64,000 bases of DNA from NCBI RefSeq assembly GCF_014695715.1, contig NZ_JACJOT010000001.1:186001-250000 (forward strand), read 5' to 3'. Made by a program: the position numbers and the translations under genes. Each line of letters starts with the position of its first letter. Position 1 is the first letter of the stretch. The notes beneath the pieces are model-generated. The model did no database searches. It worked only from the letters and a program-made list of their open reading frames with translations, and had not been told where the DNA came from. Source of the DNA: Microcoleus sp. FACHB-68 (GTDB taxonomy: Bacteria; Cyanobacteriota; Cyanobacteriia; Cyanobacteriales; Oscillatoriaceae). Shown here piece after piece: positions 1 to 64,000 of this stretch.

Positions 1-1
1 G

Positions 2-184
2 TGGGCGTTAATTTTCTCGCCGCTGTGGGGCATCTTGTTCATCGCCTTCGGAATCGGGCCGGTGATCACCCGCACCTCGGAGTGGCTGCCTTTATTCCGC
101 AATATTATTGGGTTTGTTCTGGGTGCCTTGGTGGCTTATCTGACGCCGATGCTCAAACAATCTTCTGCAAATTCTGAAACCTAG
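2..184 (+). CDS. C-terminal end of an unidentified membrane protein (partial)
   Basis: The frame is open from the window edge and closes with TAG at 182-184, leaving about 60 residues. The visible part is strongly hydrophobic, with two likely membrane segments: one around LWGILFIAFGIGPV and one around NIIGFVLGALVAYL. They are followed by a short polar tail (KQSSANSET). This looks like the C-terminus of an integral membrane protein. No family motif is visible and the start lies outside the window, so no function is proposed. It reads in the same direction as cobH, with a gap of about 190 bp. Confidence 0.55.
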   Translation, partial: WALIFSPLWGILFIAFGIGPVITRTSEWLPLFRNIIGFVLGALVAYLTPMLKQSSANSET

Positions 185-328
185 AGGCAGTGGGGCGCAC
201 AAGACCGGCAAAGGATTTCTCTTTCTGTAGAGCCGAGCGTCCCGAATTACCAGATTAGCTGAAAACGGATCAGTTAGGTTTATCGTGTAGCTTTTGCGAA
301 GGAATCGCGTAAACTTTAGTTTGGAGGT

Positions 329-361
329 ACGGCATCCCTCTGCCGTTATAACCCGGCAGGG
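329..361 (+). promoter_or_regulatory. Two mutually exclusive hairpins before cobH
   Basis: ACGGCA (329-334) pairs perfectly with TGCCGT (341-346) across a 6-nt loop. The same TGCCG (341-345) can instead pair with CGGCA (354-358), and the GGG after it can extend that stem. The middle arm is therefore shared, as in attenuators. The structure lies 16-48 bases before the cobH ATG. It does not resemble a cobalamin riboswitch. The complementarity is seen directly; a regulatory role is inference. Confidence 0.25.
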
Positions 362-376
362 TTTAACGCGATTTTC

Positions 377-1021
377 ATGCCGCGATTCAAGATGGAATGG
401 CATATAAGCGACGCCCAAAGTCTGGGAATTATTGACCGAGAAATTGGCGATCACGTTTTTTCACCGGCAGAGTACGAAATTGTGCGTCGGGTGATTTACG
501 CAACCGCCGATTTTGAATACAAGTCTTTGATCGGCTTTTCTGAGCAAGCCCTGCAAGCCGGTGCCGCAGCATTAGCGGCCCGCACAACCATTGTGGTGGA
601 TGTGCCAATGGTGCAGGTTGGCATTGCACCCCTGATTCAGACGACCTTTGCCAATCCTGTGTATTGCAGCATGGAAGCGATTACGCGGCCTCAAAAAGAA
701 AGAACGCGTGCGGCTTGGGGCATTGAAACCCTAGCCAGACGCTATCCAGAGGGAATTTTTGTGGTGGGACAGGCGCAAACGGCTTTGACTACGCTTGTGG
801 AATTAATTGAAGCCGAGGAAATTAGGCCGGCGCTGGTTATTGGCACGCCCTCTGGATTCGTGGATGTGGATGTTGCAAAAGGGCGTCTGAATGACTCACT
901 TGTTCCTCACATTCGCATTGAGGGACGTAAAGGCAGTGCGGTGGTTGCAGTCGCCATTGTTAACGGACTGGTAGACCTGGCATGGCAGGCATACGGTCAA
1001 GAGACGAATACGGCGATGTAA
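377..1021 (+). CDS. cobH: Precorrin-8X methylmutase (CobH/CbiC)
   Basis: This enzyme of corrin ring synthesis moves a methyl group from C-11 to C-12 of precorrin-8X (or the cobalt form), giving hydrogenobyrinate or cobyrinate. The 214-aa length fits the family. Family-like blocks are visible: [12 protein letters not shown] near the N-terminus, [13 protein letters not shown], the [11 protein letters not shown] strand, and the glycine-rich [11 protein letters not shown] segment. The motif that normally carries the active-site His (RVIHxTxDFE) reads [11 protein letters not shown] here, with Tyr in its place. An alternative start at 392 (MEWHISD) matches the N-terminus I expect of cyanobacterial homologues and may be the true one. 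The gene ends at the edge of a short-repeat tract. The family call is firm; the start is not. Confidence 0.9.
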
Positions 1022-1138
1022 TGGGGAATGGGGATTGGGCATGGGGCATGGGGCATTGGGCATGGGGGATTGGGCATGGGGCATTGGGGATTGGGAATTG
1101 GGCATTTCTCCCCCTAGTCCCTAGTCCCTACCTAGCCC
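1021..1138. repeat. Short tandem G-rich repeats (STRR-like)
   Basis: This is a run of degenerate 7-14 bp units of the type GGGGCATTGGGCAT, followed by CCCTAGTCCCTA units of the opposite base skew. It begins at the cobH stop codon and reaches the end of the next, convergent gene. Such short tandemly repeated repetitive sequences are common in filamentous cyanobacteria. The tract contains no credible gene. Confidence 0.8.
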
Positions 1139-1815
1139 CTATCCCTAGTCCCTGATTGCCGCTTGCGTTTGGCTTCGCGTAATTGCCGGCTGATATCGAT
1201 AAACTCATCCCGTCGCAGGTAAGGATAGTCACTTACCCAAATATTCTTATTGGGAATGTAAATGTCTGAGTATTTGGAAATTCGGCTTAAATCCGGTTGA
1301 TTGGACATCACCAGCATCAGCGCCACTTGACCTTTAACGATCTTTTCGTGCTCTTTACGCAGGGGCACTTGCATTTGGGTGGAAAAGCCGGTTTTATCTC
1401 CGACTTCTAAATTCAACCGGCGCTCTCGATTTTCTACGATCACGAGGTCTCCTCTGGTATTGACGGTTTCCTCTTGACCGATTAAATCATCTGTGAAATA
1501 AACATCCAGAACTCGTCCTTGCCAAAATCCAGCATACTGATAACGCCGGCATTCAACATTGCGGAAACTAGCTAAAGCAACGGGACCCCATAGCCAATAA
1601 AGGCTTGCGGTTATCCCCAATAAAAATACCAGGCCGCCGCCGCCGTTGTTGCCGAGTGCCAGTCCCAGCAGCCAAATCACCACCACGGCAACCACAGAGA
1701 TTAACAGCCGCTTTAAGAAAGCTGGAAACTTGCCGGAATAGTAAGCATATTGAGCGCCGGTGGCAACGGCGGGGATGAGCTGTTCAAAGGTTTTGCGAGT
1801 TATTGGGATGAGCAT
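1132..1815 (-). CDS. Conserved cyanobacterial membrane protein
   Basis: The 227-aa protein has two adjacent membrane segments (about residues 35-55, SVVAVVVIWLLGLALG, and 62-85), a glycine-rich linker between them (NNGGGG) and a soluble C-terminal domain of roughly 140 residues rich in charged beta-type sequence. The end is basic (REAKRKRQSGTRDRG). I recognise the type as a cyanobacterial conserved protein sometimes labelled phosphate ABC transporter permease. I see no permease signature, and two membrane spans are too few, so I do not adopt that name. It converges on cobH across the short-repeat tract; its last codons are made of that repeat, so the C-terminus may be repeat-derived. Confidence 0.75.
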   Translation of the reverse strand: MLIPITRKTFEQLIPAVATGAQYAYYSGKFPAFLKRLLISVVAVVVIWLLGLALGNNGGGGLVFLLGITASLYWLWGPVALASFRNVECRRYQYAGFWQGRVLDVYFTDDLIGQEETVNTRGDLVIVENRERRLNLEVGDKTGFSTQMQVPLRKEHEKIVKGQVALMLVMSNQPDLSRISKYSDIYIPNKNIWVSDYPYLRRDEFIDISRQLREAKRKRQSGTRDRG

Positions 1816-1861
1816 GGGTTGTGTCTTCTGTCCGGTGTCCCTGGTTCTGTGTCCTGTGTCG

Positions 1862-2150
1862 GTGATCTACGGTGTACACACAAGTCTTCTCTGCTGACGT
1901 TTGAGGTTGATTTGCCCCCTAAATCCACGCCAGTTGCTCCACTTGGGGAGACCCCAAGACCGCACTGGCTCCCCAACTTTGGGGGACTTGGAATGCCGGT
2001 TCCCCCCAGAATTGGGGGGCGAGTGCGTCGAAATCGGGGGTTTTGAGGTTGATCACCAGATGTGTGTACATTGTAGGTGTCGGTGATTGAGGACTTACGC
2101 TTCAGAGTCCCCCAGAATTGGGGATTTAGGGGGCGGTTCGGGTTGCAATG
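1862..2150. repeat. Degenerate cyanobacterial intergenic repeat
   Basis: The spacer between dapB and the membrane-protein gene contains several CCCCCAGAATTGGGG-type palindromic units (near 1965-1985, 2003-2020 and 2108-2125). It also has TTTGAGGTTGAT twice (about 1901 and 2042), and TACACAC and GTGTGTA blocks facing each other at the edges. The arrangement suggests a decayed non-coding mobile repeat. The short reading frames here are repeat-derived and unconvincing. Confidence 0.6.
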
Positions 2151-2170
2151 ATCACGTTTCAAACATCCTG

Positions 2171-2998
2171 TTAAAGGATCTTTTCTAAACCATAAACGAG
2201 GGATTTGAGCTGCAGGACTTTGCGAATGGCTAGCAAGACACCGGGCATATAGCAAGCGCGATCGCTGGTGTCGTGACGCAGGGTGTAAACTTGACCGGCA
2301 GCCCCGAAAATCACTTCTTGGTGGGCAATTAAACCAGGGAGGCGGATGCTGTGGATGCGGATGCCTTCGTCTGCGGTACTGCCTCTGGCACCGGCAAGTT
2401 TTTCGCTTTCCTCTACTTGGGGCGGGTTGAACGTTTTACCTAATTCTGCGAGTAATTGGGCGGTTTGAATAGCTGTACCACTGGGGGCGTCGGCTTTTTG
2501 GTTGTGGTGCAGTTCGATAATTTCTACATGGTCAAAATACTGGGATGCCTGAACGGCAGCTTGTTGCAGCAGTACCATGCCGATGGAGAAATTAGGAATA
2601 ATTAGACAGCCGGTGCTGGCTTTATCAGCAAAATCAGCGAGGTCTTGCAGTTTTTCTGGACTTAGGCCGGTGGTGCCCACAACCGGCTTCACGCCATAAG
2701 CGATCGCAGAGCGGACGTTATCATACACCGTTTTCGGGTGGGTGAAATCCACCATGACGCCAATCTCTTTTTGCTGGGCGGCAAAGGCTAGCATCGATTC
2801 GAGTTCGTTGGTGATGGGAACTTCTAAGGGTTCAATACCGGCCAATTCACCGGCATCTTGACCGAAGAATTCTGGATTTCGGTCAATTGCGCCCAGCAAC
2901 GTCATATCTGGCGCTTCAGCAACTGCCTTGATCACTTCGCGGCCCATTTTGCCGGCGGCACCATTGACAACAACAGGGATGGGGGAATTACTGCTCAT
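2171..2998 (-). CDS. dapB: 4-hydroxy-tetrahydrodipicolinate reductase
   Basis: DapB reduces 4-hydroxy-tetrahydrodipicolinate with NAD(P)H in the diaminopimelate/lysine pathway, supplying peptidoglycan. The 275-aa protein has the N-terminal Rossmann motif [12 protein letters not shown], the cofactor-contact strand VDFTHP, and [11 protein letters not shown]. The catalytic-loop motif is [17 protein letters not shown], with the catalytic His pair and Lys. The C-terminal part ([16 protein letters not shown]) is also typical. Length and all key residues are normal, so the enzyme should be active. It stands alone and divergent from chlI. Confidence 0.97.
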
Positions 2999-3389
2999 AA
3001 ATTTATCTGGAAATGCGGTTGGGGGTTAGGGGGCGGCAGCCTAGGATGAGGGTCTTCATCTAAAGATATCGCGGTTGCCACCTAGCGAATTTTAGGGCAG
3101 TTGGGTGTGGCTGCAAAAGGATTGCCGGCATTAACCGGCTTTTGGGGCTGCCGACTTTGGAGAAAGTTGGTTAATCTTGCGGGGACATGATAATGGCCTG
3201 ACGCTGGGCTGTAAAATGAGAGACGGCAATCTGAAAGTGCTGAACGTCTCGGAAATCTCGTGATCTCAAATTTGGTTAATAACTATTATTTTTGAGGCTC
3301 GTTGCTGCCGGCTGAAACTATTTCCTATTATAGGTTCTGCCAAATTTAGATAAGATCAAAAATTCGCGCATTCAAAATCTAAAATCGTT
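2999..3389. other. Divergent promoter region between dapB and chlI
   Basis: This 391-bp spacer separates the divergent dapB and chlI genes and must hold both promoters. It is moderately GC-rich near dapB and AT-rich in the last 80 bp before chlI. I see no gene, no strong repeat and no riboswitch-like fold. Confidence 0.6.
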
Positions 3390-4514
3390 ATGACTCTGAC
3401 CGCACAAGCCAGCCCTGTCCCGAACTTAACTGCTCGTCGTGCCGTTTTTCCCTTCACCGCCATTGTTGGCCAAGAAGAGATGAAGCTTGCACTGTTGTTG
3501 AATGTAATTGACCCCAAAATCGGTGGGGTGATGATTATGGGAGATCGCGGCACCGGCAAATCGACCACTATCCGGGCGCTTGCTGACTTGCTGCCAGAAA
3601 TTGAAGTTGTGGCAGACGATCCGTTCAACAGCCATCCCAGCGATCCAGATTTGATGAGCGATGCCGTGCGAGAACGGCTGGGGCGTGAAGAAAACGTGCC
3701 GGTGGCGAACCGCAAAGTGCAAATGGTCGATTTACCATTGGGCGCAACAGAAGACCGCGTTTGCGGCACGATTGATATTGAAAAAGCCCTCTCTGAAGGT
3801 GTGAAAGCCTTTGAACCGGGATTGCTGGCTAAAGCGAATCGCGGCATCCTCTATGTGGATGAAGTCAACTTGCTGGACGATCACTTAGTTGATGTGCTCT
3901 TAGATTCAGCCGCCTCTGGTTGGAATACCGTAGAACGGGAAGGCATTTCGATTCGTCACCCCGCGCGTTTTGTGCTTGTGGGTTCTGGCAACCCAGAGGA
4001 AGGAGAATTACGTCCCCAATTGCTGGATCGCTTTGGGATGCACGCAGAAATTCGCACCGTAAAAGATCCCACTTTGCGCGTGCAAATTGTCGAGGAACGC
4101 TCAGGTTTTGACCAAAATCCTCAAGAGTTTTTAGAAAAGCACCGGCATGAACAAGAAGCTCTGCAACAACGGCTTGCAGATGCCCAAGAATTGCTAAAAT
4201 CGGTGCAAATTGACTATGACTTTCGGGTGCAAATTTCCCAAGTTTGCTCAGAATTAGATGTGGACGGATTGCGCGGAGATTTAGTCACAAATCGCGCAGC
4301 CAAAGCATTAGCAGCTTTTGAAGGACGCACAGAAGTCACGGTTGATGATATCCGCCAAGTCGTTACACTTTGCCTGCGTCACCGGCTGCGGAAAGATCCT
4401 TTAGAATCGATTGATTCAGGTTACAAAGTGCAAAAAGTTTTCTGCCGCGTATTTGGATTAGCAGAACCGGCAGACGAAAAAGTTGCACAAGCAAACGGAG
4501 CCGGCAAACGCTAG
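3390..4514 (+). CDS. chlI: Magnesium chelatase ATPase subunit I
   Basis: ChlI is the AAA+ motor subunit that, with ChlD and ChlH, inserts Mg2+ into protoporphyrin IX, the first committed step to chlorophyll. The 374-aa protein shows Walker [10 protein letters not shown] (residues 51-59), Walker [12 protein letters not shown] (about 151-161), the helix-2-insert region around [18 protein letters not shown], and the arginine-rich PQLLDRFG block. The C-terminal helical domain ends normally. A ChlI of this type, without the ChlD acidic linker or integrin domain, marks a photosynthetic organism. ruvC follows 88 bp downstream across a hairpin-forming repeat. Confidence 0.97.
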
Positions 4515-4520
4515 AAAAAC

Positions 4521-4579
4521 AACCGCAGATCACGCATTCATCTGCATTTATCTGCGTTCATCTGCGTTCATCTGCGGTT
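4521..4579. repeat. Tandem ATCTGCGTTC repeat with closing inverted ends
   Basis: Between chlI and ruvC there are about four degenerate copies of an 11-bp ATCTGCGTTC unit. The outer ends, AACCGCAGAT (4521-4530) and ATCTGCGGTT (4570-4579), are perfect inverted repeats, so the tract can fold back. The same family occurs in the other orientation near 13657. It may act as a terminator or transcript stabiliser, but there is no clear U-run of its own. Confidence 0.7.
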
Positions 4580-4602
4580 AAAAAACTCAACCATAACAAC
4601 CC

Positions 4603-5094
4603 ATGCAAAAGCGAATCCTCGGCATAGATCCAGGGTTAGCCAAATTAGGATTTGGGGCAATTTGCTGTGAACCGGCAGCCGGCGGAAACTTTGCCGGCAC
4701 CGTTTCTGCATTAGATTTTGGAGTCATTCAGACGCCTGCCGGCGAGGAAATTGGGCGGCGACTCTGTACCATTTATGAAGACTTGCACACCGTCATCAAA
4801 CAATTGCAACCCGATTTAATTGCGATAGAAAAGTTCTTTTTTTATCGCATGGCAAATACAATTCTAGTTGCACAGGCGCGGGGTGTGGTGATGTTAGTGA
4901 TCGCGCAGTGTGAAGTGCCTTTAGTTGAATATACGCCGGCACAGGTTAAGCAAGCACTCACCGGCTATGGCAATGCGGATAAACTGGAAGTGCAAGAAGC
5001 AGTTGCCAGGGAATTAAATTTAGAAACTTTACCGAAACCTGATGATGCCGCAGATGGGTTAGCCTTGGCTTTAACGGCATGGTTTCAGCGGTAA
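4603..5094 (+). CDS. ruvC: Holliday junction resolvase RuvC
   Basis: RuvC is the dimeric, Mg2+-dependent endonuclease that cuts four-way junctions after RuvAB branch migration. The 163-aa length is standard. The acidic residues are in place: D9 in [13 protein letters not shown]76 in LIAIEKFFF, and the C-terminal [11 protein letters not shown] carrying the last two. The [16 protein letters not shown] segment is the usual DNA-contact region. It lies downstream of chlI in the same direction, an unrelated function. Confidence 0.97.
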
Positions 5095-5242
5095 CAACAG
5101 AATTAAGTTATAAAAAATGAATCCATTTGGTGATCAGCTTGCCTAGGGAAGGATTTTGGGATAGTGAACATGGGGATTTCCGGAATTGAGTGAGTTGCTT
5201 TTGTAGACTGTAAATTAAGAGTTGAATTTGAGCAGGTAGGAT

Positions 5243-8200
5243 ATGAGCAGAAATTTAAAGCAATTACTGAATACTAAAGTTAAAGATTTATGGGACTCAA
5301 CTGAGTTGGTGAGCGGGAGTGCTGAGATTGGCAAAACTTTTTGGGATTGTGTGATTCCTTTGGTGTCAAGCGCTACTCTTTTAACTCAAGGTGTATCTGT
5401 CGGCCTTTTTGCGATTGGTTTTGCAGCGAAATCTATTAAGTTTTTTGGAGAGAAAACTAAAGCAAAACTGCTTTTGCCAGAATGGGTGCTTTTAGCAGCT
5501 TTATTTGCCTATATTGAGAGTTTTAAAACGCTAGGAAATACAGATTTCGTTAATGAAAAAATCAAAAATATTGTTTTAAATTTCTTATATTATCTAAAAA
5601 AATCAGGAGATTTTGAGCTGACAGAAGCACAAGCAAAAGATGTACTTCGCTGCTTTCATGAATCTGAGTTAGCTGAAGAATTTAATGGAATTTTATCCAC
5701 TTTAGTAAAACAAGCCGGCCTGAGTGTCAATGAAGCCGAAATTCTCACAAAACGGGTGGCTTGCGGAACGCATCGCTACTTAAATGAAGCGCTTGCCAGT
5801 GTAACTGATAAGGTGCCGGCCTTCGTGCAGCTTTACCGAGATGGATGGCGAAAAGAAAGTGAAAAATACCACGATTTGGATAAATATTTAGAGAAAAAAA
5901 TTGCCACAAAACCGCAAGAACGAATTAATTCTGATGAGCTAATTACATTTCAACAGATTTATGTTTCGCTGGAAGTGAAGCCAGGTAACAAAAAAGATGG
6001 GGAATACGCCGATAATTTAGAAGCGTGGGCAAAGCGTTTATTACTAGATCAAACTAAACAAGATCAAGTCCTGTTTATCCAAGCAGGGCCGGGACGTGGA
6101 AAAAGTGTATTTTGCCGGATGTTTGCAGATCAAGTTAGGCGAGAACTGCATCCAATCTGGACACCTATTTTAATTCGGTTGCGCGATATTATAACTTTTG
6201 AAAATAGCTTAGAAAATACTTTAAAAGCAGTTATTAAGGAGGATTTTGTTAAAAATGATGATGGATGGTTAACCAATAAAAATACCCGCTATTTATTTTT
6301 ACTTGATGGCTTTGATGAATTGGTGTTGGAAAGGAGAAACATTAAAACACTGCAAGATTTTCTGACTGAAGTGGGGCAATTTCAAAAAGATTATAGCGAT
6401 ATTCCTGGGGTAGGGCATCGGGTTTTAATCACCGGACGCTCTCTGGCATTACATAGCATTGAAACCTGGCTGCCAGATAATATTGAACGCGTGGAAATCT
6501 TGCCAATGGATGATGAACTTCAGCAGCAGTGGTTTGTTAAATGGGAAGCGATAGTCGGGGCAACAAAAAATCAAGCATTTCAAGCGTTATTAAAAGATAA
6601 AGATTGTCCTGGTCGGGTACAAGAATTAGCCAAAGAACCTCTGTTACTTTATCTGCTGGCAGCCATGCACCGGGATGAAAGAATTAAGGTCGAAGATTTT
6701 GCCGAAGTAATCAGTGCAAAGATTGTAATTTATGAAAAAGCCTTAGATTGGGTTTTAACCAAACAACGTAAACCATTGCTCAATCAAAAATTAACAGGGC
6801 AAGAAACCAAAGATTTACAAAGAATTCTCACGGAAGCCGGCTTATGTGTAGTGCAGTCGGGGGGTGAATGTGCGGCCATTTCGATGATAGAGGAACGACT
6901 GCAAAGTGATGCGAGTGCAAAAGCGTTGCTTGAAAAAGCCGAAAAGGATTTAGGAGAAAGCGCGCTAAAAAATGCCTTGGCTACATTTTATTTACAAACC
7001 GGATCGAAGGACGGTTCGGTTGAGTTTTGTCACAAGAGTTTTGGGGAATTCCTCTGTGCAAAACGTATCAAAGAAAGTTTGATTAACTGGACTAAACCAG
7101 GAAGTCAACGGCAGAAATTTGATATTCTTGACGAGCAGTTTGATTGGGAAATTTACGATTTACTGGGATATGGAGGATTAACCCCAGAAATTGTTGAATA
7201 TTTAACCGCATTGCTGAAAAAAGATGGTGAATTTCGCCAGGTGGAATTATTCCAGCGCTTAGAAGATTTTTATCTACGCTGGTGTGATGGAGAATTAATT
7301 GATGCACCTCCAAAAAAGTTATTCTTTATTAATTTTCCACAAGAAGGAAATTTACCGCAACATAAAATGCGGTTGCTGAGAACGCAAGTGGAAAATAGTA
7401 ACCTTGGACAGCGACAGGTGGATATCTATACAGGGCTGAATGTGATGATTTTGCTATTGGAATTAAACCGTTATGCTCAGTCACAGGATGAGTTAAAAGA
7501 TCAAGTTGTTTTTTATCCTTGTGGTCAACCAGATACAGAAAATTTTGATCAATTTAGACTGGGTCGCCTCATTGGTTACTGCCATTGTATCGATGCCGGT
7601 GCTTTTACCAGAGTAATTGGTTCATTTCTCAGCAATACCAACCTCAACGATGCCAACCTAAAAAGTGCCAACCTCGGCTCTGTCAGCCTCAGCAGTGCCA
7701 ACCTCAGCAATGCCAACCTCAGCCATGCCAACCTTGACGATGCCAACCTCGAAAATGCCAACCTCAGCAGTGCCAAGCTCATTGGTGCCTATCTTAACAG
7801 TGCTTACCTCATCGCTGCCAACCTCATCGGTGCCAACCTCAGCGGTGCTTATCTCAGCAGTGCTAACCTCAGCGGTGCTTATCTCAGCAGTGCTAACCTC
7901 ATCGATGCCAACCTCAGCGGTGCTTATCTCAGCGATACCAACCTCAGCGATGCCAACCTCAGCAGTGCTAACCTCATCAATGCCAGCTTCATCAATAATA
8001 CCAACCTCAGCAGTGCTAACCTCATCAATGCCAACCTCAGCAGTGCCAACCTCGAAAATGCCAACCTCAGCAATGCCCATCTCAACACTGCCAACCTCAG
8101 CCACGCTCATCTCAGCAGTGCCAACCTCAGAGGTGCCAACCTCAGCAATGCCCATCTCAACACTGCCAACCTCAGAGGTGCCAACCTCATGGGTGCCGAC

Positions 8201-8353
8201 CTCAGTGGTGCCAACCTCAGAGGCGTCAACCTCATGGGTGCCGACCTCGAAAACGTTCGCTGGGATGAAAATACAAACTGGGACAATGTCCAAGGCTTAG
8301 AAACAGCCCAAAACGTTCCAGAAGCTCTCAAACAACAACTGGGTCTGTCGTAA
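5243..8353 (+). CDS. NACHT-type STAND NTPase with pentapeptide-repeat tail
   Basis: The 1036-aa protein has three parts. Residues 1-230 form a mostly helical N-terminal region with a hydrophobic stretch near 35-65 (ATLLTQGVSVGLFAIGFAA), which I do not recognise. Residues 275-480 are an NTPase core of NACHT type: Walker A GPGRGKS (282-288), Walker B with doubled acids LFLLDGFDEL (351-360), and sensor-like VLITGRS (about 394-400). After a helical region, residues about 795-1005 are some 40 pentapeptide repeats of A(N/D)LSX form, predicted to fold as a right-handed beta-helix. Bacterial NACHT/STAND proteins include anti-phage sensors, with C-terminal repeats as the ligand-reading part. That role here is inference. 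An AGGTAGG ribosome site lies just before the ATG. The body is more AT-rich than ruvC and ndhD beside it. Confidence 0.85.
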   Translation: MSRNLKQLLNTKVKDLWDSTELVSGSAEIGKTFWDCVIPLVSSATLLTQGVSVGLFAIGFAAKSIKFFGEKTKAKLLLPEWVLLAALFAYIESFKTLGNTDFVNEKIKNIVLNFLYYLKKSGDFELTEAQAKDVLRCFHESELAEEFNGILSTLVKQAGLSVNEAEILTKRVACGTHRYLNEALASVTDKVPAFVQLYRDGWRKESEKYHDLDKYLEKKIATKPQERINSDELITFQQIYVSLEVKPGNKKDGEYADNLEAWAKRLLLDQTKQDQVLFIQAGPGRGKSVFCRMFADQVRRELHPIWTPILIRLRDIITFENSLENTLKAVIKEDFVKNDDGWLTNKNTRYLFLLDGFDELVLERRNIKTLQDFLTEVGQFQKDYSDIPGVGHRVLITGRSLALHSIETWLPDNIERVEILPMDDELQQQWFVKWEAIVGATKNQAFQALLKDKDCPGRVQELAKEPLLLYLLAAMHRDERIKVEDFAEVISAKIVIYEKALDWVLTKQRKPLLNQKLTGQETKDLQRILTEAGLCVVQSGGECAAISMIEERLQSDASAKALLEKAEKDLGESALKNALATFYLQTGSKDGSVEFCHKSFGEFLCAKRIKESLINWTKPGSQRQKFDILDEQFDWEIYDLLGYGGLTPEIVEYLTALLKKDGEFRQVELFQRLEDFYLRWCDGELIDAPPKKLFFINFPQEGNLPQHKMRLLRTQVENSNLGQRQVDIYTGLNVMILLLELNRYAQSQDELKDQVVFYPCGQPDTENFDQFRLGRLIGYCHCIDAGAFTRVIGSFLSNTNLNDANLKSANLGSVSLSSANLSNANLSHANLDDANLENANLSSAKLIGAYLNSAYLIAANLIGANLSGAYLSSANLSGAYLSSANLIDANLSGAYLSDTNLSDANLSSANLINASFINNTNLSSANLINANLSSANLENANLSNAHLNTANLSHAHLSSANLRGANLSNAHLNTANLRGANLMGADLSGANLRGVNLMGADLENVRWDENTNWDNVQGLETAQNVPEALKQQLGLS
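7626..8250 (+). repeat. 15-bp coding repeat array (pentapeptide repeats)
   Basis: Some 40 copies of a degenerate 15-bp unit of the form GCCAACCTCAGCAGT encode the beta-helix of the NACHT protein. Similarity between neighbouring units is very high, including near-identical blocks around 7840-7930, which suggests recent unit gain by slippage or unequal recombination. Because the period is a multiple of three, all other frames on both strands also stay open; those shadow frames are not genes. Confidence 0.9.
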
Positions 8354-8600
8354 ACCTACGAACCGGCTCTCATTCCTATTGAGTGCTGGATCGTAAAACT
8401 GTCTCAACACGCAAAGGATTGATGGTGGAAATAAACAACCGGCAACGTTGTAGCCATTCTGAAGAGAAACGAAGCATCTAGACTGCCGGCTATCTCTGTA
8501 GATCCACTTATACTTAACTAGGGAAAATATTTATAAATAAATGTTACAAAATTGCCTAAGATAGATGACATTGAGAAATTCTTAATTTTTTGCGACTCAC

Positions 8601-10316
8601 ATGATAGCGGATCAATTTCCCTGGCTGACTGCAATAGTCTTGCTGCCACTCGTTGCGGCACTGCTAATCCCCTTTCTCCCCGATAAAGACGGTAAGCGTG
8701 TGCGGTGGTATGCACTGGGCGTAGCTGTTGCAGATTTTGCCTTAATGTGCTTCGTCTTCTGGAATCATTACAATCCCAGCAGCGCTGCATTTCAACTCGT
8801 CGAGCAATATGCCTGGGTGCCTCAGTTAGGCATAAACTGGTCAGTTTCCGTCGATGGCGTTTCCGCCCCGCTAGTGCTTCTGGCAGGATTAGTCACCACA
8901 CTCTCGATTTTTGCAGCGTGGCAAGTCGATCTTAAACCCCGCCTGTTCTATTTCCTGATGCTGGTGCTGTATTCGGCACAGATCGGGGTATTCGTCGCGC
9001 AAGACGTAATGCTGCTATTCATTATGTGGGAAGTCGAACTGATTCCCGTGTATCTCCTCGTCTCGATTTGGGGAGGGCAAAAGCGTCAGTACGCTGCGAT
9101 GAAGTTCTTAATTTATACCGCTGCTGCTTCTATTTTTATTTTGGTTGCCGGCTTGGGAATGGCATTCACCGGCGATCATTTCACCTTCGATATGGTCGAA
9201 CTCGGCTTAAAGGATTACCCACTTGGTTTAGAATTGCTGCTTTATGCCGGCTTGCTGATTGCCTTTGGCGTCAAGCTAGCTGTTTTCCCCCTGCACACCT
9301 GGCTACCGGATGCACACGGCGAAGCCTCTTCTCCCGTCTCAATGGTATTAGCCGGCGTCCTGCTAAAAATGGGCGGATACGGTTTAATTCGCCTCAACTT
9401 AGGACTGCTTTCTGACGCACACGTTTACTTTGCGCCGGTTTTAGCAATTCTAGGCGTGATCAATATTGTCTACGGGGCGCTAAACTCGTTTGCCCAGACG
9501 AATATGAAGCGACGCCTCGCCTATTCGTCGGTTTCTCACATGGGATTTGTCCTGTTGGGAATTGCCTCCTTTACCGACTTGGGAATCAACGGCGCAATGC
9601 TGCAAATGATTTCCCACGGTTTGATTGCTTCCTTACTCTTCTTTTTAGCCGGCGTGACGTACGATCGCACCCACACAATGGCAATGAAAGAAATGGGCGG
9701 AATTGCTCAAGCAATGCCCACAGTTTTTGCCCTATTTACAATGGGTGTAATGGCATCCTTGGCATTACCGGGAATGAGCGGTTTTGTCGGTGAACTCTCC
9801 GTTTTTGTGGGAATCACAACCAGCGACATCTACAGCTCAACCTTCCGCACCGTAACGGTTTTACTCGCTGCCGTGGGAGTCATTCTGACGCCGGTTTATC
9901 TGCTTTCGATGCTGCGACAAGTCTTTTACAATTCCGGTGAAATACCCACCTGCGACATTGCACCAATCTGCGATCTCAGTGATGTAGATTTGAAGAATCA
10001 GGGAAATCAAGCGCCGGTTTGCTTTGGTACAAATTGTAGCTTGCCTATCGATTCAGAATTTACCGATGCCAGACCTCGTGAAGTATTTATTGCAGCTTGT
10101 TTTCTCGTGTTAATTATCGGCCTTGGCATCTACCCAAATATGGGAATGCAAATGTACGATGTCAAAACGGTTGCAGTGAATACCCAGGTTCGCCAATCTT
10201 ATATCCAAATCGCAGAAGCAAATCCCCAGATTTATGCGAAGAGATTTTTAATTCCGAAGGTTGCACAGTCGGACGTTGTGCCGGTTGTCAAAATCGCCGA
10301 GGGTACTCCCAGATAA
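8601..10316 (+). CDS. ndhD: NDH-1 subunit 4 (NdhD family)
   Basis: NdhD is a proton-pumping, antiporter-like membrane subunit of the cyanobacterial NDH-1 complex of respiration and cyclic electron flow. The 571-aa protein has about 14 hydrophobic segments. It carries the conserved membrane Glu in [16 protein letters not shown] and the Lys/His-bearing [24 protein letters not shown] segment typical of complex I subunit M. The region [14 protein letters not shown] and the later Lys-containing helices are also as expected. A soluble insert before the last membrane span carries four Cys (451, 457, 474, 479). NdhD1 and NdhD2 types cannot be separated with certainty here. The nearest neighbours are unrelated; no ndhF is adjacent. 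Confidence 0.95.
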
Positions 10317-10334
10317 TGCCGGCTTGACTAATCT

Positions 10335-10386
10335 TTGGGTAGCTGATGATCGTGGCATTTTGTCTAACGGGTGATCAGCTACCCAA
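10335..10386. terminator. Bidirectional hairpin between ndhD and the vapC-type gene
   Basis: TTGGGTAGCTGAT (10335-10347) and ATCAGCTACCCAA (10374-10386) are perfect 13-bp inverted repeats around a 26-nt loop, followed by TTTATTTTT. The site lies between two convergent genes and is well placed to end transcription of ndhD. Confidence 0.6.
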
Positions 10387-10453
10387 TTTATTTTTCTGTT
10401 GTGGGTGCCGGCACAAAAAATCGCCTTTACCTTTGGCATTGCTGAGGCATGAA

Positions 10454-10906
10454 TTAGGGCAAGGATGGGATAGAGAAGTCAGTAAACAACCGCACATCAT
10501 AAGGTGCAGTTGCTAAGGAATTCACTAGCTTTTGATCTAAAGTTAGCAGTGGTGCTTTAACTCGCTGCGAAAGAGCTACATAAGAGGCATCGTAGGCAGA
10601 AATTCCGTAATTTATGGCAATATTAACCGCTTCTTCCATTAACTCAGCCGTGGAAGTGACGCGCAAAGACATACCTTTGAGAGTGGCTAAGTCTGCCGGA
10701 ACATCCGCAGCAGCGTACAGTCTTGCACGAACATATTTCCAAAGGATGTTAGCTGTTTCGATATAAAACAAGTCTGGGATAAAGAATTCTGTTCCAGGAA
10801 TGGCGAGGTGGGCGAACAGTTGCTTAACTTTTGAGGATAAGGGATCGGGAACAAATTGCTTAATTCCCACACTCGCATCAACGACGCATCGCAAAGGAGT
10901 TGTCAT
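10454..10906 (-). CDS. PIN-domain toxin, VapC-like
   Basis: The 150-aa protein has the PIN-domain acidic set: VVDASVGIKQF near the N-terminus (first Asp), PDLFYIETANILW (Glu), and SAYDASYVALSQ followed by LLTLDQKLVNS (C-terminal acids). PIN toxins of type II systems are Mg2+-dependent ribonucleases that stop growth by cutting tRNA or rRNA. Its start overlaps the upstream antitoxin gene by 4 bp (ATGA), the standard coupled arrangement. The RNA target cannot be read from the sequence. Confidence 0.9.
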   Translation of the reverse strand: MTTPLRCVVDASVGIKQFVPDPLSSKVKQLFAHLAIPGTEFFIPDLFYIETANILWKYVRARLYAAADVPADLATLKGMSLRVTSTAELMEEAVNIAINYGISAYDASYVALSQRVKAPLLTLDQKLVNSLATAPYDVRLFTDFSIPSLP

Positions 10907-11211
10907 CTATCCCGATCCTCTCTAAGTAAAGCCGTGCTATCTGGCCATTCAACATTAGCATTGTCAACACGACGCTGTTCTAGCCGCTGCTCAATTTCAG
11001 CGAGTAGTTGTGGGGTGGCTTTACAGCGTTCTTCCCAAGTGGGATCTGTTTCAGGGGAAACAAGGAATTTGAGGGGAGGTTGGGGCTTTTGTAGAGCTTG
11101 TTTTAATAAGTTGATGACTTGTTCGTTAATAGGTTGATGGTTTTGGTTGGCAAGTTTCTGAATTTGCTCCAATAAGTCATCGGGTAGGTTATCGATGGTG
11201 AGGATTGCCAT
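10903..11211 (-). CDS. Antitoxin of the VapBC-type pair, ribbon-helix-helix
   Basis: The 102-aa protein begins MAILTIDNLPDDLLEQIQKLA, the pattern of an Arc/FitA-type ribbon-helix-helix DNA-binding N-terminus (strand, then helix with regular Leu/Ile). It ends with a polar, charged tail (residues about 55-102) of the kind that wraps the toxin. It is the first gene of the pair and overlaps the toxin start by 4 bp. Antitoxins of this kind usually repress their own promoter together with the toxin, so regulation is expected in the spacer at 11212-11282. Confidence 0.85.
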   Translation of the reverse strand: MAILTIDNLPDDLLEQIQKLANQNHQPINEQVINLLKQALQKPQPPLKFLVSPETDPTWEERCKATPQLLAEIEQRLEQRRVDNANVEWPDSTALLREDRDR

Positions 11212-11282
11212 AATTTACCCCCTAGCAGTGTATTCATCTATGGTTATTATATTCGCACTTTGCCGTTAAATCAGTAATCCAG

Positions 11283-11861
11283 CTATTCAAAAACTGCTTG
11301 TAAATCTAAAATAAATGCCGGCAGAACATCTTCACCCGATAACGTAGCGGGAGATTCTAAAACCTCAACTTCTTGATTCGGGCGATAAATTTCTACTTGC
11401 CGAATTTTAGGATTAATCAACCACCCCAAACGCAGCCCATTACTAATATACTCCTGCATTTTTTTCCGGGTTTCTTCCACATCATCTGTTTCCGAAACCA
11501 ATTCGATTGCAAAGTCGGGACACAAGGGTAGGAATTTCTTTCTTTCCTCTTGCGTCAAAGCTTCCCATCGCTTTATACTCACCCAAGAAGCATCAGGAGA
11601 ACGAGTGCCACCTTTCGGCAACCGAAACCCTGTAGAAGAATCAAAGGCTTTTCCCAGACGTGTTTGCCGGTTCCAAAGCCAAAGCTGTCCTTCTATATCC
11701 AGATTCCGGTTTCCCGTTTCTCCTCCCGTCGGCGGCATGATAATTAATTCTCCTTTAGCGGTGAGTTCTAGTTGCAAATCTTGGTTAGCCGCAGCAAGTT
11801 GTTCAAACTGCTCGTCAGTCAATTTAAGAACCGGCGGTAATTGTAGAGTCAAATTACTCAT
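11283..11861 (-). CDS. Uma2-family (DUF820) putative endonuclease, copy 1
   Basis: Uma2 proteins are restriction-endonuclease-like (PD-(D/E)xK fold) and greatly expanded in cyanobacteria; their role is unsettled. The 192-aa protein has the usual blocks: LTDEQFEQLAAANQDLQLEL, the GELIIMPPTGGETGNRN strand-turn, SPDASWVSIKRW, and the core PDFAIELVSETDD with the acidic and Glu residues, then GLRLGWLINPKIRQVEIYRP. It is a close paralogue of the next gene upstream. Their products differ mainly in one short block (LDIEGQLWLWNRQ here, FEIYIDLGVWNRQ there). Confidence 0.9.
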   Translation of the reverse strand: MSNLTLQLPPVLKLTDEQFEQLAAANQDLQLELTAKGELIIMPPTGGETGNRNLDIEGQLWLWNRQTRLGKAFDSSTGFRLPKGGTRSPDASWVSIKRWEALTQEERKKFLPLCPDFAIELVSETDDVEETRKKMQEYISNGLRLGWLINPKIRQVEIYRPNQEVEVLESPATLSGEDVLPAFILDLQAVFE

Positions 11862-11971
11862 GATTCAGTCCGTCCTATTAAAATACTTATTGGGTCAAAA
11901 GCGCATAGAATTTAGTCTGATTTGTCGGCATCTGAGCATCTGGCTGTAGCACATATTGCTCAATCATTCAT

Positions 11972-12550
11972 TTATTCAAAAATTGCTTGTAAATCTAAAA
12001 TAAATGCCGGCAAAACATCTTCGCCCGATAACGTAGCGGGAGAATCTAAAATCTTAACTTCTCGATTCGGGCGATAAATTTCTACTTGCCGAATTTTAGG
12101 ATTAATTAACCACCCCAAACGTAAACCATTACTAATATACTCCTGCATTTTTTTCCGGGTTTCTTCCACATCATCCGTTTCCGAAACCAATTCGATTGCA
12201 AAGTCGGGACACAACGGTAGGAATTTTTTTCGTTCCTCTTGCGTCAAAGCTTCCCATCGCTTTATACTCACCCAAGAAGCATCAGGAGAACGAGTGCCAC
12301 CTTTCGGCAACCGAAACCCTGTAGAAGAATCAAAGGCTTTTCCCAGACGTGTTTGCCGGTTCCAAACGCCTAAATCAATGTAAATTTCAAAATTCCGGTT
12401 TCCCGTTTCTCCTCCCGTCGGCGGCATAATCATTAATTCTCCTTTAGCTGTGAGTTCTAGCTGCAAGTCTTGGTTAGCCGCAGCAAGTTGTTCAAATTGT
12501 TCGTCAGTCAGTTTAAGAACCGGCGGTAATTGTAGAGTTAAAGCACTCAT
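11972..12550 (-). CDS. Uma2-family (DUF820) putative endonuclease, copy 2
   Basis: This 192-aa protein is the tandem paralogue of the gene at 11283-11861, same length and near-identical apart from the block after GETGNRN and a few substitutions near the C-terminus (NREVKILDSPA against NQEVEVLESPA). The core PDFAIELVSETDD and the following GLRLGWLINPK are intact. The upstream leaders are also alike (TCATGATT...CTGTCCTATTAAAATA in both), so the duplication included the start region. Each copy could be transcribed on its own. Confidence 0.9.
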   Translation of the reverse strand: MSALTLQLPPVLKLTDEQFEQLAAANQDLQLELTAKGELMIMPPTGGETGNRNFEIYIDLGVWNRQTRLGKAFDSSTGFRLPKGGTRSPDASWVSIKRWEALTQEERKKFLPLCPDFAIELVSETDDVEETRKKMQEYISNGLRLGWLINPKIRQVEIYRPNREVKILDSPATLSGEDVLPAFILDLQAIFE

Positions 12551-12779
12551 GATTAAGTCTGTCCTATTAAAATATTTTTTGAGTCAACTTCATGCACGTT
12601 TAGGCCAATATTGCAATTGTAATCGTTCTTTGCTGAAATAACTATTTCTCAGGAGAGAGGGAGCCGACACGAAAGAATAAGACTTCTGTGCATTACCAGT
12701 TCAGTTAATGATTATCATCATAAAAGAAGTGCGTTAGGCTAGAAGCTGAAGCGAATTGTTAAAGTCTAGATAGCTGATT

Positions 12780-13286
12780 ATGTTGACTCGTTGGTTTATT
12801 CTGGGACTGTTGCTGATACCGGCAGCCGGCACATTAATGCCGCAAACCTCCATCTCGATGCCGCCGGCAACAAATTTAGTGGCAAAGACAAAAGACAGCA
12901 ATATGGCATTCAATCTCAACACCTACCAGTGGAAAAATCGGCTCTTACTCATCTTTGCACCTTCAAAAGACAATCCCGACTACCAACGGCAGATGCAGCT
13001 TATTGAAAAAACAGTTGCCGGTTTCCAAGAGCGAGATTTAATCGCCATTGAACTATTGGCAGAAGGCACAAGTCAGGCAAAAACGCAAACGCTTAATGAA
13101 GCGGATGCTGCCAGTTTGCGATCTGAATTTAACGTTGCTCCTGAAGAATTCCGGGTTATCCTGATTGGTAAAGATGGCACTGCAAAGCGTCGCGATCAGA
13201 AGCCGGTTGAGCCTGAAGTGATTTTTAATGAAATTGATGCGATGCCAATGCGCCGGCAGGAAATGCAAAATCGCGGCAGAGAATAG
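12780..13286 (+). CDS. Exported DUF4174-type protein
   Basis: The 168-aa protein starts with a hydrophobic signal-like stretch (LTRWFILGLLLIPAAGTLM). It then shows a thioredoxin-fold-like domain: NTYQWKNRLLLIFAPSKDNPDYQRQ, a DLIAIELLAEG strand, and EFRVILIGKDGTAKRRD followed by a C-terminal Met/Arg helix. This pattern is that of DUF4174. No CxxC redox pair is present, so disulfide chemistry is unlikely. It lies 14 bp before the alkyltransferase-like gene and is probably co-transcribed with it. Confidence 0.8.
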   Translation: MLTRWFILGLLLIPAAGTLMPQTSISMPPATNLVAKTKDSNMAFNLNTYQWKNRLLLIFAPSKDNPDYQRQMQLIEKTVAGFQERDLIAIELLAEGTSQAKTQTLNEADAASLRSEFNVAPEEFRVILIGKDGTAKRRDQKPVEPEVIFNEIDAMPMRRQEMQNRGRE

Positions 13287-13300
13287 GAAAGGAAAAGCCA

Positions 13301-13636
13301 ATGTCAACTTACGATCATATCTATGACATTGTCCGCAAAATCCCGCATGGTCGAGTGGCAACTTACGGACAAGTGGCAGATTTGGCACAACTTTACGGGA
13401 AAGCGCGTTTGGTGGGATATGCGCTTTATCGGGTTGATATGCGTTCATCAGATATTCCCTGGCATCGGGTAATTAATGCTAAGGGGGAGATATCTCAGTC
13501 GCCTTTACGATATGGCACGGACTGCTTACAGCAAGCGTTGTTGGAAGAAGAAGGGATAAAATTTAGCGCTGAAGGAAAAGTTAATTTGCGGGAGTATTTG
13601 TGGCGTCCTGAAGTGCTGCCGGTGGGAGAATTTTAA
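13301..13636 (+). CDS. Alkyltransferase-like (ATL) DNA-binding protein
   Basis: The 111-aa protein matches the DNA-binding domain of O6-alkylguanine methyltransferases: VRKIPHGRVATYGQVADLA (helix-turn-helix with the arginine finger), RLVGYALYR, then the active-site loop. Where MGMT has PCHR, this protein has PWHR (W54), so it cannot accept an alkyl group. Proteins with this change are ATLs, which bind O6-alkylguanine, flip it and flag it for nucleotide excision repair. The short length (no N-terminal MGMT domain) agrees. The gene follows the DUF4174 gene by 14 bp. Confidence 0.92.
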   Translation: MSTYDHIYDIVRKIPHGRVATYGQVADLAQLYGKARLVGYALYRVDMRSSDIPWHRVINAKGEISQSPLRYGTDCLQQALLEEEGIKFSAEGKVNLREYLWRPEVLPVGEF

Positions 13637-13656
13637 TGAAGAGGGAAGATTTTTTT

Positions 13657-13720
13657 AACCACAGATAAACACAGATAAACACAGATGATGATGCAGGATG
13701 CCGGCATACACAGATGAATA
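13657..13720. repeat. Tandem ACACAGATAA repeat
   Basis: After the ATL gene come three degenerate copies of an 11-bp unit (AACCACAGATAAACACAGATAAACACAGATG), then related ACACAGATG fragments. It is the reverse-strand counterpart of the repeat at 4521-4579, so both belong to one dispersed family. No coding content. Confidence 0.7.
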
Positions 13721-13755
13721 AAAGATGTGATGGCTAATGTTAATAAAGAACAAAT

Positions 13756-13803
13756 TCTGAAGTTGTAGAGACAATATTAAGTTTGCCTCTACAACTTCAG
13801 AAG
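13756..13803. terminator. Perfect 16-bp inverted repeat between convergent genes
   Basis: TTCTGAAGTTGTAGAG (13756-13771) and CTCTACAACTTCAGAA (13788-13803) are exact reverse complements separated by 16 nt. The structure lies five bases from the stop codon of ycf23 on the minus strand, with the ATL gene converging from the left. It is well placed as a bidirectional terminator, although it has no long T-run and could instead be a small palindromic repeat. Confidence 0.6.
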
Positions 13804-13808
13804 TTAGA

Positions 13809-14555
13809 TTAAGCGTAGATTGACGACCGGCTCACGGTTGCCAGTGCTTCAACTAAGCTGCGAACTGCTGCAATCATGGCAACTTCGCTGTCGAGGCGAT
13901 TGATCGCGGAACCGACGCCAACACCGGCAGCACCGGCAGCAACGGCTAAGGGTGCTGTGACGTTGGAAATGCCGGAGGCGCATAACACCGGCACGGAGAC
14001 GGCACGAGAAATCTCATAAGCAGCTGCCAGGGTGGGGGCGGCTTTTTCAATCAATCCCAAGGTGCCGGCGTGGGTGGGGGCGCTGCTGGTGCCGCCTTCG
14101 GTTTGGATAATATCAGCGCCGGCTTTGACGAGTTCTTCTGCCAGTTTCACTTGCTCGTCTAGCGCCAGAATATGGGGCACGGTTACAGATAGGGTAATGT
14201 GAGGTAGCAAGGAACGGGTTTCGTGAGTTAGTTGCAACACTTCTGCTGCCTCAAACCGGCGTCCTTGGGCGTAGAACGCATCAAAGTTGCCAATTTCAAT
14301 CAAATCGGCACCGGCTTCTACTGCCGGCACAAATTTTGCCGGTTCCACTGCGGACACACAAATCGGCAAACTTGTCAACTGACGCGCCAACCGCACCAAA
14401 TTTGCATCGGCGGCAATATCCACAAACGTCGCGCCGCCCAACTCTGCAGCCCGAACCGTGGCAGCCACGCGATCAGCGTCAAAATTGGTTAAACCACTGA
14501 TAATTTTAAGCGCCCTGCCTTGGTCGAACGCACGTTGTAGGGAATGGATGGTCAT
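13809..14555 (-). CDS. ycf23: Ycf23-type protein (DUF561), TIM-barrel
   Basis: The 248-aa protein is the cyanobacterial counterpart of the plastid ycf23 product. It has a barrel-like pattern of repeated strands: LKIISGLTNFDADRV, GATFVDIAAD, PICVSAVEP, AGADLIEIGNFDAFYAQG, ADIIQTEGG, VPVLCASGISN and GAAGVGVGSAINRL. The last two resemble phosphate-binding loops of TIM-barrel enzymes of the ThiG/FMN-binding kind. The biochemical function is not established. It lies 43 bp downstream of a histidine-kinase gene on the same strand. Confidence 0.9.
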   Translation of the reverse strand: MTIHSLQRAFDQGRALKIISGLTNFDADRVAATVRAAELGGATFVDIAADANLVRLARQLTSLPICVSAVEPAKFVPAVEAGADLIEIGNFDAFYAQGRRFEAAEVLQLTHETRSLLPHITLSVTVPHILALDEQVKLAEELVKAGADIIQTEGGTSSAPTHAGTLGLIEKAAPTLAAAYEISRAVSVPVLCASGISNVTAPLAVAAGAAGVGVGSAINRLDSEVAMIAAVRSLVEALATVSRSSIYA

Positions 14556-14598
14556 AGCTCTTTTTCCAGCTCAAGCAATCGTTAGAACTATTATTTTG

Positions 14599-16185
14599 TC
14601 ACTCTCTGGGGCTAGAAACCAGAGGTTGTTGATTTTGGGTGGTTTTGCTTTGGCTGAGTGCGGTTCGCCCTGCTTGCTGGTGAATCGGGATCTCAATGAT
14701 GAACAGCGATCCTTCACCCGGTGTGGAAACGCACTTTAAGGTGCCCCCATGTTTTTTAACGACAATTTGATAGCTAATGGATAACCCCAAACCTGTACCA
14801 GAACCAACAGGTTTCGTCGTAAAGAAAGGATCAAATAACCGGCGGCACACGTCTTCAGTCATTCCAGGCCCATTATCAGAAATCTGAATCGTCACTCGAT
14901 CTGAATTGATAACTGCCGTATGAATCCGAATAGTGCTGAGATTATGTACAATCTCTTCTACTGGGCGCTTGCGATCATACTCATCTAGCGCATCAAGAGC
15001 GTTACTCAAGATATTCATAAATACTTGGTTCAACTGGCCGGCATAACACTCAACTTCCGGTAAATTTCCATAATCTTTGACAATTAAAAGACCTGAATGC
15101 CCCACCTTATCTCGAATGCGATTTTGCAAAATTAGCAGGGTATTTTCAAGTCCTTCATGAATATCAACTGGCTTCATATCCGATTCATCCAGTCTAGAAA
15201 ACTTCCGCAGAGACAAAACAATCTCGCGGATGCGTTCCGCCCCTATTTTCATGGAAGCCAGAAGCTTCGGCAAATCTTCAATTAAAAAATCTAGATCAAT
15301 TTCTGATATCTTATCTTGAATTACAAGAGCCGGCTCTGGATAGTGTGCTTGGTAAAGATGCAAAAGCTCAAGCAGGCTTGAGCTATAGAGATTCGCGTGA
15401 TCGAGATTTCCGTAAATGAAGCTAACGGGGTTATTAATTTCATGAGCAACGCCAGCAACCAACTGCCCCAAACTTGACATTTTTTCGCTTTGAATCAGTT
15501 GGGATTGTGCCTGCTGAAGTTCGAGTAAAGCTCTTTCTATATCGTGAGCTTGGGTTCGCAATTGCGCTTCTGATTGCAGCAAAGCCGCCTCTGCACTGAG
15601 ACGCTCTTGAATTTCCTGTTGCAACCGCTCATTCGATTGGGTTAGCAGCCGATTCGCTTCAGAAAGCGCAGATGTCCTTTGCTCTACCCTTTGTTCTAAT
15701 TCCAATGTGAGATTTAAAAGTGCTCGTTCTGCAGCCGCCCGCTCTTTTATTTCATGCTGCAAACACTCATTTTGAGCCTGAAGTTTTTTCGCTAAGTTGC
15801 ACAGGCTCATCTGAATTGTCACACGAGCTAAAACCTCTTCTTGCTGAAATGGCTTAGTGATGTAATCCACCGCCCCAATATTTAAGCCTCTGACCTTATC
15901 CGTCGGGTCAGAAAGCGCCGTCATAAAAATAATTGGGATATCTTTCGTTGCTTCATTCGCTTTGAGCCGGCGGCAAGTTTCAAATCCATCTATCCCCGGC
16001 ATCACGACATCCAGCAAAATCAGGTCTGGCAATGCATACTCTGCTTTCTCTATCGCGCTTTCTCCATCACAAGCAACTAAGACTTTAAAGCCAGAATCCG
16101 CTAAAAAATCGAACAGTACCCCTAAATTTGTCGGCGTGTCATCTACAAGTAAGATGACGCCTTTTTTGGCATTTTCAGTCTTCAT
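14599..16185 (-). CDS. Hybrid response regulator / histidine kinase (REC-coiled coil-kinase)
   Basis: The 528-aa protein begins with a receiver domain (residues 10-125) with acidic pair VDDTPTN and phosphoacceptor in LILLDVVMPGIDGFET. Next comes a long coiled coil (about 130-235) of repeated QEIxERxxAExALL heptads. The kinase follows: H-box LGQLVAGVAHEINNPVSFIYG, N-box and G-boxes (ISDNGPGMTED, DPFFTTKPVGSGTGLGLSI). No membrane segment or sensor domain is present, so it is cytoplasmic and should relay from a partner kinase through its own receiver. Its receiver is very close in sequence to that of the next kinase upstream, suggesting duplication inside this cluster. Confidence 0.92.
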   Translation of the reverse strand: MKTENAKKGVILLVDDTPTNLGVLFDFLADSGFKVLVACDGESAIEKAEYALPDLILLDVVMPGIDGFETCRRLKANEATKDIPIIFMTALSDPTDKVRGLNIGAVDYITKPFQQEEVLARVTIQMSLCNLAKKLQAQNECLQHEIKERAAAERALLNLTLELEQRVEQRTSALSEANRLLTQSNERLQQEIQERLSAEAALLQSEAQLRTQAHDIERALLELQQAQSQLIQSEKMSSLGQLVAGVAHEINNPVSFIYGNLDHANLYSSSLLELLHLYQAHYPEPALVIQDKISEIDLDFLIEDLPKLLASMKIGAERIREIVLSLRKFSRLDESDMKPVDIHEGLENTLLILQNRIRDKVGHSGLLIVKDYGNLPEVECYAGQLNQVFMNILSNALDALDEYDRKRPVEEIVHNLSTIRIHTAVINSDRVTIQISDNGPGMTEDVCRRLFDPFFTTKPVGSGTGLGLSISYQIVVKKHGGTLKCVSTPGEGSLFIIEIPIHQQAGRTALSQSKTTQNQQPLVSSPRE

Positions 16186-16347
16186 TTATGACACCACATT
16201 TATTCAAAATAAAAATTCTGTTCTGTTCTAAGCTTTTGGCTGACTCGGCTCAGTTGCAAAGTCATTTATCCTGTTTCTCTTCATAATTCTTTCATTGTAC
16301 GATCCTCTTCAAATTAATTTGTAAATCTATATATATTTTTATAATGT

Positions 16348-18312
16348 TTAATCATTAATAACGCTATGTAATTTTAATAGCAATTCCTCAGAGCTATAAG
16401 GCTTTGGCAAAATGCTTTTGACGCTTTTGCCGCTGACTTCAGTTTTTTTAGTGCTTGACATCAGCCCGCTAACCGCAATAATTTTGATCTGGGGATTCAT
16501 TTTTTGCAACGTGCGGATCGTAGCTGTCCCATCCATCACCGGCATCATAATATCGACTAATACCACACTAATTTCTTCCTGGTGTTGGGCATACAGCGCT
16601 ACTGCTTCAACGCCATCACTTGCCACAATTACTTTGTAATCATAGGCTTCCAGGGAAATTTTAGTAATATCGCGAATTGAATCTTCATCATCAACAACAA
16701 GAATTAATTCTCCGTGCCCAGAGGGAATTTCATGGGGATTATCTTGTGTAGATTCCGTTGCTGCTGTATCGGTTGCCGGTAAGTACACCTTAAACTCTGT
16801 GCCAATCCCCAACTCACTAACCAGGTTGATAAAACCGCCGTGACTTTTAACAATTCCTATTACGGTTGAAAGACCTAATCCCGTGCCTTTTCCGATTTTT
16901 TTTGTTGTAAAAAATGGCTCATAAATTCTATCAATAATTTCTTTAGGAATTCCCATTCCCGTATCAGACACAGTAATCACAACATAAGGCCCAACTTTAG
17001 CCTCGATATTCAGGCGAGCAAAATTTTCATCAATCCAAATATTTCTCGCAGAAATTTCTAAAGTTCCGCCTCTAGGCATGGCATCACGAGCGTTAACGCA
17101 AAGGTTCAGTAACACCTGATGAAGTTGAGTGGCATCGCCCGATATCGTCCACAAATCCAACAGTGGAATATCTGTAAAAATCTCAATTGCTCTCGAAAAT
17201 GTCTGTTTAGCAATCTGTTCAATTTCTAAAATTAAGTACCCCACTTGTAGCGTGGTGCGTTCGCCTTCAACTCCGCGTGCAAAAGACAGCACTTGTTTAA
17301 CAAATTCAGCACTGCGCTTGGTATTTTTCTCTAAAATTGTCAGCAACCGCTGGCTTTGCTCGTCCGGAAGTTTGTGTGCCAAGAGTTGAACAGCGCCCAA
17401 AATAGGCGTTAAAGCATTGTTGAGATCATGAGCAATGCCGCTTGCCAGGGTGCCGATACTTTCCATCCGCTGCGCCCGGAGAAACTGCGCTTCGAGTTGT
17501 TTTTTTTCTGTAATATCCGTGTTAACTGTCAAAATAGATTTAGGCTGGCCAGCTTCATCGCGCACTAAAGTCCAGCGGCTAGCGACAATGATATCTTTAC
17601 TCTCTTTCGTGACTTGATACAACTCACTCTGCCACTCTCCTTTTTCAGCTAAAACTTTAAGGTTATCCTGGGGTTGAGATACACCGGATCGGTACAAAAG
17701 TTCTTTGGCATTTTTGCCCACCGCTTCTTCTGCTTTCCATTTATAAAGACGTTCTGCGCCTTGATTCCAATAGAGAATTTTGTGATTTAAATCTTGCACA
17801 GAAATCGCATCGGTAGTGACATCCAGTAAGGCAGCTTGTTCGCGAATTTTTTCTTCTGAGCGCAACCGTTCTTGGATTTCTTGTTCTAGACGCAGATTTT
17901 GCATTTGAAGGGTTTTATTGAGATTGCGGAGGCTCAAATGAATCTTAATCCGCGCTAAAACTTCTTCATGTTGAAGCGGTTTGGTGATATAGTCAACTGC
18001 CCCCAAGTTTAAACCTTCTACTCTCTGCACCGGCTCAGAAAGTGCGGTCATAAAAATTACGGGAATATCTTGTGTAGAGGGATTTATTTTTAGCTGTCGG
18101 CAAGCTTCAAATCCATCAATGTCTGGCATGACGACATCCAACAAAATTAGATCCGGCAAAGCATATTGTGCTTTTTCAATCGCACTTTCACCATCACAAG
18201 CAACTAAGACTTTAAAGCCAGCATCGACTAAAAAATCGAATAGCATCTCTAAATTTGTCGGCGTGTCATCGACAATTAAAATGACGTTTTTACGGGAACT
18301 GTCTGTACTCAT
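16348..18312 (-). CDS. Hybrid histidine kinase, REC-PAS-kinase-REC
   Basis: The 654-aa protein has an N-terminal receiver (10-125; LILLDVVMPDIDGFEA), a short coiled coil, one PAS domain (about 160-275; ATTDAISVQDLNHKILYWNQ read as the PAS core), a HisKA domain with SIGTLASGIAHDLNNALTP, and an ATPase domain (VSDTGMGIPKE, GKGTGLGLSTV). A second receiver lies at the C-terminus (LVVDDEDSIRDI, VLVDIMMPVMDGTAT). Having a receiver at each end allows phosphate input and output in one chain. The C-terminal portion resembles the PAS-HisKA-ATPase-REC kinases of cyanobacteria. It is 15 bp from the remnant receiver gene upstream, so the two were probably one transcript. Confidence 0.92.
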   Translation of the reverse strand: MSTDSSRKNVILIVDDTPTNLEMLFDFLVDAGFKVLVACDGESAIEKAQYALPDLILLDVVMPDIDGFEACRQLKINPSTQDIPVIFMTALSEPVQRVEGLNLGAVDYITKPLQHEEVLARIKIHLSLRNLNKTLQMQNLRLEQEIQERLRSEEKIREQAALLDVTTDAISVQDLNHKILYWNQGAERLYKWKAEEAVGKNAKELLYRSGVSQPQDNLKVLAEKGEWQSELYQVTKESKDIIVASRWTLVRDEAGQPKSILTVNTDITEKKQLEAQFLRAQRMESIGTLASGIAHDLNNALTPILGAVQLLAHKLPDEQSQRLLTILEKNTKRSAEFVKQVLSFARGVEGERTTLQVGYLILEIEQIAKQTFSRAIEIFTDIPLLDLWTISGDATQLHQVLLNLCVNARDAMPRGGTLEISARNIWIDENFARLNIEAKVGPYVVITVSDTGMGIPKEIIDRIYEPFFTTKKIGKGTGLGLSTVIGIVKSHGGFINLVSELGIGTEFKVYLPATDTAATESTQDNPHEIPSGHGELILVVDDEDSIRDITKISLEAYDYKVIVASDGVEAVALYAQHQEEISVVLVDIMMPVMDGTATIRTLQKMNPQIKIIAVSGLMSSTKKTEVSGKSVKSILPKPYSSEELLLKLHSVIND

Positions 18313-18326
18313 TCATGCCTCGAATA

Positions 18327-19130
18327 TTATGTCACAAACTCTAAAATTTCTTGCTCTTTAAAGCCTTTGACGAGTTGCCAAAAATGGTTAGCTGTCGGCA
18401 GCCTTTGCTGATAATCCATTGCCTCTCGTCAGGCACTTCCCTCTACAATGCCTCTGGCGGCGGCTACAATCGCCAAAGAGACTTTCTGTGCCGGCGAAGC
18501 AACGCTTGAGTGCTTCTTGTTTAATCTTGAGTCCAGAAAAGAAAAAACTCTAGAGCTTTCTCGCTTCTGATCAACCCATTCCAACTTTAAGTGCCACCGC
18601 AATTTTTCTAAAAGATCGGTTCTTCCCAACGGTTTGGAAAGAAAACCGTGATCACCGGCGTGCCGGCGCTGCTGCTGCTCGAAATCAAAAATGCTAGCCG
18701 AAAGGGCAATAATGGTGACTCCTTTGAATTCCAGCAACAACCTCAGCTCTTGGGTAACTGTAAATCTGTTGATGACTCGCATCACCAAGTTTATAAAAAT
18801 TATATCGGGTTTAAACTGATACACTTCACTCAGCCGGTCTGAACGAATAGAAGTTTGATAAAACTCGACTAGCGCTAAACCCCAGTAAATTAGCACCGGC
18901 ACGCGAGAGGCGAAGAGGATAAAAACTGTGCTAAGCCAGCTTTGAGGCAAATCCGCAACCAACCCCATTTGTTTGCCCTTTGTCAGGCAGTTTTTCGGTT
19001 TTGCCGGCAATTCTTCATCACTCACAAGCTCTCCTCCTCTGGAGCTGTCGAATCCTATTAATGGCGAACAATTTTTGATTTTCGATTTTTCTTGGCAAAC
19101 GGTAAAGTTAGCTGCATTTTCAGTTAGCAT
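18327..19130 (-). pseudogene. Decayed receiver gene with in-frame TGA, paralogue of the neighbouring kinase C-terminus
   Basis: The open frame 18429-19130 (233 aa) carries a recognisable but degenerate receiver, best seen in KPDIIFINLVMRVINRF, ATQEL-like TQELRLL, IIALSASIFDFEQQ and LEKLRWHLKLEWV. These match KPNLILMDLIMPVMSG, IIIATSASVFDFNRQ and LEKLRFHLALEWV of the 882-aa kinase upstream. The phosphoacceptor Asp is Asn here, the acidic pair is lost, and the MP motif is damaged. At 18429-18431 a TGA stops the frame. Past it the same frame runs to a TAA at 18327-18329, encoding LVKGFKEQEILEFV, which matches LAKGFKEKKILYLI at the end of the kinase. It is therefore a pseudogene, unless the stop is read through. 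Confidence 0.8.
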
Positions 19131-19497
19131 CGGTTACACAAATCAGTTCAAGGCTTAAACGGAAGTGTGTTTTGTTGTTCGATGCACCCGGTTTGTGCCG
19201 GTGCGGATATGGGACTATTTTTGTAAGCAAACTCAAGTGCAACCAACGCGTTGTGTAATGGGCTATTTTTTTAGAATTCCCACGTCAGAGATAAATTCTC
19301 TAAACCTAAATAAAACTAAACATTCGCGTTTATCCCTTGATAGCTTTCTGCCTTTTCATCCTGTAGAGAAGGGCTAGGAATGTGAATTCTTTAAGAACGG
19401 CTGCTAGAAGTCTAGAGACGCACAGTCTGTCTAAACCTAAATAATCTTAAGCCGGCCCTCATAAGAGGATAAACTAAATGAGAGTTCTCACACTTTT

Positions 19498-22146
19498 TTA
19501 CTGATTCATATACTGTTCAATCAGATAAAGAATTTTTTTCTCTTTAAAGCCTTTGGCTAATTGACGCAAATTTGCCGCAAATGGCACCCAATCCTGATTC
19601 ATTTCCTCTAACTGGGTGGCTCGTTCCATAATGCCTCTCAGATCGCCCATCATTGCGAGATCGAATAGGACAGCCAATTCTTCGGCTGAGGGAGCAATGA
19701 TATCCTCTGCCGGCGCGATGTTTGGGGAATGGGATTTCACCTCAGATTCAGCACTTCCCTCTTCATAGACCCATTCTAGTGCCAAGTGAAACCGTAATTT
19801 TTCTAAAAGCTCCTGAATGAGGATAGGTTTAGGTAGAAAATCATTGCAGCCGGACTCTAAACTTTTTTGCCGGTTGAAATCAAAAACACTGGCAGATGTC
19901 GCAATGATAATTGTGCCAGCCATCTCTGGTAAGTTTCGTAACTGGCGGGTGGCTTCTAAACCACTCATAACCGGCATGATCAAATCCATTAAAATGAGAT
20001 TCGGCTTAATTTCAAGCGCTTTGTTTAAGCAGTCTTGACCATCGGTCGCTTCCGAAATTTCAAATCCCAAATGCGCTAGCATATTCACCATAAGCGCTCG
20101 AATTTCTTCATTGTCATCGGCTACCAAAATTTTTTGTTTAGAGCCTTTATAAGCAATTATTTTCCCTTCATCTCCTTTGGAGAAATACACCCAATCCAAA
20201 ACTTCAGGCAAATCAACATCAAAGTAAAATACGCTGCCTTGACCTAAAACACTATTGACTTTAAGTTCGCTGCCCATCATTTCGACTAATTGATGGGTAA
20301 TTGCCAAGCCTAAGCCCGTTCCTTCTAGTTGACGATGAGAATGTCCGACTTGGTAAAACGGTAAAAATATCTCTTCTAATTGTTCCGGTGCCATCCCAAT
20401 GCCGGTGTCTTTTACCTGAAATCGAATTTTGTCTTCCTGATAAGTAACTTGAAATACAACTTCGCCGGCTTCAGTAAACTTTATGGCATTACCGAGTAAG
20501 TTCATTAATATTTGCCGCAACCGTTTTTCATCTCCCTGGACGCCTGCCGGCAGTGATTCGTGTTGCTCGTAGATTAAGGAAATTCCTTTTTGTTCAGCAC
20601 GAACTCGAAAAATTTCTACAATTCCTTCTAAAAATTCTATAAAATGAAAATTACTGGCATGAAGTTCCATTTTCTGAGCTTCAATTTTAGAGATATCTAG
20701 GATATCGTTAATCAGAGTTAATAAGTGTTCGCCACACTGATGAATAATGCCCAAACCATGTTTTTGCTGCTCGTTTAATGTTTGATCTCGTTTGAGAATT
20801 TGGGCGTAACCCAAGATGCCGTTAAGCGGGGTTCGCAGTTCGTGACTCATGCTAGCAAGGAATCGGCTTTTCGCTTGGTTGGCAGATTGAGCGGCTTCTT
20901 CTGCTTTTTGCCGTTCGCAAATCTCTTGTTGCAAAAGCGCATTTTGCTCCTGCAACTGTTGCGTTCTCTCTGCAACTTTCTCTTCTAAGGTTCGGTTATA
21001 ATCCCCTAATGTTTGGTGGGAAATTTGCAATTGCATTTGTGATTGCTGTAAGGCTTCTTCAGCCCGTTGACGCTCCATTTCTGCTGTCACCCGTGTGGCA
21101 AAAATACCCATAATTGCTTTAGCCCATTGCTCTTTCGCAAGCGGCTTATTATCGATAAAGCAAATATGACCAATTGGCTTACCGGATGTTGGATCTATCA
21201 GGGCAACTCCTAAAAAAGACTCCCCGCCTAAAGCAGCCAGTGCTTCACCTTTCGGGAAGAATGATTGCACATTTTGCGGGTAGCAACTAATCCCTTGGTT
21301 TTCCTGCAGAGTTTCTTTTGTAAAGATGCTTTCGCAGGGAGTATTCACTAAGTCATACTCAAAGTTCTCCCCTAGCTTGTCAGCCGCCCAAAATGAAATG
21401 ACTTTGGCTCTAACCGGCGTCTCCCCCTCCCAGGCTGATGCTTCTGCCACCATAACGTAGCGAACCCCAAGCGCTTTTGCGAGATACTGTGCAAATACAG
21501 GATAAAATTCTTTGCTCGTTACTGAGGCAGTTGCTGCGATCAGAGATTGAAGCGATTCCTCCGTCTGCTTGCGCTCAATAATCTGGTTACTTAAATAAGT
21601 GATTGTATTTGTTAATTGATCTGTCTGATCGCTCTCGTCAATTCCTGGATCTATACTGCTCTCTGTCAGCGCTGTCTCTATGCGTTTTGTTGCTAAAATT
21701 TTGTGAGAAGCGTCAACAATTTTGATAACTTTTCCTTCATGATTAAAAATAGGAACTTTAATCGTGTTAAACAAATGGACTTGCCCATCGTAACGGGTGA
21801 CAGCTTCTTCCGGGATGTGAATTGTTTGGCCGGTTTCTAGTATATAGGTGTCATCTACAATCGACTCTCTGGTAAAGTCACCATGATTGAGGAGATCGGC
21901 TGTTAGCTCACGACTGCGAAGCTGTTCCTTTGTCAATCCATAAAAATCGCAAAATGCTTTGTTGGCATAGATTAGGCGAGATTCCGCGTCTTTGCACGTT
22001 ACCAAATTAGGCAGAGCATCCAGAATCTGTTCGTATATTTCCACACGTTGATGAAGTTCCTTCTCCACCTGCCGGCGATCAAGTAATGTCTGCTCTAGCT
22101 CGGCTATCCGCTGATGCAATTTTAATACTTCGTCATTCTTTGTCAT
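19498..22146 (-). CDS. Hybrid histidine kinase, PAS-GAF-kinase-REC
   Basis: The 882-aa protein begins with a coiled coil (1-40), then PAS (about 40-160; LPNLVTCKDAESRLIYANKAF), a GAF-like domain (about 200-355; SLIAATASVTSKEFYPVFAQYL to VALIDPTSGKPIGHICF), and a second coiled coil. The kinase core has H435 in SMSHELRTPLNG, the N-box MNLLGNAIKFTEAG and G-boxes DTGIGMAP and EGTGLGLAI. A receiver (672-790) has phosphoacceptor D721. The last 90 residues form a helical tail ending in LAKGFKEKKILYLIEQY. No membrane spans are seen, so a cytoplasmic sensor is likely; the ligand is unknown. The decayed gene at 18327-19130 copies the receiver and tail. Confidence 0.92.
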   Translation of the reverse strand: MTKNDEVLKLHQRIAELEQTLLDRRQVEKELHQRVEIYEQILDALPNLVTCKDAESRLIYANKAFCDFYGLTKEQLRSRELTADLLNHGDFTRESIVDDTYILETGQTIHIPEEAVTRYDGQVHLFNTIKVPIFNHEGKVIKIVDASHKILATKRIETALTESSIDPGIDESDQTDQLTNTITYLSNQIIERKQTEESLQSLIAATASVTSKEFYPVFAQYLAKALGVRYVMVAEASAWEGETPVRAKVISFWAADKLGENFEYDLVNTPCESIFTKETLQENQGISCYPQNVQSFFPKGEALAALGGESFLGVALIDPTSGKPIGHICFIDNKPLAKEQWAKAIMGIFATRVTAEMERQRAEEALQQSQMQLQISHQTLGDYNRTLEEKVAERTQQLQEQNALLQQEICERQKAEEAAQSANQAKSRFLASMSHELRTPLNGILGYAQILKRDQTLNEQQKHGLGIIHQCGEHLLTLINDILDISKIEAQKMELHASNFHFIEFLEGIVEIFRVRAEQKGISLIYEQHESLPAGVQGDEKRLRQILMNLLGNAIKFTEAGEVVFQVTYQEDKIRFQVKDTGIGMAPEQLEEIFLPFYQVGHSHRQLEGTGLGLAITHQLVEMMGSELKVNSVLGQGSVFYFDVDLPEVLDWVYFSKGDEGKIIAYKGSKQKILVADDNEEIRALMVNMLAHLGFEISEATDGQDCLNKALEIKPNLILMDLIMPVMSGLEATRQLRNLPEMAGTIIIATSASVFDFNRQKSLESGCNDFLPKPILIQELLEKLRFHLALEWVYEEGSAESEVKSHSPNIAPAEDIIAPSAEELAVLFDLAMMGDLRGIMERATQLEEMNQDWVPFAANLRQLAKGFKEKKILYLIEQYMNQ

Positions 22147-23120
22147 TTCAAAGCTTTGTTAATTAATATTGAAACTCGCTTATTTTAAGGAATGATCACT
22201 CTTTTTGTGCATCTTTCTTTGATAAAACTTGCGATGGCATTTTTTATCAACCTTGGGTGATATTCCGCTCGTATTAGTTTTATTATAGATGATTAGATAT
22301 AGAGTCTGTTCCAAGTTTTACCCAGGCGACCTTTGGATGCTGTTCGTTGTTGCTAAGTGTATTTTGTTAAAGATTACAAAAAGGTTTTGAGCGTTTAAAA
22401 GCGGTTTCAAGGGCGGATGACCCGTTCGCTGAACTTAGAGCCGGCTTGAAAAAAGTTGTTTGCAAGCAGGTTTTTCTCCAGATGAGACAGCTTATACTAT
22501 CAAACTCTTAAATCAGACCCGATGCTTCAGTCACCTGCCCCCTCTGCTAGTTTCTAAGAATATAGTGATTGAACATTGCATTCTGAATACAGAATGACAT
22601 TTTATTTTAAACTAATTTAACTTTTTAATAAAGATTAATATTGAAATCCGGTTGATTTTACAAAAAAATTAAAATATCTTAATTTTTGTCAAGAAAGTAA
22701 GATCAGTCACCTAAATCGGTTTAGCGCCGAGTGCAAATTTTAGCCGGCAGTAAACCGAACAAACACTGCTATAAAGATTACCTTCACATCCTTTTCCCGT
22801 GTAAATACGAGTACCTTGGTGGGAAAGTTAGAGTATTTATATCTAGCGGGTTAATAAAAGTTTTGACAATCGCAGGAACTTTTATTCGTCTAGATAGTGA
22901 AGCTAATGCCATAAGAACATTTTTAGTTAGCCAAGCATATTTTCAAAATTAAAAAATCACCCGATTGGATGATAAATATGGGTGAAGTCATTTCTTAAAC
23001 AAATTGCCTACTTTTAATGAAGAGGGAAGCAGCCGGCTCCAAGCGTTCAGGAATTCCAAAGTCAATTGCAGGGGGCGAGATGGCTGCACTTCTACCAATT
23101 TACTTACATGAAAAACTAAG
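22147..23120. other. Long AT-rich spacer without a supportable gene
   Basis: This stretch of nearly 1 kb between a kinase gene and an exported-protein gene is AT-rich, especially 22560-22700. The longest frame (22731-22952, 73 codons) has no ribosome site or family resemblance and unusual composition, so I do not call it. The divergent promoters must lie here. A short ATCACCC/GGGTGA pair is near 22965-22996. I see nothing else. Confidence 0.5.
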
Positions 23121-23939
23121 ATGAAACGCTACCATATTTTGATGCTCGCACTGGTTGCTGCGGTAACGATGGCTGCAAGCACGATGGCAAGTGTTGCCTA
23201 CCGCAATACCACAGAACTGACACCGAAGGCTCAAACCTTGAAACCCGTATCGAAGGCAGAAGAGCCAATCCCTGAACCGTTTATAGAAGTTGTCCAGAAT
23301 TCTTCCCAGCGCACTCAAGCAAGTGAATTCTCCCAGTTCCGCCAGCGCCTGGTAGGTGCTGTCCAGAGAGCAGATACAGAATTTGTTCAGGCAATTGTCA
23401 TGCCGCAAACCCAATGGAGTTACGGCGGGACGGTGAATCTGGACAGCTACAACATTAACAACAACCAGTCTAAATTCTGGAGTTACATGACCAAGGCGGT
23501 GAATCAGGGTTGTGGCATTGACTCCCAAGCGCAGGTTCCTGACAAAGAACCGGGAGCGAGTGTGTGGGTGTGCCCCGATATCATGCCGGTGAAGCAGTCT
23601 ATCCGACCTGATCGGCCTAATTTCGGCCACTTGGCGGTTATCGGGCAAAATGTTAACGTCCGAGCTGAGCCGGGAATGGGGGGCCGAATTATCGGTTCTG
23701 TGTCTAACGATTATGTTGCGTTTGACTCTGGACGTTATAACACTTTGCCGGCAGGTGCGGCGGAAAAAATGCAAGCCGATCCACTCGGCGGTTGGACGCC
23801 GGTGAGACTGCGGGACGGTCAGCAGGGCTGGATTTTGAACCAGTACGTCTATGATGAGGAAAATGATTACCGGGTGAGCTTTGTGCGCTCACGAGGGCAG
23901 TGGCGTTTGCGTTACTTCCTGCGCGGTAATGGTAATTAG
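23121..23939 (+). CDS. Exported protein with SH3-type domain
   Basis: The 272-aa protein starts with a signal-like segment (KRYHILMLALVAAVTMAASTMAS), then a linker rich in Pro and Glu. A central domain (about 75-160) has FRQRLVGAVQRADTEFVQAI and a pair of Cys (CGIDSQ, WVCPD). The C-terminal bacterial SH3-like domain (about 175-260) reads QNVNVRAEPGMGGRIIGSVSND and then GGWTPVRLRDGQQGWILNQYV, the typical xVNVRxxPxxxxxVI and GWxxxxYV signatures. Bacterial SH3 domains bind cell-wall peptides or partner proteins, so the product is likely periplasmic. It faces the repeat-tailed gene across a hairpin. Confidence 0.85.
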   Translation: MKRYHILMLALVAAVTMAASTMASVAYRNTTELTPKAQTLKPVSKAEEPIPEPFIEVVQNSSQRTQASEFSQFRQRLVGAVQRADTEFVQAIVMPQTQWSYGGTVNLDSYNINNNQSKFWSYMTKAVNQGCGIDSQAQVPDKEPGASVWVCPDIMPVKQSIRPDRPNFGHLAVIGQNVNVRAEPGMGGRIIGSVSNDYVAFDSGRYNTLPAGAAEKMQADPLGGWTPVRLRDGQQGWILNQYVYDEENDYRVSFVRSRGQWRLRYFLRGNGN

Positions 23940-23963
23940 GGCAGTTGTAGATAACTAGGTTGA

Positions 23964-23989
23964 GAGGCGATCGCCGATGTGATCGCCTC
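23964..23989. terminator. Hairpin between convergent genes, built on HIP1
   Basis: GAGGCGATC (23964-23972) and GATCGCCTC (23981-23989) form a perfect 9-bp stem with an 8-nt loop; the left arm overlaps a HIP1 site. It separates two convergent genes and may end both transcripts, though no strong T-run follows on either strand. Confidence 0.5.
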
Positions 23990-23996
23990 CAATGTT

Positions 23997-24830
23997 TTAG
24001 CGTAGTTGGTTAGCCGGCGCTGTTGGGTTTGCGTTAGCCGGCGCTGTGGGATTCGCGTTAGCCGGCGCTGTGGGATTTGAGTTAGCCGGCGCTGTGGGAT
24101 TCGCGTTAGCCGGCGCTGTGGGATTTGAGTTAGCCGGCGCTGTGGGATTTGAGTTAGCCGGCGCTGTGGGATTCGCGTTAGCCGGCGCAGTTGGGTTCGC
24201 GTTTGCCGGTGCTGTAGGATTCGCGTTAGCTGGCGCTGTGGGATTTGAGTTTGCTGGCGCTGTGGGATTCGCGTTAGCCGGCGCTGTGGGATTTGAATTA
24301 GCCGGCGCTGCTGTGGGATTTGAGTTAGTCGGCGCTGCTGTGGGATTTGCGTTTGCCGGCGCTGTTGGATTTGAATTGGCCGGTGTTTGAGCGCGTTGCT
24401 GCTGGTAGAATTGCAGAACTCTTTGGGTGTATGGGGAAATTGTGGCGCTGCTGTACTGAGCAGGGTCGCCGGTCATCCACCACGAAGCGGCGCGAAGCAC
24501 TGCCGTTGACTCATTCTGGCCGCCGGCTTGGTACTCTTCTGTTAATACATCGCGCATGACACAGACCAAAATGCCGCGCGCTGTAACTGGACTCGTTTCA
24601 AACTGTGTCGGTGTGAGTTCCCTGCCGATGCAAAGTCTCGACCACCGGGGGATATTCTCTGGTTTGATTTGCCAGTCGCTGTAAAGTCCATCATTTGCGG
24701 TGCCGGTATCGGGCGCTGCCTGCCGCAAGGCTTCTACGAGTGCCCCAACTTGGGCATCTGAGACTTGGGCTTGTGCCGGCATTGCCCACAATCCCAAGCT
24801 TACAATCAGTCCGCCGAGCAGTAATCGCAT
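23997..24830 (-). CDS. Exported protein with Pro/Ala/Asn octapeptide tail
   Basis: I chose the ATG at 24830, 14 codons inside the longest frame, because it follows AGAGGAAACACC and begins a classic signal peptide (MRLLLGGLIVSLGLWAMPAQA). The mature domain of about 130 residues contains three Cys (LCIGRELTPT, LVCVMRDVL) and ends at VLQFYQQQRAQTP. It is unrecognised. The remaining 110-120 residues are some 15 copies of the octapeptide NPTAPAN(A/S). Such a Pro-rich unstructured tail could span or bind the cell wall, or merely reflect repeat expansion. The gene converges with the SH3-type gene. Confidence 0.75.
   Translation of the reverse strand: MRLLLGGLIVSLGLWAMPAQAQVSDAQVGALVEALRQAAPDTGTANDGLYSDWQIKPENIPRWSRLCIGRELTPTQFETSPVTARGILVCVMRDVLTEEYQAGGQNESTAVLRAASWWMTGDPAQYSSATISPYTQRVLQFYQQQRAQTPANSNPTAPANANPTAAPTNSNPTAAPANSNPTAPANANPTAPANSNPTAPANANPTAPANANPTAPANANPTAPANSNPTAPANSNPTAPANANPTAPANSNPTAPANANPTAPANANPTAPANQLR
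24003..24390. repeat. 24-bp minisatellite, about 15 units
   Basis: The unit is 24 bp, GCCGGCGCTGTGGGATTC followed by GCGTTA or GAGTTA (plus-strand view). Neighbouring copies are near-identical, with two longer units where an Ala codon was added. It codes the octapeptide tail of the exported protein on the minus strand and leaves an equally long spurious frame on the plus strand. Copy number is likely to vary between strains. Confidence 0.9.
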
Positions 24831-25023
24831 GGTGTTTCCTCTGACTCGCTCTGAACGTATTTTTTTAAGCATCTCTACCTAATAATCCACAGGGTCGGGT
24901 TATTGGATCTCCCTGTAGGCAGATTTGTTAAGTTTTATTTCAGAAGAGCGGATCAATTAAACACTGACAATGTCAAATGAATGTGCCGGTAAACACATCG
25001 GGTAATAATTTGAGGCAATGATT

Positions 25024-26001
25024 TTACAGCGAGTTTTTCGTTGCCGCGAATTCTAGAGACTGCCGGCGCGGCACCTCATAGGTGAAGAAATCAGAAGCCA
25101 TTGCCGTATTCGGAAAAATAGCGCGGGCTTCTTGCAGCAAATCGTCCAGCACAATATTATTGCCTGGGGCATAACGGGGGCTGAAATGAGTCATCAACAG
25201 TTGCTTAGCCTGCGCCCCCAAAGCCACTTGCGCCGCCATTGTGGAAGTCGAGTGCAAGCGATCAATCGCCATCTGAGCATCTTGATGGGAAAACGTGGCT
25301 TCGTGAATTAAAACGTCCGCATCCCGTGCCAGTTCGACGGCACCCTCACAATAAACCGTGTCAGTACAGTAGGCAATTTTGCGACCCACTTGTTCTGGCC
25401 CACAAAGTTCAGCGCCATTAATTTTTCGCCCATCCGGCAGCGTCACAGTTTCGCCTCGTTTTAGTTGGCCGTAGAGCGGGCCAGAGGGAATACCCAGCAC
25501 CTTGGCTTGTTCGACATTAAAATGTCCAGGCCGGTCTTTTTCTGTCACCCGGTAGCCATAGGCAGTGACACGGTGTTCCAAGCGCCCGCAGCTAACCGTG
25601 TACTCTTCATCTTCATAGAGTAATCCCGGCTGAGACTTATGGACTTTAATCGGGTAAGAAAAATGAGTGTGAGAGTAACGCTGACAAGCTCTGAGATAAT
25701 CTTCTAAGCCGGCTGGCCCATAAATATCAATTCGGTTAGGATTGCCGGCAAGTCCTACACTAGCCAGTAGCCCCATCAAACCGAAGATGTGGTCACCGTG
25801 CATATGGGTGATAAAAATGCGGGTCAGTTGGCTGATTTTGATATCACTGCGAAGAATTTGGTGCTGGGTGCCTTCCCCGCAGTCAAATAGCCAAACTTCA
25901 GCCCGTTGGGGCAAACGCAAGGCGACGCTCGAAACGTTGCGAGAGCGTGTCGGGACACCGGAACTCGTTCCTAAAAATGTAATTTGCACTAACTCAGCCA
26001 A
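25024..26001 (-). CDS. rnz: Ribonuclease Z
   Basis: RNase Z removes the 3' trailer of tRNA precursors. The 325-aa metallo-beta-lactamase-fold protein has the N-terminal ITFLGTSSGVPT, the zinc motif FITHMHGDHIFGLMGLL (HxHxDH), the exosite-like region around residues 150-170, CTDTVYC with the Asp ligand, LIHEATF, and the C-terminal LLMTHFSPRY His ligand. Length is as expected for the short form. It is transcribed away from pyk. Confidence 0.97.
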   Translation of the reverse strand: MAELVQITFLGTSSGVPTRSRNVSSVALRLPQRAEVWLFDCGEGTQHQILRSDIKISQLTRIFITHMHGDHIFGLMGLLASVGLAGNPNRIDIYGPAGLEDYLRACQRYSHTHFSYPIKVHKSQPGLLYEDEEYTVSCGRLEHRVTAYGYRVTEKDRPGHFNVEQAKVLGIPSGPLYGQLKRGETVTLPDGRKINGAELCGPEQVGRKIAYCTDTVYCEGAVELARDADVLIHEATFSHQDAQMAIDRLHSTSTMAAQVALGAQAKQLLMTHFSPRYAPGNNIVLDDLLQEARAIFPNTAMASDFFTYEVPRRQSLEFAATKNSL

Positions 26002-26322
26002 CCCAGTTTAAGTTGAGCATTCTTTGAGCTTACGGGTAAACCCTAAGTTGCTTATGTGTGGAGTTGATGACCAAAAATTTGGTACATCTATTTACCTAAC
26101 AAATTTTAACACTGCTGCCAAGAGAGTCAGAACTCAAGGATTGTCAGTTAAGTAAGCCAATTCGATTTCCCAGCTTATCGAGAGGAACCACCGGCAGGCT
26201 GTTGCCCTCAAGAACCGCATAAATTGTTGCCAGTGCATCAACTGTGTGGTTGATAATGAGAAACTAGCCAAATATTAGGGGAACCTTTCGACTCTCTATC
26301 TACCCCCCCTGGACTTGAATTC
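26002..26322. other. Divergent promoter spacer between rnz and pyk
   Basis: This 321-bp spacer separates two divergent housekeeping genes. It contains no gene or obvious repeat. A C-run (TACCCCCCCTGG) lies just before the pyk ATG, where a purine-rich ribosome site would normally be, so pyk translation may not depend on a strong Shine-Dalgarno. Confidence 0.5.
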
Positions 26323-28128
26323 ATGCAATTGCGAAACTCCCTGCGTCGGACTAAAATTGTCGCCACCATTGGCCCTGCCACGAGTAGCCCAGAGGTGCTG
26401 CGGGCGTTAATAGAAGCCGGTGCTACAACCTTAAGACTTAATTTTTCCCACGGTAGTCACGACGATCATCAGCGCAGTATTCGCTTAATCCGGCAGCTGT
26501 CGTTTGAACTCAACCAGCCGGTGGGCATTTTGCAAGACTTGCAAGGCCCGAAAATTCGTTTAGGGCGCTTTGAAACCGGCCCGATCGTGCTGGAAAAAGG
26601 CGATCCCTTCATTTTGACCAGTCGCCAAGTCCCTGGCACTCAGCAGATTTCTTCGGTGACTTATGAGCCACTGGCTGATGAAGTGCCGGCTGGTGCGGTG
26701 ATTATGCTGGATGATGGCAGAGTCGAAATGCGGGTGGAAAAAGTTGACCGCGCTGCCCGTGAACTGCACTGTCGTGTGGTGGTTGGTGGGCCGCTTTCTA
26801 ATAACAAAGGCGTCAATTTTCCGGGCGTTTACTTATCGATTAAGGCGTTAACCGATAAAGACCGGCAGGATTTGCTGTTCGGTTTGGATCAAGGTGTGGA
26901 CTGGGTGGCGCTGAGTTTTGTGCGTAACCCGGAAGATGTGCTGGAAATCAAAGAAATTATTTCCAATGCCGGCAAGCAGGTGCCGGTGATTGTCAAGATT
27001 GAAAAGCACGAAGCCATTGAACAGATGGAAGCAATTCTGTCCCTGAGTAATGGCGTCATGGTTGCCAGAGGTGACTTGGGGGTGGAACTGCCGGCGGAGG
27101 ATGTGCCAATTTTACAGAAGCGGTTGATCGCCACCTCTAACCGTTTGGGCATTCCGGTGATTACCGCTACCCAGATGTTAGATAGCATGGTTAACAGTCC
27201 TCGACCGACGCGGGCTGAAATTTCCGATGTGGCGAATGCAATTCTTGATGGCACGGATGCGGTGATGCTGTCCAATGAAACAGCGGTGGGCAAATATCCG
27301 ATTGCCGCTGTGGAGACGATGGCCCGAATTGCGATGCGGATTGAGCGAGAGCAAATTACCTGCAATATGGGCAAGATAGAATCGACAGGCCGGTCGATTC
27401 CCAATGCTATCAGTCAGGCGGTCGGGCAAATCGCTGAGCAGTTAACGGCTGCGGCAATTATGACCCTCACGAAAAGCGGCTCAACTGCCCGTAATGTCTC
27501 CAAGTTCCGGCCCACAACGCCGATCTTAGCCGTGACGCCTCATGTGGATGTGGCGCGGCAGTTGCAGCTCGTGTGGGGTGTGAAGCCGTTGTTGGTGCTC
27601 GATTTGCCGTCAACGGCTCAGACGTTCCAAGCGGCGCTGAATGTGGCTCAGGAGAAGCAATTGCTCTCGGATGGGGATTTGGTGGTGATGACCGCCGGCA
27701 CGCTGCAGGGGGTTTCTGGCTCAACGGATTTGGTTAAAGTTGAGGTGGTGACTGCTGTGCTAGGACGGGGCACCGGCATCGGGCATGGGGCTGTCAGCGG
27801 TCGGGCGCGGGTGGCTCACAGTTCTGGGGAAATTGGCACGTTTAACCAGGGGGAAATTTTGGTTGTCCCCCGCACCAGTGCTGATTTTGTCGAGGCGATG
27901 CGTAAGGCAGCGGCGGTGATTACTGAGGATGAGAGCATGACTTCTCACGCGGCAGTCATTGGTTTGCGGCTGGGCTTGCCGGTGATTGTGGGCGTGAAGA
28001 ATGCCACGCGGGTGATTCGGGATGGGGCAATTCTGACCCTGGATATGCAGCGAGGCTTGGTCTATTCCGGGGCAATTGGTTCAGGAGCAATGAGCGCAGG
28101 CCAAACAGAGGCAGCCCTAACGACTTAA
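26323..28128 (+). CDS. pyk: Pyruvate kinase with C-terminal PEP-utilising domain
   Basis: The enzyme converts phosphoenolpyruvate and ADP to pyruvate and ATP, the last step of glycolysis. The 601-aa chain has the N-terminal RRTKIVATIGPATSS, substrate motif LRLNFSHGSHDDH, the VDWVALSFVRN strand, the catalytic MVARGDLGVELP, PVITATQMLDSM and RAEISDVANAILDGTDAVMLSNETA. An extra domain after about residue 480 ends in ITEDESMTSHAAVIGLRLGLPVIVG, the phosphohistidine-domain signature found in PEP synthase and in the long cyanobacterial and bacillar pyruvate kinases. The tRNA-Thr gene follows. Confidence 0.97.
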   Translation: MQLRNSLRRTKIVATIGPATSSPEVLRALIEAGATTLRLNFSHGSHDDHQRSIRLIRQLSFELNQPVGILQDLQGPKIRLGRFETGPIVLEKGDPFILTSRQVPGTQQISSVTYEPLADEVPAGAVIMLDDGRVEMRVEKVDRAARELHCRVVVGGPLSNNKGVNFPGVYLSIKALTDKDRQDLLFGLDQGVDWVALSFVRNPEDVLEIKEIISNAGKQVPVIVKIEKHEAIEQMEAILSLSNGVMVARGDLGVELPAEDVPILQKRLIATSNRLGIPVITATQMLDSMVNSPRPTRAEISDVANAILDGTDAVMLSNETAVGKYPIAAVETMARIAMRIEREQITCNMGKIESTGRSIPNAISQAVGQIAEQLTAAAIMTLTKSGSTARNVSKFRPTTPILAVTPHVDVARQLQLVWGVKPLLVLDLPSTAQTFQAALNVAQEKQLLSDGDLVVMTAGTLQGVSGSTDLVKVEVVTAVLGRGTGIGHGAVSGRARVAHSSGEIGTFNQGEILVVPRTSADFVEAMRKAAAVITEDESMTSHAAVIGLRLGLPVIVGVKNATRVIRDGAILTLDMQRGLVYSGAIGSGAMSAGQTEAALTT

Positions 28129-28138
28129 ATTTGTTGGC

Positions 28139-28167
28139 TGATTGCTGGATACAAATTCCAGCAATCA
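28139..28167 (+). terminator. Hairpin after pyk
   Basis: TGATTGCTGGA (28139-28149) pairs exactly with TCCAGCAATCA (28157-28167) around a 7-nt loop, 10 bases after the pyk stop. It probably ends or stabilises the pyk transcript; no T-run follows. Confidence 0.55.
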
Positions 28168-28170
28168 TGC

Positions 28171-28176
28171 TATACT
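28171..28176 (+). promoter_or_regulatory. -10 box of tRNA-Thr
   Basis: TATACT lies 14 bases before the tRNA 5' end, at the spacing expected for a sigma-70-type -10 box. The -35 region would fall inside the pyk hairpin. Confidence 0.5.
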
Positions 28177-28190
28177 CAAATATTGTGCGT

Positions 28191-28262
28191 GCCGGTGTAG
28201 CTCAGGGGTAGAGCATTCGATTCGTAATCGAACGGTCGCCGGTTCAAATCCGGCCATCGGCT
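28191..28262 (+). tRNA. tRNA-Thr (anticodon CGT)
   Basis: The 72-nt sequence folds as a cloverleaf. The acceptor stem GCCGGTG pairs with CATCGGC (one G-T pair), with T as the discriminator base. The D-arm is GCTC/GAGC. The anticodon stem TTCGA/TCGAA closes the loop TTCGTAA, giving anticodon CGT. The T-arm is GCCGG-TTCAAAT-CCGGC. The CCA is not encoded. Its 3' end and flank are echoed by relics at 29168-29196 and 31743-31788, which makes it the anchor of the accessory segment to the right. Confidence 0.96.
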
Positions 28263-28279
28263 TTAAATTTTGGATAGGA

Positions 28280-28306
28280 ATAAACTGCGCTGGATTCAAT
28301 GCCGGC
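28280..28306 (+). repeat. Direct repeat, left copy, next to tRNA-Thr
   Basis: The 22 bases ATAAACTGCGCTGGATTCAATG (first 20: ATAAACTGCGCTGGATTCAA) at 28280-28301 recur exactly at 31762-31783. Flanking CTTTAAATTT and CGGC are also largely shared. The left copy starts 18 bp after the tRNA 3' end. Confidence 0.8.
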
Positions 28307-28451
28307 ATCAAAACAGACTGGGGCATTGCGATAGCCTTCGCGCAGATCCGCAGATTCTTCAGTCGTTCTCGTGATGGTGTTAAGGGTGTAATTCTAATCG
28401 ACTGGGGAGTTGCGCGGTAGCCTGAACTCTTTCTCAAAACTCAACTGTTTT

Positions 28452-28784
28452 ATGCTGATTCCAAATGCACAAAATGCAGTTGTTGATATTCGCAAATTGC
28501 GTGACTACTGCCTAAATCCAGATCACGACGATGGAAAGCACAAAGCTCGGCAGTTTTCATCAAGTCTTTGTATGACGGCTGACTGCGCCGAGGAGTTACG
28601 CCAAATTTTGCTTACAGTTGTTAAAACCCATGAAGCCCGATTAGGCCGGCAAGATGAGTTTGGGCAACGCTATATTCTAGATTTTACGCTCGAATGGCAG
28701 AATAGAAGTGCAACCCTTCGGAGTGGCTGGATCATTGAGTATGGTTCAGAGATTCCAAAGTTGACGACCTGCTATCCTCTGTAG
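28452..28784 (+). CDS. DUF6883-type protein
   Basis: Starting at the internal ATG at 28452 (MLIPNAQNAVVDIRKLRDY), the product is about 110 aa. It has the pattern I know from DUF6883: an N-terminal AVVDIRKLRDYCLNPDHDDGKHKAR segment, a helical middle, and a C-terminal strand LEWQNRSATLRSGWIIEYGSEIPKLTTCYPL. Members are small, of unknown function, and often sit beside DUF4926 genes, as here (18 bp upstream of one). The pairing recalls a toxin-antitoxin module, but no activity is known to me. An earlier start at 28410 would add 14 unconvincing residues. Confidence 0.8.
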   Translation: MLIPNAQNAVVDIRKLRDYCLNPDHDDGKHKARQFSSSLCMTADCAEELRQILLTVVKTHEARLGRQDEFGQRYILDFTLEWQNRSATLRSGWIIEYGSEIPKLTTCYPL

Positions 28785-28802
28785 TCAGTAGAGGTGATAA
28801 GC

Positions 28803-29051
28803 ATGATAAACAGCACCGTCAAATTGCTAGACGTTGTCGCCTTGATCGTTGATCTTCCCCAATACAATCTGTGGCGGGGACAAGTTGGTACGGTGGTTGA
28901 ATTATTAGCAAATGGTGCAGCATTTGAAGTTGAATTCAGTGATCGCAACGGGCGCACCTATGAGTCTTTAGGGTTGCGTCTAGAGCAAATTATGGTTCTA
29001 CGTTTTGAGCCGGCATCGCCTAATACAAAAGCTGAAATGGTTACAGCTTAA
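28803..29051 (+). CDS. DUF4926-type protein
   Basis: The roughly 82-aa product has a short beta-rich core: KLLDVVALIVDLPQYNLWRGQVGTVVELLANGAAFEVEFSDRNGRTYESLGLRLEQI as successive blocks, the pattern of DUF4926 (a small SH3-like barrel). I use the ATG at 28803; a GTG at 28794 is possible. It follows the DUF6883 gene by 18 bp and is likely co-transcribed. The partnership is recurrent in cyanobacteria, but its role is not established. Confidence 0.8.
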   Translation: MINSTVKLLDVVALIVDLPQYNLWRGQVGTVVELLANGAAFEVEFSDRNGRTYESLGLRLEQIMVLRFEPASPNTKAEMVTA

Positions 29052-29114
29052 CCAGCTTAACAATTCAAATGCAGGGGATGATCGAGAGCTACTGATGCTG
29101 ATTTAAGTTGTGGG

Positions 29115-29196
29115 GTAGCTCTAGCTGCTTTTCGGTATTATAACGGTGAGTTGGTTCTGGACGCGGGAGTCGGTTCAAATCCAGCGAGCGGCTTTG
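29115..29196 (+). pseudogene. Gene fragment plus relic of a tRNA 3' end
   Basis: Bases 29115-29164 encode LAAFRYYNGELVLDA in frame, matching LTAFRYYNDELVLDA at 31384-31428. The rest of that gene is absent. Directly after it, 29168-29196 (GTCGGTTCAAATCCAGCGAG, then CGGCTTTGA) matches the T-arm, acceptor stem and downstream CTTT of tRNA-Thr at most positions, but the T-stem pairing is broken. It is a tRNA 3'-end relic, not a functional tRNA. Confidence 0.65.
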
Positions 29197-29218
29197 AAAA
29201 TAGAAAATCATTTTCCCT

Positions 29219-29794
29219 CTACACCGGCACATCTTCATAGAAGGCAGCAACCGGCATAGAAAAATCCACACTCGCTAAATAAACTTCTTCGCCTTTCTCA
29301 TAAATGTACAGTTCCCATCTTCCCTCGGCATTGCGGCGGAAACGCTCTACTCGTTGCCTGTTTTGGTTGATCAAAACATATTCTTGTAAGGTTTCAATTT
29401 GGCGATAGTCAGCAAACTTATCACCGCGATCAAATGCTTCTGTTTTCTCGGATAAAACCTCCACAACTAAAGTAGGGTAGCGAATGAAGGAGTCTGAAGC
29501 ATTTCGATCCCGTTCGTCACAAGTCACTGTCACGTCGGGGTAGTAATAGACATCGGCAGTTTCAACAAATACTTTCATATTCTCTACGAAGGCACGGCAG
29601 CCGGTTCCCCGAACCTGGTTTCTCAGCAAGCTTGCTAAGTTGAGAGCAATGGTATTGTGCGCTTGGGTTCCTCCCGCCATTGCCCAAATTTCCCCCCGGA
29701 TATACTCGTGTCGAATGGGACTGATTTCTTCTCCATTTAAATAGTTTTGGTGGGAGATATAAAAACTTTCTTGGTTTGCAATCATTTGATTCAT
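29219..29794 (-). CDS. Uma2-family (DUF820) putative endonuclease
   Basis: The 191-aa protein is a divergent Uma2 member: YLNGEEISPIRHEYIRGEIWAMAGGTQAHNTIALNLASLL, YYYPDVTVTCDERD, the core RYPTLVVEVLSEKTEAFDRGDKFADYRQI, then LQEYVLINQNRQRVERFRR. The PD...EVLSxxT active-site pattern is intact. It belongs to a different subgroup from the tandem pair at 11.3-12.5 kb. It lies inside the tRNA-Thr segment, opposite in direction to its neighbours, with no co-transcribed partner. Confidence 0.9.
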   Translation of the reverse strand: MNQMIANQESFYISHQNYLNGEEISPIRHEYIRGEIWAMAGGTQAHNTIALNLASLLRNQVRGTGCRAFVENMKVFVETADVYYYPDVTVTCDERDRNASDSFIRYPTLVVEVLSEKTEAFDRGDKFADYRQIETLQEYVLINQNRQRVERFRRNAEGRWELYIYEKGEEVYLASVDFSMPVAAFYEDVPV

Positions 29795-29825
29795 TTGTTA
29801 AATATACTATTTTATTATAAGTGCT

Positions 29826-30135
29826 AAAAGTAGGTTGGGTTGACGTTAGGAAACCCAACTCATATCGATTGGTTGTTGGCCGAAGATTTTGTTGGGCGGA
29901 GTGAAACGGAGGGTTTGCTTCGCTCAACCCAACCTACGGTGAAATTGCTGGGCATATACTGGACATTGGCAGTGTTAAAAGTAGCTTGGGTTGGTAAACC
30001 CCAAAAAAATCGTTGGGTTTTGCTTCGCTCAATCCAACCTAGAGAGAAATGGCAAAGGTTTTTTTGCAAAACCCGGCTTCTCTGTGTTACAAGTAGTTTG
30101 GATTAGTAACGCTCTGTTACCCAACCTACGGAGAA
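29826..30135. repeat. Three degenerate copies of a hairpin repeat
   Basis: Each copy has GTTGGGTT and AACCCAAC arms and a TTTGCTTCGCTCAA centre. Copies end near 29937, 30043 and 30131 in CAACCTACGGTGAAA-type tails. Two tails continue alike (GCTGGGCATATACTGGACA and GCTGGGCATAGACTGAACA). This is a common cyanobacterial palindromic repeat family and accounts for the gap between the Uma2 gene and the next gene. Confidence 0.75.
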
Positions 30136-30296
30136 ATGGCTGGGCATAGACTGAACAGTGGCGGGGGAAAGTCAATGAATGTAGAAACATTTAAACACCC
30201 GCGTTGGCAAGTTTGGTTTATGTAAATGTGATTTTTACATATGCCAAGAGCGGCTCATAAAACATTTCATAGAGCAAGACGTTTCTGGAGAATTTT

Positions 30297-31304
30297 ATGA
30301 CTGAAGTGCTTCCAACCGATTGTTTAAATTATTTGCCTCTGTCTGCCGAAGCCTTCTCATCATGGAAAAATAATTCAGATATACAACAATTGTTGTATTG
30401 CGTGTTTGATAAAGAATATGTTTTGATTGCAGAAGATGGTAGTAAGAAGGAAGGCAACTACCAATCTTATGGGGAAGTTATATATTCGCGTGGGAAAAGC
30501 AAAATATCAAAATGGATCGAAATACTTAACCATCAATCAGGTGTAACTAGAAAAGTTGACAGTAAAAATCCTCATATAATCTTCGTTCCCGATTTTTATC
30601 AGGATCAGTTATTCGGCAAAGCTGGAAAGTATATGGTTGCTTGGGATGGTATCATTTCTGAGTTACTGTCAGAAGGAGCATTTGTCTCTCTTCCACACGT
30701 CTTGGAATCCCAAGATGATATTGAAGCTTCTTTTTTGCTAATGAGCAGATTTTACTATCGTCACTCTGTCCAAGTATTACGTGGACTGTTAGAAAGCACT
30801 GTTTTACAAACATACTTCGCTGTTAATCGAAGTGAATTTGAACAATGGAAAAAAAATAACTACAGAACCCCTCGTTTAAGAGGAAATGGGGGTTTAATTC
30901 ATCGGTTGCTAGGTATTGGATTAATTCCTAATGCACTAGGGAATGAAATATGCAACCTTTATGAAGATTTTAACGGATATGTTCATAGTGGAGAAAGGCA
31001 TCTAATCCACCGCGATGTTTTTGTTGGCAAATGGATAGGGCATGAATTTAAGAATGATGAATTTCAAAAATGGTGTTCATACTTTTTTCGTGTTATGGAT
31101 GTATGCATACAGCTTATGATTTTTCATGTTAATCAATGGAATGACAGTTTCGACAAGGATTACATAACGTGCAAAGTTTGCCATAGTACCACTGATTTTG
31201 ATTTAAAAACCTACGTTTTTGGTGGAGAGAAACAATATGAATACACTTGTAAACACTGTAGTGATGTAAGTATATATGGCAAAAAAATGAAAATCAAATC
31301 GTAA
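30297..31304 (+). CDS. Unrecognised protein with C-terminal zinc ribbon
   Basis: The 335-aa product matches no family I can name. A TGGAG ribosome site lies 7 bases before the ATG. The middle is helical; residues 216-232 (GNEICNLYEDFNGYVHSGE) recall the Tyr-x-x-Val-His segment of HEPN-like helical bundles. The C-terminus is a probable zinc ribbon, with C292-x2-C295 and C318-x2-C321. Zinc ribbons in such small island genes often contact nucleic acid or a protein partner. The gene is clearly more AT-rich than the housekeeping genes around it, suggesting transfer. It is the largest gene of the tRNA-Thr segment. Confidence 0.7.
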   Translation: MTEVLPTDCLNYLPLSAEAFSSWKNNSDIQQLLYCVFDKEYVLIAEDGSKKEGNYQSYGEVIYSRGKSKISKWIEILNHQSGVTRKVDSKNPHIIFVPDFYQDQLFGKAGKYMVAWDGIISELLSEGAFVSLPHVLESQDDIEASFLLMSRFYYRHSVQVLRGLLESTVLQTYFAVNRSEFEQWKKNNYRTPRLRGNGGLIHRLLGIGLIPNALGNEICNLYEDFNGYVHSGERHLIHRDVFVGKWIGHEFKNDEFQKWCSYFFRVMDVCIQLMIFHVNQWNDSFDKDYITCKVCHSTTDFDLKTYVFGGEKQYEYTCKHCSDVSIYGKKMKIKS

Positions 31305-31311
31305 AATAAAG

Positions 31312-31431
31312 GTAGAACAAAACTCTATACCTGACCAGTTCCGTCCCTTTGTTCCTCACTCTACTCTAACGGCGGGTGAGCTAACTGCTTTTAGGTATTA
31401 CAACGATGAGTTGGTTCTAGACGCTTTCTAA
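31312..31431 (+). pseudogene. C-terminal gene fragment, second copy
   Basis: Right after the zinc-ribbon gene an open stretch without a start codon reads VEQNSIPDQF, then RPFVPHSTLTAGELTAFRYY, then NDELVLDAF and TAA at 31429-31431. It shares LxAFRYYN(G/D)ELVLDA with the fragment at 29115. Both look like the tail of one lost gene, cut by the arrival of other segments. I do not recognise the parent family. Confidence 0.5.
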
Positions 31432-31761
31432 AGAGAGATATCTCTCAATCTGCTATTGTAATTGCTCAAGACGATTATACAGTGAGGCATTTACTACACT
31501 ATTTAAAGGAAAGCGACAATTTTGTTGTATGAGCGTTAACTGTCTTAGGGTAACAGTGTAACAAGTGTAGAAATGGTTGCAACTCTCAACAAGCCCTCGT
31601 TACTGATTCACAATTCAGCTAGAAAAAGCTGATCACTGGTATTTATTTAAGTTTAACGAGTCTATTCAATTTCGGATGAAGAACCTTCTAGGAAAGAGGA
31701 AGGAAACCGCATTTTTACTCAGATTAAGGCAATGCTTAGCAACTTTGAAATTTATACAGGG
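31432..31761. other. Spacer inside the tRNA-Thr segment
   Basis: About 330 bp of AT-rich sequence between the gene fragment and the right direct repeat. Short open pieces occur, but none with a start, ribosome site or family resemblance. Probably decayed coding sequence. Confidence 0.45.
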
Positions 31762-31788
31762 ATAAACTGCGCTGGATTCAATGTCGGC
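31762..31788 (+). repeat. Direct repeat, right copy
   Basis: Exact second copy of the 22-bp repeat at 28280-28301, again preceded by CTTTGAAATTT and followed by CGGC after one mismatch. It ends about 10 bp from the stop codon of the antiporter gene, so the segment between the two repeats fits precisely between tRNA-Thr and that gene. Confidence 0.8.
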
Positions 31789-31798
31789 CAAAAAACAC

Positions 31799-33799
31799 CT
31801 AACTTTCCCCTTTCAGCAGGTTTGCAAATGTAATATGCTCTTTAGGGTTAGCCACAACCAATAATCGATCACCGGCTTCCAGCATCACTTCACCTGTGGG
31901 ATAGCGATAAAGCTGCTTATTGCGTTCAATTGCCATAATTGTCGCACCCGTTAACCGGCGCACTTTCGATTGAGCAAGGGAAAGTCCCTGCAAAGGCGAG
32001 TCTGCATGAACCACATACCAATTTCGTTGTAATCCTTCAATTGCCGCCTCCAAATTAGCCGCACCCCAGTATTCTGCTCTTTCTGGCAATATATCCCGAT
32101 ACCGTCCACTGCGATAACGATTGACAACTTGCTGCACATCATACGTCGAATCCCCAAGATTCAATAGCAGATGTGCCCCCATTTCCAAAGAAGCTTCAAA
32201 CTCAGGCTGTACAACCTCTTGAGCACCTAATTGGTAGAGTGAATCAATTTCGTCATTAATATGAGCACGAACCGTAATATCTAAGTCTGGGGCAAGACTC
32301 AAAGCACGTTTTAACGTTAATCGGGTTGCCATCGGATCTGGCAAAGCAATCGCCATTGCTTTAGCTTTTTTGAGATTCGCTTTTTCCAGTACCATCTGAC
32401 TCGAAGCATCTCCAAATAGGTAAGGAATTTTTCGCTCTCGCAGCGTTTGCAGAGATGCCTCATTATTATCAATTACCAGGATTTGATGTCCCTGAAAATA
32501 AAGCAGTCGCACCAGCGGTTGCCCGACTCTGCCATACCCAGCCACTACGACATGATTCGTCAATTCTTCTTCAAACTCAACCAAGTGAAGCGAATTGTTC
32601 GATTGCAGGAGAGAAGCAAACCTCGGAAATTGTTCCAACCACTGTAGCCAAGAGGGCGTTGCCTTCAGTAAAAACGGAGTAATCAATAAAGTCGCAGCGG
32701 TTGTTCCCACAGTCAGCCCATAAAGTCTCTCTGAAAAAAGTCCTTGACTCTGAGCCACACCGGCTAAGACAAAGGAAAATTCTCCAATTTGATTGATGCC
32801 AAGCCCGACTGTTAACGCTGTTTTGAGGGGATAGCCAAACAAGTTAACAATCATCGCCACAATGGTTGCTTTGCCAATCATCGTAATCGCAACTAATCCG
32901 GTTAAGATCCAGATATTTGCCAACAAGAAACCCGGATCAATTAATATTCCAATCGATGCAAAAAACAGGGTTGCAAACACATCTCGCATCGGCAGAATGC
33001 GATCCAGGGCATGATCGGCATACTCAATATTAGAAATCATTAATCCTGCGACAAATGCACCCATCGCAATCCCTAAACCAATGGCAGAGGTGAACAGGGC
33101 AATTCCCAAACAAAGCACTAAAATACCCAGCAGGAAGAGTTCTTGAGAGCCGGTTTGAGCGAGTAGCCGAATTAAGAACGGGATAATCCAGCGTCCCGCA
33201 AGAATTGCTCCAGCAATAAAAAAGACTGCTTTCAACAAAGCACCAGCAATCGCAATCCCAATCGCCTCGGTTGGTTGAGTCAAGGCGGGAAGGACTGCAA
33301 GCATCAGCCCTAAACCCAAATCTTGTACAATCAGAATCGCCAGCATCACTTGACCATGAGCCGTCTGAACTTCATTGCGCTCAATCAAACTTTTGAGGAC
33401 AACGGCGGTAGAGGATAGGGAAAGAACTGCACCGAGGAAAATTGCTGTCGGAACTGTATCAACCCAACCCGTTAGATAAGCCAGTCCCCCGCCTAAAAGA
33501 ATGGTGAGAATGATTTGGAGGGAACCACCGCCTAGGGCTATTTTCCGAACGCGTAACAGCTCTTTTAGCGAAAATTCAACGCCCAAAGCAAATAGCAGCA
33601 GGGCTACCCCAACTTCAGATAGCACCTGGATATCGCCTTCAGCAGAGATCAGTTTCAATCCTGCCGGCCCGACAACGATACCACCGAGTAGATATCCCAG
33701 CAATGCCGGCTGCTGCAACCGGCTTGCCAAATACCCTCCAGTTGCCGCAGCGCCTAAGACTGTCACCATTTCGACAATCAGTGTCAACTCACCCGACAT
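31799..33799 (-). CDS. KefB/CPA2-type cation:proton antiporter with RCK domains
   Basis: The 666-aa protein has a CPA2 exchanger domain of about 12 membrane spans (1-390), including LLFALGVEFSLKEL, the GxxxSLSSTAVVLKSL region and LGINQIGEFSFVLAGVA. Next is an RCK_N nucleotide-binding domain (about 410-530; VVVAGYGRVGQPLVRLL with acidic VIDNN) and an RCK_C domain (about 575-660; LQGLSLAQSKVRRLTGATIMAI). Such proteins move K+ or Na+ against H+ and are gated by NAD(H) or nucleotide binding to RCK. The cation cannot be told from sequence. It forms the right border of the tRNA-Thr segment. Confidence 0.93.
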   Translation of the reverse strand: MSGELTLIVEMVTVLGAAATGGYLASRLQQPALLGYLLGGIVVGPAGLKLISAEGDIQVLSEVGVALLLFALGVEFSLKELLRVRKIALGGGSLQIILTILLGGGLAYLTGWVDTVPTAIFLGAVLSLSSTAVVLKSLIERNEVQTAHGQVMLAILIVQDLGLGLMLAVLPALTQPTEAIGIAIAGALLKAVFFIAGAILAGRWIIPFLIRLLAQTGSQELFLLGILVLCLGIALFTSAIGLGIAMGAFVAGLMISNIEYADHALDRILPMRDVFATLFFASIGILIDPGFLLANIWILTGLVAITMIGKATIVAMIVNLFGYPLKTALTVGLGINQIGEFSFVLAGVAQSQGLFSERLYGLTVGTTAATLLITPFLLKATPSWLQWLEQFPRFASLLQSNNSLHLVEFEEELTNHVVVAGYGRVGQPLVRLLYFQGHQILVIDNNEASLQTLRERKIPYLFGDASSQMVLEKANLKKAKAMAIALPDPMATRLTLKRALSLAPDLDITVRAHINDEIDSLYQLGAQEVVQPEFEASLEMGAHLLLNLGDSTYDVQQVVNRYRSGRYRDILPERAEYWGAANLEAAIEGLQRNWYVVHADSPLQGLSLAQSKVRRLTGATIMAIERNKQLYRYPTGEVMLEAGDRLLVVANPKEHITFANLLKGES

Positions 33800-34021
33800 C
33801 TGCTCTATCCCCCTTGAGATTGCTTACAGCATATCGTCAAATTACTTGCTGATAGGTTAGCGACTGGTTATTACTTGTCGTTGCAGCGATGCCGGCTGCT
33901 GTGTAAAATTTGCAATCTTATTTGACTCGGCACGAAAACAGAAATAAAGCTATGCGATCCGAGTACGCTTCAAATTGCCTGATGATCATGCCAACGTGAT
34001 AGCCTAGCACGCCCGAAGTTT

Positions 34022-34147
34022 ATGGGTTCTCTGTTTGACTGGAGTGAGAAGCAAATCAACGCGGCTTTTTCCTACATTAAGACTCATTGGGCTGAAGTCG
34101 AAGCTGACTATGAAATCGTTCTCAAGGAAGCCGAAAAACTAGGGTGA
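34022..34147 (+). pseudogene. Fragment resembling a DUF433-type antitoxin C-terminus
   Basis: A 41-codon frame, MGSLFDWSEKQINAAFSYIK then THWAEVEADYEIVLKEAEKL and stop. The helix pattern INAAxxYIKxHWAEVEADY resembles the end of small DUF433-like antitoxins, which are about 75-110 aa, so this would be only a tail. I find no in-frame N-terminal half. The rest of 33800-34316 is promoter for the antiporter and otherwise featureless. Confidence 0.35.
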
Positions 34148-34316
34148 GCTAATTCCCGACATTGCGGGCAAAGCATAAATCTAAGGCATAATTTTTATGA
34201 GTGATCATAATTTTAAAAAGATAAACAGCCGGCAACGTTTAAGTGTGGCTGATTGACTGTTATTTTAAATTTGTTGCTTTCCCAGTCTCTCAGCCATTTA
34301 ATGTGCCGGCTTTAGA

Positions 34317-34514
34317 TTAACAGTCACGATAGAAGACTCGATCTCTCGAACCGTGAAGATAGCCGGCTTTGTAGTCTACATTATCCGATTGCTGGGATTG
34401 GTGAGTGTAGCCATCTCGATAGCCTAGCTGGAATTCTGGCAAGTGAATGTTGAGGTTCATCAACTCTAAAGAAACAAGGGTTTCGCGTTTGTGTTCGTTG
34501 CTTTTCGGTTGCAT
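34317..34514 (-). CDS. Small hypothetical protein
   Basis: From the ATG at 34514 (MQPKSNEHKRETLVSLELMN) the product is 65 aa; a GTG 14 codons earlier would give 79. The C-terminal half is regular: FQLGYRDGYTHQ, then DNVDYKAGYLHGSRDR, two copies of a GYxxG(Y/S)-type motif spaced by about 20 residues. The aromatic-Gly repeats suggest a real small protein rather than chance. Function unknown. It has no close partner; the 400 bp before the next gene are featureless. Confidence 0.5.
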   Translation of the reverse strand: MQPKSNEHKRETLVSLELMNLNIHLPEFQLGYRDGYTHQSQQSDNVDYKAGYLHGSRDRVFYRDC

Positions 34515-34556
34515 AGAAGATGCCCTGAAATTCATTTTAGAACTGATAGATTTCAC

Positions 34557-34949
34557 CTAACTCGCTTCGGGTAGCCGGGAATAAGAGTGAATCTGATGAT
34601 GAACCCGGCTGAACAAGCAAGCCAAGCTCAAGAAAAAACCAGATTGGCTAATTTAATTTAGTTTATAAAACCATATTCTTTAGGCATTGCACCACTAGCG
34701 CAAGTAGAGAAGTGATTAACCGCTCAATATATCGCAAGTAGTAGATCCCTTGACCTCTCTCATAAAACGATTATGCCGAAAATAGTATCATCGCCGGCCC
34801 GTTTCAGTAACCAAACAAGCCGGAGATTTTATCCTTTCTAAAAAGAGAAAAATGGCAGCAGGAGGAAAGTATCGCTCAAGTTGTCGAAAGCGCGTTATTT
34901 AAAAACAACTAAACCCGCAGAAAAAAATCTCGTTTTTAACATTTAAGGC
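34557..34949. other. Spacer without a gene
   Basis: About 390 bp between a small hypothetical gene and the next minus-strand gene. Composition is mixed; no frame is convincing, and I see no repeat or strong hairpin. Confidence 0.5.
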
Positions 34950-35936
34950 TTAACGCTTGCCGGTTTTGGCATTTTTTCCTGTGGTTTTTCCGGAAGTTTG
35001 GTCGCTTTTGGGAGGGTTGGTGCCGGTTTTACCCGGCTTTCCAGAGGTTTTCTGTGCGCCGGTTATAGAAGTCGAACGACGCCCTGTTGAGAGGGAAGTT
35101 TGCGGCCCTGTGGTTGGCATTTGCTCATCATCTGATTGATCAGAGGTAGCGCTTGGAGTTGTGCGCCGTTGGGTGCGGAAGGTGACGTTTACGCCTTCAT
35201 TCGATTGTTCTAGCACCAGCAGAGGCGTGGGTTTTGCCTTTTGATCCCAGTGGATATAAGCAACCCGACCTTGAATCGTTGGCTGCCAAGTATCATGATC
35301 CTCGGATGTGCTGAGGTAGGTTTCAATACAGTCAATAATTTGACCAATGGTTACCGAGGTCGGTTGGGTGGGTAATTTTGTTAATTTAATTTCAATGCGG
35401 AACAGAACGCGCTTGGTGATTTTTGCGCCTTCGCCAACTTCATATTCCACATCAAACAATTCATCAACTTGACGTCCCATGCCGCGTACTTCCTGAGTGG
35501 GACGCAAGGCTAAAGAAATTTTATCTTTAACCTTCATTTTAATTTGATTAACAATGGCAAAGTGGAACGTTTCATCTGCCATCCGCATTCTGAGATAATC
35601 TAAGTTAAACTCACGTGAGTGAACCAAGTCTGGATTTTTTTCCATTTTTGTGAGCGTTGCGAGAGCCAGCTTGTATTTCTTTTGCATCTCTCGATTTTTA
35701 AAATCTTCCATCCTGAGCTTTTTGTTCAGGTTGCCGATTTGCAGCTTAGTAAAGACTGCTAAAGCCAGCAGCAGTAACAAAAGTCCTCCAGACGCTCCCA
35801 TCCACATTTGGTCGGCAGATTGTTTTTCCACCTTAGCCGGCGGTTTAACAGAGGCAGATTGTTTTTGCACCTTAGCCGGCGGCTTAACAGGGGCTTGCGC
35901 TAATAAGGGATCGACAAGGATGATTGAGACTGACAT
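34950..35936 (-). CDS. Conserved membrane-anchored protein with basic low-complexity tail
   Basis: The 328-aa protein starts with a short Pro/Lys-rich segment holding a duplicated SVKPPAKV(Q/E)KQSA, then one membrane span (about 48-65, SGGLLLLLLALAVFTKL). A coiled-coil-like stretch (66-100) and a soluble domain (about 105-240; MADETFHFAIVNQIKMKVKDKI, VTIGQIIDCIETYL, WQPTIQGRVAYIHWDQKAKPTPLLVLEQ) follow. The last 80 residues are Thr/Ser/Gly/Lys-rich and strongly basic. It appears to be a conserved cyanobacterial protein of unknown function. I cannot name the domain. Confidence 0.75.
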   Translation of the reverse strand: MSVSIILVDPLLAQAPVKPPAKVQKQSASVKPPAKVEKQSADQMWMGASGGLLLLLLALAVFTKLQIGNLNKKLRMEDFKNREMQKKYKLALATLTKMEKNPDLVHSREFNLDYLRMRMADETFHFAIVNQIKMKVKDKISLALRPTQEVRGMGRQVDELFDVEYEVGEGAKITKRVLFRIEIKLTKLPTQPTSVTIGQIIDCIETYLSTSEDHDTWQPTIQGRVAYIHWDQKAKPTPLLVLEQSNEGVNVTFRTQRRTTPSATSDQSDDEQMPTTGPQTSLSTGRRSTSITGAQKTSGKPGKTGTNPPKSDQTSGKTTGKNAKTGKR

Positions 35937-36033
35937 AAGCGTTCACCGTTAATATTTAAGGGTTATTTTTATCTAGAATCGATTGGGAAACCGATAGCTT
36001 TGCCACATTAGAACTAGCTTACATAGCACTATC

Positions 36034-37719
36034 CTAATTCAGCCACCGTGAGCGGTAGTTACGAGCGTCAATATGACTAAGGTAGGGGAAACGGGAATAC
36101 CGGCCTAACCCTCCCGGCCACCAAGGGTCTAGAAACCAGTAAAGTTGATTGCCGGTGAGACCTTCGCAATAAAAATCAATGGCATCGCCAACGATATGCC
36201 GGCTGTTAGAAACCCCACCCACACGGCGATTAATTTCCGCAGGACGATACCAGCTGGTAATCCGCAAAGGCCGGCCAATGCGATCCCGCGCCCGCTGAGC
36301 GAGTTTGGCGATGCGGATCATGGCATCTACTGTAGCTTGGTCGGGAGGCATTCGCGTGCCGCCGTGGGTGGCTTCTGCCCAGGTAAAGTAACCATCTGGG
36401 ATAATCGGGGCATACATTTGAATGTTTTTGGGCGTCCACCGTTCAGGAGGCTTAGGCACAATGACTAAGGGCGTGGGTGCGGCTTCCAGGCTGCCGCGAC
36501 GTGCCAAATTCATTTGTTTTAAGTCATCAAATAATGATGTAATCGCTCCAGTTTTGGTACTCGTCTGCCGCCAGCGTTGAACGAGGACAATCAAGGCTTC
36601 TCGCTGGTGATCGGCTTCCTTATACTCAATCGGCAGCCGGCGGGCAAATGCCAGCAATTCTCGATCCAGTTGGGCGGCGGCTTTCACCAAAACTGCCGGA
36701 TCACTTTTACCGGCTTCTAAATTTTCCGCCTTAATTCCCAAACTCACCAGTGCTGCGGTGCGCGAATCGAGTTGTCGCCAAATACGGACGGCTTCGGTAA
36801 CGGCGTTGCGTTGATGGGCTTGACCTCGATAATACTGGGGAATACGCCCGGCAAAGGCAATTAAGGCGGGATCGAGGATTTTGAGGAAAGGTTCGGGGGA
36901 GGTATTTTTTTTCAGGGAAACAATGGCTTCTTCGCGGGAATCGAGTTGACGCCACACTTGAACCAGTCGCAGCAGTGCTTCTCGCTGATGGGGGTAGCCG
37001 GTGTAATTGGGAGAGAGTTGTTCGACAAATTGTAGCAATGGCCGGTCTAAATAGGACTCATCGGAGTTTTCAGCGTAGGTATCAGTCGGGTTTGGGAGAT
37101 TAAGAGAGGCAATCACTTCAGGAAGCTTGGCAATAACGGCTTCGCGCGTGTCCAACCGGCTCCAGATCCGGGCTGTTTCCAGCAAAGCATCGCGCTGAGC
37201 CGGCAAGCCGTTGTAATATCGGGAAAGTTCACTCACCAACGTCAGCAGCGCTTGATCTAAATAAGCTTGATTTTCCGGGAAGTCTTCAGTCTCACAATCT
37301 ATTTTGAAATCTTCCAGATAAGCTTGCAACAATTTTTGTTTGTCACAGGCTTCTAACCGCGCAGCGGTAGAATCGGTGGCGGGGGCTGCGTAGCCGGCGG
37401 CAAGGGTTTGAATAAAGCGATCTGTGTAGCGACCTTTTTCAGCGTGCCACAAGTCTGAGGCTGCCCACCCCTGGGTAACTAAACTTTCACTCAGACTGCG
37501 GATCGTATTGGCGGCATAGTAAATTTGTTCACCTAGGGTTCTGACTTGTTCCAGCGCAATCCGATTAGCCGGCGAGACACCTAAGCCGGTTTCGTCATCC
37601 GCCAGGGTGGGTTGGTTGTGCGCTGCGTAAAGTGCTGCCAAGATCGGCTTGTGGATGCCGGCCCTTGCAGCTTCTTGGAGATACAGATAATTGCGCTGAT
37701 CTGGTGAAAGTTGAGCCAT
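36034..37719 (-). CDS. M15-type peptidase domain protein with four internal repeats
   Basis: I take the ATG at 37719; the longest frame starts two codons earlier with TTG. The C-terminal domain (about residues 425-563, numbered from the TTG) is a peptidase M15-like zinc domain: ITSWYRPAEINRRVGGVSNSRHIVGDAIDF with H510, D517 in HxxGxxxD, and H551 in LSHIDAR. This suggests a D,D- or L,D-carboxypeptidase acting on peptidoglycan. Before it lie four related repeats of about 46 residues (156-201, 226-271, 285-329, 353-398) of the form LDxxLLxFxxxLxxxYxGxxHQRxALxxxVxxWRQLDSRxxAI. No signal peptide is evident, which is odd for a wall enzyme. Confidence 0.85.
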   Translation of the reverse strand: MAQLSPDQRNYLYLQEAARAGIHKPILAALYAAHNQPTLADDETGLGVSPANRIALEQVRTLGEQIYYAANTIRSLSESLVTQGWAASDLWHAEKGRYTDRFIQTLAAGYAAPATDSTAARLEACDKQKLLQAYLEDFKIDCETEDFPENQAYLDQALLTLVSELSRYYNGLPAQRDALLETARIWSRLDTREAVIAKLPEVIASLNLPNPTDTYAENSDESYLDRPLLQFVEQLSPNYTGYPHQREALLRLVQVWRQLDSREEAIVSLKKNTSPEPFLKILDPALIAFAGRIPQYYRGQAHQRNAVTEAVRIWRQLDSRTAALVSLGIKAENLEAGKSDPAVLVKAAAQLDRELLAFARRLPIEYKEADHQREALIVLVQRWRQTSTKTGAITSLFDDLKQMNLARRGSLEAAPTPLVIVPKPPERWTPKNIQMYAPIIPDGYFTWAEATHGGTRMPPDQATVDAMIRIAKLAQRARDRIGRPLRITSWYRPAEINRRVGGVSNSRHIVGDAIDFYCEGLTGNQLYWFLDPWWPGGLGRYSRFPYLSHIDARNYRSRWLN

Positions 37720-37748
37720 AAACAAGCGTGCGATGAGCGAGGATAGCC

Positions 37749-38522
37749 ATGCCTTTTGTCACTTTATCTCAGGCTGTAGCTGCTGGTTTGTTTAAAAATA
37801 TTCGTTTTGTTGCAACTGATATGGATGGCACGCTGACTTGGCGGGGTAAGTTTACCCCAAAGTTGCTACAAGCGTTAGAGAATTTAGCGGCTGCCGGCAT
37901 TCCTGTATTAATTGTTACGGGACGTTCTGCGGGTTGGGTGAGTGGGTTGAGTAGCTTGATGCCGGTTGCCGGTGCGATTGCGGAAAATGGTGGGTTATTT
38001 TATCGCGCCGGCTGTGATGTGCCGGTGGCTTTAACCCTGATTCCCGATCTTGCCGAACACCGGCACAGGTTGGCTCAGGTGTTTAACTCACTTAAGCTTA
38101 GGTTTCCCAGAATTCAGGAGTCAGTTGACAATCGCTTCCGGATTACCGATTGGACGTTTGATGTGGCAGGATTAACGCCGGCAGATTTACAGCAGATTGC
38201 GGGGTTATGCCGGCAGATGGGTTGGGGTTTTACCTATAGTTCTGTGCAGTGCCACATTAAGCCCCTGGAACAAGATAAGGCGGCGGCTGTGCTGCAAGTG
38301 TTGCAAAATGACTTTCCCCAATATCTGCCGGCGCAAGTGGTGACGGTGGGCGACAGTCCGAATGATGCGAGTTTATTCGATTGCGCGACGTTTCCCCATT
38401 CTGTGGGTGTAGCGAATGTATTGGAGTATGTCTCGCAGCTCACCTATCTGCCGGCTTATATTACTGCCGGCGTAGAAGCCGAGGGTTTTTGTGAGTTAGC
38501 GCATTTTTTGTTAAGCAATTAA
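37749..38522 (+). CDS. HAD-family (Cof-type) phosphatase
   Basis: The 257-aa protein has HAD motif I in FVATDMDGTLTWRG (nucleophile Asp and following Asp), motif II VLIVTGRSAG, the Lys of motif III in the KPLEQDKAAAVLQVL region, and motif IV VVTVGDSPNDASLF. The cap lies between motifs II and III, as in class IIB enzymes acting on sugar phosphates. The 24-bp gap to the divergent peptidase gene means their promoters overlap. Substrate unknown. Confidence 0.9.
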   Translation: MPFVTLSQAVAAGLFKNIRFVATDMDGTLTWRGKFTPKLLQALENLAAAGIPVLIVTGRSAGWVSGLSSLMPVAGAIAENGGLFYRAGCDVPVALTLIPDLAEHRHRLAQVFNSLKLRFPRIQESVDNRFRITDWTFDVAGLTPADLQQIAGLCRQMGWGFTYSSVQCHIKPLEQDKAAAVLQVLQNDFPQYLPAQVVTVGDSPNDASLFDCATFPHSVGVANVLEYVSQLTYLPAYITAGVEAEGFCELAHFLLSN

Positions 38523-39178
38523 GTCCTTAACTTCTTTCACAAATCGCACGGTTACTCAAGATCATTTTACCGTAAAAAGGTTTCAATCCTTCCTATTTTT
38601 TACTGATCTTTACTAATTTTCCTTGTTTGGGGCTGGCTTCTGTGGCGGATATCGCAGGGATCAGGGATTAAAACAGAGTCGGGGATCGAAACGTTATCAA
38701 CTTTAACTTTAGTTCAGTCTTAAATCTACCTAAGGGTCAAGGCTGAACACTTAACAAATTGAATATAGTAGAAGTAATCCAAACGCAAGGCATACAAGCA
38801 CTCCTCGCAGTTTTTACGGCCTAGAGCGCTCTTGATGCTTAACGAATGGATTTGAGGTAATTCTTTAAAAAGGGTGCAGACGGTGGAGTCGAGAATACGC
38901 CACCGGCTACTGTAGAGACAACTTCTTGCAAGCGCCGGAAAAACTCAGAATCCGAAGTGAAGAAAGCTTGGTTTGCGGCTAAAAGATTGGGTGAAACTAA
39001 ACCATCTGAATATAAAAAGAGCGCGATCACTAAGAAAGTTGATTTAAATCACTAGCCCTTCCTGACTTCGCTCACTCAGCCCGCCCAGTTTTATCACAAG
39101 TTACCTGAGACTTCGATTACATTGTACTTACTAGCATTGCCTCATAGTAAATTTATCAAACACTGAGAGGTTCGGCAA
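38523..39178. other. Spacer with no supportable gene
   Basis: This 656-bp gap contains one minus-strand frame (38839-39030, 63 codons) without a ribosome site or family resemblance; it may be a decayed gene end. A lone GTTTCAATCC near 38580 is not a CRISPR repeat. The promoter for the exported pentapeptide gene is expected near 39100-39170. Confidence 0.45.
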
Positions 39179-39676
39179 ATGAAATCTAAAATTTTAAATG
39201 CCACAGCATTTTTATTCACACTATGTGTAGCAATGCCGGCGCAAGCGGAAAATCCTGCCCATGTCAAACAGTTGCGGGAAACAAATTTGTGTCAGCAGTG
39301 CGATCTGAGCGGGGCTAATTTAAAAGGTGCTCACTTAATTGGCGCAGATTTAAGAGGGGCAAATCTTAAGGGTGCAACGCTCGAATCGGCTAATTTAGAA
39401 GGTGCGGATTTAACCAACGCAAATTTAGAAGGCGCGAATTTCAGCAAGAGCTATTTAAATAGTGCGTCATTGAATCAAGCAAATCTCAGACAAGTTGACT
39501 TCTCGAAAGCCAACCTGTCATTTGCTAACCTGATCGGTGCGAACCTGATCAATGCCAATCTCGATAACGCCAACTTGCTCAGTGCCGATTTACGACAAGC
39601 TGATGTTGCCAGTCAAACACTGGAAACTGCCAATTTAGAAAGTGCGCGTCTGCCTGAGGGCGTCAACATTGAATAG
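39179..39676 (+). CDS. Exported pentapeptide-repeat protein
   Basis: The 165-aa protein has a signal peptide (MKSKILNATAFLFTLCVAMP, then AQA) and a mature chain that is almost all pentapeptide repeats. It begins with LRETNLCQQCDLSGANLKGA and runs to about residue 155 in A(N/D)LXX units. The paired Cys in NLCQQCDL are characteristic of a widespread cyanobacterial subgroup and may form a disulfide. The fold is a right-handed beta-helix of about seven coils, likely periplasmic or lumenal. Function not established. Confidence 0.88.
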   Translation: MKSKILNATAFLFTLCVAMPAQAENPAHVKQLRETNLCQQCDLSGANLKGAHLIGADLRGANLKGATLESANLEGADLTNANLEGANFSKSYLNSASLNQANLRQVDFSKANLSFANLIGANLINANLDNANLLSADLRQADVASQTLETANLESARLPEGVNIE

Positions 39677-39857
39677 AAACTCCACACAAATAAAGGCTGT
39701 TAGCGAGTGGAGTTGAGCGTCAGGCATAATCAAAAAACTGCTTTGCTTGACGGATGATAACTTCACTCCTTAGCGTGTCTTTGCTGTAGTAAGAGCAACT
39801 CATTGATTGCCGGCAGAAAATTTTATCTCCCTTCAATCGCGGTAATCTCCACAGACT

Positions 39858-42800
39858 TTACACCTTACATTGCAGGGTAAAATAAAACGTCGTGCCTTGC
39901 TCCACAACAGATTCAGCCCAGACAAAACCACCGTGGAGATGAATAACGCGCTGAACCGTTGCTAGTCCAATGCCGGTGCCTTCAAAATCAGCCATTGCAT
40001 GAAGCCGCTGGAAAGGGCCAAAAAGTTTATCTGCATAAGCCATATCAAAACCGGCACCATCGTCGCGCACAAAATACACCGATTGGCAGTGGTTCATTTC
40101 TTCGTTTTCATTGGCAATGGAGGCGGGAAGCGGAACGCAAGAAAGCGGACAAACCCCAAATTCGATGCGAGCGCGGGGGTGCTTGCTGGTAAACTTCCAA
40201 GCATTGCCCAGCAAGTTTTCTAACATCAGCCGCAGCAGTTGCGTATCCCCACTGGTCACTAAATCTTCTGCGATTTTAAACTTGACTAAACGTTTTGGTT
40301 GCGTTCTCTGTAGTTCTGCTGCCACATTCTGGGCAATCGTTGTTAAATTTACAGGTGAAAAATGAACTTCCCGACGCGTCACACGGGACAAGCTTAGTAA
40401 ATCATCGATTAGCTGGCCCATTCGTGCAGTGGCAGCACAGACGCGACTGAGGTAATCTTTGCCGGTGGCGTCTAGGGTTTCGCCATAGTCTTCTAAAAGC
40501 GCCTGACTGAAGCCGTTAATACTCCGCAGAGGTGCTCGCAAATCGTGAGAGACTGAGTAGCTAAAGGCTTCTAACTCTTGGTTGGTGGCTTGCAGTGCTC
40601 GCGTGCGTTCAATGACCCGATGTTCGAGTTCATCATTGAGCCGGCGAATTTCTGCTTCCGCTTGTTGACGCTCCGTAACGTCCACTCCAATGGCCCAAGC
40701 TGCCCATCCCGGAAGGGGGACGTGTTCAGAGACGTTTGACCACGTTACCGTCTTTACACTGCCATCTTTACAGGTAAATTTCCACTCCCAGTCTCGATAA
40801 TTGTTGCCTCGCTGTTGCCATTGGGCCATCATGACGGCGCGATAGGCGGGATCTGGACACAAGATTTCTAGCCATTGCGGGTTGCCAACGATCTCAGAAG
40901 CTGGGTAGCCGGTGACTCGTTCGCATTCGCGGTTCCAAACGGTAATATTCCCTGCTGTGTCAAAGGCATCCATCATCACCGGCATATTTTCCAGCACCGC
41001 ACTCAAGCGCCGCTCACTTTGCCGCAAGGCTGCTTCTGCTCGCACTCGGTGAGAAATATCGCTAAAAATCCCTAACAGTCCGGCGATTTGGCCGGTTTCA
41101 TCCTTAATGGCGTCAGCGCGAAGCAAAACCGGATGACGAGTGCCGGTGCGGCTGTGCATCTGCACCTCACCCCGCCAAGAATTACCTTTTCTGACGCTAT
41201 CAAATACTTGAATTGCCAGGGAGGGTTCAGCAAAAGCGACTGCCGGCCCTCCTGCTGCTTTTAGCTGTTCGCAACTGTATTCAAACAGCTCGGCAAAGGC
41301 TGGATTAAGGTAAACCGGCGTGTCGGCAATATCAAAGATTGCAATCGCATCGCCGGCACTTTCCACGGCTGCTCTGACGCGCAAAAGCGCTTGCTTTGTC
41401 TGTTTGCGCTCGGTGATGTCACGGCAGGTGTAGAGTACGGTTCCTTGTTTAATGGAAACGCGCTTGACACTGACAAGCATAAAATGGGAATTGCCGAACT
41501 TATCTTTAATCTTGCGCTCGATATTGCGGATTTCTCCTAAGCTATCAAGCTGATTGATATCGAACAAATTCTTGCCCAACAGCTTAGCAACGTTGCCTAA
41601 CGCATAAGCTTCGGACACAGAATAGTTGAATGTGTGAGCAATACTGGAACCCACATAGATCAACGTGCCGGCGTCATCGGTGATGAAGATGGCATCGGAA
41701 ATGTTGCTAAGTGTGATGCGATGAAGTTCTTCTGACTCTTGCAGCGCTGCTTGGGTATGCTTGCTCTCGGTAATGTCGCGCACCATTGACAGAATTTCAT
41801 CATATCCGCTCACGACACTTCGTGCTTCGTAATGCCGCATCAGGCCATTTTGCATGAGCTGGTATTCCAAGATATCTGTCTCGCCGGTTTGCAGAACTCG
41901 CTCGATGCTATGGGTAATTTGTTCTGCGAGTTGAGCCGGCAACACTTGCGATAGTTTTTTGCCCAAAAACGCCTGGGGAGGGGCTAACATCTCGAAGTCT
42001 TGCGCTGGGATGAAGTCGATATAAGTGCCATCTTTGGTCGTGCGGAACATGGCATCCGGGATGGCGGTGAGAATGGCTCGATTCACTGCTTCACTTTTGC
42101 GAAGCGCTTCCTCGGTTTGCCGGTGTTCAATTTGCGTTCGCAGCGACACGATGCCATAGGCTAAGTCTCTGGCAAGTTCTGTTAGCAGTTGTAACTCTTC
42201 ATCATCGAAGGCATCGGCTCGATCTGCGTAAATGTTGAGTGATCCCAACGTGCGCTCACCGGCAATCAATGGCAGCGAAATGAGTGCGCTATCGTTGCGA
42301 TCATGCCCTTCCCAGTTCCAGGCAGTGTCATCAAGGCTGTTTGGGTTATTTTTGACAATCACAGGTTGGCCGGTGGAGATGGCCGAACTGCTTGGCTTGT
42401 CTGAAGCCGGCGAGAGTTTTTCTTTCTCACTTACCCAAGCCGAAGTATAACCGCCCACTTCTACGATCAGCCGGCAGATATCGTCCAGTAACTCGGTTTC
42501 CTCGGTGGCGCGAACGACTGCCTGGTTGCAGGCGCTTAAGACTCTCAGTGTGCGGTTAACTTGGTGCAGTTCTGTTTCTGCCTGCTTTCGCGCCCAGTCG
42601 CAGGCTATCATCTCACTTGCAATTTGTAGCGCTCGCACATCTTCGGCTAACCATGTGCGACTTTTTTGGGTGTCATCAAATCCCATGAAGCCGATGAGTG
42701 TGCCGGTGGTGGAATAGATGGGAACTGCTAACAGGGAGCGGATATGTTGCGTTCGCAACATTTCTTGTTCGGCAGCCGCTTCTGCCGGCATGGTGAGGGT

Positions 42801-43871
42801 ATCTGGAATGATGATGATTTGCCGGCTCTTAAGTTGCCGCATCCACCAAGGAAACTCGGCAGTGTTGAGCGTGCGAAGCGGCTCAATTTGCCGTTGAGCT
42901 GTGGCAGCACGCCAGTCAAAGGTTCTGTCCATTCTGCTGCCGTCTTCGGAAATTTGATAGATGTGAGCGCGGGAGGCGCAGATGACTTCTCCCAGCAGCT
43001 GGAGAACTTGATTGAGTTCAACTTGAGGCGAGACGAACAATTTGGAAATCCGGGCGATCATTTCTTCAATGGCAAGCCGATGGCGCAGTTGTTCTTCGAC
43101 CTGCTTGACTTCCGTAATTTCCATGACAATGGTGCCAATGCCACTGAGTTCGCCTTCGCCGTCTTCGATGGAAAAGATAGAGGTTTGCCAGTGACGCTTT
43201 TGCTGGAGATCACTGAGGGATTCACTGGTGAGTTCACTTTTGATCAGGTTGGTATTGCTGGTGAGTATTTTGTTCAGCAGTGGCTCAACAGCCGGCGCGA
43301 GTTGGGGGGTGACTTGCCGGTAGGTTTTGCCCAGATGTTTGCCCACCGGCATCCCATTAAGCTGTGCCAAGGTTTGATTAATTTGAACGAAGCGCAGCTG
43401 TTTGTCTAAAATCGCTAAGCCGACAGGGGCAGCGGCAAAAAATGCGTTGAGGCGTTCTTGGACTCCGGATAATTGCCGCTTTAATCGTTTGTTGCCGGTG
43501 ATGTCGCTGGCGTTGGCGTAAAGAATTTGATTTTCATCTCTTATGACGCTCCAAGACAACCACAAATACAGGCCGGTTTTGTTGCGATAGCGATTTTCAA
43601 AGTGGCAAATGCTGCCGGTGCTACAGGTTTCTAACGCACTTAAGGTCGCTGCTATATCATCCGGATGTACGAACTCGATCCAAGGCTGTTCGCGCCAGTC
43701 TGCCCCTGTCCACCCTAAAATTCTTTCCCACGCCCAGTTGACTGTCTGGAAATACCCGTCCGCCCCAATCGTACAAAATACATCTGATGACAGGTTAAAA
43801 AAGGCTTTTAATTCCGATTCTGTCAAGGCTAGTTCGTTCATAATATTTTTACTGGGATCGGGTTTGTCCAT
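39858..43871 (-). CDS. Multi-sensor histidine kinase with six PAS and two GAF domains
   Basis: The 1337-aa protein reads, in order: PAS (about 15-130, SSDVFCTIGADGYFQTVNWA), PAS (135-260), GAF (270-425), GAF (440-580, IYADRADAFDDEELQLLTELA), PAS (595-715), PAS (720-840), PAS (845-965), PAS (970-1090), then the kinase. The kinase has H-box LEAFSYSVSHDLRAPLRSING, N-box LENLLGNAWKFTS and G-boxes VRDDGAGFDMAYADKLFGPFQ and GTGIGLATV, the type found in phytochrome-like kinases. There is no membrane span or receiver domain, and no chromophore Cys-His signature stands out in the GAF domains. The cognate regulator is not adjacent. Confidence 0.92.
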   Translation of the reverse strand: MDKPDPSKNIMNELALTESELKAFFNLSSDVFCTIGADGYFQTVNWAWERILGWTGADWREQPWIEFVHPDDIAATLSALETCSTGSICHFENRYRNKTGLYLWLSWSVIRDENQILYANASDITGNKRLKRQLSGVQERLNAFFAAAPVGLAILDKQLRFVQINQTLAQLNGMPVGKHLGKTYRQVTPQLAPAVEPLLNKILTSNTNLIKSELTSESLSDLQQKRHWQTSIFSIEDGEGELSGIGTIVMEITEVKQVEEQLRHRLAIEEMIARISKLFVSPQVELNQVLQLLGEVICASRAHIYQISEDGSRMDRTFDWRAATAQRQIEPLRTLNTAEFPWWMRQLKSRQIIIIPDTLTMPAEAAAEQEMLRTQHIRSLLAVPIYSTTGTLIGFMGFDDTQKSRTWLAEDVRALQIASEMIACDWARKQAETELHQVNRTLRVLSACNQAVVRATEETELLDDICRLIVEVGGYTSAWVSEKEKLSPASDKPSSSAISTGQPVIVKNNPNSLDDTAWNWEGHDRNDSALISLPLIAGERTLGSLNIYADRADAFDDEELQLLTELARDLAYGIVSLRTQIEHRQTEEALRKSEAVNRAILTAIPDAMFRTTKDGTYIDFIPAQDFEMLAPPQAFLGKKLSQVLPAQLAEQITHSIERVLQTGETDILEYQLMQNGLMRHYEARSVVSGYDEILSMVRDITESKHTQAALQESEELHRITLSNISDAIFITDDAGTLIYVGSSIAHTFNYSVSEAYALGNVAKLLGKNLFDINQLDSLGEIRNIERKIKDKFGNSHFMLVSVKRVSIKQGTVLYTCRDITERKQTKQALLRVRAAVESAGDAIAIFDIADTPVYLNPAFAELFEYSCEQLKAAGGPAVAFAEPSLAIQVFDSVRKGNSWRGEVQMHSRTGTRHPVLLRADAIKDETGQIAGLLGIFSDISHRVRAEAALRQSERRLSAVLENMPVMMDAFDTAGNITVWNRECERVTGYPASEIVGNPQWLEILCPDPAYRAVMMAQWQQRGNNYRDWEWKFTCKDGSVKTVTWSNVSEHVPLPGWAAWAIGVDVTERQQAEAEIRRLNDELEHRVIERTRALQATNQELEAFSYSVSHDLRAPLRSINGFSQALLEDYGETLDATGKDYLSRVCAATARMGQLIDDLLSLSRVTRREVHFSPVNLTTIAQNVAAELQRTQPKRLVKFKIAEDLVTSGDTQLLRLMLENLLGNAWKFTSKHPRARIEFGVCPLSCVPLPASIANENEEMNHCQSVYFVRDDGAGFDMAYADKLFGPFQRLHAMADFEGTGIGLATVQRVIHLHGGFVWAESVVEQGTTFYFTLQCKV

Positions 43872-44401
43872 TGGCGCATCTGAATTATTCGATTGCTTTT
43901 GATTTGCAGCCGCGAGGGCAATTCATCAAATGTCTGTTTTTGGGGTTGCCGGCAAGCCAGCTCACACAGGCATTCTTCTAGAGCCGGTCGCCATTATCAT
44001 TAACAAGACAGAAACGCGCAGAATATGTCTTTTTTCTGACAATGAGTTTAATTGCATTTAAGGATTTTTTATGTCTAGTAGGTGGCAATTTTGACTAAGC
44101 TTGTGCCAGTTTTGGAGTCTGGCTCGCTTACCGAATCTACTGGCATAAGCGTAAATACTTTTTAGAAAACTCGCTTATCAATCGCTTCAATAAAAGTTTA
44201 ATATTTCTATATAGAGAAAAAGGAATTTAAGACTTTCCTTAGGATTAATTTAAGATTCAGCAACCCAGTGCGAGATTTTGCAATCTGGGGCTACAGCAAG
44301 AGCGGTTCCGGGACTTTTGTGCTGTGGCGAGCTTGCGTGGATAAGCACCAGCGATTATCTTTATTTATTATGGAGTCGTTAACTTCTGCACTCCACACGA
44401 G
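43872..44401. other. Spacer upstream of the large kinase
   Basis: AT-rich spacer of about 530 bp holding the kinase promoter. No convincing gene, repeat or structured element is visible. Confidence 0.5.
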
Positions 44402-44821
44402 GTGAGCTACCATATCCCCATGCGCCGAGTACGCCTGACGGAAGAGCAAGGGGCAAGTACCAGACCACAGCTATTACCGCCTGCTAAGATGGGGCGGTCA
44501 ATTTCTGATGTTCGAGGTCAAGCTCGTTCGCAAACCGTGGGCAAAGCGCACCGGCTATGGGTGCCGGTGGAGGCTTGCAAACCGGCTAAAGGTGGGTCAA
44601 AGGGCGTCTGTCATGGGCAGTGTGACTCGCTGAATGCTGAGATAAAGCTCAAAGGAGCGAAGTGCTTTTTTTTGCGACTCCAGAGAATGGGTGCATATCA
44701 GGGATCGCAAACTCGGTTAAACCGGCAGTGGCCAGTTAACTTAGTCAATGTTTTCCTAGATCAGTTCTTCCTGTTTGGTAACACCTGGACGGCAAAAGAT
44801 AGGGGAGGTGACAGCGGCTGA
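44402..44821 (+). pseudogene. Possible IS5-like transposase relic
   Basis: A 139-codon frame opens with MRRVRLTEEQ, then RPQLLPPAKMGRSISDVRG, close to the N-terminus of IS5/IS4-type transposases (LTxEQWxxIxPLLPPAKxGRP). After that the sequence is not transposase-like, and I recognise nothing in the remaining 90 codons. The region is more GC-rich than the AT-rich spacers beside it. Most likely an old transposon remnant, although a non-coding structured origin is not excluded. Confidence 0.35.
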
Positions 44822-44989
44822 ATTCAGCCGGTTTTGCAGGAGGGTTTTGGAAACCCACAAACATCCCAAATAATTGTCCAGACTGATTTGTGCGGCCCCG
44901 GTGCCGTTGCAAATAACCTTTTTACTAAAGCTTAAAACAACAGGACTTTAAAGCTTGCATGAGTGCGAATCGACAACACAAGCACTGGA

Positions 44990-45135
44990 TGCCAAGACGT
45001 GAGTGTTTAATTGCCGCTAGGAGAGCAGAATACACCTAGCGGTTTAGAACAGTGTCGGTGTGCCTGCTAGCGGCATGACTGCTAAATTTTGATGCAACCG
45101 ACAAAACAGTGTTGAGATTAACGGATGTCTTGGCA
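44990..45135. repeat. Nested inverted repeats in a non-coding spacer
   Basis: TGCCAAGAC (44990-44998) faces GTCTTGGCA (45127-45135), and inside them CCGCTAGG (45014-45021) faces CCTAGCGG (45035-45042), followed by TTTAG. A further GCTAGCGGCA lies near 45066-45075. The nested arrangement suggests a small palindromic element or a folded transcript. It lies within the 470-bp gap before the 350-aa pentapeptide gene, and no gene is evident there. Confidence 0.4.
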
Positions 45136-45294
45136 CTTCTTTTGGCCGGCATCAACATCAGAAATGCTCAGCGGCATCATCGAGCGAAATCATTTTTTTT
45201 GAACCATTGTTTGACTCAGACATGAACTTTTCTACAAAAGTTTATGTAGAGCCTGGAACATCCAAAACATTAAGATAAATCAGGCAAAGCAATT

Positions 45295-46347
45295 ATGAAT
45301 ACTAATGAACTTGTGAGTGCTCATGAACTTTTAAGTCGCCACGCACAAGGAGAACGAGACTTTCGAGGAGCGCAGTTGCGGCGAGCCAACTTCAGTGCGG
45401 TTAATTTGAATCGAACCAATCTCAGGGGAGCCAATCTCAAAACCGCTAACTTAACAATGGCTACACTCGTCGGCACCAACTTGAGCGAGGCTGATCTGAG
45501 TGGGGCAATTCTGTCTCAAGCCACAATGATTGAAACCAATCTGTGCCGGTCTAATCTGAGTGGGGCCATTTTGATCCAAGCTGACTTGAGCGGGTCTAGC
45601 CTGAGTGGGGCAATCATGCACAAAACAGACCTGAGTCACAGCATTCTCACGGGTGCAAGCTTGGTAGGTGCAGATTTAACAGGAGCCAACCTAACCGAGA
45701 GTGTTTGGATCGCAGCCGCTTTAAGCCGAGCGATTTTAATTGGGGTTAATGGCAGTCGAGCAAACCTAAATCGGGCTGTGTTCAGTGAGGCAAACTTGAG
45801 TGAGGCAAACTTGAGTGGAGCGAGTATGATTCGCGCTTACTTGAGTCGCGCTAATTTGAAGGGTGCCAATCTCACTGAGGTTGATTTAACTGAGGCGGAT
45901 CTGCGGCAGGCTGACTTGAGTGGGGCTAACCTGAGTGGAGCCAATCTCAGTGGGGCTGATCTGAGTATGGCCAATCTTAATGGAGCTAATCTCAGGGGTG
46001 CAGACTTGCGCGGTTGCAATTTGAGTGGGTCAAATCTGAGCGGACTGTTGCTGAGTGGGGCAAACCTTAGCGGTGCGGAAATGACGCGAGCCGATTTGCG
46101 CTTAGCCAATCTATCGGGTGCGAATTTATCGGGCGCTAACCTGCTGGAGGCGGACTTGCGGGATGCTAACTTGAGTCGGGCAAATCTCTGTGGAGCCGGT
46201 TTGCTGCTCACCTATCTCAGCGGTGCTAACTTAACTCAGGCGAATCTGACAGGGACTAATTTGATTGGGGCGACCCTAAGTGGCGCTTGCTTGCATGAGG
46301 CCATTCTTGGGGGAGCGATCTTGCCGAATGGGGCCACTCATAGTTAG
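45295..46347 (+). CDS. Cytoplasmic pentapeptide-repeat protein
   Basis: The 350-aa protein has a short N-terminus (MNTNELVSAHELLSRHAQGE) and then about 60 uninterrupted pentapeptides of (A/S)NLSG type to near residue 340, enough for a beta-helix of about 15 coils. There is no signal peptide or membrane span. The N-terminal HELLxRHAQGERDFRG lead-in is typical of the cyanobacterial group in which the repeats begin with the first helix cap. Function unknown; some pentapeptide proteins mimic DNA and inhibit gyrase, but nothing here demonstrates that. A terminator follows. Confidence 0.88.
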   Translation: MNTNELVSAHELLSRHAQGERDFRGAQLRRANFSAVNLNRTNLRGANLKTANLTMATLVGTNLSEADLSGAILSQATMIETNLCRSNLSGAILIQADLSGSSLSGAIMHKTDLSHSILTGASLVGADLTGANLTESVWIAAALSRAILIGVNGSRANLNRAVFSEANLSEANLSGASMIRAYLSRANLKGANLTEVDLTEADLRQADLSGANLSGANLSGADLSMANLNGANLRGADLRGCNLSGSNLSGLLLSGANLSGAEMTRADLRLANLSGANLSGANLLEADLRDANLSRANLCGAGLLLTYLSGANLTQANLTGTNLIGATLSGACLHEAILGGAILPNGATHS

Positions 46348-46372
46348 ACCGGCTGATTGCGGTTAGAGTCAG

Positions 46373-46403
46373 GGCGACTGTTTTCTTAACGGTCGCCTTT
46401 TTT
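46373..46403 (+). terminator. Intrinsic terminator after the pentapeptide gene
   Basis: GGCGACTG (46373-46380) pairs with CGGTCGCC (46390-46397) apart from one T-G pair near the loop, followed by six T. It lies 26 bases after the stop codon. Confidence 0.75.
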
Positions 46404-46488
46404 AACACAACCTTTGCGCTGTCAAAGGAGAAATTAAAGTTTTATATGAACTTAATCGCGAATGGAGTTTGTAAAGTTTAGTTTCGCC

Positions 46489-46517
46489 TTGAGCAGGATT
46501 TAAAATTCTGCTATGAT
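46489..46517 (+). promoter_or_regulatory. Sigma-70-type promoter of speD
   Basis: TTGAGC (46489-46494) and TATGAT (46512-46517) are separated by exactly 17 bp. Transcription would start near 46524, giving a 5' leader of about 35 nt before the speD ATG. Confidence 0.65.
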
Positions 46518-46559
46518 TAAAAGGTTTGCGATGTACTTGGGTGGAGTGTTACAGACAGA

Positions 46560-46979
46560 ATGAAACAAATGGGAACCCATCTGGTCGTTGATGCTTGGCA
46601 GTGTCCTGCGGAGCTTCTCAACGATCCTGAACGCATCCGCCGCGCCCTAATAGATGCGATTTCAGCTGGAGGCGCTACTCTCATTGATATGTGTGTTCAC
46701 CAGTTCAGTCCACACGGCGTCACGGCAACAGCCACGTTGGCTGAGTCTCATATTGCCATCCATACTTGGCCAGAATATGGATATTTTGCTGCTGATTTAT
46801 TCTTCTGTGGGGCAGGAGAGCCAAAACTGGCGATGCAGGTGCTCAAAGCCGCTCTTCAAGCTGAGCAGGTAACAATGCGAGAGATACCCCGTGGCTTTTA
46901 TCCAGAGATGGGTATGGAAGAGCCTGTTTGTTCCGAGACTTATTCGACCCTTCCTCTTAAAGCCGGTGTAGTTAATTAG
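46560..46979 (+). CDS. speD: S-adenosylmethionine decarboxylase proenzyme
   Basis: SpeD decarboxylates S-adenosylmethionine to give the aminopropyl donor for spermidine synthesis. The 139-aa length is that of the short prokaryotic class. The self-cleavage site is LAESHIAIHTWPEYGY, with cleavage between E62 and S63, the Ser becoming the pyruvoyl group; H68 is the usual processing His. The C84-type catalytic Cys lies in AADLFFCGAGEP. Promoter upstream and a strong terminator downstream make it a single-gene unit. Confidence 0.95.
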   Translation: MKQMGTHLVVDAWQCPAELLNDPERIRRALIDAISAGGATLIDMCVHQFSPHGVTATATLAESHIAIHTWPEYGYFAADLFFCGAGEPKLAMQVLKAALQAEQVTMREIPRGFYPEMGMEEPVCSETYSTLPLKAGVVN

Positions 46980-47029
46980 AGGATGAGGCGCAAGGTTAGT
47001 AAAACCTTGTTAGCTTGATGTTTGATAAG

Positions 47030-47066
47030 AAGTTGGGTTAGGCTATGCGCTTAACCCAACTTTTTT
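47030..47066 (+). terminator. Intrinsic terminator downstream of speD
   Basis: AAGTTGGGTTA (47030-47040) pairs perfectly with TAACCCAACTT (47052-47062) around an 11-nt loop and is followed by a T-run. The arms resemble the GTTGGGTT repeat family at 29.8-30.1 kb, so a dispersed repeat may serve as the terminator. Confidence 0.8.
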
Positions 47067-47772
47067 GTGCTTTTTCCGGGAATCGCTGGGATTAGAGGAT
47101 GAGGGTTGTTGAGTTTTTTATCGACCTGTCATGGAAAATTTACAGATTGAGGTTAATGGGTGTTGGCAACTTGTTCTTCTTCAAGACAGCGGTGAATAAG
47201 TTTCAGATGTTGCTTGTGTGGCGAGATTGATGGGACGCAGATAGGTGAGTGAGTGTGGCAATTGAGGAATATGTTTGGGATAGCGTAATATCGAATTTAA
47301 AACAGTGTATTCGTTTGGGAGATTGTTTGTAAATAAATTGAGGGTGCTTAGATCCGGTTCGTTGCTGAGGACGCTATCAGAAAGTTTCATAAATTCGAGT
47401 TCCTATTAATTTTTCGTTGGATGAAATCAGTTGTTCTGGCAACTTGTGACTATCAAAATTAATTTAGGTTAGAGTAAGTTTTTGGAGTGAGTAGGTTTGT
47501 CTATGCCGGCAGCAATGGCAGATTAACAACAAACAACACTAGGAGGGGAAACTTTGTTTATTCTGGTATTCTTCTCTACTCTTTATAAGATAGTGGAGAG
47601 CGGACAAATAGCGGTTAAGACGCGGTGAGGGTTTAGTAAAATTTGGCTCTCAGGCAGCCGCTTTGTCGCCATCGTGATAGATACAAAGCCGGCTGGTAAC
47701 TTTCAGCAATACAGCCTCAGTATTTTTCAAAATCGTGTCGAATCAGCCGGTATTTACCTTGTCTGTTGTGGT
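47067..47772. other. Spacer between speD and the transposase relic
   Basis: About 700 bp without a supportable gene. A minus-strand frame (47181-47390) and a 23-codon plus-strand frame at 47131 lack ribosome sites and family resemblance. It may hold decayed sequence linked to the neighbouring insertion. Confidence 0.45.
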
Positions 47773-48625
47773 TTAAAAAGATATAGGGGGAGAAACGCAA
47801 CAGTGAAAGAATGTCTGAGAAGTCAAAGATAATGCCAATCGTCTGAGCAAAATAGGGATCATGCCAACATAGAGGAAAGCTTCGCAAGTTTGCGGCACCA
47901 TCTCATAATCTTTACTCAAGCGCCGGCACCAGTTAAACCAAGCGAAAGTACGCTCAACCAGCCATCGCTTAGGCAACACCTCGAAGCCTTGGCCGGTCTG
48001 CGGGCGCAACAGGGCTTCGATAATCCAACGATAGGTATCCATCACAAGGGAGCATAAACTTCTCAGCGCCATAGCCGCCATCACCCTAGATGCGTACTAG
48101 AGCGGGAAAGCGTTGGCGTATCTGATACAGTTTCTCAAACAAACGGCGTGCGCCATCGCCCTGATTGACATTGCCGGCAGTGACTACCACCATCCCCACT
48201 AATCGCAACGTATCGACCAACAGATGCCGCATATTGCGCCCTTTCACCTGTTTGCCGCCATCATAGCCGGCTTCGATGCTTCCCATTGTGGCAGTTTCCA
48301 CCGATTGACTATCTAAGGTAGCAGCGCTGGAGGTAGGCTCATGGTCTTCCATCACTGGCACCCACTGCTGTAGCTTTCCGTTGATGCGTTGCCAAGTTCC
48401 ATTAACGCGCCATTGCCGAAAATAGGGATCAACCGTTTTCTAGGCGGGAAAGTGCTGGGGTAACATCCGCAACGTGCCACCACCACACAAGATATAGAGG
48501 ATACCCTTCACCACAGCTTGCCTCTCAACACTTCGGGGCCGCTCACCTACTTTAGCGCTAGGAATTAATCCTGAAAGCAGTGGGAACTGCTCCTTGGTTA
48601 AATCACTGGCATAGGATTGAGACAT
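47773..48625 (-). pseudogene. IS5-family transposase, broken by two stops and a frameshift
   Basis: The start MSQSYASDLTKEQFPLLSGL and the conserved blocks TLDSQSV (first catalytic Asp), DGGYG (second Asp) and KRWLVERTFAWFNWCRRLSKDYE (catalytic Glu) identify a DDE transposase of the IS5 family. A TAG at 48440-48442 replaces an expected Trp after LPQHFPA, with the same frame resuming as VDPYFRQWRVNGTW. A second TAG lies at 48086-48088, just before GDGGYG. Then the frame shifts before RWIIEALLRPQ. It cannot make a working transposase. Confidence 0.9.
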
Positions 48626-48711
48626 CGCTGTGTTAACGTCAAATCAACATTTTGCTATTGACAAGGTATCGTTATGAGAGCTTTTTTACTTTTCAGACAT
48701 CCTCTTTGAGA
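47806..48711 (-). mobile_element. Defective IS5-like insertion sequence
   Basis: The broken transposase is bracketed by imperfect terminal inverted repeats: AGAATGTCTGAGAAGTCAAA on the left (from about 47806) and, on the opposite strand at the right end (about 48690-48711), AGAGGATGTCTGAAAAGTAA. The shared core is ATGTCTGA(A/G)AAGT. The ends are only approximate, and I could not fix a target-site duplication. The transposase C-terminal codons run into the left repeat. Confidence 0.65.
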
Positions 48712-49206
48712 CGAGTTTCTCTAGTGAGCGCTCACCTCGGCTCGTTTCTTTAATTTCACCCCGTTTCTGCTTGTTCGTGAAGGATGCAGATTCGAGCTGA
48801 TGCTCGCCTGCCTAATTCCCTTCAATCTCGAACTTCTCTATTCCTCGCCATTAGGAAGAAATCTGTGACGAAACAGGGCGAAACTTTACAATAGAATTAT
48901 TAGGGCTGTCCTAGTTTTGGCGAAGGCGCAAAATAATGCCGTGCTTCAATAAATGTAAGCAGGCTAATAGAATTAAAATCAAATTTCTTCAATCCAAGGA
49001 TAAAAATTGGAAGTTTAATTGCTGTGAGTGAGCGCAATTGCATCGTTATCCCTAAGGCCAGAGCATGGCTTCTATCCTTTAATGGACAATCGGCTACAAC
49101 ACATTGCAGACGGGATTGGAGGTAAGAGCAATATCGTCGATACCAACCCCGACTCTCTCAATCCGAACTGCGAGATGCCTAACATAGAGGATAGGGAGGA
49201 TAGCGA
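48712..49206. other. Spacer between the IS relic and the double kinase
   Basis: About 495 bp with no convincing gene; the short frame at 49028-49210 overlaps the kinase start and has no support. It should hold the promoter of the 1386-aa kinase. An ATAGAGGATAGGGAGGATAG purine-rich block just before the kinase ATG contains its ribosome site (GGGAGG). Confidence 0.5.
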
Positions 49207-52200
49207 ATGAACGGACAAAGAACGAGTCCTTTTCCCAGTTCCAGTGAGATGGGAAAGCGGATGCAAGCATTAGATTGGGCACAAACTTCAGTCGGCCCAG
49301 TGGAATCATGGTCACAGAGTTTGAAATCAACCGTTCGCACCCTCTTAGGCTCGCGTTATCCCATGATCTTGCTATGGGGGCAGGAGCTAGTTCAGATTTA
49401 CAACGACGCCTACATCAATTTAATCGGGACGAAGCATCCGGGTGCGCTGGGACGCTCGATTCAAGAGACCCAAGCCGAATCTTGGGATGTGATCGGCCCG
49501 ATGATCGCGCAAGTGATGACAACAGGGATTCCCAACTGGGTGGAAGACCAAATGCTAGCAGTGAATAGAAAGGGCTACAACGAGGAAGCTCACTTTAGCC
49601 TGTCTTACAGCGCTGTGGAGGACGACGAAGGGGTAATTCGCGGGATGCTTTGCGTCTGTAGCGAAGTGACGATTCAGGTAATGGGTGAGCGGCGCTTGCG
49701 GTTGCAGCGCGATTTGGCAGCACGGGGGGGTGATGCACGCAGCGTTGATGTTACGTGTACTGATATCTTGGCTGCGCTCGCTGAATATCCGCTCGATGTG
49801 CCGTTTGCCCTGATCTACTTGCGCGACCAGGATGACCAAACACTGCGGCTGTGCGGCAGTGTGAGGGTGGACGCAAATGAGGAAATTGCCCCGCCTACTG
49901 TCTTGCTCGAAGCATCAACGCATCTATGGTCTTTCACCAAAGTCATGGCAGGTGACACCGCCATTGTGGAAGGTCTTGACCGCTACATCACTATTGCTGG
50001 CGGCCCTTGGGGTGAAAGGGTTCACCAAGCGATCGTGTTGCCCATTCCTTCATCCAACGTGACCGCGCCCCTGGGAGTGCTGATCGCTGGGATTAGTCCT
50101 AACTGCGCTTTGGATGAAGGCTACCAATCGTTCTACGAACTTTTGGCTGGGCAGGTTTCGGTTTCTATCCGCAATGCCCAGGCATATCAGGAAGAGCGCC
50201 GCCGCGCCGAGATGCTGGCAGAAATTGATCGGGCGAAGACAGTCTTCTTCTCAAATGTCAGCCACGAGTTTCGCACACCCCTGACCTTGATGCTGAATCC
50301 GCTCGAAGATGTCCTCCAAAGCGGTAATTTGCCTGCCTCCGAACGGGAACAAATCAGCGTAGCGCACCGCAATAGCTTGCGTCTGTTGAAGCTCGTCAAC
50401 ACCCTGCTAGATTTTTCCCGCCTTGAAGCCGGTCGGATACAAGCCATCTACGAGCCGACAGATTTAGCAACCCTCACTGCCGATCTGGCTAGTGTGTTTC
50501 GATCTGCGATCGAAAAGGCAGGATTGCAACTTGTCGTCGATTGCCCTCCTCTGTCTGAGCGAGTTTATGTTGATCGCGATATGTGGGAGAAGATTGTACT
50601 CAATCTGCTCTCTAACGCCTTCAAATTCACATTTGAGGGACAAATCTCAGTTTCACTGCACTCTGTAGAAGACTCGGTTGAACTGGTTGTTAAAGACACG
50701 GGAACCGGCATTCCAGCGAATGAGTTGCCCCATCTATTTGAGCGTTTCCATCGCGTTGCAGGGGCACAGGGACGTTCCTACGAGGGGTCAGGCATTGGGC
50801 TGTCGCTCGTGCAGGAATTAGTCAAATTGCATGGCGGCACGGTAGCCGTCAGTAGTGCGCTGGATGAAGGCAGTACCTTTGTCGTGCGGCTACCAATGGG
50901 TTCGACTCACCTGCCACCAGAATGCATTCAAGCGGCCCGAATTCAGACCTTAACCGCTTCAGGTGCAACTTCTCATGTGGAAGAAGCCTTAGGGTGGGTT
51001 GCAGAAATTAAAAAAGACTCATCGTCTATAGGCGAAGTGTTGCCTCGCCGCTCATCTGCCCGGATTTTGTTGGCAGATGACAATGCTGATATGCGTCATT
51101 ATCTGCAACGGCTCTTGAGCAAACACTATGACGTAGAAGTGGTTGCAGATGGGCAAGCTGCCTTGGAAGCCGTTCGTGTTCAAGTTCCAGATTTAGTGTT
51201 AACCGATGTAATGATGCCAAGGCTTGATGGGTTTGGATTGCTCCGGGAACTCCGGGCTGATCCACAAACTCGTGCCATTCCGATTCTGCTGCTCTCGGCT
51301 CGTGCCGGTGAAGAAGCCGCCGTTGAGGGATTGGCAGCCGGTGCCGATGATTATTTGGTGAAGCCATTTAGTGCGCGGGAATTGTTGGCACGGGTGGCAA
51401 CGAATTTAGAGTTAGGTCGAGAGCGTCAAGCAACCGCTCGCCGCCGCATCGAATCCATCCTAGAAAGCATTACTGATGGCTTTATAGCGATTGATCGCCA
51501 GTGGCGCTACGTCTACGCCAACCAGGAAGCCGAAGTTCTGCTACAGAAGAGTCGATCCGAGTTACTGGGTCATGTGATGTGGGAAGTCTTTCCCGACTTG
51601 GTTGGTTCACCATTTGAGGTTGGATTGCGTCAGGCAGCCGAACAACAGATTACGGTTGAACTCGATGAATTCTATCCACCGCTCAACACCTGGTTTGAAC
51701 TTCGCATTTACCCCGCGACCGAAGGGCTGTCGGTCTATTTCCACAACATCAGTGAACGCAAGCAGGCAGAAGCTGCCCTCCGTGAAAGTGAAGCGAAGTT
51801 TCGGACAATCGCCGATACAATGCCGCAGATTGTTTGGAGTACCACAACCGATGGCTATCACGACTACTTCAATCAGCGGTGGTATGACTACACGGGAATG
51901 CGGCACACGGATAACCAAGGTTGGAATTGGAAAGAGTACCTCCATCCTGATGACTACGATCTCGTTGTAGAAATTTGGCAGCATTCCCTCAAAACGGGTG
52001 AACCTTACGAGGTTGAATATCGCTTTCGTCGGGCTGAGGATGGGATGTACCGTTGGTTTATTGGGCGGGCGCTTCCCATCCATGATGACGAGGGAAACAT
52101 CATCCGTTGGTTTGGCACCTGTACTGATATCGATGAGCAGAGACAGCTATTGGAACAACGAGAACAATTGCTAGAGCGGGAACGGGCAGCCAGAAACGAG

Positions 52201-53367
52201 TCTGAGCGAGTCAGCCGCATGAAAGATGAGTTTTTGGCAACGCTCTCTCACGAACTTCGCACGCCGCTCAATGCCATTCTGGGCTGGTCGCAACTGCTTC
52301 GTAAAGGCGCACTGAAACCAGAGATGGTTGAGCAAGGCGTGAATACGATTGAGCGCAATGTACGAATGCAAGCGCAACTGATCGAAGATTTGTTGGATAT
52401 GAACCGAATCATTTCTGGCAAAATTCGCCTGGATGTGCAGCGGGTAGATTTGGTGTCAGTGATTGAAGCAGCAGTGGAGACCGTAGGACTGGCAGCACAA
52501 GCCAAAGAGATTTGTTTACAGAAGGTGTTAGATCCTCTAGCAGGGGTTGTTTCAGGTGACCCCGCCCGGCTACAGCAGATTGTCTGGAATCTACTATCAA
52601 ATGCCATCAAATTCACCCCAAAAGCAGGTAGGGTTCTAGTAATTTTGGAGCGGGTGCGCTCGCAGGTTGAAATTAGCGTTATTGACACCGGACAAGGAAT
52701 TGAGCCAGAGTTTTTGCCCTATGTGTTCGAGCGATTTAGACAAGCAGATGGCTCAACCACCCGCCGTCATGGCGGACTTGGACTTGGTCTTTCTATTGTC
52801 CGCAGTTTGACCGAGTTGCATGGAGGCACGGTTCGGGCTGAAAGTGCAGGAGCTGGACTTGGCGCGACCTTCGTGGTGGCACTGCCGGTGGTTGCGGTTC
52901 ATGCCAAAACTTTTGAACCAGAGGAGCTTACTCTAGAAACAGTTGATAACGCTTCCACTGACCCTGACGCACCTAACCTCAGCGGAGTAAATGTGCTAGT
53001 TGTGGACGACGAGCTAGATGCGCGTGAATTAATTAAGGTGATTCTTGAACAAGCCCAAGCCGAGGTGATAACGGCTGGCTCGACTCTACAAGCCTTGGAG
53101 TTGCTAGAAAGCAATAAACCTGATGTGCTGGTGAGTGATATTGGTATGCCCGAAGAAGACGGTTATCAGTTCATACGCCAAGTGCGATCGCTCCCGCCGG
53201 CACAGGGTGGGAAAATCCCAGCAATTGCACTAACTGCCTATGCACGACAGGAGGATCGAAAGCTTGCCCTGTTATCTGGCTATCAAATGCATATCACCAA
53301 ACCAGTGGAACCATCCGAACTAATAGCGGTTATCTCTAGTTTAAGTAGCCTAATGGAAAGACGATAG
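49207..53367 (+). CDS. Double hybrid histidine kinase (two kinase and two receiver modules)
   Basis: The 1386-aa protein holds two complete phosphorelay halves. First: PAS-like (about 25-150, YPMILLWGQELVQIYNDAY), GAF (165-325), HisKA with FFSNVSHEFRTPLTLML, ATPase (DTGTGIPANE, EGSGIGLSL), and receiver (about 620-735, LLADDNADMR, LVLTDVMMPRLDG). Second: PAS (750-860), PAS (865-990, IVWSTTTDGYHDYFNQRWYDY), HisKA with FLATLSHELRTPLNAIL, ATPase (DTGQGIEPE, GGLGLGLSI), and receiver (about 1262-1380, LVVDDELDAREL, VLVSDIGMPEEDG). All His and Asp residues are present. It is soluble, with a GGGAGG ribosome site. The codon use and the lower density of GCCGGC inside hint that it was acquired. Confidence 0.93.
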   Translation: MNGQRTSPFPSSSEMGKRMQALDWAQTSVGPVESWSQSLKSTVRTLLGSRYPMILLWGQELVQIYNDAYINLIGTKHPGALGRSIQETQAESWDVIGPMIAQVMTTGIPNWVEDQMLAVNRKGYNEEAHFSLSYSAVEDDEGVIRGMLCVCSEVTIQVMGERRLRLQRDLAARGGDARSVDVTCTDILAALAEYPLDVPFALIYLRDQDDQTLRLCGSVRVDANEEIAPPTVLLEASTHLWSFTKVMAGDTAIVEGLDRYITIAGGPWGERVHQAIVLPIPSSNVTAPLGVLIAGISPNCALDEGYQSFYELLAGQVSVSIRNAQAYQEERRRAEMLAEIDRAKTVFFSNVSHEFRTPLTLMLNPLEDVLQSGNLPASEREQISVAHRNSLRLLKLVNTLLDFSRLEAGRIQAIYEPTDLATLTADLASVFRSAIEKAGLQLVVDCPPLSERVYVDRDMWEKIVLNLLSNAFKFTFEGQISVSLHSVEDSVELVVKDTGTGIPANELPHLFERFHRVAGAQGRSYEGSGIGLSLVQELVKLHGGTVAVSSALDEGSTFVVRLPMGSTHLPPECIQAARIQTLTASGATSHVEEALGWVAEIKKDSSSIGEVLPRRSSARILLADDNADMRHYLQRLLSKHYDVEVVADGQAALEAVRVQVPDLVLTDVMMPRLDGFGLLRELRADPQTRAIPILLLSARAGEEAAVEGLAAGADDYLVKPFSARELLARVATNLELGRERQATARRRIESILESITDGFIAIDRQWRYVYANQEAEVLLQKSRSELLGHVMWEVFPDLVGSPFEVGLRQAAEQQITVELDEFYPPLNTWFELRIYPATEGLSVYFHNISERKQAEAALRESEAKFRTIADTMPQIVWSTTTDGYHDYFNQRWYDYTGMRHTDNQGWNWKEYLHPDDYDLVVEIWQHSLKTGEPYEVEYRFRRAEDGMYRWFIGRALPIHDDEGNIIRWFGTCTDIDEQRQLLEQREQLLERERAARNESERVSRMKDEFLATLSHELRTPLNAILGWSQLLRKGALKPEMVEQGVNTIERNVRMQAQLIEDLLDMNRIISGKIRLDVQRVDLVSVIEAAVETVGLAAQAKEICLQKVLDPLAGVVSGDPARLQQIVWNLLSNAIKFTPKAGRVLVILERVRSQVEISVIDTGQGIEPEFLPYVFERFRQADGSTTRRHGGLGLGLSIVRSLTELHGGTVRAESAGAGLGATFVVALPVVAVHAKTFEPEELTLETVDNASTDPDAPNLSGVNVLVVDDELDARELIKVILEQAQAEVITAGSTLQALELLESNKPDVLVSDIGMPEEDGYQFIRQVRSLPPAQGGKIPAIALTAYARQEDRKLALLSGYQMHITKPVEPSELIAVISSLSSLMERR

Positions 53368-54192
53368 ATTAAATTTACTTTCGTTCTCTGTGAAGGTTTA
53401 CCTTATAGCGTAAATCTTCACGCACCCCTGACAGTGAATCTGCCTCGAAGAGAGAATTTTCATTGTCTCCTAACGGGATTTAAACAGATATCAAGCTCAA
53501 ATACAACCCAAAGCCTTTTTGTAATCGAAGAATACGTCTTGATTTTGATAAGGCGTTGCACGCTTATAGTATGATAAAAAGATATCGTTAACTAAAAAAA
53601 ACGTATGTTTTGTCCTAATTATTAGTCCACAAATCTCAATAACAATGGCTTAAAAAGAGGGAAAAAGCCATATTATTTCAGAGTGCCGTCGGCAATTTAT
53701 AGATGTTTATTTTGACAAAGGATAATCCCTAGAGGTGAAAAAGCCGTGTCTCCATCTCTACCTCGAAGGAAATGGATTTCGGCGGAGAGAACGTCTGAGT
53801 GGAGTTTTTCATAATGCAGTTATTAACTAGGTTAAAGAGGCGGGAAACAGCCTACCAGCCGAACCCGATGCTTATGAAATTCTCGAAATAGTCCAGATAT
53901 GGCGCTTTTCTCTCATTAGTAACCGTTGGGGTTTTGAGAAACTCGATTTTTTAGAAAAATCGGATTCTTAACGTTCACAAATAATTAGGGTTGCTATAGC
54001 CGGCTACAAAATTACATAAAAATTTTTATTACAAGTGTTTTAATAAATAAAAAATTAGTTAACTTCAGCACTTGAAGACAACTGCTTTGCAAATAATGCT
54101 GCATACTTTTGACGCGAAAAAATTCGGAAAGTGAGAAGTGAGAAGCGCTTAAAAATTTAAGTAGCTTGTGACTTCTCACTCGCACATCGATG
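53368..54192. other. Long AT-rich spacer
   Basis: About 825 bp after the double kinase with no supportable gene on either strand. It contains AT-rich runs (53560-53640, 54010-54060) and short purine-rich stretches, but I see no hairpin with a T-run and no repeat beyond TTCTCACT/AGTGAGAA near 54133-54180. Confidence 0.5.
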
Positions 54193-54768
54193 CTAGCGCT
54201 TAAGCAACATGGGACGCACAATCCAGTAGCCGGCACCAAACGCAGCGACCACAATTAAAAAGATCGTAACAGCCAACCACACTCCACCCATATCAGAAGA
54301 TCGTCTTGGTTTCGGCCCGCGACGAGGACGAACTTCTTGTTGTTCTGTAAACAATGGCTGTGCAAACGCTGAGTTGCCGGCATCTGGATCAAATACCGGG
54401 AATGGGTTGTTCATCACCGCCTCTGTGCCGGCAGAATGAACCCCCTGAGAAGTCTGGCTGGGGTAAGGAGGCTGCATCCCGAATGTGGAGTTACCGGCAG
54501 CGCGAGGCGTAGCTGTTGGCGTATACGGCTGGAATGAGTTGACAACCTGCTGCAGACGATAGGTTGATTGCACAACCTTGTCAATTTCCAGGCGCAATTG
54601 CTGATTTTCTTGGAGTAAGTGCTGGTTGTGAGCGTTAACAGACTCCATCTGAGTCTTAGTAGCTTCCAATTCTGCTGCCATTTGCCGGTAGATGGAAATG
54701 GGGACAGACGGAGAGTAGGATTGGGGTTCGGTTGGCATCGAGTTGCCAGAGGCGGTCACATTTCGCAT
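54193..54768 (-). CDS. Coiled-coil protein with C-terminal membrane anchor
   Basis: The 191-aa protein has a coiled coil (about 28-75; YRQMAAELEATKTQMESVNA, then LLQENQQLRLEIDKV), a Pro/Ser/Gln-rich linker (80-150), a basic patch RPRRGPKPRRSSD, and one membrane span at the C-terminus (about 163-184; GVWLAVTIFLIVVAAFGAGY). The basic patch before the span predicts a cytoplasmic N-terminus. It looks like a conserved cyanobacterial protein of unknown role; scaffold or septum-type functions would fit but are not shown. Confidence 0.75.
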   Translation of the reverse strand: MRNVTASGNSMPTEPQSYSPSVPISIYRQMAAELEATKTQMESVNAHNQHLLQENQQLRLEIDKVVQSTYRLQQVVNSFQPYTPTATPRAAGNSTFGMQPPYPSQTSQGVHSAGTEAVMNNPFPVFDPDAGNSAFAQPLFTEQQEVRPRRGPKPRRSSDMGGVWLAVTIFLIVVAAFGAGYWIVRPMLLKR

Positions 54769-54969
54769 AAACGATTAAGAATTTAAATGAACGTCTGAAG
54801 TTGAGCAGAAGTGCTTTTACGCAGAGCCGGTTTATAAAACTATGACTCAGATTAGAACAAGCCGAACCACAATTCGTCAAGCAATTCGCCACAAATTTCT
54901 AAGATATAGCGGCTTGGGCTTGAATGCAAAACTAACTGAGTGTTCCCCTAGTCCCTTCTGTGCAAGGAA

Positions 54970-57900
54970 TAAGAAAGGGGGAACCTTGCTTCCCCCTTGC
55001 AAAAACAAAAATTTATTCGGCTTCCACCTCGTTACAGAAGGGGGAAGTTCACCGGCTTATATCCGTGACTTGAACCGGCGTCGTTGACGCGCGACAATCA
55101 ACATCACTGTGCCGGCAGCTAAACCGATAACTGTTCCAGGTTCAGGGACACTGGCGTTTAAAGGATTGTTTGGCGTCCCTAACTGCTCTTTGCCGTCTTC
55201 CACTTGCCGTTCAAAACGGTTGGCATCGGCTTCCGCTTCTTTGAGCGCTTTGCGTTGCTCATCGTTGACCAGTACAATCATCGATGAGTAAGGAGTGACT
55301 ATTTTGAAGTTTTTAGCGATTGCATGAATCGCATCGAGTTGAGAAATTTCGTTTCCCTTGATCGTCTTGCTCAACCCTAAAACTAACTGCCGTGCAGCTA
55401 ACGGTTCAAAGCCGGTGTTAGAAGTTGCCTTCGCTTTGTTGTCTGGTGTCACCTTGTCTTTATTTCCTGGTTGTGGCTTAGCGGTTTCACTCGCCGGCTT
55501 TTCCATAACCCAGGCATAACCATCCACCACACTCACCGCAGATGGCCCTAAAGCGGCCTTGGTTGCCATTCGTTCCAAGACTTCTGGCAGGTTGGTTGCA
55601 ACGCCTCCACCGCTATCTTGAATGGCTTTTAAGGTGGCATCATCATAAGCCGGCGGCATTGCACCTAAATGCACCATCCATGCCGGTGCCGGCATAAAAG
55701 GCACTTCTTTACTGTCATCGGACAATTCATAACTGCCTTCATCCGTCACAACTAAAATGCCATCGTAGGCAGTATCGCCTCGCAATTGTACAAACTGCCG
55801 CAGCATTTCCTTCAGTTGGAGTGTGCCATAAAACGGCATCTTCCCCGTATCAAATTTTTGCAGATCGTCGATGCGCTGGGGTTGTTTACCTGTGGATGCA
55901 GTGACATACAAATCAGCATCATTATTAGCAAAGTTATTATCAGCAAAGCCGCGAGCTTTTAACCAATTGAATGTCTCGCTTATTTGCTGAGTATGAGCCG
56001 CCATACTGCGCGAACTATCGAGAACAACTGCAAAGCGCTTGCCTATTGGCAAAGTGTAATCTTTTTCGACTAACGGCTTTGCGGTAATGCGGGAGCCATC
56101 TGGTAAATTCACTTGATGGGTTGCCGGCTTGTATTCCCCCTCTGCCGGCAAATAAGCTTCTAACCAGTTATCTTGGAAATCTGTAACCGTTTTTCCATTG
56201 CGGATGCGCTCGGTGTCTTTTGTCCAAAAAATATTGCGTTTTTCTCCTAAAACCGGCAATGGCCAACCCTTTTCTTGTCGCATTACTTGATAAGTCAGCC
56301 ACAAATTCATTTCGGTTGGACGCTGGATTTTGCTGTCCCGCTCCCAACTTCTTAATGGAGTGGGAACTGGAAATGCTCGTAGCCGGTAATGACGTGGCCC
56401 TACTTGTTCGAGAAGTGCTGGATCGACAGGCCGGTAGCGGTTCACCTGTTGGTTATAAACTTTTTGAGCGGCACCACGAGGTGAAACGGTGAAAGGGAAG
56501 CGCTTGGATCGATCATTTGTATCACCCAGCCACACGCCGGTTATAACGGCGCTTTCTGGTAGTGAGAAGTAATAAAGAACTTCTTCAACATCTGCCGTTT
56601 GGTTTTTATAGACTTCGTAAAGTTCTACATCTGCCCAATCTCCGTGAGGTTTTACGGTGACTTCTTGCGTTTGCAGCCACACTTTTTTCTGACCGATATT
56701 CAGCAATCCTGCTTTCGCTTCGTCCCGATTCACCGTAGATTTTAAGGCGTGTAAAACAGTTTTTTGTTCGCCTTTTTGAATGGGTTGGTCAAAAAAATCT
56801 GCGTAGAGTTTTTCAGCTTTTTCGATATCTTTACGAGAGCCGTTGTACAAAAACGGTGCCATCAGCCGATTGTAGCTATCTTGTAAAAATTGCGAGACGG
56901 GTTGAGGGGTGTTAAAAGTATCTTCATACATCACCCGGATCTGGTTACTTTCTTGGATGGTGCTGAGATAGCGGTAGGAAGACAAGTAAGCGTTGAGTAA
57001 GCCGGCGCGAATGGTATCGGATTTAGCGACAAGTTCTGCTCTAGCGCTATCAGTCGCAGCCGGCTTATCTAGTAGTTCAAATGCCTGTAATTGCGGCTGT
57101 TGCTGAAATGAGATGAATAAGATCATCCAGGCTGTGACGACTCCTAGAGAGCCGGCAAAAGCGCGGGTTCGCCCATTTTGGCTGGCAAAGGCGCGTAAAA
57201 TGCGAATGCCAGATTGAATGTAGGAACTTGCCAATAATGAGGGCATGGCAAGAAATAGGGTACAACTAATGCCAAAGAGGAGAAGCAGGAGAAAGCTGCT
57301 AAAGGCGTAGTTGATAAAATATAAGGGTTCTGAAGTCAGTATTCGCCAAAGTTCGCCTAAAAATCCGAAGACACCGAATACGACGGCGGGGGCTGCCGGC
57401 ACGGCATAAAACAGCAGCAAAAGGCCGGCATAGAGGCCAACTATCAGCATCAGGCTGTGAGCGATCAGTTGCGTCCAAGCGAGTGCTGGATGACGTTCAG
57501 CATAGCCATAGAGGAGTTCGAGGAGAAAGGCTGCGACACACACAACTACGGTGCCGAGAATTAAGGTACTGGCGGGGGTGAGTTCCCGCAAAATAAAGAA
57601 GCGGAGCAGGCACAGGGCGAATAAGGGAGCTTCTACGCCATAAAATAGACGCATCAGCTGTACGGGTTGTTTGCGAAAACGCCATGCTCCGAGGACTGTG
57701 CAGGCAGCCGGCACGGCAATTAGAGCGGTGAGGGTGAGGATAAATTCACCGGGAATCAAGCCAGTGAAGGTTGCATCGACTAATGCCAGCCCTATTAAGG
57801 GTAGTATTCCTAGGTAGGTCAGCAACAGAAAGGTAAGATTCCAAAGCCAAAAAATGACTTGGAATAAGGCATCAAGCCTGTTTTTCATCGTGAACTCCTT

Positions 57901-58338
57901 TCAAATTTGGTTTGGATGAACTACACAGCCGGTTTTGTCCATTCCTGATTTCTTGAGGCGCACTTATCTTAATGTTCAGTTTTGCGTTGAGCCGGCACTG
58001 AATCTTCGCCTGCTTGATTTCTCCTGCTCAAATTTATTAAAGCCGGCACGTTATTGCCAAGATTGCCAAACAATTCGTAATATTGGGTATTAACCTCATA
58101 TATTTTTCATTTTTAGTATAATTTTAAAAGCATTAAAAAAGTTTTATCAGCGTTGTTTAAAGCTTCTATATTTTTAAGACAAAAAAGTAATTATTAATTG
58201 CTTTATGATTGAAATTAGTCTGTTAATCAGATTTATAAATCATGATAGAAAATCAGGAAAAATATTGATTGGCCATTGCCTTGATCAAAAGCTGAAAGCT
58301 AAGCTAGAAATTGTTTGTAGCGTTCAAAATTCCATCTA
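54970..58338. repeat. Tandem duplication, unit A (about 3.37 kb)
   Basis: Unit A starts at AAGAAAGGGGGAACC (about 54970) and ends at AATTCCATCTAA (58338). It contains the 943-aa PEP-CTERM gene with its downstream and upstream flanks. The same order recurs in unit B. Shared non-coding flanks (for example CTTGCTTCCCCCTTGCAAAA downstream and TGAACTACACAGCCGGTTTT upstream) show the duplication covered the whole locus, not only the gene. Confidence 0.85.
55057..57888 (-). CDS. PEP-CTERM membrane protein with VIT/VWA-like region (TIGR02921 type), intact copy
   Basis: The 943-aa protein has about eight N-terminal membrane segments (residues 10-270). A periplasmic VIT-like region (about 380-540; VWLQTQEVTVKPHGDWADVELYE, then YYFSLPESAVITGVWLGD) and a von Willebrand A-like domain (about 620-770) with MIDAS sequence VVLDSSRSMAAH follow. 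The C-terminus is a PEP-CTERM sorting signal: ASVPEPGTVIGLAAG, a hydrophobic helix and the basic end RQRRRFKSRI. Such signals are read by exosortases, which cut and anchor the protein. No exosortase gene is in this window. Confidence 0.9.
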   Translation of the reverse strand: MKNRLDALFQVIFWLWNLTFLLLTYLGILPLIGLALVDATFTGLIPGEFILTLTALIAVPAACTVLGAWRFRKQPVQLMRLFYGVEAPLFALCLLRFFILRELTPASTLILGTVVVCVAAFLLELLYGYAERHPALAWTQLIAHSLMLIVGLYAGLLLLFYAVPAAPAVVFGVFGFLGELWRILTSEPLYFINYAFSSFLLLLLFGISCTLFLAMPSLLASSYIQSGIRILRAFASQNGRTRAFAGSLGVVTAWMILFISFQQQPQLQAFELLDKPAATDSARAELVAKSDTIRAGLLNAYLSSYRYLSTIQESNQIRVMYEDTFNTPQPVSQFLQDSYNRLMAPFLYNGSRKDIEKAEKLYADFFDQPIQKGEQKTVLHALKSTVNRDEAKAGLLNIGQKKVWLQTQEVTVKPHGDWADVELYEVYKNQTADVEEVLYYFSLPESAVITGVWLGDTNDRSKRFPFTVSPRGAAQKVYNQQVNRYRPVDPALLEQVGPRHYRLRAFPVPTPLRSWERDSKIQRPTEMNLWLTYQVMRQEKGWPLPVLGEKRNIFWTKDTERIRNGKTVTDFQDNWLEAYLPAEGEYKPATHQVNLPDGSRITAKPLVEKDYTLPIGKRFAVVLDSSRSMAAHTQQISETFNWLKARGFADNNFANNDADLYVTASTGKQPQRIDDLQKFDTGKMPFYGTLQLKEMLRQFVQLRGDTAYDGILVVTDEGSYELSDDSKEVPFMPAPAWMVHLGAMPPAYDDATLKAIQDSGGGVATNLPEVLERMATKAALGPSAVSVVDGYAWVMEKPASETAKPQPGNKDKVTPDNKAKATSNTGFEPLAARQLVLGLSKTIKGNEISQLDAIHAIAKNFKIVTPYSSMIVLVNDEQRKALKEAEADANRFERQVEDGKEQLGTPNNPLNASVPEPGTVIGLAAGTVMLIVARQRRRFKSRI

Positions 58339-58456
58339 ATACTAAATCCGGTTAGGGTTGGCGACTGAAAAATCGGGTGCGTGAGGCACACCCGCCCTAC
58401 GATCCGATAGTGTTTCGCTCCCCAAACAAAGAGTCTGAGTTAACCGGATTTGGTAT
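58339..58456. mobile_element. 118-bp MITE at the duplication junction
   Basis: The ends ATACTAAATCCGGTTA (58339-58354) and TAACCGGATTTGGTAT (58441-58456) are inverted repeats with one mismatch. Seen as a CTAAATCCGGTTA element flanked by TA on both sides, it fits the Tc1/IS630 type with TA duplication. It encodes nothing and carries an internal ATCGGGTGCGTGAGGCACAC block. It sits exactly between units A and B. Confidence 0.75.
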
Positions 58457-58542
58457 AAGAAAAGGGGAACCTTGCTTCCCCCTTGCAAAAACAAAAATTT
58501 ATTCGGCTTCCACCTCGTTACAGAAGGGGGAAGTTCATCGGC

Positions 58543-58644
58543 TTATATCCGTGAGTTGAACCGGCGTCGCTGACGCGCGACAATCAACATCAGCGTGCCG
58601 GCAGCTAAACCGATAACTGTTCCAGGTTCAGGGACACTGGCATT
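58543..58644 (-). pseudogene. Untranslated PEP-CTERM tail of the shortened copy
   Basis: Thirty-three codons plus stop in the same frame as the upstream gene, encoding NASVPEPGTVIGLAAG, a hydrophobic helix and RQRRRFNSRI. It is conserved with copy A except for Thr-Leu for Thr-Val and Asn for Lys, showing the stop is recent or that the tail is still under some constraint. Confidence 0.8.
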
Positions 58645-61353
58645 TTAACGATTGCGTCGCTGAGAGAGATCTTTGCCATCTTCCACTTGCCGTTCAAAAC
58701 GGTTGGCATCCGCTTCCGCTTCTTTGAGCGCTTTGTGTTGCTCATCGTTGACCAGTACAATCATCGACGAGTAGGGAGTGACTATTTTGAAGTTTTTAGC
58801 GATTGCATGAATCGCATCAAGTTGAGAAATTTCATTGCCCTTGATCGTCTTGCTCAACCCTAAAACGAACTGCCGCGCAGCTAACGGTTCAAAGCCGGTG
58901 TTAGAAGTTGCCTTAGCTTTGTTTTCTGGTGTCACCTTGTCTTTGTTACCAGGTTGTGCCTTAGCGGTTTCACTCACCGGCTTCTCCATAACCCAAGCAT
59001 ATCCATCCACCACACTCACCGCAGATGGCCCTAAAGCGGCTTTGGTTGCCATTCGTTCCAAGACTTCTGGCAGGTTGGTTGCAACGCCTCCACCGCTATC
59101 TTGAATGGCTTTTAAGGTGGCATCATCATAAGCCGGCGGCATTGCACCTAAATGCACTATCCATGCCGGTGCCGGCATCATCGGCACTTCTTTACTGTCA
59201 TCGGACAATTCATAACTGCCTTCATCCGTCACAACTAAAATGCCATCGTAGGCAGTATCGCCTCGCAACTGTACAAATTGCCGCAGCATTTCCTTCAGTT
59301 GGAGTGTGCCATAAAACGGCATTTTCCCTGCATCAAATTTTTGCAGATCGTCGATGCGCTGGGGTTGTTTACCTGTGGATGCAGTGACATACAAATCAGC
59401 ATCATTATTGGCAAAGTTATTATCAGCAAAGCCGCGAGCTTTTAACCAATTGAATGTCTCGCTTATTTGCTGAGTATGAGCAGCCATACTGCGCGAACTA
59501 TCGAGAACAACTGCAAAGCGCTTGCCTATTGGCAAAGTGTAATCTTTTTCTGCTAACGGCTTTGCTGTAATGCGGGAGCCATCTGGTAAATTCACTTGAT
59601 GGGATGTCGGCTTGTATTGTCCTTCTGCCGGCAAATAAGCTTCTAACCAATTATCTGGGAAATCTTTAACGGCTTGTCCGTTGCGGATGCGCTGAGTATC
59701 TTTTGTCCAAAAGATGTTGCGTTTTTCTCCTAAAACCGGCAATGGCCAACCCTTTTCTTGTCGCATTACTTGATAAGTCAGCCACAAATTCATCCGCCGC
59801 GATCTGGGAATCAGAAATACTCTCAGGCGGTAATGGCGTGGCCCCACTTGTTCGAGGAGTGCTGGATCGGCAGTCCGAGCACGTTCCAGCTGATCGACAG
59901 ACCGACCATACCGACGCTCCACCTGTTGGTTATAAACTTTTTGAGCAGCACCACGAGGTGAAACGTTGAAGGGGAAACGCTTGTCTCGATCATTGGTGTT
60001 ACGCAGCCACACGCCCGTTAGAACAGCACTTTCTGGTAGGGAAAAGTAATAAAGGACTTCTTCCATATCAGTCGTTTCGTTCGTTTCGTTTTTATAGCGT
60101 TCGTACAGCTCCACATCTGCCCAATCTCCGTGAGGTTCTACGGTAACTTGTTGCGTTTGTAGCCACACTTTTTTCTGACCAATATTCAGCAGTCCTGCTT
60201 TTGCTTTGCCGGGATACCAGGTAGATGGTAAAGCGTGGAGAACTGCTTTTTGTTCGCCTTTTTGAATGGGTTTGTCAAAAAAATGAGCGTAGAGTTTTTC
60301 GGCTTTTTCGATATCTTTGCGAGAACCGTTGTATAAAAACGGTGACATCAGCCGATTGTAGCTATCTTGTAAAAATTGGGAGAGGGGTTCGGGGGTGTTC
60401 AAAGTATCTTCATACATCTCCCGAATATGGTTATTTTCTTTGATGGTGCTGAGATAGCGATAGGAAGACAAGTAGGCGTTGAGTAAGCCGGCGCGAATGA
60501 TATCGGACTTAGCGACAAGTTCTGCTCTAGCGCTATCAGTAGCAGCCGGCTGATCTAGGAATTTAAATGCTTGTATTTGCGGCTGTTGTTGAAATGAAAT
60601 CAATAAGATCATCCAAGCTGTAACGACACCGAGAGCGCCGGCACACGCACGGGTTTTCCCATGTTGGCCGGCAAAGGCACGTAAAACGCGATAGCCAGAT
60701 TGAATGTAGGAACTTGGCAATAATAAAAACACAGGAAAAACTAGCAGACAACGCAAGCCAGAGGAGAAAACCATGCCGAAGACGAGAAACGCGTAAAACC
60801 CATAGCTGTTTGGTTCTAAAACCGCTGTCTCCCAACCTTCGCGTAAGGAGATGCGGAATAAGCTGAACTCGGAAGCGGCTAACGGCGCAGCGTAAAACAG
60901 TAGTACAAGCCCAGCGTACAAGCCGACTATCAGCATAAGACTGTGAGCGATCAGTTGCATCCACGCAAGCACTCGATGAGGTTTAGCATAGCCATAGAGG
61001 AGTTCGAGGAGAAAGGCTAGGGGACACACCATGATGGTGCCGAGAATGAATGTAATTTCAGGCGTGTGGCGGAACTGGCACAGGATATATAACAGGAAAT
61101 ATAGAGGAGCCGCTACGCCATGAAATAGACGCATTACCTGTAGGGGTTGTTTTTGAAAACGCAATGCCTGACGTATACAGGCTATTGACAGTGGAATTAG
61201 AGCGGAGAAGGTAATGAGAAGTTCAAGTCCGTTCACGTCCATCATGCCGGCGAAGGCTGCTAAGAAAAGTGCCGCTAAGGGCAGGTACATTAGCGTGAGA
61301 ATATAAAAGCCAGAAATGAATATAAATAAGCCATTAAGCCAATGTTTTATCAT
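58645..61353 (-). CDS. PEP-CTERM-type membrane protein, copy cut short before its sorting signal
   Basis: The 902-aa protein is the paralogue of the 943-aa protein, with the same membrane region, VIT-like region and VWA MIDAS (VVLDSSRSMAAH). It ends at KDLSQRRNR with TAA at 58645-58647. In copy A the matching codon is TTA (Leu, in NNPLNASVPEP). After the stop the frame continues as NASVPEPGTVIGLAAG to RQRRRFNSRI and a TAA at 58543-58545, so the sorting signal is still encoded but not translated. The copy would be secreted or left in the membrane by its N-terminal spans without exosortase processing. The central section has a short insertion (VERRYGRSVDQLERARTADP) absent from copy A. Confidence 0.85.
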   Translation of the reverse strand: MIKHWLNGLFIFISGFYILTLMYLPLAALFLAAFAGMMDVNGLELLITFSALIPLSIACIRQALRFQKQPLQVMRLFHGVAAPLYFLLYILCQFRHTPEITFILGTIMVCPLAFLLELLYGYAKPHRVLAWMQLIAHSLMLIVGLYAGLVLLFYAAPLAASEFSLFRISLREGWETAVLEPNSYGFYAFLVFGMVFSSGLRCLLVFPVFLLLPSSYIQSGYRVLRAFAGQHGKTRACAGALGVVTAWMILLISFQQQPQIQAFKFLDQPAATDSARAELVAKSDIIRAGLLNAYLSSYRYLSTIKENNHIREMYEDTLNTPEPLSQFLQDSYNRLMSPFLYNGSRKDIEKAEKLYAHFFDKPIQKGEQKAVLHALPSTWYPGKAKAGLLNIGQKKVWLQTQQVTVEPHGDWADVELYERYKNETNETTDMEEVLYYFSLPESAVLTGVWLRNTNDRDKRFPFNVSPRGAAQKVYNQQVERRYGRSVDQLERARTADPALLEQVGPRHYRLRVFLIPRSRRMNLWLTYQVMRQEKGWPLPVLGEKRNIFWTKDTQRIRNGQAVKDFPDNWLEAYLPAEGQYKPTSHQVNLPDGSRITAKPLAEKDYTLPIGKRFAVVLDSSRSMAAHTQQISETFNWLKARGFADNNFANNDADLYVTASTGKQPQRIDDLQKFDAGKMPFYGTLQLKEMLRQFVQLRGDTAYDGILVVTDEGSYELSDDSKEVPMMPAPAWIVHLGAMPPAYDDATLKAIQDSGGGVATNLPEVLERMATKAALGPSAVSVVDGYAWVMEKPVSETAKAQPGNKDKVTPENKAKATSNTGFEPLAARQFVLGLSKTIKGNEISQLDAIHAIAKNFKIVTPYSSMIVLVNDEQHKALKEAEADANRFERQVEDGKDLSQRRNR

Positions 61354-61830
61354 GAACTCCTCTTAAATTTGGTTTGGATGAACTACACAGCCGGTTTTGT
61401 CGATTCCTGATTTCTTGAGGCGCACTTATCTTAATGTTCAGTTTTGCGTTGAGCCGGCACTGAATCTTCGCCTGCTTGATTTCTCCTGCTCAAATTTATT
61501 AAAGCCGGCACCTTATTGCCAAGATTGCCAAACAATTCGTAATATTGGGTATTAACCTCTGATACTTTTAAAAAATTGCTTTAATTTTTAAAACGTCTAT
61601 TAATATTTTTTAGCCCTTCTGAAAGTTTCTCTTTTTTAGTGAGAACAAGCAATTGTTAATTGCTGTATAATTGAAATTAGGCAGTTAACGCGATTTGTAA
61701 ATTATGATCAATAATCCGGAAAATTAATAATTTTACCTTGCCTTAATTAAAAGCTAAAAGCTAAGCTAGAGATTGTTCGCAGCGGTCAAAATTCCATCTA
61801 AAATCTGCCCAGCCAAAATTCAAAATCGAT

Positions 61831-62274
61831 ATGAGCCATTCCCTAACCCAGCAAGATTTATCGCCGGAAGCTAGCACCGGCACTCAAACTCCCGAAATGA
61901 AGTACGGCGAACGCAATATTGCGGAGGGAAACCTGATTGTCTTCCCCAATCCGCGAGTGGGACGCCGGTACAACATCAACATTACTTTGCCAGAGTTTAC
62001 CTGCAAATGTCCGTTTTCTGGCTATCCAGACTTTGCCACGATTCACATCACTTATGTGCCCGATCAATCTGTAGTGGAACTCAAAGCGATCAAGCTGTAT
62101 ATCAACAGTTACCGTGATCGCTACATCTCCCACGAAGAATCGGTGAATCAAATCTTGGATGATTTCGTTGCCGCTTGCGATCCGCTTGAGGTCACAATTA
62201 AGGGAGATTTTTCACCTCGCGGCAACGTTCATACAGTCATAGAAGTTCACCATCAGAAGCCGACTAAGGCATAA
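61831..62274 (+). CDS. queF: NADPH-dependent preQ0 reductase
   Basis: QueF reduces 7-cyano-7-deazaguanine (preQ0) to preQ1, a step of queuosine synthesis for tRNA. The 147-aa protein is a short (type I) QueF: LIVFPNPRVGRRY, the catalytic Cys in EFTCKCPFSGYPDFA, and the NADPH-binding and substrate motif VVELKAIKLYINSYRDRYISHEE. The Glu and Asp of the active site are present. No other que genes lie nearby. A strong terminator follows. Confidence 0.96.
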   Translation: MSHSLTQQDLSPEASTGTQTPEMKYGERNIAEGNLIVFPNPRVGRRYNINITLPEFTCKCPFSGYPDFATIHITYVPDQSVVELKAIKLYINSYRDRYISHEESVNQILDDFVAACDPLEVTIKGDFSPRGNVHTVIEVHHQKPTKA

Positions 62275-62289
62275 CAAAGTAGCAATTTC

Positions 62290-62339
62290 AAAACAAAGGA
62301 ACGCACAGAAATAACTTCTATTGCGTTCCTTTGTTTTTT
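62290..62339. terminator. Bidirectional intrinsic terminator
   Basis: AAAACAAAGGAACGCA (62290-62305) pairs exactly with TGCGTTCCTTTGTTTT (62322-62337), with a T-run on the plus strand and an A-tract on the other. It serves queF from the left and ccs1, which converges from the right. Confidence 0.85.
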
Positions 62340-62343
62340 GCAT

Positions 62344-63756
62344 TTAAGCTGCAACAACTGCGCGGGTTTCCTCGGTTGCCGAAAGTCGGTCTAAAACTTC
62401 CACCACTTCGCGTTCAAACGCAACTTGAGCGCGGTTGGTTCTGCCGCCCACGTAAAGTTGACCGTCTTTTTGCAGCGCCCAAACTTGGGAGTGGGAGACG
62501 TAACTCATCATCACACCCAGCATGAGTAAACCGAAGCCGGTGTAGACGAGAGGGATGCCTGGATCGGCTTTAATTTGCAAGCCGGTGCTGCCGATGACTT
62601 GAACGATTTTCAGGGTAACACCATTGATTTCTGTTGCCATGCCGGCGCGAAGTGTGGTGCTGAGTTGACCTTTGGCGTCGTAAATCAGCAGTGTTCCTTG
62701 CAAGTCTCTCGCTAACAGGGAGACGCCTTCACTGAAATCTGGCTTGGTGGGAATCCAGGTTCCCCAGATGCGCCCTTGCCCTTTGGAATCGAGTTGAGCC
62801 ATTGGTAATTGCAAGATTGGGCTTTTGTTGACTTGTACTTGAATGCCGGCAATTCCCCAATCGGTTTGGTACATTGTCACGCCTTTGTACCGCAAAGGTT
62901 TGTTGACGTGAATCGTTTGGCGGTCAACTTCCTGTTCCTGCCGGTCTAAGACTGAGAGATCCGAGTAAAATTGGTCGATGTTGCCATCAGGTGTGTAGTC
63001 AATCCAGAAACGATTGACTCGTACTGACCAATCTTTCGGAATTTGCGGCGCTGCCCAAGGGCCGGCATCAACAATATTATTAATGTGAAAGCTATTGCCG
63101 CTGGGGACGAGTTCTTGAGCCATGAAGCCGGTCATCGCGCCCAAAATCGAGCCGGCGAGAATGATCAGCATACTGGCATGGACGACAATCGGGCCAATAC
63201 GTCCAACTAATCCTTTACGGGCATAAAGCGTTTCGCCTTCCCGAAACACCCGATAGCGCCGGCTTTGCAACAATTGTTCTAAGGAATTGAGAGACGCGGT
63301 ATTTCGCATTTCCACAGCCGTGTCAATTTGAGCACTGAGGGCTAATTTTTCAAACTGACGAGGCAGATCGTAGAATTTCCACCGGCGGGCTGCGGTTAGG
63401 GCGGGAAATTGGCGGGTGAAGGTGCAGGCGGTTAAGCTCGACCCAAATAAAATCAGAATTGACAAAAACCACCAAGTACGATAAACGTGATCGAGTCCAA
63501 AAGCGAGTAGCACCTTCCAACTTAGGAAGCCAAACAGGGCGGGATCTTCGGGATAATTGGCTTGATAAAACGCCAGTGATTGACCTTGCTCAATGACGGT
63601 GCCGGAGATGCTAAAAGCGGCGATCGCTAACAGCAATAGAATTGCCAGCCGCAAATCAGCTATCAGAGGCAACACCTCTTTCCGGAAAAAACGCGTTGGC
63701 AGTGTGCCCCAATGCAATATTTTTGTTAAAAATGAATCTGTCGGTCCTGCCGTCAC
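62344..63756 (-). CDS. ccs1: Cytochrome c biogenesis protein Ccs1 (ResB)
   Basis: Ccs1/ResB works with CcsA in System II to carry and attach haem to apocytochromes c on the lumenal side. The 470-aa protein has three N-terminal spans (about 33-55 [20 protein letters not shown], 88-105 and 190-215) flanking [22 protein letters not shown], a large lumenal domain (225-400), and a last span (about 405-430, [20 protein letters not shown]) followed by SHSQVWAL. The conserved His lie near the last span and at VHASMLIIL. Length is normal. The incomplete gene upstream is the closest candidate partner. Confidence 0.95.
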
Positions 63757-63894
63757 AGTCTACCTCTGTTGCGATTTGCTTATTGTTAATTGTAGAAAAG
63801 TTATAGCCTTAACTCTCTTAACAATGAGGGATTCGCTAAGATTTTTCAACTGTTCGCTCACTCACGATCTAGTCTTGAGCGGGGTGACGTGCTT

Positions 63895-64000
63895 TTACCG
63901 GCGAGTGCGACTGATATACTGGCCGTGGACATTGACCATGTAGGGAACGATGTAAGTCATCGAAGCAGCCATCCAGCGATCTCGGCTCATTTGACCCTGT
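63895..64000 (-). CDS. C-terminal end of an unidentified protein (partial)
   Basis: The minus-strand frame is open from the window edge and closes with TAA at 63895-63897. The visible tail reads GQMSRDRWMAASMTYIVPYM, then VNVHGQYISRTRR. It lies about 140 bp upstream of ccs1 in the same direction. In cyanobacteria ccdA-type genes are often next to ccs1, but this tail is too short to assign. Confidence 0.45.
   Translation of the reverse strand, partial: QGQMSRDRWMAASMTYIVPYMVNVHGQYISRTRR

What the first reader, a model, noticed from the sequence alone, without database searches (positions are those of the whole stretch)
5243..8353. NACHT NTPase fused to a long, freshly expanded pentapeptide beta-helix
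The sequence shows Walker A, Walker B with a doubled acidic end, and a TGR sensor in one chain with about 40 pentapeptide repeats and an unrecognised N-terminal domain of about 230 residues. Bacterial NACHT/STAND proteins are known anti-phage sensors whose C-terminal repeats read the trigger. A beta-helix in that place is an unusual sensor, and several repeat units are near-identical, as if the reader changes quickly by unit gain. The unknown N-terminus would be the effector.
Basis: partly seen in the sequence, partly recalled or inferred. Interest (0 to 1): 0.62.

Follow-up and report, generated by a model that had tools for sequence, protein, structure and literature searches.

The report
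Cyanobacterial NACHT protein with beta-helix tail
A filamentous cyanobacterium (Microcoleus-type) carries, between two housekeeping genes, a fast-changing NACHT switch protein of the kind related to animal immune receptors, with a pentapeptide beta-helix as its probable reading arm; it belongs to a large, partly catalogued cyanobacterial family, but its slot in the chromosome holds an unrelated suspected conflict operon in a sister species, and cut-down copies without the switch exist.

Summary
In detail: window 5243-8353 (+) is one frame of 1036 aa with Walker A (K287), Walker B (LLDGFDE), ITGR, a winged-helix HKSF motif and about 42 pentapeptides. The N-terminus is not unrecognised: residues 57-225 are Pfam NNH3 (4.4e-30), present in all 64 relatives scanned. 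And the array is not generally fresh; only a few blocks (42-nt and 37-nt exact copies) are recent. The truly unnamed part is residues 601-790, a confident all-helical module between NACHT and repeats. The family is widespread in cyanobacteria (84 of 245 genomes of the order carry the module). Between congeners, flanking proteins are 93-99.5% identical while this one is 65%, worst at its tip and in the repeats; in a third congener the same ruvC-ndhD slot holds a CHAT-TPR operon. Module-plus-repeat proteins lacking NACHT arose at least twice. Best reading: a STAND/NACHT conflict sensor with a repeat reader and a non-enzymatic helical effector. Anti-phage function is inferred, not shown: PADLOC has no model for it, and chromosomal neighbours showed no defence enrichment.

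The parts
5243..8353 (+). NNH3-NACHT-helical module-pentapeptide protein, 1036 aa, single gene between ruvC and ndhD
5243..5422 (+). N-terminal tip, residues 1-60; least conserved part between congeners (33% aa, dN 0.59); AF2 helix 5-18, residues 19-55 low confidence
5411..5917 (+). NNH3 domain (PF22735), residues 57-225, all-helical, no catalytic-looking invariant residues
6044..6562 (+). NACHT NTPase core, residues 268-440
6083..6106 (+). Walker A AGPGRGKS, residues 281-288 (K287)
6290..6322 (+). Walker B region with D355, D358, E359
6431..6439 (+). TGR, sensor-1-type motif, residues 397-399
7031..7042 (+). HKSF motif of the winged-helix end of the STAND module, residues 597-600, invariant in 17 homologues
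7043..7612 (+). unnamed all-helical module, residues 601-790; no Pfam family; AF2 pLDDT 90; occurs also in proteins without NACHT
7631..8260 (+). pentapeptide array, residues 797-1006, 42 units
8059..8175 (+). recent duplication: exact 42-nt copies at 8059 and 8134
7835..7901 (+). recent tandem duplication: exact 37-nt copies at 7835 and 7865 (period 30)
8261..8350 (+). C-terminal cap (WDENTNW...VPEALKQQLGL), conserved in many homologues
5117..8486 (.). variable slot: this interval is absent from congener G002, which has a CHAT-TPR operon here
4603..5094 (+). ruvC, left border of the slot (99% identical in three congeners)
8601..10316 (+). ndhD, right border of the slot (97-99% identical)

Best explanation
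It is a STAND (NACHT) switch protein used in biological conflict: ADP-bound and closed at rest; the pentapeptide beta-helix, presented on the helical 601-790 module, binds a trigger; nucleotide exchange opens the protein and it oligomerises; the clustered N-terminal NNH3 helices then act as a non-enzymatic effector, most likely by disturbing the membrane or recruiting a partner, leading to dormancy or death of the compromised cell. Shown here: the domains, the invariant nucleotide-binding motifs, the family, the fast change at both ends, and the slot exchange. Inferred from known STAND/NLR biology: the closed/open cycle, oligomerisation, sensing by the repeats, cell-suicide outcome, phage as the trigger.
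For: Intact Walker A/B, TGR and winged-helix motifs invariant in homologues. NNH3 in all 64 homologues scanned; no invariant acid/His/Cys/Lys set that would suggest an enzyme; all-helical model; hydrophobic stretches, median best 19-residue Kyte-Doolittle 1.78. Gene 65% aa identical between congeners (dN 0.218, dS 0.417) where neighbours are 93-99.5% (dN 0.002-0.033, dS 0.16-0.28); least conserved in residues 1-60 and the repeats, most in the 601-790 module. Same slot holds a CHAT-TPR operon in G002. Repeat number about 5 to 62. Patchy in the order, 41 of 100 relatives; four plasmid copies, one right behind a DUF1156 methyltransferase and a helicase resembling Hma/DISARM proteins, one near two CHAT genes. 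NACHT proteins of other clades do defend against phage (PMC12169576).
Against: No PADLOC model matches it. PADLOC matches among 120 chromosomal neighbour proteins are not visibly commoner than among 108 control proteins. No conserved partner gene. No relative in viral contigs, which is neutral. No solved structure resembles NNH3 or the 601-790 module. Array alignments are not positionally secure.
Confidence: 0.6

Rival explanations
1. A STAND regulator of development or programmed cell death of the filament (nutrient or stress signal rather than phage), with the pentapeptide helix as a docking scaffold.
For: NACHT and CHAT/caspase-like proteins are rich in multicellular cyanobacteria and discussed as cell-death regulators (PMC3501461, PMC7159879); cut-down proteins are inherited at a fixed locus in three congeners.
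Against: Patchy distribution, slot exchange with an unrelated operon, plasmid carriage and strong divergence between congeners fit conflict better than a core developmental role.
Confidence: 0.2
2. The pentapeptide helix does not sense a trigger but is the output, for example by binding DNA gyrase or DNA as Qnr/MfpA-type proteins do.
For: Pentapeptide beta-helices of Qnr/MfpA type mimic DNA (general knowledge); the array matches these models through its repeats.
Against: Matches are far below the Qnr/MfpA cut-offs; the array is Asn/Ser-rich with few acids (8 D, 3 E, 4 R, 2 K, 5 H), unlike a strongly acidic DNA mimic; copy number ranges from about 5 to 62.
Confidence: 0.1
3. Allele exchange only: the slot is a neutral hot spot for gene replacement and the repeats expand and contract by slippage without a role in recognition.
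For: dS in the gene is about twice that of the flanks; 15-nt repeats with exact tandem blocks are expected to slip.
Against: Invariant NTPase motifs and frames kept open across the order; the 601-790 module is well conserved (dN/dS about 0.3) while the ends change.
Confidence: 0.1

Closest known systems
Pfam NNH3 (PF22735) NACHT proteins of cyanobacteria
   Same: NNH3 followed by NACHT; this gene is a member
   Different: nothing in kind; number and sequence of the repeats are its own
Bacterial NACHT (bNACHT) anti-phage proteins, e.g. bNACHT25 (clade 6) and bNACHT02/12 (clade 14), PMC12169576
   Same: central NACHT module; N-terminal effector position; C-terminal part thought to sense infection
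   Different: bNACHT25 has a PD-(D/E)XK nuclease and an NCH1 C-terminus, clade 14 has SNaCT; here NNH3, an unnamed helical module and a beta-helix; no defence test known to me
Cyanobacterial metacaspase-NACHT-pentapeptide-WD40 proteins (PMC3501461)
   Same: NACHT next to pentapeptide repeats in cyanobacteria
   Different: those have a caspase-like domain and WD40 repeats, absent here
CHAT-TPR operon in the same slot of congener G002 (L053)
   Same: same chromosomal site; suspected conflict system
   Different: unrelated proteins: CHAT domain with TPR, a 177-aa and a 500-aa protein
Stand-alone pentapeptide proteins HetL, Alr5209
   Same: pentapeptide beta-helix (NCBIfam Alr5209 131.9 bits over 125; HetL 126.6 under 260)
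   Different: match is through repeats only; no STAND module in those families

Membership tests
STAND/NACHT NTPase | Walker A, Walker B with acidic end, sensor-type R, winged-helix motif | tested here: met
   all invariant in 17 homologues; Pfam NACHT E 1.1e-5 but 0.9 bit under its cut-off
NNH3 (PF22735) | score above curated cut-off, position before NACHT | tested here: met
   102-106 bits against 27
Pentapeptide repeat protein | tandem A(D/N)LXX units with central L, long chain of units | tested here: met
   1.5e-51; 42 units
Known anti-phage system (PADLOC) | match to a curated defence model | tested here: not met
   no family at E up to 1
Anti-phage NACHT (function) | protection against phage dependent on the NTPase | not testable with these tools
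   needs phage assays
Defence-island gene | neighbours enriched in defence genes | tested here: inconclusive
   no visible excess in chromosomal neighbours; two plasmid copies lie near methyltransferase/helicase or CHAT genes
Qnr/MfpA-type DNA mimic | match above family cut-off | tested here: not met
   Qnr 67 bits against 240, MfpA 52 against 360
DGR-diversified STAND sensor | variable repeat with reverse transcriptase and template repeat nearby | not tested
   variation here is in pentapeptide units; no search for a template repeat was run

The most novel reading that the evidence does not exclude
Cyanobacteria repeatedly make 'reader-only' proteins by dropping the NNH3 and NACHT parts and keeping the helical module plus pentapeptide helix; these would act as decoys, inhibitors or soluble ligand-presenting partners of NACHT receptors, a regulatory layer like decoy NLRs.
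Probability: 0.22. Interest if true: 0.62.

Novelty: new member of a known kind. Interest (0 to 1): 0.42.

Why it matters
It gives a clear test bed for how a beta-helix could serve as the recognition arm of a bacterial NLR-like protein: one genus offers a natural series at one chromosomal slot (two divergent alleles and a replacement by a CHAT operon), the family spans about 5 to 62 repeats, and natural reader-only versions without the switch exist. It also points to an unnamed conserved domain (residues 601-790) that couples a STAND switch to pentapeptide repeats.

Tried and rejected
Conserved partner gene: the commonest neighbour cluster (12 of 57 loci) turned out to be held together by WD40 repeats, with different N-termini, and its relatives are everywhere in these genomes. 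Defence island: no visible excess of PADLOC matches near chromosomal copies. Phage origin: no relatives in viral contigs. Fold relatives: Foldseek found none at E 0.001 for NNH3 or the 601-790 module; VIA-align best Z 5.7 (HAD-type phosphatase, 87 residues, rmsd 3.7) and 7.8 (CYRI-B, 153 residues, rmsd 4.1), both within the range common for helical folds. No PDB relative by sequence for residues 1-769. Decoy of a full-length protein in the same genome as a general rule: G002, G080 and G096 have a reader-only protein without a close full-length copy. Retained N-terminal tip in the Nostocaceae reader-only proteins: only weak scores (best 0.0018), so not claimed. Strain-level variation could not be measured: one genome per species is held.

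Full report
What is there. Window 5243-8353 (+) is a single 1036-aa frame. The organism is a filamentous cyanobacterium: neighbours are a cobH-type gene, dapB, chlI, ruvC, then this gene, then ndhD (cobH-type and dapB by eye), and the nearest held relative with the same locus is Microcoleus vaginatus WJT46-NPBG5 (its contig has the length of G001:C31). Residues 57-225 match Pfam NNH3 (PF22735, 4.4e-30), residues 268-440 are the NACHT NTPase (Pfam 1.1e-5, 0.9 bit under cut-off), residues 797-1006 are about 42 pentapeptides, and a short conserved cap ends the protein. K287, D355, D358, E359 and R399 are invariant in 17 homologues.

The N-terminus is a catalogued domain: all 64 homologues scanned carry NNH3. 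The family is large: 246 relatives confirmed among the candidates of one scan of the species-genome collection, the best 80 all from cyanobacteria; NNH3 in 28 of 194 cyanobacterial genomes and none of 14 control genomes. So the architecture is common in this phylum; plasmid copies are annotated simply as 'pentapeptide repeat protein'. NACHT beside pentapeptides has been reported in cyanobacterial metacaspases (PMC3501461).

Is the array freshly expanded? In part. There are 8 exact 30-nt in-frame pairs; synonymous-codon shuffles give 0.1 on average and unit-order shuffles 0.25, with 0 of 500 reaching 8 in either. The copies are a 42-nt block at 8059 and 8134 and a 37-nt block at 7835 and 7865. 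Elsewhere the units differ: mean pairwise unit identity 0.68, against 0.74-0.85 in several homologues. Repeat chains in complete homologues run from about 5 units (L038) to 62 (L091); chain counts break at register slips, so they are lower bounds.

The unnamed part. Residues 601-790 have no credible Pfam family in any of 69 homologues but are, with the short cap, the best conserved stretch between congeners (79%) and give a confident all-helical model (pLDDT 90, pTM 0.89). No solved structure is a convincing relative. The module occurs in 84 of 245 genomes of the order.

The slot. In G001 the ruvC and ndhD proteins are 99% and 97% identical to the window's, and the gene between them is the homologue, only 65% identical (dN 0.218, dS 0.417; flanking genes dN 0.002-0.033, dS 0.16-0.28). 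By domain: residues 1-60 33%, NNH3 61%, NACHT 70%, 441-600 69%, 601-790 79%, repeats 56%, cap 79%. The doubled dS argues that allele exchange contributed, beside faster protein change. In G002 the flanks align up to window 5116 and again from 8487; between them lies an opposite-facing set of a 906-aa CHAT-TPR protein (PF12770, 2.8e-45), a 177-aa and a 500-aa protein. The slot therefore trades one suspected conflict system for another. This is one genus and three genomes.

Reader-only proteins. In the window's own genome, contig 16, a protein of about 366-415 aa consists of the 601-790 module, pentapeptides and cap only. It lies between the same two genes in all three congeners, and in G001 it is duplicated in tandem. 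Others occur in relatives of the same order (G080, G081, G113, G168, G220, G241) with other N-termini. A tree of the module places the ten sampled in three places, and well-supported branches force at least two origins; the place of the long-branched G080 row is unsure. They evolve fast too (75-85% between congeners for the orthologous copies).

Context. Chromosomal neighbours show no visible excess of PADLOC matches over control proteins (the two sets are not matched for genome and one protein can hit many models, so this is a rough test) and no constant partner. Four plasmids carry homologues; on Nostoc sp. ATCC 53789 pNsp_c the gene follows a DUF1156 methyltransferase and a helicase that match Hma, DISARM and related models, and on a Nostoc sp. 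UHCC 0302 plasmid two CHAT genes lie upstream.

Mechanism. Shown: parts, invariant motifs, family, variability, slot exchange. Inferred: a closed ADP form, opening upon a trigger read by the beta-helix, oligomerisation, and a non-enzymatic NNH3 output (no invariant catalytic-looking set; hydrophobic stretches). Phage as trigger is an inference from NACHT proteins of other clades (PMC12169576).

Verdict. A real, intact, conflict-type NACHT receptor, member of a known but, as far as I could find, functionally untested cyanobacterial family. The slot exchange, the unnamed coupling module and the recurrent reader-only proteins are the parts worth a specialist's time.

Noticed in passing
own genome G000:C16:173213-174308 (L058 7061-8308): NACHT-less protein of 601-790-type module plus pentapeptides and cap, at a fixed locus in three congeners; tandem duplicate in G001 (L059 7522-10440), the second copy with two arrays and two caps in one frame
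   Followed up: yes
L053 4843-9441 (G002, ruvC-ndhD slot): CHAT-TPR 906-aa protein with a 177-aa overlapping frame and a 500-aa protein of unknown kind with a hydrophobic C-terminal part
   Followed up: partly
window 11283-12550: two near-identical 192-aa proteins in tandem (Uma2-like by eye, not scanned), probably a recent duplication; congeners G001 and G002 appear to have one at this place
   Followed up: no
window 10454-11211: 150-aa PIN-like protein and 102-aa partner on the minus strand, looks like a toxin-antitoxin pair (by eye)
   Followed up: no
window 24009-24373: 15 copies of a 24-bp repeat inside a minus-strand frame
   Followed up: no
window 45295-46344: another pentapeptide protein; the genome has dozens of pentapeptide loci (73 matching places)
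   Followed up: no
L216 4180-7353 (G180): a homologue split into a 390-aa NNH3 part and a 658-aa NACHT part, pseudogene or two-piece form
   Followed up: no
L101 and L102 (Okeania): homologues with an extra N-terminal stretch of roughly 100 aa in front of NNH3
   Followed up: no
L076, L098, L111, L116, L118, L138, L148: several genomes have two family members close together, some in tandem
   Followed up: partly
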